Shown piece by piece: positions 1-34,898 of a stretch of DNA of 34,898 nt (position 1 is the stretch's first letter; each line of letters starts with the position of its first letter). The DNA is from Lachnospiraceae bacterium (GTDB lineage Bacteria; Bacillota; Clostridia; Lachnospirales; Lachnospiraceae). The stretch is taken from positions 1-34,898 of the forward strand of contig JAQWCI010000007.1 of NCBI GenBank assembly GCA_028706005.1. Reading direction: 5' to 3'. The notes under the pieces were generated by a model. The model did no database searches. It was not told the origin of the DNA and saw nothing but the letters and a program-made list of their open reading frames with translations. Both the position numbers and the translations under genes were made by a program.

Positions 1-3
1 ACG

Positions 4-1350
4 ATGAAGGGGCAAAAGAGACCAGGGATACTGAATAACATAGGCCTCCGCATAGGTGCTTTTATTGCGGCCGTGATCATCTGGTTCCTTGTTACTGATA
101 TCAACGACCCGGTGACCAAGGTGCAGTTTGACAACATTTCGGTCAAGCTTTTAAACACAAGCACCATAACAGATGCAGGGCAGGTATACACGGTGCTCGA
201 CGGAACCGACACGATCCCGGTCGTGACGGTGATGGCTTCGCGCTCGATAATAGATTCCCTCGACAAGGATAATATCGTTGCGACAGCCGATGCGAGCGAT
301 ATAACAAGTCTCGGCACAGTTGACATAACACTGACGACTAACAAGTATTCAGGCAAGATAGAGAGCATAAAGGGAAGCATAGATACTGTGCGTCTCAGTG
401 TCGAGAAGAAGAAGACGACGCAGCTCGCGCTGCGCTACACTACGAGCGGAACACCGGCTGATGGGTATGTTCTCGGTGATGTGACGATAGATCAGAACCA
501 GGTCCGCGTTTCAGGCCCTGAATCAATAGTATCAAAGATAGCGAAAGCAGAAGCAAATGTCGATGTATCAGGAGCTGCCGCCACAGTTACCACTAATGTG
601 GATGTGAAACTCTATGACAGTGACGGCAAAGCTATAGATGCCACCTCGCTCACTATGAATATCTCTACGGTAAAGGTGTCGGCAGTCATACTTCCGACCA
701 AGAACGTTCCGATCCAGGTCTCAATAGGCGGGACCCCGGCCGAAGGGTATGCGCTCAATGGAAAAGTCACAGTCACACCGGCTACGGTGACCATAGCAGG
801 AAGGTCATCGGTTTTGAATTCCATTGAGAGTATTGTGATTTCGTCTGATTCAATAGATGTTACAGGCGCTGCCGAGACAAGAACATGGACTATTGATATA
901 ACAGGATACCTGCCGGAGAATGTCACAATTTCTGATGATAGTTTTGACGGGAATATAAGCATTGTTGCTGAGATAGAGCAGATAGAAAAGGAAACGCTGG
1001 ACTTTGATTCGGACAGTATAGCGGTCACAAATGTACCTGATGGTTATGATGCCGCGATAACAAGCGTGAGTGATGGACTCGGCAACACGGGGTCAGACGG
1101 ATCCGCCGTAAAACTTTCTGTGGATATAGTGGGACTTAAGGCGTCTCTTGACACAGTCAGCGCATCAAATATAGCACCGACACTCGACGTCGCGTCAATT
1201 ATCGGAGACGTTGACACAACAAAAGATATAAGCGGCAGCTACAACGGGGAAGTCGCGTTGACGCTTCCGGACAAGGTCACGGCGGACAACACCGTGCGCG
1301 CTGTAATTACTTTGACAGCTAAGAAATCTGATACAGATACTACAGAATAG
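4..1350 (+). CDS. cdaR: YbbR-domain protein, CdaA regulator (CdaR)
   Basis: N-terminal TM segment (IGAFIAAVIIWFLVTDINDPV) followed by repeated YbbR-like beta domains; directly upstream of glmM, as in the cdaA-cdaR-glmM arrangement of Firmicutes. Confidence 0.9.
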   Translation: MKGQKRPGILNNIGLRIGAFIAAVIIWFLVTDINDPVTKVQFDNISVKLLNTSTITDAGQVYTVLDGTDTIPVVTVMASRSIIDSLDKDNIVATADASDITSLGTVDITLTTNKYSGKIESIKGSIDTVRLSVEKKKTTQLALRYTTSGTPADGYVLGDVTIDQNQVRVSGPESIVSKIAKAEANVDVSGAAATVTTNVDVKLYDSDGKAIDATSLTMNISTVKVSAVILPTKNVPIQVSIGGTPAEGYALNGKVTVTPATVTIAGRSSVLNSIESIVISSDSIDVTGAAETRTWTIDITGYLPENVTISDDSFDGNISIVAEIEQIEKETLDFDSDSIAVTNVPDGYDAAITSVSDGLGNTGSDGSAVKLSVDIVGLKASLDTVSASNIAPTLDVASIIGDVDTTKDISGSYNGEVALTLPDKVTADNTVRAVITLTAKKSDTDTTE

Positions 1351-1372
1351 CCTGACAGGGGGAACTTGATTA

Positions 1373-2725
1373 ATGAGCAGAATGTTCGGAACTGACGGAG
1401 TCAGAGGAGTAGCTAATGATGAGCTGACACCGAAGCTCGCGATGGAGTTAGGACAGGCAGGAGCATATGTTCTCGCCAAAACAAATGATGCGCACCGCCC
1501 GGTGATAATGGTAGGGTGTGATACACGTCTTTCTGGTGACATGCTGGCAAACGCACTGATGGCAGGAGCATGTTCCGTCGGTGCCAATGTTATTTATCTC
1601 GGGATCCTTCCGACGCCGGCTGTAGCGTTCCTTGCTAAAAAGCACCACGCAGATGCAGGAGTCGTCATATCAGCATCGCACAATCCGATGGAATTCAATG
1701 GTATTAAGTTCTTTGATGGCGAAGGATTCAAACTTCCGGATGCCACCGAGGATGAGATAGAAGCCGAGATCAGGTCAGGGATGAAAGACATAGTATTCCC
1801 TACGGGTGCAGGTGTAGGTAAGATCACATATAATTTTGACATGCGTAAGGAATACATACAGAATGCACTTGACCTTGTCCAGGTAGATCTCACAGGCATG
1901 AAGCTTGTCATGGACTGTGCAGAAGGCGCATCCACATTCACAAATGTTGATGCAGTTCGTGCGCTGGGTGCTGATCTTGTAACGATGCATGTCGATCCTG
2001 ATGGAACTAACATAAATAAAGGCTGTGGGTCCACACATATTGAAGAACTGCAGAAGAGAGTCGTTGAAGAGGGAGCTGATGCCGGTCTTGCGTTCGACGG
2101 TGATGCCGACAGGTTCCTGGCAGTGGATGAAAAGGGACAGGTAGTCAACGGCGATCAGATCATGGCAATTGTCGGCAAGTACATGAAGAGCAAGGGCACA
2201 CTTAATAAAGATACGGTGGTCGTCACCGTAATGAGCAACCTCGGTTTCTTTATGTGTGGAGAACGTGAAGGACTGAATATTGAGCGCACAAAAGTCGGCG
2301 ACAGATACGTTCTGGAATGCATGAAAGAAAAGGGCTACAATCTTGGGGGAGAGCAGTCAGGCCATGTTATTTATCTGAGTGAGAATACGACCGGCGACGG
2401 ACTTCTGAGCGCACTTCATCTCCTGCAGGTAATGAAAGAGACAGGTGACAAATTATCTGAAATGGCTGCAATCTGCGAGATGATGCCACAATCACTTGTC
2501 AATGCACATGTCGCCAATGATAAGAAAAATCACTATATGGATTACCCGGAAGTTAAAGAAGCATGTGAAAAACTCGAAAAAGAGTTTGCCGGCGAGGGAC
2601 GTGTGCTCATAAGACCGTCAGGGACAGAACCGCTCGTCCGTGTTATGATAGAGGGCAGAGATCAGGAACTGATACACAGGAAAGCTGAGGAACTGGCAAA
2701 ACTTATTGAGAAAGTGATGGGCTAG
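1373..2725 (+). CDS. glmM: Phosphoglucosamine mutase
   Basis: MSRMFGTDGVRGVAN start, phosphoserine loop VISASHNPMEFNGIKFF, DGDADR metal loop and RPSGTEPLVRVM phosphate-binding motif. Confidence 0.98.
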   Translation: MSRMFGTDGVRGVANDELTPKLAMELGQAGAYVLAKTNDAHRPVIMVGCDTRLSGDMLANALMAGACSVGANVIYLGILPTPAVAFLAKKHHADAGVVISASHNPMEFNGIKFFDGEGFKLPDATEDEIEAEIRSGMKDIVFPTGAGVGKITYNFDMRKEYIQNALDLVQVDLTGMKLVMDCAEGASTFTNVDAVRALGADLVTMHVDPDGTNINKGCGSTHIEELQKRVVEEGADAGLAFDGDADRFLAVDEKGQVVNGDQIMAIVGKYMKSKGTLNKDTVVVTVMSNLGFFMCGEREGLNIERTKVGDRYVLECMKEKGYNLGGEQSGHVIYLSENTTGDGLLSALHLLQVMKETGDKLSEMAAICEMMPQSLVNAHVANDKKNHYMDYPEVKEACEKLEKEFAGEGRVLIRPSGTEPLVRVMIEGRDQELIHRKAEELAKLIEKVMG

Positions 2726-2818
2726 ATTCTTCTTGCAATGAAAGTTTTTAGTGTTACAATTACATTATTCTCTTGAGACAGAACACAAGAGAAGAATAAT
2801 CGGAGCGGGTCAGTAATC

Positions 2819-3082
2819 ATGGTAAGTCAGAAAGTAACAATTAAGAATCCAACCGGACTGCATCTAGGTCCTGCAGGTGTCCTATGCAAGGATGCAATGC
2901 TATTTAAGTCTCAGATCACTTTTCAGTTCCGTGAATCCACGGCAAATGCGAAGAGCGTTCTGAGCGTACTTGGCGCATGCGTTAAATCCGGTGATGAGAT
3001 TGAACTTATCTGTAACGGAGAGGACGAAAAGGAAGCTCTTGCTTTTCTTGTAAAAGAAATCAATGAGGGACTTGGAGAGTAA
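2819..3082 (+). CDS. HPr-family phosphocarrier-like protein
   Basis: 87 aa; NPTGLHLGPAG resembles the HPr His15 site and NAKSVLSVLGACVKSGDEIEL the Ser46 region. The residue normally Arg17 is Gly. Confidence 0.9.
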   Translation: MVSQKVTIKNPTGLHLGPAGVLCKDAMLFKSQITFQFRESTANAKSVLSVLGACVKSGDEIELICNGEDEKEALAFLVKEINEGLGE

Positions 3083-3116
3083 TCGTCCACCTTTGAAACA
3101 AGCACAGATTAAGGAA

Positions 3117-3148
3117 CCGGTTTCCATGCGGAGACCGGCTCTTTTTTT
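3117..3148 (+). terminator. Rho-independent terminator after the HPr-like gene
   Basis: CCGGTtTCC-atgc-GGAgACCGG stem (one t-g wobble) followed after CTC by TTTTTTT. Confidence 0.85.
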
Positions 3149-3212
3149 ACGGTTTTGCCGGGAGCTTCGCGACAGCAGTCAGAACAAATTTGACAATATA
3201 AGAGGAGAAAAA

Positions 3213-4907
3213 ATGCTGAATTACAAACGTTATCAGAGAGTACCAGTAACAGATTATCCAGAGAGGACATGGCCTGATAAGCAGATAACAAAGGCTCCCA
3301 TATGGTGCAGCGTGGATCTCCGCGATGGCAATCAGGCTCTTATAGATCCAATGATGGTCGGGGAAAAGCTTGAGATGTACGATCTTATAGTAAAGCTCGG
3401 CTTTACAGATATCGAGGTGGGTTTTCCTTCGGCAAGCCAGATCGAATATGATTTCATAAGAAAACTGATAGATGAGGACAGAATCCCCGACGGTGTGAAG
3501 CTTCAGGTGCTGTCACAGTGCCGCAAGGAGCAGATAGACCGCACATTTGAGAACATAAAGGGATGTAAGAATGTAGTATTCCACATCTATAATTCGACAT
3601 CTACACTTCAGAGAGATGTGGTGTTCCATATGGACAGGGAGCAGGTTAAAGAGCTCGCAGTTCAGGGAACAAAATGGGTAAAAGAAGGAGCCGCTGATTT
3701 TGACGGCAACCTTACACTCGAGTACTCACCTGAGAGCTACACAGGCACAGAGCTCGATTATGCGCTGGAGGTCTGCAATGCCGTCATAAACGAGTGGGGA
3801 CCGACACCTGAACACCCGATGATAATTAACCTCCCGTCCACAGTTGAAATGACGACACCGAATGTTTTTGCTGACGGCATTGAATGGATGAGCAGACATA
3901 TGGATCACAGAGACAGCGTGATACTCTCAGTCCATCCGCACAATGACAGAGGCACGGGAACAGCGGCTGCCGAGCTGGCACTTCTTGCAGGAGCCGACAG
4001 ACTCGAGGGAACGCTTTTCGGAAATGGCGAGCGCACGGGGAACCTTGATCTTCTGAACGTGGCTTATAATATGTTTTCACAGGGAATGGATCCCAAGCTT
4101 AAGATCGAGCATATTCCCGAGATCATAGATGTCTACGAACGCTGCAATAAGATGCCCATAGATCCGAGACATCCTTATGGCGGAAAACTTGTTTTCACGT
4201 CGTTCTCAGGTTCGCACCAGGATGCGATAAACAAGGGCACGCAGGCGATGAAGGACAGAAAGCTCGATTATTGGGCGGTCCCTTACCTCACTATAGACCC
4301 GGCGGATATCGGCAGGCAGTACGAGCCGATCGTAAGGATCAACTCACAGTCAGGCAAGGGCGGCGTAGCCTTCGTCATGGACAACTATTTTGGCTTCAAG
4401 CTGCCGAAGGGAATGCACCGCGAATTTGCGGATATCATTCAGGCTATTTCGGAGAAAGAAGGAGAAGTGTCGCCTGATGAGATCATGGCTGCCTTCAGGG
4501 AGAACTACATCGAGAAGAAGGAACCGCTGCATTTCAAGAGGCTCCAGGTAATAGATACGCAGCAGGATACGGACAGCGAGTTCGACACAAAGGTCATACT
4601 CACGTATACAGATCATGGCATAGAGGAGACGCTCGAGGGCGTCGGAAACGGTCCTCTTGATGCGACGAGACGTGGGATCCGCGAAACGATGGGCAGAGAA
4701 TACCGTATTCTTGACTACACAGAGCATGCGCTCACATCAGGCGCTGATGCGCAGGCAGCGGCATATATTCATCTCATGGACGGCGATACAGGTGAGGTCA
4801 CCTGGGGCGTCGGCGTGAGCTCCAATATCACAAGAGCTTCAGTGCGCGCCATATTCTCAGCGATGAACAGACTTGGCGCAGCGCCACAGCGCGGCATCAA
4901 AGATTGA
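3213..4907 (+). CDS. leuA: 2-isopropylmalate synthase (long, LeuA2-type)
   Basis: Start chosen at ATG 3213 (AAGAGGAG upstream) rather than ORF start 3063; WCSVDLRDGNQALIDPM, SVHPHNDRGTGTAAAELALLAGADRLEGTLFGNGERTGN. Confidence 0.96.
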   Translation: MLNYKRYQRVPVTDYPERTWPDKQITKAPIWCSVDLRDGNQALIDPMMVGEKLEMYDLIVKLGFTDIEVGFPSASQIEYDFIRKLIDEDRIPDGVKLQVLSQCRKEQIDRTFENIKGCKNVVFHIYNSTSTLQRDVVFHMDREQVKELAVQGTKWVKEGAADFDGNLTLEYSPESYTGTELDYALEVCNAVINEWGPTPEHPMIINLPSTVEMTTPNVFADGIEWMSRHMDHRDSVILSVHPHNDRGTGTAAAELALLAGADRLEGTLFGNGERTGNLDLLNVAYNMFSQGMDPKLKIEHIPEIIDVYERCNKMPIDPRHPYGGKLVFTSFSGSHQDAINKGTQAMKDRKLDYWAVPYLTIDPADIGRQYEPIVRINSQSGKGGVAFVMDNYFGFKLPKGMHREFADIIQAISEKEGEVSPDEIMAAFRENYIEKKEPLHFKRLQVIDTQQDTDSEFDTKVILTYTDHGIEETLEGVGNGPLDATRRGIRETMGREYRILDYTEHALTSGADAQAAAYIHLMDGDTGEVTWGVGVSSNITRASVRAIFSAMNRLGAAPQRGIKD

Positions 4908-5053
4908 TTGAACCGGAGGCTTCTTTGTGCAATAATGCTGTTGTTGTGGTGCCCGAAACGGACATACACACATGAGCACTTCAGTCTCGGCACGGGCCGC
5001 GGACATGTAACGAAGCACTTACACTTATCAGATTCAGGAAGGAATTCAAGGAA

Positions 5054-6490
5054 ATGGCCGATCAACAGAAGAAATTCGTGGAGTCAATAACACCCCGCGA
5101 TCAGGATTTCACACAGTGGTATACGGATGTCTGCATCAGGGCAAATCTCATTGCGTACAGCAATATAAAGGGCTTCATGGTAATAAAGCCGAACGGTTAT
5201 GCATTATGGGAGAACATTCAGAAGAACCTCGATGACAGGTTCAAGGCGACCGGAGTGCAGAACGTATATATGCCGATGCTCATACCTGAGAACCTCATGA
5301 ATAAAGAGGGGGAGCTTGTCAATGGTTTTGCCCCGGAGGTCGCATGGGTGACGAGCGGCGGAACAGAGCCACTCACTGAGAGACTTTGTGTGCGTCCGAC
5401 ATCAGAGACACTGTTCAGTGATTTCTATTCACAGGACGTCCATTCATACCGTGATCTGCCACGCCTTTACAACCAATGGTGCTCTGTAGTCCGCTGGGAG
5501 AAGGAGACGAGACCGTTCCTTCGTTCACGTGAATTCCTGTGGCAGGAAGGCCATACGATTCATGAAACAGCAGAGGAAGCCGAGGAGAGAACGCAGCAGA
5601 TGCTTGATGTATATGCTGATTTCCTTTCGGAAGAACTGGCTATCCCGGTAATAAAAGGACGCAAGACTGACAAGGAGAAATTTGCGGGTGCAGAGGCGAC
5701 GTATACGGTCGAGGCTCTCATGCATGACGGCAGAGCTCTTCAGTCAGGAACAAGCCATTATTTTGGCGACAAGTTCGCAAGGGCTTATGATATAAAATTT
5801 ACCGGACGCGACAACAAGATGAGCTATGTATATCAGACATCATGGGGCATGACGACGAGAGTAATAGGAGCGCTTATCATGGTCCACGGTGATGACGACG
5901 GAATAGTTCTGCCGCCGCATATTGCGCCGACACAGGTTGTGATCATCCCGATTCAGCAGCGCAAAGAGGGCGTTCTGGACAAAGCACATGAGATCGCAAA
6001 GGCTCTTAAAGATTACAGAGTGAAGATCGATGATACCGACAGAAGTCCTGGATTCAAGTTCGCGGAGCAGGAAATCAATGGAATACCGATCCGTATAGAG
6101 ATAGGCCCCAAGGATCTTGAGGTAGGCAAAGCTGTAATCTGCCGCCGTGATACAAGAGAAAAGATAGAAGTTCCGATCGGGGAGCTTCCGGTGCGCGTCG
6201 GAGAAGAGCTGGAGCGCATGCAGAAAGAAATGCTGGAGAGGGCGAAAGAGCATCTGAGGACTCATACTTTCGAGGCACACAGCAGGGAAGAATTTGAGGA
6301 AGAGTTCAAGGATACAAACGGGTTCGTCAAAGCTATGTGGTGCGGAGATCAGGCCTGTGAGGATAAGATAAAAGAAGAGTACGGCGTGACGAGCAGGTGT
6401 ATTCCTTTCGAGCAGGAAAATCTGTCAGGAACATGTGTCTGCTGCGGCAGACCGGCAAAGAAAATGGTCTGCTGGGGAAGAGCTTATTGA
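5054..6490 (+). CDS. proS: Prolyl-tRNA synthetase, archaeal/eukaryotic-type (ProS3)
   Basis: Class II aaRS motifs; [54 protein letters not shown], and C-terminal zinc-like Cys residues with a ...GRAY end. Confidence 0.96.
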
Positions 6491-6546
6491 TCAGAAAACC
6501 GCCGGTAGAGCGTTCGTTTCCGGATGGAAAGAAGGGAAAGCATAAA

Positions 6547-7758
6547 ATGAATATTCTAGTCATCAACTGTGGTAGTTCTTCGCTCAAGTATCAGCTTATA
6601 GACAGCATTTCGGAAAAGGTACTGGCGAAAGGATTATGCGAAAGGATAGGCAGTGACGGAGCGTGCATCACACATACCCCGGCCGGCGGAGAGAAGAAGA
6701 CAGACACTATACCGATGCCTGATCACAATGCAGCTATTGCCGCGGTAATTGAGAAACTCACAGACCCGGAAGTCGGTGTTATAAGTTCACTCGATGAGAT
6801 AAACGCTGTGGGACACAGAATTGTCCACGGTGGTGAGCGTTTCTCAAAGGCTGTGCTCATTGATGATGATGTAATAAAGGCAATCGAAGATGTATCTGAT
6901 CTTGCGCCTCTCCACAATCCGGCAAATCTCATCGGTGTAAGAGCCTGTGCAAAGCTTATGCCGGGAGTTCCTATGGTAGCGGTCTTTGATACGGCTTTCC
7001 ATCAGACAATGCCTTCGAAGGCTTATCTGTATGCGCTGCCGCTCGAGTATTACAAGAAGTATAAAGTCCGCAGATACGGGTTTCATGGTACAAGCCATGA
7101 TTATGTCAGCAACAGAGCAGCGCAGATCCTCGGAAAGAAGAGAGAAGACCTGCGGATAATAGTCTGCCACCTCGGCAACGGCGCTTCTGTCACAGCTGTT
7201 GATCACGGAAAGAGCATTGATACTACAATGGGGCTCACGCCTCTTGAAGGTCTGATAATGGGAACACGATGCGGTGACCTTGATCCCGCGATCATCACAT
7301 TCCTTATGAATAAACTGGACTGCTCGGCTGAGAATGTTTTGACTATCCTCAATAAGAAGTCTGGAATGCTGGGGCTCTCGGGCGGTATCTCAAATGATTT
7401 CAGGGACCTGAGCCGCGCTGCAGCAGAAGGCAACAAGGATGCCGAGACAGCACTACAGGCATATGCGCTTCGTGTCGGCAAGTATATAGGAGCTTACGCT
7501 GCCGAGATGGATGGCGCCGATGTCATAGTCTTCACGGCCGGAGTAGGTGAGAACGACGGCGCAATGAGAAAGAGGATATCAGATTACACGGAATTCCTTG
7601 GAACGAGCGTTGACCCGGAGAAGAATAAGATCCGCGGGGAAGAAGTCATTCTTTCAAGGCCTGAAGATAAAGTCGTCACGATGGTGGTCCCGACAAATGA
7701 AGAGCTGGCAATCGCAAGACAGACTCTGGCTATAGTAGGCTCGAAGGACGGAAATTGA
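6547..7758 (+). CDS. ackA: Acetate kinase
   Basis: MNILVINCGSSSLKYQLID start at ATG 6547; CHLGNGASVTAVDHGKSIDTTMGLTPLEGLIMGTRCGDLDP. Confidence 0.98.
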   Translation: MNILVINCGSSSLKYQLIDSISEKVLAKGLCERIGSDGACITHTPAGGEKKTDTIPMPDHNAAIAAVIEKLTDPEVGVISSLDEINAVGHRIVHGGERFSKAVLIDDDVIKAIEDVSDLAPLHNPANLIGVRACAKLMPGVPMVAVFDTAFHQTMPSKAYLYALPLEYYKKYKVRRYGFHGTSHDYVSNRAAQILGKKREDLRIIVCHLGNGASVTAVDHGKSIDTTMGLTPLEGLIMGTRCGDLDPAIITFLMNKLDCSAENVLTILNKKSGMLGLSGGISNDFRDLSRAAAEGNKDAETALQAYALRVGKYIGAYAAEMDGADVIVFTAGVGENDGAMRKRISDYTEFLGTSVDPEKNKIRGEEVILSRPEDKVVTMVVPTNEELAIARQTLAIVGSKDGN

Positions 7759-9131
7759 ACCCTGCAGATATCACGATAAGTATTCCCGAAAAAGTTAACA
7801 CCGTCATTGAAACTCTGAGGCAAAATGGACATGAGGCCTACATCGTCGGGGGATGCGTCAGGGATTCCATTCTCGGAAGGACACCTGATGATTGGGATAT
7901 AACGACGTCAGCGATGCCTGAGGATGTGAAACGTCTGTTCCGCCGCACTGTAGACACGGGTATTAAGCACGGTACAGTGACGGTACTGATCGGAAATGAA
8001 CAGTTTGAGGTCACGACTTACAGAATCGACGGAGATTACGGGGACGGAAGACATCCGGACAACGTGGTATTTACGTCGAGTCTTAAGGAAGATCTGAGAC
8101 GCAGGGATTTCACGATAAACGCGATGGCGTACAGCGAAGAAGACGGTCTTATTGATTATTATGACGGGCTGGGCGACATAGACAGGAAAGTGATCCGCGC
8201 TGTCGGCGACGCAGAGGAAAGATTTACAGAAGATGCGCTGAGGATCATGCGGGCTGTCAGGTTTTCTGCGCAGCTCGGCTATTCGATAGAAGACAAAACA
8301 AAAGAAGCCGCCGGAGAACTTGCAGGGACGCTCACAAAGATCAGCGCCGAGCGCATTAACATTGAACTGACGAAGCTACTTGTTTCGCCGCATCCCGAGG
8401 AGCTGAGAACTATGTATGAGCTCGGGATAACAGCGGTGATCATGCCGGAATTTGATGTCTGCATGAAGACGCCGCAGAACAATCTGCATCATATGTTCGG
8501 CGTAGGTGAGCACATTATTCATTCGGTCCAGGCTGTGAGGGCTGATAAGGTCCTGCGATACACAATGCTGTTCCATGATATTGGAAAGCCGGACTGTCAT
8601 TACAGGGGAGCGGATGGTATAGATCACTTCCACGGACACGCTCCTGTAAGCGCTGAGATAGCGGCCAGGATAATGAAACGCCTCAAGTTCGACAATGATA
8701 CAGAAGCGAAGGTCGAAACGCTGGTGCGTTATCACGATATAAACATGGATGAAACGCCATACGCAGTCAGGAAGAGCATAGCTGTGATAGGTGAAGATCT
8801 GTTCCCGCTGCTGTTCGAGATAAAGATAGCCGATGGCGCGGCACAGAGCGAATTCAGACTTGAAGAAAAGAAAATGAAAGTCGCAGCCTGGGAGAGTATA
8901 TATAGCAGGATCATTGAAGATGGTGATTGCCTTGGCCTGAAAGACCTTAAGGTAAACGGGCAGGATCTGATAGATCGCGGGATGAAGCCCGGCAGAGAGA
9001 TAGGGATCACGCTCAGGAGGATGCTGGAAGATGTACTCCAGTACCCGTCGCACAATACGGAAGACTACCTTTTGAGCCACTATCAGCCACAGAAAGATGA
9101 GCCAGACAATAAATCAGGACAAAACTCATAA
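7755..9131 (+). CDS. cca: CCA tRNA nucleotidyltransferase (HD-domain type)
   Basis: IVGGCVRDSILGRTPDDWDITTSAMPEDV nucleotidyltransferase motif, RRDFTINAMAY, and HD motif LFHDIGKP; TTG start overlapping the ackA stop. Confidence 0.93.
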   Translation: MNPADITISIPEKVNTVIETLRQNGHEAYIVGGCVRDSILGRTPDDWDITTSAMPEDVKRLFRRTVDTGIKHGTVTVLIGNEQFEVTTYRIDGDYGDGRHPDNVVFTSSLKEDLRRRDFTINAMAYSEEDGLIDYYDGLGDIDRKVIRAVGDAEERFTEDALRIMRAVRFSAQLGYSIEDKTKEAAGELAGTLTKISAERINIELTKLLVSPHPEELRTMYELGITAVIMPEFDVCMKTPQNNLHHMFGVGEHIIHSVQAVRADKVLRYTMLFHDIGKPDCHYRGADGIDHFHGHAPVSAEIAARIMKRLKFDNDTEAKVETLVRYHDINMDETPYAVRKSIAVIGEDLFPLLFEIKIADGAAQSEFRLEEKKMKVAAWESIYSRIIEDGDCLGLKDLKVNGQDLIDRGMKPGREIGITLRRMLEDVLQYPSHNTEDYLLSHYQPQKDEPDNKSGQNS

Positions 9132-9178
9132 AAATGGGACCGCAAATGCTCAAAATAGCGCAAATTCGCTGTTTTTTA

Positions 9179-9207
9179 TTGACAAAGGGCAATAAAACAG
9201 ATATAAA
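9179..9207 (+). promoter_or_regulatory. Sigma-70/A-type promoter for the HU gene
   Basis: TTGACA (9179-9184), 17-nt spacer, TATAAA (9202-9207). Confidence 0.75.
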
Positions 9208-9273
9208 TGAATAGTAGATGCCGGCCATGAGACCGGCACACATAACAAAAGAAATTATCAGGAGGATCATCAA

Positions 9274-9549
9274 ATGAACAAGACTGAATTAGTAGCTGCT
9301 ATTGCAGAGAAGTCAGGACTTTCAAAGAAGGACGCAGAAGCTGCACTGAAGGCATTTACAGAGACTGTTACTTCAGAGCTTAAGAAAAAAGAAGGCAAGG
9401 TTCAGCTTGTAGGCTTCGGTACATTTGAAGTTGTTAAGAGAGCTGCAAGAGAGGGAAGAAATCCTCAGACTGGCAAGGAAATGAAGATCAAGGCTTCAAA
9501 GGCTCCTAAATTCAAGGCTGGCAAGGCTCTGAAGGATGCCATCAACTGA
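9274..9549 (+). CDS. hup: HU-family DNA-binding protein
   Basis: [54 protein letters not shown] signature; strong AGGAGG upstream. Confidence 0.98.
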
Positions 9550-9581
9550 TAGTTGGTAACGACATTAAGAGATAACAGCGG

Positions 9582-9610
9582 CCCGGAGAGAGATCTCCGG
9601 GTCATGTTTT
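9582..9610 (+). terminator. Hairpin, probable weak terminator after HU
   Basis: CCCGGAGA-gaga-TCTCCGGG perfect 8-bp stem followed by a short T run (GTTTTCT). Confidence 0.5.
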
Positions 9611-9641
9611 CTAAATCCCCGGAAAATCATGGAAATGGATT

Positions 9642-9881
9642 ATGCGATTAGATAAATATCTTAAGATCTCAAGGCTTATAAAGCGCAGGACAGTTGCCAA
9701 TGAGGCATGTGACAACGGCAGGGTGACGCTGAACGGAAAACCGGCGCGTGCGTCTGCCGAAGTAAAGCCGGGAGATATCATTGAAATATCATTTGGGAAC
9801 AGAACGACCAAAGCCGAGGTGATCGCGGTGGAAGAGGCGGTCAGAAAAGAAGCGGCGGGTGAACTGTTCAGATACTTGTAA
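9642..9881 (+). CDS. RNA-binding S4 domain protein, RqcP/Hsp15-like
   Basis: MRLDKYLKISRLIKRRTVANEACDNGRVTLNGKPA S4 motif; located next to the DivIC-like gene, as with yabO (rqcP) and divIC. Confidence 0.9.
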   Translation: MRLDKYLKISRLIKRRTVANEACDNGRVTLNGKPARASAEVKPGDIIEISFGNRTTKAEVIAVEEAVRKEAAGELFRYL

Positions 9882-9897
9882 GAAACGGGGTGATCGT

Positions 9898-10203
9898 ATG
9901 GCCGGGAGGAGAAAGAAAAAGCGCAGGGTACACAGCGGGCTTCTTCTGGTGGCCCTTGTGGTCGGAATAGTCGTCGGTGTCATAGGTGTGAGGTGTTACG
10001 CACTCAGGCAGACACTCGCGGATGATAAGAAGACCGAAGCCGAGGTCGCGGCGCAGCTCACAGATGAGCAGCAGCGGTCAGAGGATCTCGACGAATATGA
10101 GAAGTACACAAAGACCAAGAAGTACATAGAAGAGGTCGCGAAAGACAAGCTTGGACTTGTTCACGACGGTGAGACAGTATTCAAGAACGAGGACAGTAAA
10201 TGA
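9898..10203 (+). CDS. Septum formation initiator, FtsB/DivIC family
   Basis: Basic N-terminus, single TM (GLLLVALVVGIVVGVIGV), coiled coil, then YIEEVAKDKLGLVHDGETVF typical of DivIC/FtsB. Confidence 0.88.
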   Translation: MAGRRKKKRRVHSGLLLVALVVGIVVGVIGVRCYALRQTLADDKKTEAEVAAQLTDEQQRSEDLDEYEKYTKTKKYIEEVAKDKLGLVHDGETVFKNEDSK

Positions 10204-10219
10204 GCTGCCCTCGTTTTTT
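10186..10219 (+). terminator. Terminator overlapping the 3' end of the divIC-like gene
   Basis: AACGAGG (10186-10192) pairs with CCTCGTT (10209-10215), with inner CAG/CTG pairing, followed by a T run. Confidence 0.7.
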
Positions 10220-10242
10220 CATAAAGGTCAAAGGCAAAACAA

Positions 10243-11658
10243 GTGAGTAGCAGAGACGGGAAAAGTCAGATCATTACAGAAATCAGGAGAACAATTGATA
10301 AAAATGCCATGTTGAATGCGGGCGACCACATCATCGTTGCCTTATCGGGCGGCGCTGATTCCGTCTGTCTTCTGGTACTGCTGTGCGAAATAAGGAAAGA
10401 GTATGGTTTTGAAGTGCGTGCAGTACATGTGCATCATGGACTTCGTAAGACCGCTGACAGAGATGAACAATATGTGCGCGATCTTTGCAGCAGACTTGGG
10501 ACACCGCTTGCAGTCCACAGAGTGAGGGCCGCTGAATATGCATCGCAGAGCCACATGAGCGTTGAAGAAGCCGGCAGAGCGCTTCGAATCACGGCTTTCG
10601 ATGAAGAACTGACTAAGTGGAAGACAGAATGCGGCGGGGAAGACACGCAATACAAGATCGCGCTTGCCCATCACATGGAGGACTCGGCTGAGACAGTCCT
10701 TTTTAATCTGTGCAGAGGCTCGTCTCTTTCGGGGATGTGCGGGATAAGACCTGTGAGCGGCAACAGGATCAGACCGCTTATTGACTGCACGAAACAGGAA
10801 ATAACCGGTTGTCTCAAGGACCGCGGCATTGCCTGGTGTGAAGATGAGACGAATACAGATACAGATATCACGCGCAACATGATAAGACTCAGGATAATGC
10901 CGGAACTCACAGGGTATGTCAATAATGAGGCGGCAAAACATATAACTGATGCGGCATCTGACATGCAGGAAGCTGAGGAGTACCTCAGAGCAGAGACAAT
11001 AATAGCGACAGAGCGCTGTTCATCAGAGCCTGGAGTGATAAACGTAAAGCGGCTTCTTGAGGAACCGGTAATTCTGCAGAAACGCGTGCTTTATGAGGCA
11101 CTCGTAAAGACGGCGGGCAGGAAAAAGGACATCGAGCATATACATATTGAGAATATAATGGCTGTGATCAGAAAAGGCGGCAGTGCAAAAGTCACTATGC
11201 CATACGGAATCATGGCTGTAAAAGAATATGATGATCTGCGTTTTACGAAAAACAAGGATGGGCCAGGACAAGGCAGCCGGGATCATGAACATGACACCAT
11301 GCGTGAAGCAGGACACGAGGTATACGCACAGCGTGTATTTGCAGTAGATGGGATGCTTTCAAAGATCCCTGATGGAAAGTATACGAAATGGTTCGATTAT
11401 GATAGAATAACTTCGTCTCTTGTGCTGAGAACAAGGGAAAAGGGCGATTATATCACACTTTCAGAAGACGGAAAGCGCAAGATGATATCGAGATTCATGA
11501 TAGATGAGAAGATCGCTCCCCGTGACAGAGATCTGATGATAATGCCGGCTGACGGCAGTGAGATACTCTGGATCCCGGGCTACAGGATAAGTGCAAGATA
11601 TAGGATAAGCGAAACCACAAAGAACATACTCGAAATAACGCTCAAATACGTGTTTTAA
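10243..11658 (+). CDS. tilS: tRNA(Ile)-lysidine synthetase
   Basis: PP-loop IIVALSGGADSVCLLVLL, VHVHHGLR, ALAHHMEDSAETVLFNLCRGSSLSGMCGI; GTG start; adjacent to hpt and ftsH. Confidence 0.95.
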   Translation: MSSRDGKSQIITEIRRTIDKNAMLNAGDHIIVALSGGADSVCLLVLLCEIRKEYGFEVRAVHVHHGLRKTADRDEQYVRDLCSRLGTPLAVHRVRAAEYASQSHMSVEEAGRALRITAFDEELTKWKTECGGEDTQYKIALAHHMEDSAETVLFNLCRGSSLSGMCGIRPVSGNRIRPLIDCTKQEITGCLKDRGIAWCEDETNTDTDITRNMIRLRIMPELTGYVNNEAAKHITDAASDMQEAEEYLRAETIIATERCSSEPGVINVKRLLEEPVILQKRVLYEALVKTAGRKKDIEHIHIENIMAVIRKGGSAKVTMPYGIMAVKEYDDLRFTKNKDGPGQGSRDHEHDTMREAGHEVYAQRVFAVDGMLSKIPDGKYTKWFDYDRITSSLVLRTREKGDYITLSEDGKRKMISRFMIDEKIAPRDRDLMIMPADGSEILWIPGYRISARYRISETTKNILEITLKYVF

Positions 11659-11680
11659 CGCGTTGGAATGAAAGGAAATT

Positions 11681-12217
11681 ATGTCAGATACCATACGGGT
11701 CATGATTACAGAGGAAGAAGTAGAAGAAAAGATTCGCAGCCTCGGAGAACAGATATCAAGAGATTATGAGGGAAAATCGGTGATGCTGATCGGCATCCTT
11801 AAGGGAGCGAGCTTTTTCATGTGTGAACTCGCAAAGAGAATAACAGTGCCGGTCTTTATCGACTTCATGTCGGTATCGAGCTATGGGAACAGCTCGAAAT
11901 CCAGCGGTGTCGTGAGGATCAATATGGATATCAACGAGCCTGTCGAAGGCAAGGATATCATTATTGTGGAAGATATCGTTGACACAGGCAGGACGCTTAA
12001 TTATCTGATGGAGCTTATGCGCGGGCGCGGAGCAAATTCCATAAAGATCGCGACGCTGCTCGACAAACCTGATCGCCGCGTTGTTGACCTCATACCGGAT
12101 TATGCCGGATTCTCGATCCCTAATGAGTTCGTAGTCGGGTGGGGAATGGACTATGCGCAGAAATACAGAAATCTCCCGTATGTTGGAGTTGTAGAACTGG
12201 AAGCAAAAGATAAATAA
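11681..12217 (+). CDS. hpt: Hypoxanthine phosphoribosyltransferase
   Basis: [20 protein letters not shown]-binding loop; [23 protein letters not shown]. Confidence 0.97.
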
Positions 12218-12227
12218 TCTACACCTG

Positions 12228-14117
12228 ATGGTGCAGATGGAGCAGAATCAAAAGAGAGAAAGTCAGAGGCTATACATCTTGGAAAGCAAAAATCAGAAGA
12301 ATACATCAAATTCATATTTCTGGGTAGGACTTATAATACTGTTTGCTGTGATACTGGTCACACAGGTCCTCAGGGAAAGTGTTACAAGTTCAGCAGTAAG
12401 CTATACCATGGTCGATTTCGAGAATGACATTGAGCAGGGCAACATAGCGTCGGTCATCATAGTCCCGAATCAGCAGACACCGACGGGATCTGCAAAGATT
12501 ACTTTGAAGAACGGCAATACACAGATCCTCCATACTACAGATGTTACGGTCGCCGAGAATATGGCGCGCGAGGCAGATCTTGATCCTGTAGTCAGCGAGG
12601 TGCAGCAGGACAGCTGGTTCCTGACAAGCGTTCTGCCGATATTAATTGTAGCGGTGGTATGTCTGTTCTTCTTCTTTATGATGAGCGCACAGAGCATGGG
12701 AAATGGCGGCACGAACCAGAAGATGATGAACTTTGGCAAGAGCAAAGCCAGAATGTCTGATGCCAAAAACAACAAGACAACACTCAAGGACGTCGCAGGT
12801 CTTGAAGAGGAAAAGGAAGAACTTGGAGAGATAATAGACTTCCTCAAGAATCCCGGGAAATACACGTCCATAGGCGCAAGGATACCGAAAGGCGTTCTTC
12901 TCGAAGGAGCGCCCGGAACAGGCAAAACTCTTCTTGCGAGAGCTGTTGCAGGTGAGGCGGGAGTGCCGTTCTTCAGCATCTCAGGTTCTGATTTTGTTGA
13001 GATGTTCGTGGGTGTCGGCGCGTCAAGAGTAAGAGATATGTTCGAGGACGCCAAGAAAAATGCGCCCTGTATTGTTTTTATAGATGAGATAGACGCTGTT
13101 GCCAGAAGAAGAGGCACCGGTGTCGGCGGCGGCCATGATGAGAGAGAGCAGACACTTAATCAGCTGCTCGTAGAGATGGACGGCTTCGGAACAAATGAAG
13201 GCATCATTGTCATGGCAGCGACGAACAGAGTTGATATCCTTGACCCGGCTATACTCAGACCGGGACGTTTTGACAGAAAAATCAGTGTTTCACTTCCGGA
13301 TGTGCGGGGCAGAGAAGAGATCCTCAAAGTACATGCAAGAGGCAAGAAACTTGCTGAGGATGTAGATCTCGGAGAAATTGCACGAACGACAGCAGGATTC
13401 TCAGGAGCTGATCTCGAGAATCTTCTGAACGAAGCGGCAATACATGCCGCTGCTGCAAACAGGCAGTTCGTAAATCAGGAAGATATAAAGGAAGCTTTCA
13501 TCAAGGTCGGAATAGGGACAGAGAAACACAGCAGGGTCATTTCTGACAAAGAAAAGAAGATCACGGCGTATCATGAGGCCGGACATGCGATATTGTTCCA
13601 CGAACTGCCTGATGTCGGACCTGTATATACGGTATCTATAATACCGACAGGACTGGGGGCGGCGGGGTACACGATGCCGTTACCTGAGAAAGATGAAATG
13701 TTCCTCACCAGAGGCAAGATGCTGCAGAGTATTATGGTAAGCCTCGGAGGAAGAATTGCCGAGGAACTCGTGCTTGATGATATAACGACAGGCGCGTCAT
13801 CTGATATCAAGCAGGCGACTAGCCAGGCTCGCAATATGGTCACAAGGTACGGAATGTCAGCGGCGCTTGGAACGGTCAATTACGAACAGGAAGAGGAAGA
13901 TGTTTTCCTCGGATATGACCTCGGGCACTCGAGCCGTACATCGGAACTCATGGCTGGCGAGATTGATAAGGAAATAAGATCCATAGTGGAAGATTGCTAC
14001 AAGAAGGCAACTGATATAATAGCCGCACACCGCGACGTGCTCGATAAGGCAGCAGCCCTGCTAATTGAAAAAGAGAAGATATCAGGTGCTGAATTTGATG
14101 CTCTTTTTCAGCAATAA
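12228..14117 (+). CDS. ftsH: ATP-dependent zinc metalloprotease FtsH
   Basis: Two N-terminal TM segments, Walker [22 protein letters not shown], and HEAGH zinc motif. Confidence 0.98.
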
Positions 14118-14259
14118 TTCACAAAAATAGCCTGGCCGTTTTGTTAAGTTTGTGAAAACTGAATATTTACCCAAATATGGGCGGGTGTTAGTATACTACT
14201 TGTAACCCCCCAATACATTATAAGTTTTGCTATATACCATTAGAAGAATAATCTTCTGT

Positions 14260-14293
14260 AAAAAAGACAGTCCCCCCAAGCACTGTCTTTTTT
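14260..14293. terminator. Strong, potentially bidirectional terminator after ftsH
   Basis: AAAAAAGACAGT-ccccccaagc-ACTGTCTTTTTT, perfect 12-bp inverted repeat with A and T tails. Confidence 0.85.
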
Positions 14294-14437
14294 ATTGTCT
14301 CAAAACGTATTATGATAAGGCCATGACTCCCATGTCATTACATATCAGGCTTCTGCCCGCGATGAGCAGGATCAGAAGAAACCAGGCTTAATTCAAAAGC
14401 TTTATTTGTGTTATGCAAAAACATAAGGAGAAACGTA

Positions 14438-15646
14438 ATGAATGATGATATCAGAATAGGCATTATAGGTCTCGGCTGCAGGGGAATGGCACTGCTTGGG
14501 GATGTGATGCTGCCACAGGGAGTAAGAGTAGCGGCAGTCTGTGATATGTATGAAGACCGCAGGGATCAGGCGGCAGATATGGTGACAGGAGCCGGACAGG
14601 CGGATCCATTCAGAACAGCGGATTATCACGAAATTCTTAAGAGAGACGACATAGATGCAGTAGTAGTGACTGCCGCGTGGGAGGCTCATATCAAGGTGGC
14701 CTGTGAGGCTATGCAGGCGGGAAAATATGTCGGTATTGAGGCAGGCGGGGCGTACAGCGTCGAGGACTGCTGGAAACTTGTTGCTGTCAAAGAGGAGACA
14801 GGCTCAGAGTGCATGTTACTCGAGAACTGCTGTTACGGCAGGGACGAGCTTATGGTCATGAACATGGTGAGACAGGGACTTTTCGGAGAAGTCGTGCACT
14901 GCCAGGGCGGATACAGGCACGATCTTAGAGCAGAAGTGGCGGGCGGCAGAGAGAACAGACACTACAGGTTCATGAATTATCTGGACAGGAACTGCGAGAA
15001 CTACCCGACGCATGAGCTCGGCCCGATAGCAAACGTGCTGGGCATTAACAGAGGCAACAGAATGCTTAGCCTGACTTCGACTGCGTCCAAAGCAGCGGGT
15101 CTCCACGAGTATCTGTTGCGCGAAAAAGGCGAAGACTACGATGCGACCAACATGAATTTTCAGCAGGGAGACATTGTGACCACAGTAATCAAGTGCGCTC
15201 ACGGCGAAACCATATCACTCACGCTGGATACCACTCTTCCAAGATTTTATTCAAGAGGCTTTCATGTTCAGGGAACAAAGGGCATGTACATGGAGGACAA
15301 CAGGAGTATTTTCATCGACGGCAAAGACAACAGCTATGATTTCAAGTGGAAAGAGCAATGGAACAACGTCGACAGATACTATGACGAATACGACCATCCG
15401 ATCTGGAAAGAATACATAAAAGAAGGCATTAAGGGACAGCATGACGGAATAGACTGGCTCGTTTTCAAGGCTTTTTTCAATGCGGTCAGAGCCAAAACAT
15501 CTGTACCGATCGATGTATATGATGCCGCTGCGTGGATGAGCATAACACCGCTCAGCGAGCAGAGCATATCGACGGGAAGTATGCCGGTCGCAATACCAGA
15601 CTTTACAAACGGAGCATGGATGAGGAGAAAACAGTGGGAGCCATGA
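14438..15646 (+). CDS. Gfo/Idh/MocA family oxidoreductase (GH109-like)
   Basis: IGIIGLGCRGMALL NAD-binding motif; NYPTHELGPIANVLGINRGNRM resembles the GH109 YPTHGLGP region; ATG 14438 preceded by AAGGAG. Confidence 0.88.
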   Translation: MNDDIRIGIIGLGCRGMALLGDVMLPQGVRVAAVCDMYEDRRDQAADMVTGAGQADPFRTADYHEILKRDDIDAVVVTAAWEAHIKVACEAMQAGKYVGIEAGGAYSVEDCWKLVAVKEETGSECMLLENCCYGRDELMVMNMVRQGLFGEVVHCQGGYRHDLRAEVAGGRENRHYRFMNYLDRNCENYPTHELGPIANVLGINRGNRMLSLTSTASKAAGLHEYLLREKGEDYDATNMNFQQGDIVTTVIKCAHGETISLTLDTTLPRFYSRGFHVQGTKGMYMEDNRSIFIDGKDNSYDFKWKEQWNNVDRYYDEYDHPIWKEYIKEGIKGQHDGIDWLVFKAFFNAVRAKTSVPIDVYDAAAWMSITPLSEQSISTGSMPVAIPDFTNGAWMRRKQWEP

Positions 15647-16437
15647 GTGAGCTTTGCAGCGCCATTTCCCTGAGCCCTGAAGCAGTGGCCTGTGTTGAAA
15701 AAGTCAGAATAAGTGAAGAGGAATACTACGATAAAAGAAAACTATTCCGCGAGGACAGGGAGGCATTCTGGAGGGAGATCCTTGGCAGAAGCAACTACAG
15801 GATACTGTTCCTGCATTATTATCTGCGGTTTGCCTGCGATGCTTATGATGATTACCTGTCACAGGGACTGACCAGGGAAATATATTTTGATACTTTTCGT
15901 GACATAGAATACTGGTGTGCCAATTGTTTTGACAGATACGGAGAGTACGGAATTGCCGATTATGAGTGGATAGCAAAACTCATGGCTCCTGAGGTCATAA
16001 GGCTGGGGCGGCTCGAATATGAGGCTGTGACGCTGAAAAGAGACATTTCTGTGCCTGATCTGTTCCTGCCAAAAGGAAAGAAGATCATTTTCGTCCACAT
16101 TCCACAGGGCAGCAGGCTGGATGATGAGTCAGTGGGAGAATCGCTTAAGACGGCGCGGCAAAGGTACGGCGCCGGTGAAGTATTCGCATGTTATTCATGG
16201 CTTATGTACCCGGGGATCATGAATATCATTCCCAGGAATAGCAACATTGCTCTTTTCCAGAAAAGATTTGACATAAAAGGTGCCGATGAAAACGACAGAC
16301 AGGCCGAGGAGAGAGTTTTCGGACAGGCACTTGACGATCCGGCACATTACCCAGAAAGAACTGCGCTGCAAAGAAATATGAAACAATATCTGCTTTCGGG
16401 ACACAGCCTTGGCTGCGGGTTCGGGATTCTGAAATGA
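15643..16437 (+). CDS. Acyltransferase-like protein (NAT_N / GNAT_C two-domain type)
   Basis: MSELCSAISLSPEAV... start overlaps the upstream stop (ATGAgtgA); overall resemblance to GNAT-like acyltransferase-domain proteins (KKIIFVHIPQGSRLDDESVGESLKTAR...CYSWLMYPG). Confidence 0.65.
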   Translation: MSELCSAISLSPEAVACVEKVRISEEEYYDKRKLFREDREAFWREILGRSNYRILFLHYYLRFACDAYDDYLSQGLTREIYFDTFRDIEYWCANCFDRYGEYGIADYEWIAKLMAPEVIRLGRLEYEAVTLKRDISVPDLFLPKGKKIIFVHIPQGSRLDDESVGESLKTARQRYGAGEVFACYSWLMYPGIMNIIPRNSNIALFQKRFDIKGADENDRQAEERVFGQALDDPAHYPERTALQRNMKQYLLSGHSLGCGFGILK

Positions 16438-16443
16438 CAGGCA

Positions 16444-16471
16444 AGGTCCGTGTTAAGTCACGGGCCTTTTT
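16444..16471 (+). terminator. Rho-independent terminator after the acyltransferase-like gene
   Basis: AGGTCCGTG-ttaagt-CACGGGCCT stem (one T-G wobble) followed by TTTTT. Confidence 0.85.
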
Positions 16472-16476
16472 CTTTA

Positions 16477-16627
16477 CAGTTCACTGGCCTGCTCCATGGT
16501 TAAAGTGTTCGTTTGAGTTTGTCCATCTCAGCTCTCATACATAGTGAATGCATGCCAGTGAACTGGCATCACTGCCTGGACTTGTCTTATTCTGACATTT
16601 CCAGGCGCAAGGTCAGAATAAGACAAG
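16477..16627. repeat. Cluster of inverted repeats in the ABC-operon leader
   Basis: CAGTTCACTGGC (16477-16488) is inverted relative to 16554-16565; ATGCCAGT-ga-ACTGGCAT (16552-16569); GCCTGGA/TCCAGGC (16574-16580/16600-16606) interleaved with perfect 16-bp CTTGTCTTATTCTGAC/GTCAGAATAAGACAAG (16581-16596/16612-16627). Confidence 0.85.
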
Positions 16628-16796
16628 TATGGTGTAAATGACGTCAGAAAAAGGCAAGAATCCGGTAGTTTAACTTATTCATCTAAAGGAGCGCAATTGC
16701 TAGAATGCAGTTGTAAGACATGGGAACGCGATGCAAAAAGGGGTTTGCGTCGCACAACATACACCGGTGCAATGCGCTTCGGTATGGGAGAAAAGT

Positions 16797-18200
16797 ATGA
16801 ATAAGAAAAAGGCATTATCACTTGTTTTGGTCACTGCACTTGCAGGATCAGCGCTGATCACAGGGTGCGGATCACAGAGCACGGCATCAACAGATACAGC
16901 GGCAACAACAGCAGCTACGCAGGAAAGCGCTGCTGCGGAAAGCACGGCAGCTGCGGAAACAGAAACAGCAAATGGCGAGCTTCCGACAATCAAATTTGTC
17001 CACGGCTATTATCAGACAGCAGAGGAATGGCCGGCAGCTGAAGTTATGAGACAGATTTACGCTGATTTCGCGGAACTCCACAAAGATGAATACACATTTG
17101 AGGCAGTGGCGGATGAGACAGGCGGCGAGGGCATATACAACACGGCGCTCAACGATCTCAGTTCAGGAGAGTTTTATGACATCGCTGATTTCGGCGGCTG
17201 GGACATCACACCTGTAGCTTCAGAAGCAGGAGCAATCCTTGATCTCAAGCCTTATCTCGATGAGGATCAGGCATTCAAGGATGGAGTAGGCGTCTGCTAC
17301 GATCAGAACCTCACAGATGACGGCAAGATCTACACAGTACGTGAGCAGGTAGAGGCAATCGGTTTCTGGTACAACGAGAACCTGTTCAACGAGGCAGGAG
17401 CTGACACACCTGACAAATGGCAGACATGGGATGATTTCAATACAGCTGTTGATAAACTTGTGGCAGCAGGCATCAATCCTTTCGGTCTGAACGGCGGCTG
17501 GCCGTCAAACATTCTCACAGGTGCAAGCCTTCAGAGAAATGAAGCTTCAAGAGAGTTTTACCAGAACGGACTTAATGTGACAGATTTCAATACTGACGCA
17601 TTCAAAGAGACAGTAGCATTCATGCAGGACGATGCGCTCGGCAAGATAGATACAGCATATTTCGGACCCGGCGGAGATGATGACAACGCTTATACTGATA
17701 CCTTCAAAGAAGGAAAGTCAGCAATGCTCTTTAACGGCGTATGGGCAGCAGGCGACGCAGCAGAAGTTGACGGTGCTAAGCCGGCAGTGTTCCCGACAGA
17801 TGAGCCCGGCAAGAAGGCAGCTCTTATGACAGGCGGATGCGGACTTGTTGTTTCATCAAAACTTGATGAAGCCCAGACAGCGGCAGCAATTGATTTCCTC
17901 AAGTACATGACAAGCCCTGAGATAGCGGCAAAGATAGTTGAAGCGGGCGTAGGCATGGCTCCTTCCACAACAGTGGACTATAAAGCAATTGAAGGAAATG
18001 TAACTGACGCAGCAGGAAAGCTCCTTGTTGAGGCATGCAACCTCTGCCAGAGCGCTGATTATCAGTCAGTTGGATTCGGAACAGCATTCGGCGGCGGTAT
18101 TGAAGGCGAAATGAGCGCCAAGTATGCAGGTCTTAAGGATGGATCAAAGACACCTGACGATGTAGCTCAGGAACTCAACGATTTTGTAGCAGCTGAGTAA
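16797..18200 (+). CDS. Carbohydrate ABC transporter substrate-binding lipoprotein (CUT1)
   Basis: MNKKKALSLVLVTALAGSALITGCGS lipobox; SBP family 1-like body (DIADFGGWDITPVASEAGAILDLKPYL, IGFWYNENLFNEAG); followed by two permeases. Confidence 0.93.
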   Translation: MNKKKALSLVLVTALAGSALITGCGSQSTASTDTAATTAATQESAAAESTAAAETETANGELPTIKFVHGYYQTAEEWPAAEVMRQIYADFAELHKDEYTFEAVADETGGEGIYNTALNDLSSGEFYDIADFGGWDITPVASEAGAILDLKPYLDEDQAFKDGVGVCYDQNLTDDGKIYTVREQVEAIGFWYNENLFNEAGADTPDKWQTWDDFNTAVDKLVAAGINPFGLNGGWPSNILTGASLQRNEASREFYQNGLNVTDFNTDAFKETVAFMQDDALGKIDTAYFGPGGDDDNAYTDTFKEGKSAMLFNGVWAAGDAAEVDGAKPAVFPTDEPGKKAALMTGGCGLVVSSKLDEAQTAAAIDFLKYMTSPEIAAKIVEAGVGMAPSTTVDYKAIEGNVTDAAGKLLVEACNLCQSADYQSVGFGTAFGGGIEGEMSAKYAGLKDGSKTPDDVAQELNDFVAAE

Positions 18201-18232
18201 TAAGAACAGTAATTATTAACAGGCAGTAGTAT

Positions 18233-18262
18233 ACAGGGAAGCCGGAAAGGCTTCCCTGTTTT
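18233..18262 (+). terminator. Intercistronic hairpin between SBP and permease genes (attenuator or 3'-stabilising stem)
   Basis: ACAGGGAAGCC-ggaaa-GGCTTCCCTGT perfect 11-bp stem followed by TTT. Confidence 0.7.
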
Positions 18263-18314
18263 AGAGAGAAGGCCGTGAGCATTTGCAATACCGCTCAGGC
18301 AAGGAGGAAATCCT

Positions 18315-19214
18315 GTGAAAAACAAGCAGAAGAGTATTTTTATAATTGTTTTCCTGCTTCCGTGTATCATAATGTGGCTCCTGATCTATGCATATCCTCT
18401 GGCAAATATCATTGTCACATCTTTCTGCAACTGGAATTACAAGAATTTTACGGCGCCGGAGTTTCCCGGTGTTGCTCATATGTTCGACAACTACATCAAA
18501 TTGTTCACACTGGACAATAATTTCAAGATGGGTCTTATAAATTCACTGAAATGGGTCGTCCTGACGCTTATAGTTCAGGTCCCGTTCACGCTTCTTGTAG
18601 CACTTGTTTTGTCCAAAAAACCACGTGGGTGGAGATTTACAAGAAACGCATTCGTAATCCCTAATATCATTTCATCAGCGGCAATCGGCCTTATCTTTAT
18701 GAATCTGTACAGCCCTTCACGCGGAATCGTGACGGAAATCTGCAATTTCTTCGTGCCAGGCAGCAATGTCAGTGTACTTACGGATTCAAGATATGCTTTC
18801 TGGGGCGTGACATTTTCATTCATTCTTTACGGCGGAACGAACTGTATCCTTCTGCTGACTCAGATATTCTCAATTGATCCATCGATGATAGAGGCGGCAA
18901 AGGTCGATGGCGCGAGCAATGGTCAGATAGACACGAAGATAATAATGCCGCTCCTGCGCCCGATGATAGGAACAGTGGCAGTGCTTGCTGCAAATTACGG
19001 ACTGCTCCTCTACAACGAGATCGCACTTATAACAAGAGGCGGCCCGGACAACAGCACATATTCCCTCAGCTACTATATTTACAAGACAGCTCTCGGCAGC
19101 ACGAAACTCAACTTTGCCAGAGGCAACGCGGCGGGCGTAGTCCAGTTCATACTTGGGATACTTCTCGTCGGTGCACTCAATAAGTTATTCAGGACGAATG
19201 AGTCAGAGGTATAA
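18315..19214 (+). CDS. Sugar ABC transporter permease (UgpA/MalF-type)
   Basis: Six TM-like segments; EAAKVDGASNGQIDTKIIMPLLRP EAA loop; GTG start with AAGGAGG. Confidence 0.94.
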   Translation: MKNKQKSIFIIVFLLPCIIMWLLIYAYPLANIIVTSFCNWNYKNFTAPEFPGVAHMFDNYIKLFTLDNNFKMGLINSLKWVVLTLIVQVPFTLLVALVLSKKPRGWRFTRNAFVIPNIISSAAIGLIFMNLYSPSRGIVTEICNFFVPGSNVSVLTDSRYAFWGVTFSFILYGGTNCILLLTQIFSIDPSMIEAAKVDGASNGQIDTKIIMPLLRPMIGTVAVLAANYGLLLYNEIALITRGGPDNSTYSLSYYIYKTALGSTKLNFARGNAAGVVQFILGILLVGALNKLFRTNESEV

Positions 19215-19306
19215 AGACAGCATTGCCCGGAAATCGCACAAGCGAAATTCCGGATTGAGCCTGCGGCATGGTATGAATTCAAGATTGAAAGCGCGGAGAA
19301 AATATT

Positions 19307-20119
19307 ATGAGACGATTTCTGGCAAGATTTTTAGAGTATTTCGTGATGTTAGTAGTTCTTATTATTTCAATATATCCGATATGGTGGGTTTTTATATCAT
19401 CATTTAAAGCCAACCCCGGCGGTCTGGCACTTCCGGATGTATGGGTGTTTGACGGTTATAAGACCATCTTCACCAGCCTGAATATTCAACAGTACTTCAT
19501 GAACAGCATCATTGTAGCGGTGGCGTCAACTATCATAAGCGTTCTGATAGTGAGCCTTGCAGCATATGTTTCCGCAAGAATGGAGTTCAAGGGCAAGTCG
19601 ATAATATCACTTATGTTCGCTACGACACTCTTTATCCCGGCTGTTTCAATAAGCTTTCCCATTTACAGAATGCTGGGCGATCTGGGGCTGAAAGACACAA
19701 GGATAGGACTTGTTTTTGTATATTCCGGTCTTGGTATAGCGGTCACATATTTCATAATCCGCAGCTATTTCCTCACGATTCCCAAGGAGATGGAAGAGGC
19801 GGCAAGAATAGACGGATGCAGCTACTATGCGACATTCTTCAAGATCATAGTACCGATTGCAAAACCGGGACTTTCGACTGCAGCGATCCTTGTTTTCCTC
19901 AACAACTGGAACGAATACTACTTCGCATCCATATTGCTCAAGAGTAAAGACAAAATGACATTGCCGGCATTGCTCGGTCAGTTTACGACAGCGTATTCCA
20001 AAAATCTCAATGGTATGTTCTCGGCGATAATCGTCACGGTTGTTCCTACTATTGTTGTTTTCTGTCTGCTGTCTGAAACCTTTGTAAAGTCGTTGACTGC
20101 AGGGGCGGTTAAAGGTTAA
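19307..20119 (+). CDS. Carbohydrate ABC transporter permease (MalG-type)
   Basis: EEAARIDGCSYYATFFKIIVPIAKPGLSTAAILVFLNNWNEYYFA EAA loop and MalG-type C-terminus. Confidence 0.95.
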   Translation: MRRFLARFLEYFVMLVVLIISIYPIWWVFISSFKANPGGLALPDVWVFDGYKTIFTSLNIQQYFMNSIIVAVASTIISVLIVSLAAYVSARMEFKGKSIISLMFATTLFIPAVSISFPIYRMLGDLGLKDTRIGLVFVYSGLGIAVTYFIIRSYFLTIPKEMEEAARIDGCSYYATFFKIIVPIAKPGLSTAAILVFLNNWNEYYFASILLKSKDKMTLPALLGQFTTAYSKNLNGMFSAIIVTVVPTIVVFCLLSETFVKSLTAGAVKG

Positions 20120-20214
20120 TGCGACGTGAAAAGCCGTCGCATACGAAGTTGCGCCGGAGGCGCAACTTCGGGGCAGAGGAATAGCGTAGGTTCTAAAGCG
20201 ACGTGAAAAGCCGT
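20120..20214 (+). repeat. 17-bp direct repeats flanking a long hairpin in the GH29 leader
   Basis: gcgacgtgaaaagccgt at 20121-20137 and 20198-20214; between them CGAAGTTGCGCC-gga-GGCGCAACTTCG (20144-20170); the first copy also forms TGCGACG...CGTCGCA (20120-20141). Confidence 0.85.
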
Positions 20215-20230
20215 AAAAATTGGAGGATTT

Positions 20231-21547
20231 ATGAACATAATTGAAGACAGGGAGAGAAGGACCGCATGGTTCTCAAAAGACAGGTTCGGGATGTTCATCC
20301 ACTGGGGTCTTTACGCGATCCCGGGGAGAGGCGAGTGGGTACAGAGCGACGAGCAGATCAATCAGGACAAGTACGCAGAGTACTTTGACGAGTGGAACCC
20401 AACGCATTATGACCCGGTGAAGTGGGCAAAGATGGCCAAACAGGCCGGAATGAAATATGCGATCCTCACCACGAAGCATCATGAGGGGTTCTGTCTCTTC
20501 GACAGTGCATATACAGATTACAAATCAACAAACACAAAGTGTGGCAGGGATCTCGTGCGCGAATTCGTCGATGCTTTCCGTGCGGAAGGTCTCAAGGTCG
20601 GATTTTACTATTCACTTCTTGACTGGCATCATCCGGATTATCCTGCATACGGCGATATGTACCATGGCGACCGCAACAATAAGGCTCTCATGGGCAAAAC
20701 ACATAACTTCGAAAACTATCTCACCTATCTTCATAATCAGGTGAGGGAGCTCATGACAAATTACGGCAAGATAGATATTCTCTGGTTTGATTTTTCGTAC
20801 AAGGGACATATGGGCGAGGACTGGCACGGAACGGAACTTGTGAAACTGGTAAAGAGCCTTCAGCCCGATATCATCATGAACGGGCGGCTTGAAGCCAATG
20901 GTGAGAATTACGGCTCTGTCATGACTGATGAACCTAATGTTTTCTCGGGAGATTTTGCGTCTCCTGAAATGATAATCCCACCGGCAGGACTGCAGACGCC
21001 GTCAGGCATGGATGTGCCGTGGGAAGCTTGTTTTACCCTGAATAACAACTGGGGCTACGCGCCGAACGATAAACAGCACAAGAATCCAAGACAGATCATA
21101 AAGAAGCTTGTTGAGTGCGTGAGTAAGAACGGAAATATGCTCCTCAATGTTTCTCCTACCGCGAAGGGGGATATACCACAGTGGCAGCAGGATGTGCTTG
21201 GAACAGTCGGAAACTGGATAAGAGATAACGGCGACAGTATATATGGCTGCGGCAGATCTGAGTTCCCGAAGCCCGAATGGGGAAGATACACACAGAATGG
21301 CAACAAACTATATGCACATATCATGGAAGAGAGCATAGGAGCTGTTGCGCTGCCGGGACTTAAGGGCCGGATAGAAAAGGCCAGAAGACTTTCTGATGGT
21401 TTCGAGATGGTTACAATGACGCCCTGGGTCGCAAAGGAATTCCCGGATTGTGAGTTCATAAATTATGGACTGCCGGAATATTTCTCATTCACTACAGATG
21501 AAGAAATAGACACTGTGATAGAAATAACGCTGAAGGAAGAAGGGTAA
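20231..21547 (+). CDS. Alpha-L-fucosidase, GH29, no signal peptide
   Basis: RFGMFIHWGLYAIPGRGEWVQ; MKYAILTTKHHEGFCLFDS; IDILWFDFS (nucleophile region); typical GH29 layout. Confidence 0.93.
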   Translation: MNIIEDRERRTAWFSKDRFGMFIHWGLYAIPGRGEWVQSDEQINQDKYAEYFDEWNPTHYDPVKWAKMAKQAGMKYAILTTKHHEGFCLFDSAYTDYKSTNTKCGRDLVREFVDAFRAEGLKVGFYYSLLDWHHPDYPAYGDMYHGDRNNKALMGKTHNFENYLTYLHNQVRELMTNYGKIDILWFDFSYKGHMGEDWHGTELVKLVKSLQPDIIMNGRLEANGENYGSVMTDEPNVFSGDFASPEMIIPPAGLQTPSGMDVPWEACFTLNNNWGYAPNDKQHKNPRQIIKKLVECVSKNGNMLLNVSPTAKGDIPQWQQDVLGTVGNWIRDNGDSIYGCGRSEFPKPEWGRYTQNGNKLYAHIMEESIGAVALPGLKGRIEKARRLSDGFEMVTMTPWVAKEFPDCEFINYGLPEYFSFTTDEEIDTVIEITLKEEG

Positions 21548-21553
21548 TTTCTG

Positions 21554-23809
21554 ATGGGATGGCTTGTCAGTGAAGAGAATTTCGACAAATCGAAGATAGA
21601 ATTATTCGGCAGCAAATTCTGTATAGGAAATGGAAATTTCGGATACAGGGGAACGCTTGAGGAATATGGTAAGGAGCAGCTCTGCGCTCTGACATTGTCG
21701 GAGATATATGATGATAATGGCTGCGGCTGGCGTGAACCCGTAAATATGCCCAATCCTTTTCACATAAACCTGAGTGTCGGCGGCGGGAATATTTCTGTTC
21801 TTGGCAGCAATGTGGCAAAACATGAGCAAAGCCTTGATATTAAGCATGGAATACACAGCAGGAACACGACGTTTGTGACTGGCAGCGGCAGCAGGGTCAG
21901 TGTCAGCTCCGAACGCTTCGCGAGCATGGCAGCGCCTGAGCTCATCGCAGAGAAATATATGCTCTCAGCGGATTCAGACATTGATATTGTCATGAATGCA
22001 GGCCCTGATATGGATGTATGGGACATAAACGGTCCTCATTTTAATGTGATCCGCAGTGAGTCTTCGGGAGGAAATACGGACAATCATTTCCTCATCGAAA
22101 CAATAGAGAAGAAGTACCAGGTCTCAATGTGTGTGAGTTATCTTGTGCAGACCGGCTGTGATTATAAGCAGGACGGGAATCAGTACACAATACATCTGAC
22201 AAAGGATGATTCATTTCTGCTGACAACATATGCGGTCATCACCAAGGGCATCCACTGCGCTGATCCTTTTGCGGAATCTCGTGCAAAGTGCGAATGTTTT
22301 GCAGGGAAAGGTTTTGACCAGGTCCTTAAGGAACATGAGGCAGTGATAGAAAAGAGATGGAGATCATACGACATTGAGATAGAGGGTGACCCGTATGCGC
22401 AGCTTGCTGTGAGATACAGCATATATCTGCTCCTTATCGCTGCTCCATTCCACACGGAAGGCATTGCGATACCGGCCAGGGGCCTGTCAGGGCAGGTCTA
22501 CAAAGGAGCTATGTTCTGGGATACGGAAATCTACATGCTCCAGATGTTCCTGTTCGAGGAACCTGAGATAGCAAAGAACCTTGTTATGTACAGGGTAAAA
22601 CATCTGAAGGAAGCCCTGGAAAAGGCTGCAGAGTTCGGTTATGAGGGCGCATTCTATCCGTGGGAGAGCCAGGAGACGGGAAAAGACGGCTGCACGCTCT
22701 ACAATCTCACTGACATATTTACGGGAAGAAAGATGAGGACATATTTCAGGGACAAACAGATCCATATAAGCCCTGATGTCGTATTCGGCTTATACAAATA
22801 CATGGAGATCACCGGGGATTATTCGATACTCCTGCAAGGCGGAACAGAGGTCATTCTGGAGTGCGCAAGGTTCCTTTATTCGTACTCGTATTTCAAGAAA
22901 TCCAGGAACAGATATGAGCTTCTTGATGTGACAGGTGCTGACGAATATCACGAGAGAGTCAACAATAACGCTTATACGAATTATATGGCGAAGATGGCAC
23001 TGAAGTGTGCTGTTGATACACGCGCGTATATGGAGAAGAATCATAAGGCGGAGTGGGATTCGATCGTAAAGAAGCTTAAGTTTGAGGACGATCTCGCACA
23101 TATTGATGAGATGCACAGGCTTATCTATACGCCTGCGCCAGGCAAAGACGGCGTGATAGAGCAGTTCGACGGGTATTTCAAAGAAGAGGATCTTTCTGTC
23201 AGAGAACTTTACAGCAGACGTATCAAAGAAAACGAATATCTGGGGAGCCTATGCGGTCTTGCGGTAAACACTCAGATCCTCAAGCAGGCAGATGTGGTCC
23301 TTATGATGAGCCTCCGTCCTGATCAGTTCACAAAAGAGGAAAAACGAGCCAACTGGGATTACTACGAGAAGAGGACAGAGCACGGTTCGAGCCTGAGTAC
23401 CTGCATTTATGCGTTGCTCGCGGCCGAGATTGATGAGAAGACTTACGCTTATGACTACATGATGAAAGCCGCGACGATAGATCTTGTCGGGAATTACAAG
23501 CTCTACCTCGGAGATCTTTATATAGGCGGCACGCATCCTGCGGCAAACGGCGGAACATGGATGGTAACAGTCCTGGGATTCGGCGGACTCAGGGTAAATG
23601 CGGACGGAGTGAGTTTTGTGCCTGACCTGCCGGACAGTTGGAATTCAATGTCATATCACTTCGCGTGCAGGGGATATGAGGCTGACTGCAAGCTTACGAA
23701 GACCACAATGACACTTCACCTTACCGGGCAGAAGAAGAGCGGATTTTTGTTCAATATAGGCGGCAAAACATATGAAATGACGGATGACAGCATAACTGTG
23801 AACTACTGA
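21554..23809 (+). CDS. Glycoside hydrolase family 65 (disaccharide phosphorylase-like)
   Basis: AMFWDTEIYMLQMFLFEEPEIAKNLVMYRVKHL, EGAFYPWESQETG, DVTGADEYHERVNNNAYTNYMA (catalytic Glu motif), HGSSLSTCIYA phosphate-binding region. Confidence 0.93.
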   Translation: MGWLVSEENFDKSKIELFGSKFCIGNGNFGYRGTLEEYGKEQLCALTLSEIYDDNGCGWREPVNMPNPFHINLSVGGGNISVLGSNVAKHEQSLDIKHGIHSRNTTFVTGSGSRVSVSSERFASMAAPELIAEKYMLSADSDIDIVMNAGPDMDVWDINGPHFNVIRSESSGGNTDNHFLIETIEKKYQVSMCVSYLVQTGCDYKQDGNQYTIHLTKDDSFLLTTYAVITKGIHCADPFAESRAKCECFAGKGFDQVLKEHEAVIEKRWRSYDIEIEGDPYAQLAVRYSIYLLLIAAPFHTEGIAIPARGLSGQVYKGAMFWDTEIYMLQMFLFEEPEIAKNLVMYRVKHLKEALEKAAEFGYEGAFYPWESQETGKDGCTLYNLTDIFTGRKMRTYFRDKQIHISPDVVFGLYKYMEITGDYSILLQGGTEVILECARFLYSYSYFKKSRNRYELLDVTGADEYHERVNNNAYTNYMAKMALKCAVDTRAYMEKNHKAEWDSIVKKLKFEDDLAHIDEMHRLIYTPAPGKDGVIEQFDGYFKEEDLSVRELYSRRIKENEYLGSLCGLAVNTQILKQADVVLMMSLRPDQFTKEEKRANWDYYEKRTEHGSSLSTCIYALLAAEIDEKTYAYDYMMKAATIDLVGNYKLYLGDLYIGGTHPAANGGTWMVTVLGFGGLRVNADGVSFVPDLPDSWNSMSYHFACRGYEADCKLTKTTMTLHLTGQKKSGFLFNIGGKTYEMTDDSITVNY

Positions 23810-23822
23810 GGAGCGAAAGATC

Positions 23823-24686
23823 ATGGCAAAGTATAAATGTGTTTTTTTTGATTGGGACGGGACTGCGGTCGAATCGAGGACTGCTCCGGCTGAAGATGTT
23901 TTGAAGGCTATGGTACCTGTACTTAGAGCGGGCGTAAAGCTTATAATAGTGAGTGGAACGACAATAGAGAATATCGCGGAAGGCAGCATTGAGAAGAACA
24001 TTCCGGAAGACTGCCTCGGAAATCTCTATCTCGGTCTCGGCAGGGGTGCCTTTGATTACGGCTTTAAAGACGGCAAGCCTGTGATAATAAACAGTATGCT
24101 GCCTGATAAGAATACACTGCTGAAGATCCATTCAGCCAGTTTTGACCTGCATACGAAGCTGCTGCGGGATTACGATCTGAATTCGGACATCGTTTTCTCG
24201 AGACCAAATTACTGTAAGGTCGATCTCATGGCAGATCACGATCGCGGCGGTAAACTTTTCCTTCAGCAGAGTGAAATCGGGATGGTACAGGAGAAACTGA
24301 AGAGAAAAGGAATTTCAGAAGGTCTTGCAGATGTCATCAGGATGGCGGATGATATGGGTACAAAGTAAGATTTACCTCTTTGTTCGACAACTGATGCCAA
24401 GTATATCGAGATCGGCATAACAACAAAGAGCGATAATGTTGATTACTTCATGAAAAACGTACTGTACAAAGAGGGAATAAAGGCCGAAGATTGCTGCTTT
24501 GTCGGGGATGAGTTCACATATCTCACCGACGGGATCAGAGGGAGCGACGCCTACATGATAACGGAAGCCACAAAGAATGGAACCTTTATTGATGTGTCCG
24601 AAAATCCGTGGAAACTGCCGGACGAAGTAAGAAATATCGGAGGCGGCGTAAGCGCATTTAAAGAATTCCTTTCTTCTGTGCTCTGA
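23823..24686 (+). pseudogene. HAD-superfamily hydrolase interrupted by an in-frame TAA (24366-24368)
   Basis: FFDWDGTAVES (motif I) in the first part; after TAA the same frame continues DLPLCSTTDAKYIEIGITTKSDNVDYFMKNVLYKEGIKAEDCCFVGDEFTYLTDG (motif IV). Both ORF-track segments are in one frame. Confidence 0.75.
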
Positions 24687-24722
24687 GGGTGGTTTTGCGG
24701 TTGCGCTCCCTGGAGGACATAA

Positions 24723-26489
24723 ATGAGTTCTGAGAGAAAAAAAGTAAAATCGCTCAGAAATACAATGATCACTACAAATGTTCTGATAGCACTCCTTGCC
24801 TTTACACTATGCGGAGTGCTATTTATCATATCTGCATCTACCCTCACAAAGGACTACATAAGCTCAGACATGGATTTCTACATGGAACAGATCACCGGCA
24901 ATATCGATCAGCGCACAAAGTTCATTGAAGATGCCATGATAAGTGTCAGGAATACTTCAGATCTGATGGATGCGGTAGCGAAAGATGATAACAGCGGCGA
25001 CAGGAATCAACTTCAGAACCGTTTCCAAAACGTGGTAGATATAAGCAGTGAGAATAACATCAGCGAGAACGGCACACCGTTCATAACCTGTGTTTTTCTT
25101 ATGTGTTCAGCGGACAATTATCTCACAAGTTTCTACTATGCTCCGGACAAGACAGAGCTTGGCAGGACAGACAGAGATATATCAGTTTTTTACAACAATT
25201 ATCTGGAGTCAGGGGAGACAGCCTACAGAGAAAGCCTTGACGGCAAAACATATCTGGCATATCCACTTTATGACAGCAACATGGACGCAGTCAGCTGCAT
25301 GATATTCAGGATGAATACCGACAGTATCAAAGAGGTGATGAGCACGATAGAACGCTTTGATGATGCCTTTTTTGTCATGTACGACAAGTATGGGACTGTG
25401 CTCGGAACAGACAACATAAACGCGGATGAAACAATAGCGGAATTCAACGGTGAACACAGTGACGATCCGTACATAAAGAAGATTGGAAACAAAAACTATC
25501 GCGTTTACAATACTGAATCCAACATGGGTTTTGACTTGCTGATGGGAATTCCTGAGTCTTATGCGGCTTCGGTCCTCATGAATTCTTTCAAAGTCTACCT
25601 GTTCGTTATCGTGATAGCGGGAGCTATCTCCCTTATAAGTTTTGCCGTTTTCACATCAAGAGTCACAAAGCCGCTTGAGCAGCTCACTGCGAAGCTCCGC
25701 AAGGTAGAGACTGGTGATTACACGGTAAAACTTGACCTTTACGACAGTGAGGAATTCACGGAGATAAGCAACGCCTTCAATGAGATGACTGATAATATCA
25801 ATCACCTTGTTCATGAGGTTTATGAGAAAAAGATCGCAATCGATGATATGAATCTTCGCTTCTATCAGTCTCAGATGAATCCACATTTTGTTTTCAACGT
25901 GCTGAACGGCATAGCGCTTCAGGCGAAGATGGACGGAAATGATTCTCTGTTCAAGGTCACTTCATCATTTGCAAAACTGATGCAGGCCAAGATATACAGG
26001 TCTGACAGTGAGAAGGTGATGATAAAGCAGGAGCTCGAGTATGTTAAGTGTTATCTCGAGATACAGGAATTCCGGTACGGGGATAAACTGAACTGCACTT
26101 TCAAAGTGGATAACGACAGGCTGCTCGATTATTATGTGCCAAAACTCTGAATACAGCTTATAGTTGAGAATGCCGTCGTACACGGAATCGAGAACAAGAT
26201 CGCGGATGGAGTGATCACGGTAAGTATAGCGGATGATGACGGCATTATGATTATTGTCGAGGACAATGGCGTGGGTTTTGACAGGGATGGGGAGATTCCT
26301 CTTCCGCTCGTGTTCGATGAGCAGGCCGAGGGACATAATCACATAGGAATCAATAATGTTCTGCAGATAATCAAACTGGCATATGGCGACAAATACGGCA
26401 TGAGGATAATTTCAGGGAAAAATGCCGGAACAACGGTAATGATGCATATTCCGTATGATAATGGATCAACAAAGCAAGGAGACGACTGA
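24723..26489 (+). pseudogene. YesM-like sensor histidine kinase (dCache-like sensor, HAMP, His_kinase) interrupted by an in-frame TGA (26148-26150)
   Basis: HAMP region, then FYQSQMNPHFVFNVLNGIALQAKM phospho-His motif; YYVPKL*IQLIVENAVVHGIENK is an N-box split by TGA; the same frame continues through VEDNGVGFD to GTTVMMHIPY. Confidence 0.8.
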
Positions 26490-28051
26490 TGTTCAAAGTC
26501 ATGTTGGCTGATGATGAGCCTATTATGAGAAAAGCACTGAATTCTCTTGTTAACTGGGAACAGTATGACTGCGAAGTGGTATATTGCGCCAGAAACGGGC
26601 TTGAGGTCTCGGAAAAGCTGGACGAAGTGAAGCCTGATATTCTTATAAGCGATATACGTATGCCAGGAAAAGACGGTATTGAACTGGCCAGAGAAATATA
26701 CGAGGAGAAGCGGGATATAGCAGTCATAATTCTGACGGCATACTCGGATTTCGAATACGCCAAGAAGGCACTGCAATACGGAGTGGTAGATTATGTGACA
26801 AAAACAGATGTGCTGGATCAGCTTGGACATTCACTTGAAATGGCAGCAGAAAAGCTTAAGGGTTCGAGGAACAGTGAGGGTGCAGACAATAAGCAGCTAA
26901 GACTGGAGAACATGCTTAAGTCTGTTTTTAATCACTCGGTTTATGATAAGAGCATTATTGAAGATTCTTTTAGTGCCTTATCTGTAGAGCTTCGCAACTA
27001 TGCAGTCCTGATCATACAGATACAGATCAGTGATGAACTCACAAAGAAGCGGTCTGAAACGAAGATCCGCGAGAGTATCGACAATTTCTTCAATATGGCT
27101 TTCGAGAATTATCTGTTTCAGGCTATCCCTGTTGAAAGGGACAGGTTCGCGGTGATTCTTGCCGGTTGCGAGCCACTGAGGCAGGGCAGTCTAATAATTC
27201 GCATCAAAGATGCGACGGAAACCATGAACAGGTTCATGCACCTCAAGGCAGGAACAGGTGTGAGCTCATTCCATGTAAACTGCGGAGAACTGGGCGAAGC
27301 ATACAAAGAGGCTGAGCTGGCGCTGGAGTCGGAGTTCCTCAGCGACAGAAAGAACGTATATTTTTACGGCGACGGCATAAAGGAAAAAGAACATTATGAT
27401 ACGGCTGAGAATGACAGGCTGGTGAGTGAAATCACAGAGAACATCAGGCTTGGGAATGATAAGGCTGCAGACGAATGTTTTGATGAGCTGTTGTCATATC
27501 AGAGGGAACAGGGGTATGGAGCCCACACAATAAAGAACACTGAGCTGTCAATCCTTATGCAGTGCAGTAGGATTACGGATGTTTATGATAAGAGTTTTTC
27601 CGAGGTGACAGGCATCAGGGAAAACTTTACGGAGATAATCCGGGAACAACGATTTATTGAAGAATATGAAGCACTGATGCGAAAAGTGATCGGGGATATG
27701 TGCGGCTTTATGGCTGAATCCAGGGACAGGAGCCGGTCTATCATAAAGGAATGTGAAGAATACATAGACAAGCATTACATGGAGAATCTTGTTCTTGACG
27801 AGATGGCGGATAGTATAGGCACCAGCACCGGCTACCTCAGCAGGCGGTTCAAGGAACTGACCGGTCAGACGATCATTGAATATACGAATAAAAAGCGGCT
27901 GGAGAAAGCCAAGGAATACCTGTCAAAAGATGATGTGATGATATACGAGGTCGCTGAGAAGCTGGGTTTCGGCAATGCTACGTACTTCTCGCACTTCTTC
28001 AGAAAAGCCACAGGAATGACACCGAAGGAATATAAGGATTCCTGCCAGTAA
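26489..28051 (+). CDS. YesN-like response regulator, receiver plus AraC-type HTH
   Basis: MFKVMLADDEPIMRKAL; LISDIRMPGKDGIELA; C-terminal AraC HTH DEMADSIGTSTGYLSRRFKELTGQTIIEYTNKKRLEKAKEYL...FGNATYFSHFFRKATGMTPKEYK. Confidence 0.95.
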   Translation: MFKVMLADDEPIMRKALNSLVNWEQYDCEVVYCARNGLEVSEKLDEVKPDILISDIRMPGKDGIELAREIYEEKRDIAVIILTAYSDFEYAKKALQYGVVDYVTKTDVLDQLGHSLEMAAEKLKGSRNSEGADNKQLRLENMLKSVFNHSVYDKSIIEDSFSALSVELRNYAVLIIQIQISDELTKKRSETKIRESIDNFFNMAFENYLFQAIPVERDRFAVILAGCEPLRQGSLIIRIKDATETMNRFMHLKAGTGVSSFHVNCGELGEAYKEAELALESEFLSDRKNVYFYGDGIKEKEHYDTAENDRLVSEITENIRLGNDKAADECFDELLSYQREQGYGAHTIKNTELSILMQCSRITDVYDKSFSEVTGIRENFTEIIREQRFIEEYEALMRKVIGDMCGFMAESRDRSRSIIKECEEYIDKHYMENLVLDEMADSIGTSTGYLSRRFKELTGQTIIEYTNKKRLEKAKEYLSKDDVMIYEVAEKLGFGNATYFSHFFRKATGMTPKEYKDSCQ

Positions 28052-28090
28052 ATGTGCTGTATGTAAACAGCATGGGAGATATGCTCATAT

Positions 28091-29340
28091 ATGAAAAAGT
28101 GCCTGATCATAATTCTGGCCTGCGCTATGCTCCTTTTGGGGTGCGGCGAGACAGAAACAGCAGAGAAAACAAAAATATCGTTTATTCACGGATGGGGTGG
28201 CAGCAGCGAGATCCACGCCAGGATGCGCAAAATATATCAGGAGTTCGAAGAGCTTAATCCTGATATTGATCTCAGTATCACTGAATATGCTGACGCATCC
28301 GTTGCAATGGACAAAGCTGATGATATGTTATCGGTAGGTAAGATGCCGGACATTGTCAACACGAGTGGCTATGCTTCGTACGCAAGAAACGCCACAAAGC
28401 TTGGCTATGCCATGGATCTGAGCGGCTTCTTCGAAGAAAATACCGAAGTGGCAGACAGCCTTTACGAGGATGCAATTGATACGCTGAGAATGGGAAACGG
28501 CAGAATATATACGGTCCCGGATGCTATCGAGGCTCCGGATACTGGTACAATGAGAAGCTCTTTGATGCGGCAGGCGTGACAGAGGTGCCGCTCACCTGGG
28601 ATGAGTTTTTCGCAGATATGACCGCTGTGGATACTTACATGAAAGATGAAGATCTGGGATCGGCCTGCTGCGTTGAGTCCACCCAGCTGTACGAATTCTT
28701 CCTGCTGGCTGATATGTATGGACACTTCAGTGCAAGGGATGAAGCTTCGTTTAATTATGGCAGAACAAGTGGAGACACTTTATTCGCCGTCAGGAATGAC
28801 CTTGACAGACTGCTTGAGGTATCTGACACAGCGGACAACACTGCAGGTGCCAGAGAAACGTTCCTTTCAGGCGGCTCCGCGGTGTATTTTAACGGGATAT
28901 GGGAGAGTGAGCCTATAGACAAGGCAGATATTTCTGAAGATATAAAGTTCGCACCATATCCGTCTTCAGATGGAAAAGGGCTTATTTACTTCTCTGTGTC
29001 TTCAGGCTATGTAATAAAAAAACAGGAAGACTCGAAGAAAGAAGAAGCCGTGCAGAGGTTCCTTAAGTATATGCTCAGCGATGACGTACAGACACAGATC
29101 GCATATGATACTGGACAGATGCCAATTAGCAAAAATGTAGATTTCGATAAGGTCGAAGATTACATACCGACACTTAGCGCGGCTATAAAAGCCGCGAACA
29201 CAGCCGGCAAGAGAATAAGGACACTGTCTTCCGCCTGGAACCAGGAGAAGATAGACATTCTCTACGAATATTATGAGAGCGGGTCTGAGGACGAGAAAGA
29301 TGCTGTGTACGCCGCGGACATGATCAATAAGACATCCTGA
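28091..29340 (+). pseudogene. Second ABC-type SBP lipoprotein, frameshifted near 28531
   Basis: MKKCLIIILACAMLLLGCGE lipobox; frame runs to IYTVPDAIE, then the homologous GSGYWYNEKLFDAAGVTEVPLTWDEFF continues in another frame (single missing base at gag-gctccggatac). Confidence 0.8.
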
Positions 29341-29426
29341 TAGCCCGGAGCATTGGATTGCCGGGGGTACCGCATCTGTGTTATCATTGTGCGCGAACAC
29401 AAAAGCAACAGGAAAGAAAAGACTTT

Positions 29427-31472
29427 ATGACTGATTTCGAGATAAATGCTATTTTTTCGGATTATACATCTGATTATATAAAACCATGGCAGCCTGCCCC
29501 GTTTTCTCAGCTTACAATTCTTCTCAGAACGGCAAAGACTGGAGTGGATCACTGTACGCTTTCCGTCAGAGGTGCACGCGAATATGAGATGATACGCGTG
29601 GCTGAGAACGATAGTTTTGCCTGGCATTCAGCGGTAGTGGAGCTGGATGACAGAAAGATTTCCTGGGTTTTTAATGTTTATACTGACACGGAGCATCTCC
29701 TGTATACAAGACGGGGAATTGAGGGAAAGATCGAAGAGCCATCATGGTGGAATCTTGTCCCCGGTTTTTGCGTACCAAAATGGATGGTCGGCGCTGTGAT
29801 GTACCAGATTTATGTGGACAGGTTCAGCAACGGAGATGAGTCAAACGACGTACAGACAGATGAGTACAATTACATCGGGAATCATTCTGTAAAGGTCGAA
29901 GACTGGAACAGACTGCCGCAGGCTGATGACGTCAGGGAGTTTTATGGCGGCGATATACAGGGAGTAATCAATAAACTTGACTATCTTTCTGATCTCGGCG
30001 TTGATGTTATATATTTGAATCCGCTGTTTGTTTCGCCGTCTAATCACAAGTATGACAGTCAGGACTATGGCCATATTGATCCGCATATCGGGAGAATAGT
30101 TAATGATGGAGGGAAACTTTTATCCCCTGACGATCACGACAACAGCCACGCATCGCGCTATGCTGTGCGCACTACTGATGCCGGGAATCTTACAGCGAGT
30201 GATGAGCTGTTCGCATTGCTTGTAAAGGAGGCCCACAGGCGCGGAATAAAAGTTATTATCGATGGTGTGTTCAACCACTGCGGTTCATTTAACAAATGGC
30301 TGGACAGAGAGCGTATATATGAACAGATTGACGGGGAGCCGAAGGGCGCATATGTAGCAGAGGATTCCCCTTATCATGATTATTTCCAGTTCAAGGGCGG
30401 AAAATGGCCTTATAACGGCACATATGATGCCTGGTGGGGACACGATACCCTGCCAAAGCTTAATTATGAAAATTCACGCGCATTAACTGATTATGTGCTT
30501 GATATTGGCCGTAAATGGGTATCGGCTCCGTTTCACGCTGATGGATGGCGTCTCGATGTGGCATCTGATCTCGGTCATTCTCCTGAGTTCAATCACCATT
30601 TCTGGCAGGAGTTCAGAAAGGCCGTAAAAGAGGCAAATCCTGACGCGGTAATACTGGCTGAGAATTACGGAGATTCTTCTGCCTGGCTTCAGGGCAATGA
30701 ATGGGATACCATTATGAACTATGACGCATTCATGGAGCCTATAACATGGTTCCTTACAGGCATGGAGAAACACAGTGATGATTTCCGCCGGGATCTTCTT
30801 AATAATACAGACCAGTTCTGGAAGAGAATGACCTATTACTGGAACGGTGCGATGAACAGCGCACCGATGTTTATAAGTATGAATGAACTGTCGAATCATG
30901 ATCATTCGCGGTTCCTTACAAGAACGAATCATAAGGTAGGCAGAATCGAGACTCTTGGCCCCCTGGCAGCAGAGGAGAATGTGGATATGGCTGTGTTCCG
31001 CGAGGCGATAGTCATGCAGATGACATGGCCGGGAGCTCCGACTGTCTATTATGGCGATGAAGCGGGACTCTGCGGTTTCACAGATCCTGACAACAGAAGG
31101 ACTTATCCATGGGGCAGGGAAAATGAGGATCTCATAAAATTCCATAAAGAGATGATCAGAATTCATAAGAAAGACAGGTGCCTTATCGCAGGCTCTGTCC
31201 GCCTCATGGAATCAAAGCCCGGTTGCATTTGCTATGCGAGATTTGATGAGATGGAAACTGTGCTGGTGATCATCAATAATAATGCTTTTGATGTGATTTC
31301 ACGGACAGAGCCTGTATTTGCAGGCACTGCCGTAAATTGTGACATGACGAGAATAATGATGTCAGACAGAACAGGGTACAATACTGACCCGGTGATAATA
31401 AAAGTTGAGAATGGGAAAATGGAAGTTAAAGTTTCGTCTGAATCAGCTACGATAATCAGGTGTTACCACTGA
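29427..31472 (+). CDS. GH13 alpha-glycosidase (neopullulanase/cyclomaltodextrinase-like)
   Basis: MYQIYVDRFSNGD, DGVFNHCG, DGWRLDVASDLGH (nucleophile), ILAENYGD (acid/base), NELSNHDHSRF; CBM34-like N-terminal domain; no signal peptide. Confidence 0.92.
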   Translation: MTDFEINAIFSDYTSDYIKPWQPAPFSQLTILLRTAKTGVDHCTLSVRGAREYEMIRVAENDSFAWHSAVVELDDRKISWVFNVYTDTEHLLYTRRGIEGKIEEPSWWNLVPGFCVPKWMVGAVMYQIYVDRFSNGDESNDVQTDEYNYIGNHSVKVEDWNRLPQADDVREFYGGDIQGVINKLDYLSDLGVDVIYLNPLFVSPSNHKYDSQDYGHIDPHIGRIVNDGGKLLSPDDHDNSHASRYAVRTTDAGNLTASDELFALLVKEAHRRGIKVIIDGVFNHCGSFNKWLDRERIYEQIDGEPKGAYVAEDSPYHDYFQFKGGKWPYNGTYDAWWGHDTLPKLNYENSRALTDYVLDIGRKWVSAPFHADGWRLDVASDLGHSPEFNHHFWQEFRKAVKEANPDAVILAENYGDSSAWLQGNEWDTIMNYDAFMEPITWFLTGMEKHSDDFRRDLLNNTDQFWKRMTYYWNGAMNSAPMFISMNELSNHDHSRFLTRTNHKVGRIETLGPLAAEENVDMAVFREAIVMQMTWPGAPTVYYGDEAGLCGFTDPDNRRTYPWGRENEDLIKFHKEMIRIHKKDRCLIAGSVRLMESKPGCICYARFDEMETVLVIINNNAFDVISRTEPVFAGTAVNCDMTRIMMSDRTGYNTDPVIIKVENGKMEVKVSSESATIIRCYH

Positions 31473-31482
31473 GATCCGGGTA

Positions 31483-32691
31483 TTACAAAAGCTCAGTTCC
31501 GACATCATATGTTTTGCCATTTACGGCGTCACGAAGCCATGCGGCCATAGTGGCGCCTTTTAACGTCCGCATGTAGAAGTAACGAAGCCGCACGGCTGTA
31601 TGGATAGTGCCGAGCTGTGCTTTTGTGTAGAGCGGGTTCTTCCAGTCGTTTATGAAGAAGTGAAAATCGGAACCGAGATCACGGAGCTCTGATACCATCT
31701 GGTGAAGCTGCTTATAATATTTTCTTCTGACAGCGTTGTCCGTCTTATATATTTCTTTGGTCATATCATTGTAGAAGGCGCTGAGCAGATAATCATGGGT
31801 AGAGCTCGCGTAAAGACATCTGAACCGGCCGGGATTTGCATACAGAAGAGCTCTGTACCAGTCGAGAGTGATGTTGTCTCCGGAGAGCGGCTGCCACACT
31901 GAATTGTCACTCTTCCATACGTCGCGGGCAATCGACTGCCATTTATCGTTTATAAGCTGGGCACTGTCGGAAAACAAAGTAATATCATTGCAGTAAGGAT
32001 ACCATTCGTCAGCAATTCTTCCTGCGACAGCGGGAACTGCAAACGCCCCCGCTGAATCGCCGGCAATAAGGAGTTTTGACGGTGATGGGAAGAAATTTCT
32101 GGCAATATCCATAGCACATTCGAAGTTACGTCTTCCGTGGAAATGCAGTATCTGATCAGAACCGTCGAGAGCCTTGTATGGAAAATCAGAATTGCCGACA
32201 TGAAAGTCTCCGGTAGTGTATGTTATGATGACAAAATTCCAGTCATAAAACGGGTTTATGAGCTGGTTCGTGTCGGTAATCCCGACATTTATGTTCATGA
32301 TCTGGGTGAATGGACGCAGATTGTTCCAGTAGTAATTTGGCTCGCCGGAAGCGACTGCCGCGCCTGTAACAGGCCGTGCCGCAGTATACTCGTTCCAGGC
32401 AACTCCGCCGCCGGACATAAAGATGCACAGATTGTCAGTGCAGGCTTTTTTGATGTAGATGTGATATTCGGTGCCATCACCCGAAATTCCATAGGGAACC
32501 GGAATGCGATACCAGACGTGCGCCGTGGGTTCGCCGACAAGGAGGGGTGCTTCCTCGCGCCGTTCAATGAAACCGCCGACCGTCTCTTCGACAAAACTAC
32601 CCGCATTGGCGGCGAGCTTCTTAGTCTTCTCTATTGCTTTCTCAGCCTTCTCTTTTCTTATGAGCTTCTTGTTTTCCATATTATTTACCAT
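31483..32691 (-). CDS. Pectinacetylesterase/NOTUM-like alpha/beta hydrolase
   Basis: LCIFMSGGGVAWNEYTA (oxyanion region), LLIAGDSAGAFAVPAVA (GxSxG); no signal peptide, charged helical N-terminus. Confidence 0.8.
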   Translation of the reverse strand: MVNNMENKKLIRKEKAEKAIEKTKKLAANAGSFVEETVGGFIERREEAPLLVGEPTAHVWYRIPVPYGISGDGTEYHIYIKKACTDNLCIFMSGGGVAWNEYTAARPVTGAAVASGEPNYYWNNLRPFTQIMNINVGITDTNQLINPFYDWNFVIITYTTGDFHVGNSDFPYKALDGSDQILHFHGRRNFECAMDIARNFFPSPSKLLIAGDSAGAFAVPAVAGRIADEWYPYCNDITLFSDSAQLINDKWQSIARDVWKSDNSVWQPLSGDNITLDWYRALLYANPGRFRCLYASSTHDYLLSAFYNDMTKEIYKTDNAVRRKYYKQLHQMVSELRDLGSDFHFFINDWKNPLYTKAQLGTIHTAVRLRYFYMRTLKGATMAAWLRDAVNGKTYDVGTELL

Positions 32692-33351
32692 TTAAAGGTT
32701 AAACCATTTGCCGGTTGCGCTTTTCAGTTCCCTTGAACGGAACAGTGCCATTGCCGCACCGCCTATAAGGAGGAGAGCCATGGAAATCACCGCTGGTGCG
32801 GGAAATTTATTAAGACCGCTCAGCGTTCCGATGAGCTGCAATAATGACAGCATTACATTTGTAAAGAGATAAATGATATAAACCTCAAGAGAGATATGAA
32901 GTATTTTGGCAATTATGACCGTGATTATTGCCATCCCCACGAATGTCGAAGGAATCATCCATTCAACAGACCATCCGCGGAACCCCGACCCGATGTCTAT
33001 TATCAGACATATGACCATCGCGATATACAGCTCGATCGTCACCATTTTAATTACGTTATTGCGAAAATACAGGGCTATCCACAGATCAGCCCAGCAGATT
33101 ACAGCATATATCTCTGTGAGGGAGACCCAGGGAAGTGCGCGATCCGTCAGAAAATCCAGTGTTATCATGGCTATTTCGAGAACAATCAAAACAAATGTCA
33201 CTATCCGGAAGAATGACACCTGGCTGACAGCCGGCTTTTTAATAACCGGGAAGGCCGGTGATTCAGGTTCGCCTTCAAGAAGACCCTGACACAGAGGGCA
33301 GCACCTTTTGTTCCCACGGATTTTCACCTTACATCTGGGGCAGTATTGCAT
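32692..33351 (-). CDS. Zinc-ribbon plus multi-TM protein (DUF6320-like)
   Basis: MQYCPRCKVKIRGNKRCCPLCQG (CxxC...CxxC) followed by about five to six hydrophobic segments. Confidence 0.75.
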   Translation of the reverse strand: MQYCPRCKVKIRGNKRCCPLCQGLLEGEPESPAFPVIKKPAVSQVSFFRIVTFVLIVLEIAMITLDFLTDRALPWVSLTEIYAVICWADLWIALYFRNNVIKMVTIELYIAMVICLIIDIGSGFRGWSVEWMIPSTFVGMAIITVIIAKILHISLEVYIIYLFTNVMLSLLQLIGTLSGLNKFPAPAVISMALLLIGGAAMALFRSRELKSATGKWFNL

Positions 33352-34644
33352 TTATCTGGCCTCCTTTATATCAGCTGTATGGTTGTTATAGTCATTGGTT
33401 GCTATTTCAACGTCAATTCCCATCTCGGTAAGGCGTCTGTAGAAGCGAAGCATTACAGGGTGCGAGGTGAATGTGCCGGCCGAACCGAAAACAAGCTTGT
33501 CCCCGAAGGTCGCCATTGTGACCTGCATGCCTGGTGCGGACATGAAAGCCGCAAAGTGATCAATGTAGGGCGTTATTTCGTCGGGCATTGTTATGCGCTC
33601 CATGTTAGACATTGAGGCCGTGACACCTTTCCGCTGAAGATAAATAAAATATGTGAGGCCCGGCTCCTTTAGCACGAGTGGAATGAATTTGATAGCCATG
33701 TTGTGAACAAGGGCTGAGAACGAATTCATGGTATTGCTTATGTTCTCATGCTGCAATTGTTCCGAAAACTGATCCTTTACGATTTTGATAATGCTTTGCA
33801 GATCGCCGTCGTAGTCTTTGGCATAGTAGATTATTGTAATGACACCAAAAAAGTTCCTGGTAGTATCCGACGGAAAGAATTGCCGCAGATTAACAGGAAC
33901 AGATATAACGACAGGCTTTGTGCTGTCGTGAACGGACATGCCGTCGATAACTGCGGCAATGTAAAGGGATGTCGCGAAAACTCCGACAGTCGTGCCATAT
34001 TTGTGAGCTGCGTCAACAAACTGTTTTGCGGAAAGAACGGCCTCCACTACGTGACTCAGTTGATTCATGTCGCGTTCGCCGTGAAGCTGGTATGCATTGA
34101 CGGATTTGAGCTGCCCTATCTTAAAATCCTTCTCATGCTGATAGTAGCGCGAGAATGCATCGATAGTCTTCTCGTCTCTTGATGAAAAATCCTGCGCCGC
34201 ACATGGGTCAAGATGATGAACAGCTGACAGGTAATTTGTCAGTAGTCTTCTGAGAAAAATTATGGCGCCGGTCCCGTCTGCCAGGACATGGAACATCTCG
34301 AGATTGATGCGGCGTTTATAATAGGTGACACGATAAAGAAGATTGCGTCTTCCGGGAATGTATATGGGAAACATGACAGGCTCGGCATCTTCTTCAACCT
34401 TTGCACCGAACGGCAGTGCGTCAAGGTAATACCAGAAGAGCCCTTTCCGAAGGCATGAGTTGAGATACGGGAATTCCTTAAGTGTCTCATCCAGTGCGGT
34501 CTGCAGGATGGCAGGATCCACATCTTCATTGAGCTCGCAGGCAATCCTGAAAACACGCGTATCCGCACCATGCGCGGAGCATGGAATTATAATTGCCGCA
34601 TTGTCAAGTTTGTACCACTTATTGCCTTTTCTGCCAGTATTCAA
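33352..34644 (-). CDS. Condensation-/alcohol acetyltransferase-like acyltransferase
   Basis: MFHVLADGTGAIIFLRRLLTNYL contains HxxxDG; overall layout resembles BAHD/condensation/PapA-like acyltransferases; TTG start with GAGAGG upstream. Confidence 0.78.
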   Translation of the reverse strand: MNTGRKGNKWYKLDNAAIIIPCSAHGADTRVFRIACELNEDVDPAILQTALDETLKEFPYLNSCLRKGLFWYYLDALPFGAKVEEDAEPVMFPIYIPGRRNLLYRVTYYKRRINLEMFHVLADGTGAIIFLRRLLTNYLSAVHHLDPCAAQDFSSRDEKTIDAFSRYYQHEKDFKIGQLKSVNAYQLHGERDMNQLSHVVEAVLSAKQFVDAAHKYGTTVGVFATSLYIAAVIDGMSVHDSTKPVVISVPVNLRQFFPSDTTRNFFGVITIIYYAKDYDGDLQSIIKIVKDQFSEQLQHENISNTMNSFSALVHNMAIKFIPLVLKEPGLTYFIYLQRKGVTASMSNMERITMPDEITPYIDHFAAFMSAPGMQVTMATFGDKLVFGSAGTFTSHPVMLRFYRRLTEMGIDVEIATNDYNNHTADIKEAR

Positions 34645-34727
34645 ATTATGGCCTCTCAGAATGAGTTATATATTATGCAAATAAACTGTAGCACTAGTAT
34701 ATCACAGACAAACCGCTGTATCGATGC

Positions 34728-34756
34728 TTGCACACACAGTCTCTTTTGTATATAAT
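34728..34756 (+). promoter_or_regulatory. Sigma-70/A-type promoter for fba
   Basis: TTGCAC (34728-34733), 17-nt spacer, TATAAT (34751-34756), upstream of AAAGGTGG and ATG 34810. Confidence 0.75.
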
Positions 34757-34809
34757 TTATGGACGGAGCATTAACAAAATATCTCCAAAATGAAAGGTGG
34801 TATAAGACA

Positions 34810-34898
34810 ATGCCTATTGTTACAAGTACTGAACTATTCAAAAAAGCATATGATGGCGGTTATGCTATCGGCGCTTTCAACATCAACAACATGGAAAT
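34810..34898 (+). CDS. fba: Fructose-bisphosphate aldolase class II, 5' end only (runs off the window)
   Basis: MPIVTSTELFKKAYDGGYAIGAFNINNME translated by eye; typical class II aldolase N-terminus; absent from the ORF track because truncated. Confidence 0.88.
   Translation, partial: MPIVTSTELFKKAYDGGYAIGAFNINNME

Follow-up and report, generated by a model that had tools for sequence, protein, structure and literature searches.

The window, a 34,898-nucleotide stretch that is a whole contig of a Lachnospiraceae bacterium, carries three minus-strand genes, A, B, and C, which abut exactly in this order and end 254 bases short of the contig end on the side of gene A (Table 1). The TAA stop codon of A at 33354-33352 is followed directly by the ATG of B at 33351, and the TAA of B at 32694-32692 is followed directly by the ATG of C at 32691, so that the frames and junctions lie at the positions given in the original prediction. 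Gene A starts with TTG at 34644, with GAGAGG ahead of the start. Gene B has a strong AGGAGG ribosome site 8 nt upstream of its start, inside the end of A. No obvious ribosome site precedes gene C, whose frame has a second ATG at 32679. On the plus strand, a GH13-type alpha-glucosidase/neopullulanase-like gene (29358-31472) converges with gene C, with ~10 bases between the stops, and a binding lipoprotein of the sugar-transporter type (28091-29340) is split into two overlapping frames of 162 and 254 aa. A near-identical contig (L006) has a single frame of 416 aa at the lipoprotein site, and the frameshift in the window is either real or an assembly error.

Table 1. Features of the A-B-C locus and its flank (positions in the window)
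Feature	Positions	Strand	Basis
Gene A, 430 aa, TTG start, predicted free-standing acyltransferase, PapA5/BAHD/condensation fold	33352-34644	-	AlphaFold2 model, phmmer, profiles of relatives
HVLADG, A residues 119-124, predicted catalytic HxxxDG	34273-34290	-	Alignment conservation
Gene B, 219 aa, DUF6320: zinc ribbon plus six-helix membrane domain	32692-33351	-	PF19845, AlphaFold2 model
Zinc ribbon of B, C4-x2-C7 ... C18-x2-C21	33289-33342	-	Cysteines invariant in alignment A2
DUF6320 membrane domain of B, portion retained in A-B fusions	32695-33252	-	Pfam envelope, fusion joints
Gene C, 402 aa, PAE/NOTUM-like alpha/beta-hydrolase, predicted cytosolic	31483-32691	-	PF03283, NOTUM profile match, N terminus
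Conserved N-terminal segment of C, ~residues 20-43, AxxxGxFVExxIGxxIE, no hydrophobic stretch	32562-32634	-	Module-linked C proteins
Predicted nucleophile S213 of C (GDSAG)	32053-32055	-	Invariant in 16 homologs
Predicted catalytic D300 of C	31792-31794	-	Invariant in 16 homologs
Predicted catalytic H364 of C	31600-31602	-	Identical in all homologs with sequence there; one row masked
Promoter-like site before gene A, TCGATA-17-TATACT with TG	34696-34724	-	Consensus match only

Gene A is predicted to encode a free-standing acyltransferase, probably one that acylates an alcohol. Because searching PDB sequences with a profile of A returned no matches, its fold was predicted instead. The AlphaFold2 model (pLDDT 77, pTM 0.82) has a two-lobed CAT-like fold, and its best PDB fold match in Foldseek is PapA5 (1q9j, E = 2.1e-16), followed by condensation domains and BAHD enzymes such as TRI101 and HCT, with TM-scores of ~0.4 to 0.67. 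The protein also carries the HxxxD(G) motif of this superfamily, and H119, D123, and G124 are identical in all 29 aligned A homologs. By phmmer, window A matches the VibH-like amide synthase 1l5a with an E value of 1.6e-4. Relatives of A match PapA_C and AATase (PF07247), and the AATase cut-off is exceeded by 3 of 16 A proteins plus one fusion (L084), window A not being among these matches. Gene A resembles the PapA5/BAHD/condensation enzymes in fold and motif but differs from them in sequence, all family matches of window A being subthreshold, with 17 bits against PapA_C, below the Pfam cut-off; in addition, some of its homologs are fusions with a membrane domain.

Gene B clearly belongs to DUF6320 (PF19845), covering the whole profile length with 132.6 bits against a cut-off of 29.9. 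Its AlphaFold2 model (pLDDT 80, pTM only 0.61) shows six long helices in addition to the ribbon and a helix at the C terminus, and a PDB fold search with this model gave insignificant matches only, none at E ≤ 0.001. Loop charges suggest that both termini are cytosolic. No function of DUF6320 is recorded in the domain libraries searched, and no paper mentioning it was found in the literature searched. B probably holds A at the membrane, and it could instead transport something.

Gene C passes the family cut-off of the NOTUM/plant pectinacetylesterases (PF03283) with 39.4 bits against 26.6, aligned to positions 26 to 192 of 355, and matches NOTUM in a profile search with an E value of 0.0035. 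The Ser-Asp-His triad of the family is conserved, the Asp and His being assigned from conservation and position, not structure. In contrast to NOTUM and the plant enzymes, C has no signal peptide, and its gene is linked to those for an acyltransferase and a membrane protein. An N-terminal hydrophobic stretch is missing from all 19 module-linked C frames and present in 4 of 5 unlinked C paralogs, indicating that the absence of a signal peptide is a trait of the whole linked C clade. Since the module-linked frames lack a hydrophobic N terminus, C was not classified as an extracellular pectin or Wnt esterase. The same bacterial family has a sister group of PAE/NOTUM-like proteins, mostly with an N-terminal hydrophobic stretch, encoded at loci with no A or B nearby (L185-L189). 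The protein assignments of the original prediction hold for all three genes: an acyltransferase with HVLADG at residues 119 to 124, which proved to have invariant H, D, and G and a predicted PapA5-type fold; a CxxC-CxxC zinc-ribbon protein with multiple transmembrane segments, now with C4, C7, C18, and C21 and six predicted helices; and a GxSxG pectinacetylesterase-like hydrolase (GDSAG), whose missing secretion signal had been taken to argue against a genuine extracellular pectin esterase, a lack that all 19 linked frames share.

DUF6320 was found in 109 of 200 genera of Lachnospiraceae, the family of the window, and, in a phylum-wide sample of 300 genomes, in 14. At every DUF6320 locus examined (~133, a few duplicates among them), an A homolog is located directly upstream of, or fused to, DUF6320. 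Conversely, the strong A homologs in the same 200 genera almost all adjoin DUF6320. The unit occurs in Lachnospiraceae, Bacilli, Acholeplasmatales, Paenibacillus, and Anaerotruncus, so the linkage reaches far beyond close relatives of the window, and HMM searches placed neither A nor the hydrolase in a characterized pathway; on both counts the idea of a joint system stands. Four fetched A genes lack B yet adjoin an Abhydrolase_3 gene, indicating that B is not strictly required. More distant A paralogs at two other loci (L181, 5408-6700; L182, 5130-6410) are solitary, with neither DUF6320 nor an esterase adjacent. Among transporters, regulators, and diacylglycerol kinase, no further conserved neighbors were found beyond common ABC ATPases. 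A plasmid of Anaerotruncus colihominis (NZ_CP094683.1; L191, 3785-7585) carries a complete esterase-A-B unit, which is directly followed by a diacylglycerol kinase family gene, an isolated case. An anti-phage defense system was considered and rejected, A, B, and C matching no PADLOC model, and a scan of viral contigs for A-B fusion proteins found no relatives.

The coupling of A and B is conserved and exceeds chance. Where A and B are separate genes (104 loci), B starts at a distance between -26 and +31 from the A stop in about nine-tenths of cases, and the zero spacing in the window, falling within this range, is thus ordinary, unlike the coupling itself. In 24 tree rows, A and B form a single protein of ~600 to 660 residues, in which the end of A joins B at model position 29 to 34, immediately behind the ribbon. 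The ribbon is absent from all 24 true A-B fusions and kept in 109 of the 111 separate B frames of the tree set, one separate B without a ribbon being that of locus L046. Four changes are required on the tree, each on a supported branch, implying about four origins of the fusion with loss of the ribbon each time; since there are only four such events, the pattern falls short of statistical proof (sign test, P = 0.125). One apparent ribbon-keeping fusion (L144) was not counted, because its A part ends prematurely (model position 378) in a way that looks like a frameshift. Read plainly, the ribbon would do noncovalently what the fusion does covalently, namely, hold A on B. The deletion that joined the genes could also have removed the ribbon passively.

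The third member of the unit varies in family. Within 2.6 kb of the unit, the esterase is an Abhydrolase_3 protein in 89 tree rows, a PAE-like C in 18, and a type-B carboxylesterase in 1, so that three alpha/beta-hydrolase families (Abhydrolase_3, PAE, and COesterase) occupy the esterase slot. No recognized esterase lies within this distance in 29 of 133 loci, in some cases because the contig or the fetched stretch ends. The Abhydrolase_3 gene may be upstream of, downstream of, or divergent from A-B, and 83 of the 88 copies in the flanks are at most 400 bp away from A-B. On the A tree, the loci with C, including the window, form one group with weak support (43), and together with the carboxylesterase locus they form a well-supported set of 19. 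The esterase is thus an exchangeable part, with the PAE-like C as the version of the window's clade and Abhydrolase_3 in most lineages. In L105 (4004-5800) and L114 (6293-8263), the Abhydrolase_3 partner is fused to an apparently unrelated downstream gene, for a SpoU methylase in one and a carbon-nitrogen hydrolase in the other.

Short operons can persist by descent, and A, B, and C might be co-inherited neighbors with no joint function. Against this stand the A-B fusions, the changes of esterase position, and the replacement of esterase families, with adjacency kept throughout, which make simple co-inheritance highly improbable. That acyltransferase, esterase, and membrane protein make up a joint unit, as first proposed for this locus, is supported by the linkage across ~133 loci, the 24 fusions, and the retained esterase slot.

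Our main reading, to which we assign a probability of about 0.55, is that the unit encodes a membrane-tethered pair of ester-forming and ester-cleaving enzymes at the cytosolic face, with the ribbon docking A. A would use a CoA or carrier-protein thioester as acyl donor and acylate the hydroxyl of a hydrophobic alcohol, probably one dissolved in the membrane. The six-helix B would keep A at the membrane, its N-terminal zinc ribbon serving as a noncovalent dock, and B may also present or bring the substrate to A. C, or another esterase elsewhere, would take the acyl group off or pass it to another acceptor, and A and the esterase would together run a cycle of acylation and deacylation, or of proofreading, on the cytosolic side of the membrane. 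In this model, membrane sidedness, the docking role of the ribbon, and reversibility, as well as acylation and deacylation by the unit as such, are what we infer from the genes.

The closest mycobacterial system is the sulfolipid module PapA1/Chp1/Sap, which also combines a PapA-fold acyltransferase, an alpha/beta-hydrolase, and a small integral membrane protein. The catalytic domain of Chp1 is cytosolic, Sap is thought to help SL-I translocation, and Chp2, which is related to Chp1, works by transesterification (PMC4183827). The unit may accordingly be read as an envelope-lipid assembly line of the same kind, in which a glycolipid or polyol is acylated by A, further acyl chains are added by the hydrolase working as a transacylase, and B aids flipping or export of the product; the three shared part types and PapA5 as the top fold match of A speak for such a line. 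However, the membrane and hydrolase families differ here, A-B fusions occur, and no MmpL transporter is alongside; nor is any conserved transporter, polyketide synthase, glycosyltransferase, or acyl-CoA ligase found beside the unit. Neither B nor C has a listed match to the Sap or Chp families, and a hydrolase slot shared by three esterase families suggests generic ester cleavage, so we regard an assembly line as unlikely. Membership in the mycobacterial PapA/Sap/Chp module itself was rejected, B being DUF6320 and C being PAE, with no Sap or PE-PPE match listed.

A second comparison is with yeast, where Atf2 acetylates sterols promiscuously and Say1 deacetylates those that it recognizes (PMC4076087); in this pair, an HSL-like alpha/beta-hydrolase counteracts an AATase-family acetyltransferase that acts on a hydrophobic alcohol. 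By analogy, the unit might detoxify exogenous hydrophobic alcohols such as sterols, bile acids, plant phenolics, or drugs, with the esterase rescuing wrongly acylated molecules. The AATase matches among relatives of A are consistent with this, as are the MerR or TetR gene near isolated loci and the match of the relatives' Abhydrolase_3 partner to Say1_Mug180, which ranks second to the better PF07859 (Abhydrolase_3) match and is not shared by the window's C. The yeast system, however, is eukaryotic and has no DUF6320 partner, whereas the window's C is PAE-like, and regulators of the MerR/TetR type are rare and not conserved. The presence of the unit in Acholeplasmatales and Paenibacillus makes a gut-specific substrate unlikely to be general, and detoxification appears quite improbable overall. 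Bile-acid acylation was also considered as a substrate lead and set aside, with nothing connecting it to the A, B, or C genes.

Returning to the tethered ester-forming and ester-cleaving pair, a bolder version can be put forward tentatively, as a possibility that we do not favor: an undescribed bacterial ester cycle might be built on a membrane protein without a known fold, with the ribbon as an exchangeable plug that docks a soluble acyltransferase and is dropped upon fusion, and this cycle might make and proofread an acylated membrane lipid in about half of the family's genera.

The A-B-esterase unit is real, widespread, and conserved, and no description of the set was found in the literature searched. 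Many gut bacteria belong to the family of the window, in more than half of whose sampled genera DUF6320 occurs with its partners. Taking A, B, and C together gives a domain of unknown function a place in a testable claim, that of an acylated alcohol and recruitment through a ribbon. Should the unit yield a membrane lipid, or an acylated sterol of host or dietary origin, it would represent a common and overlooked chemistry of gut bacteria.
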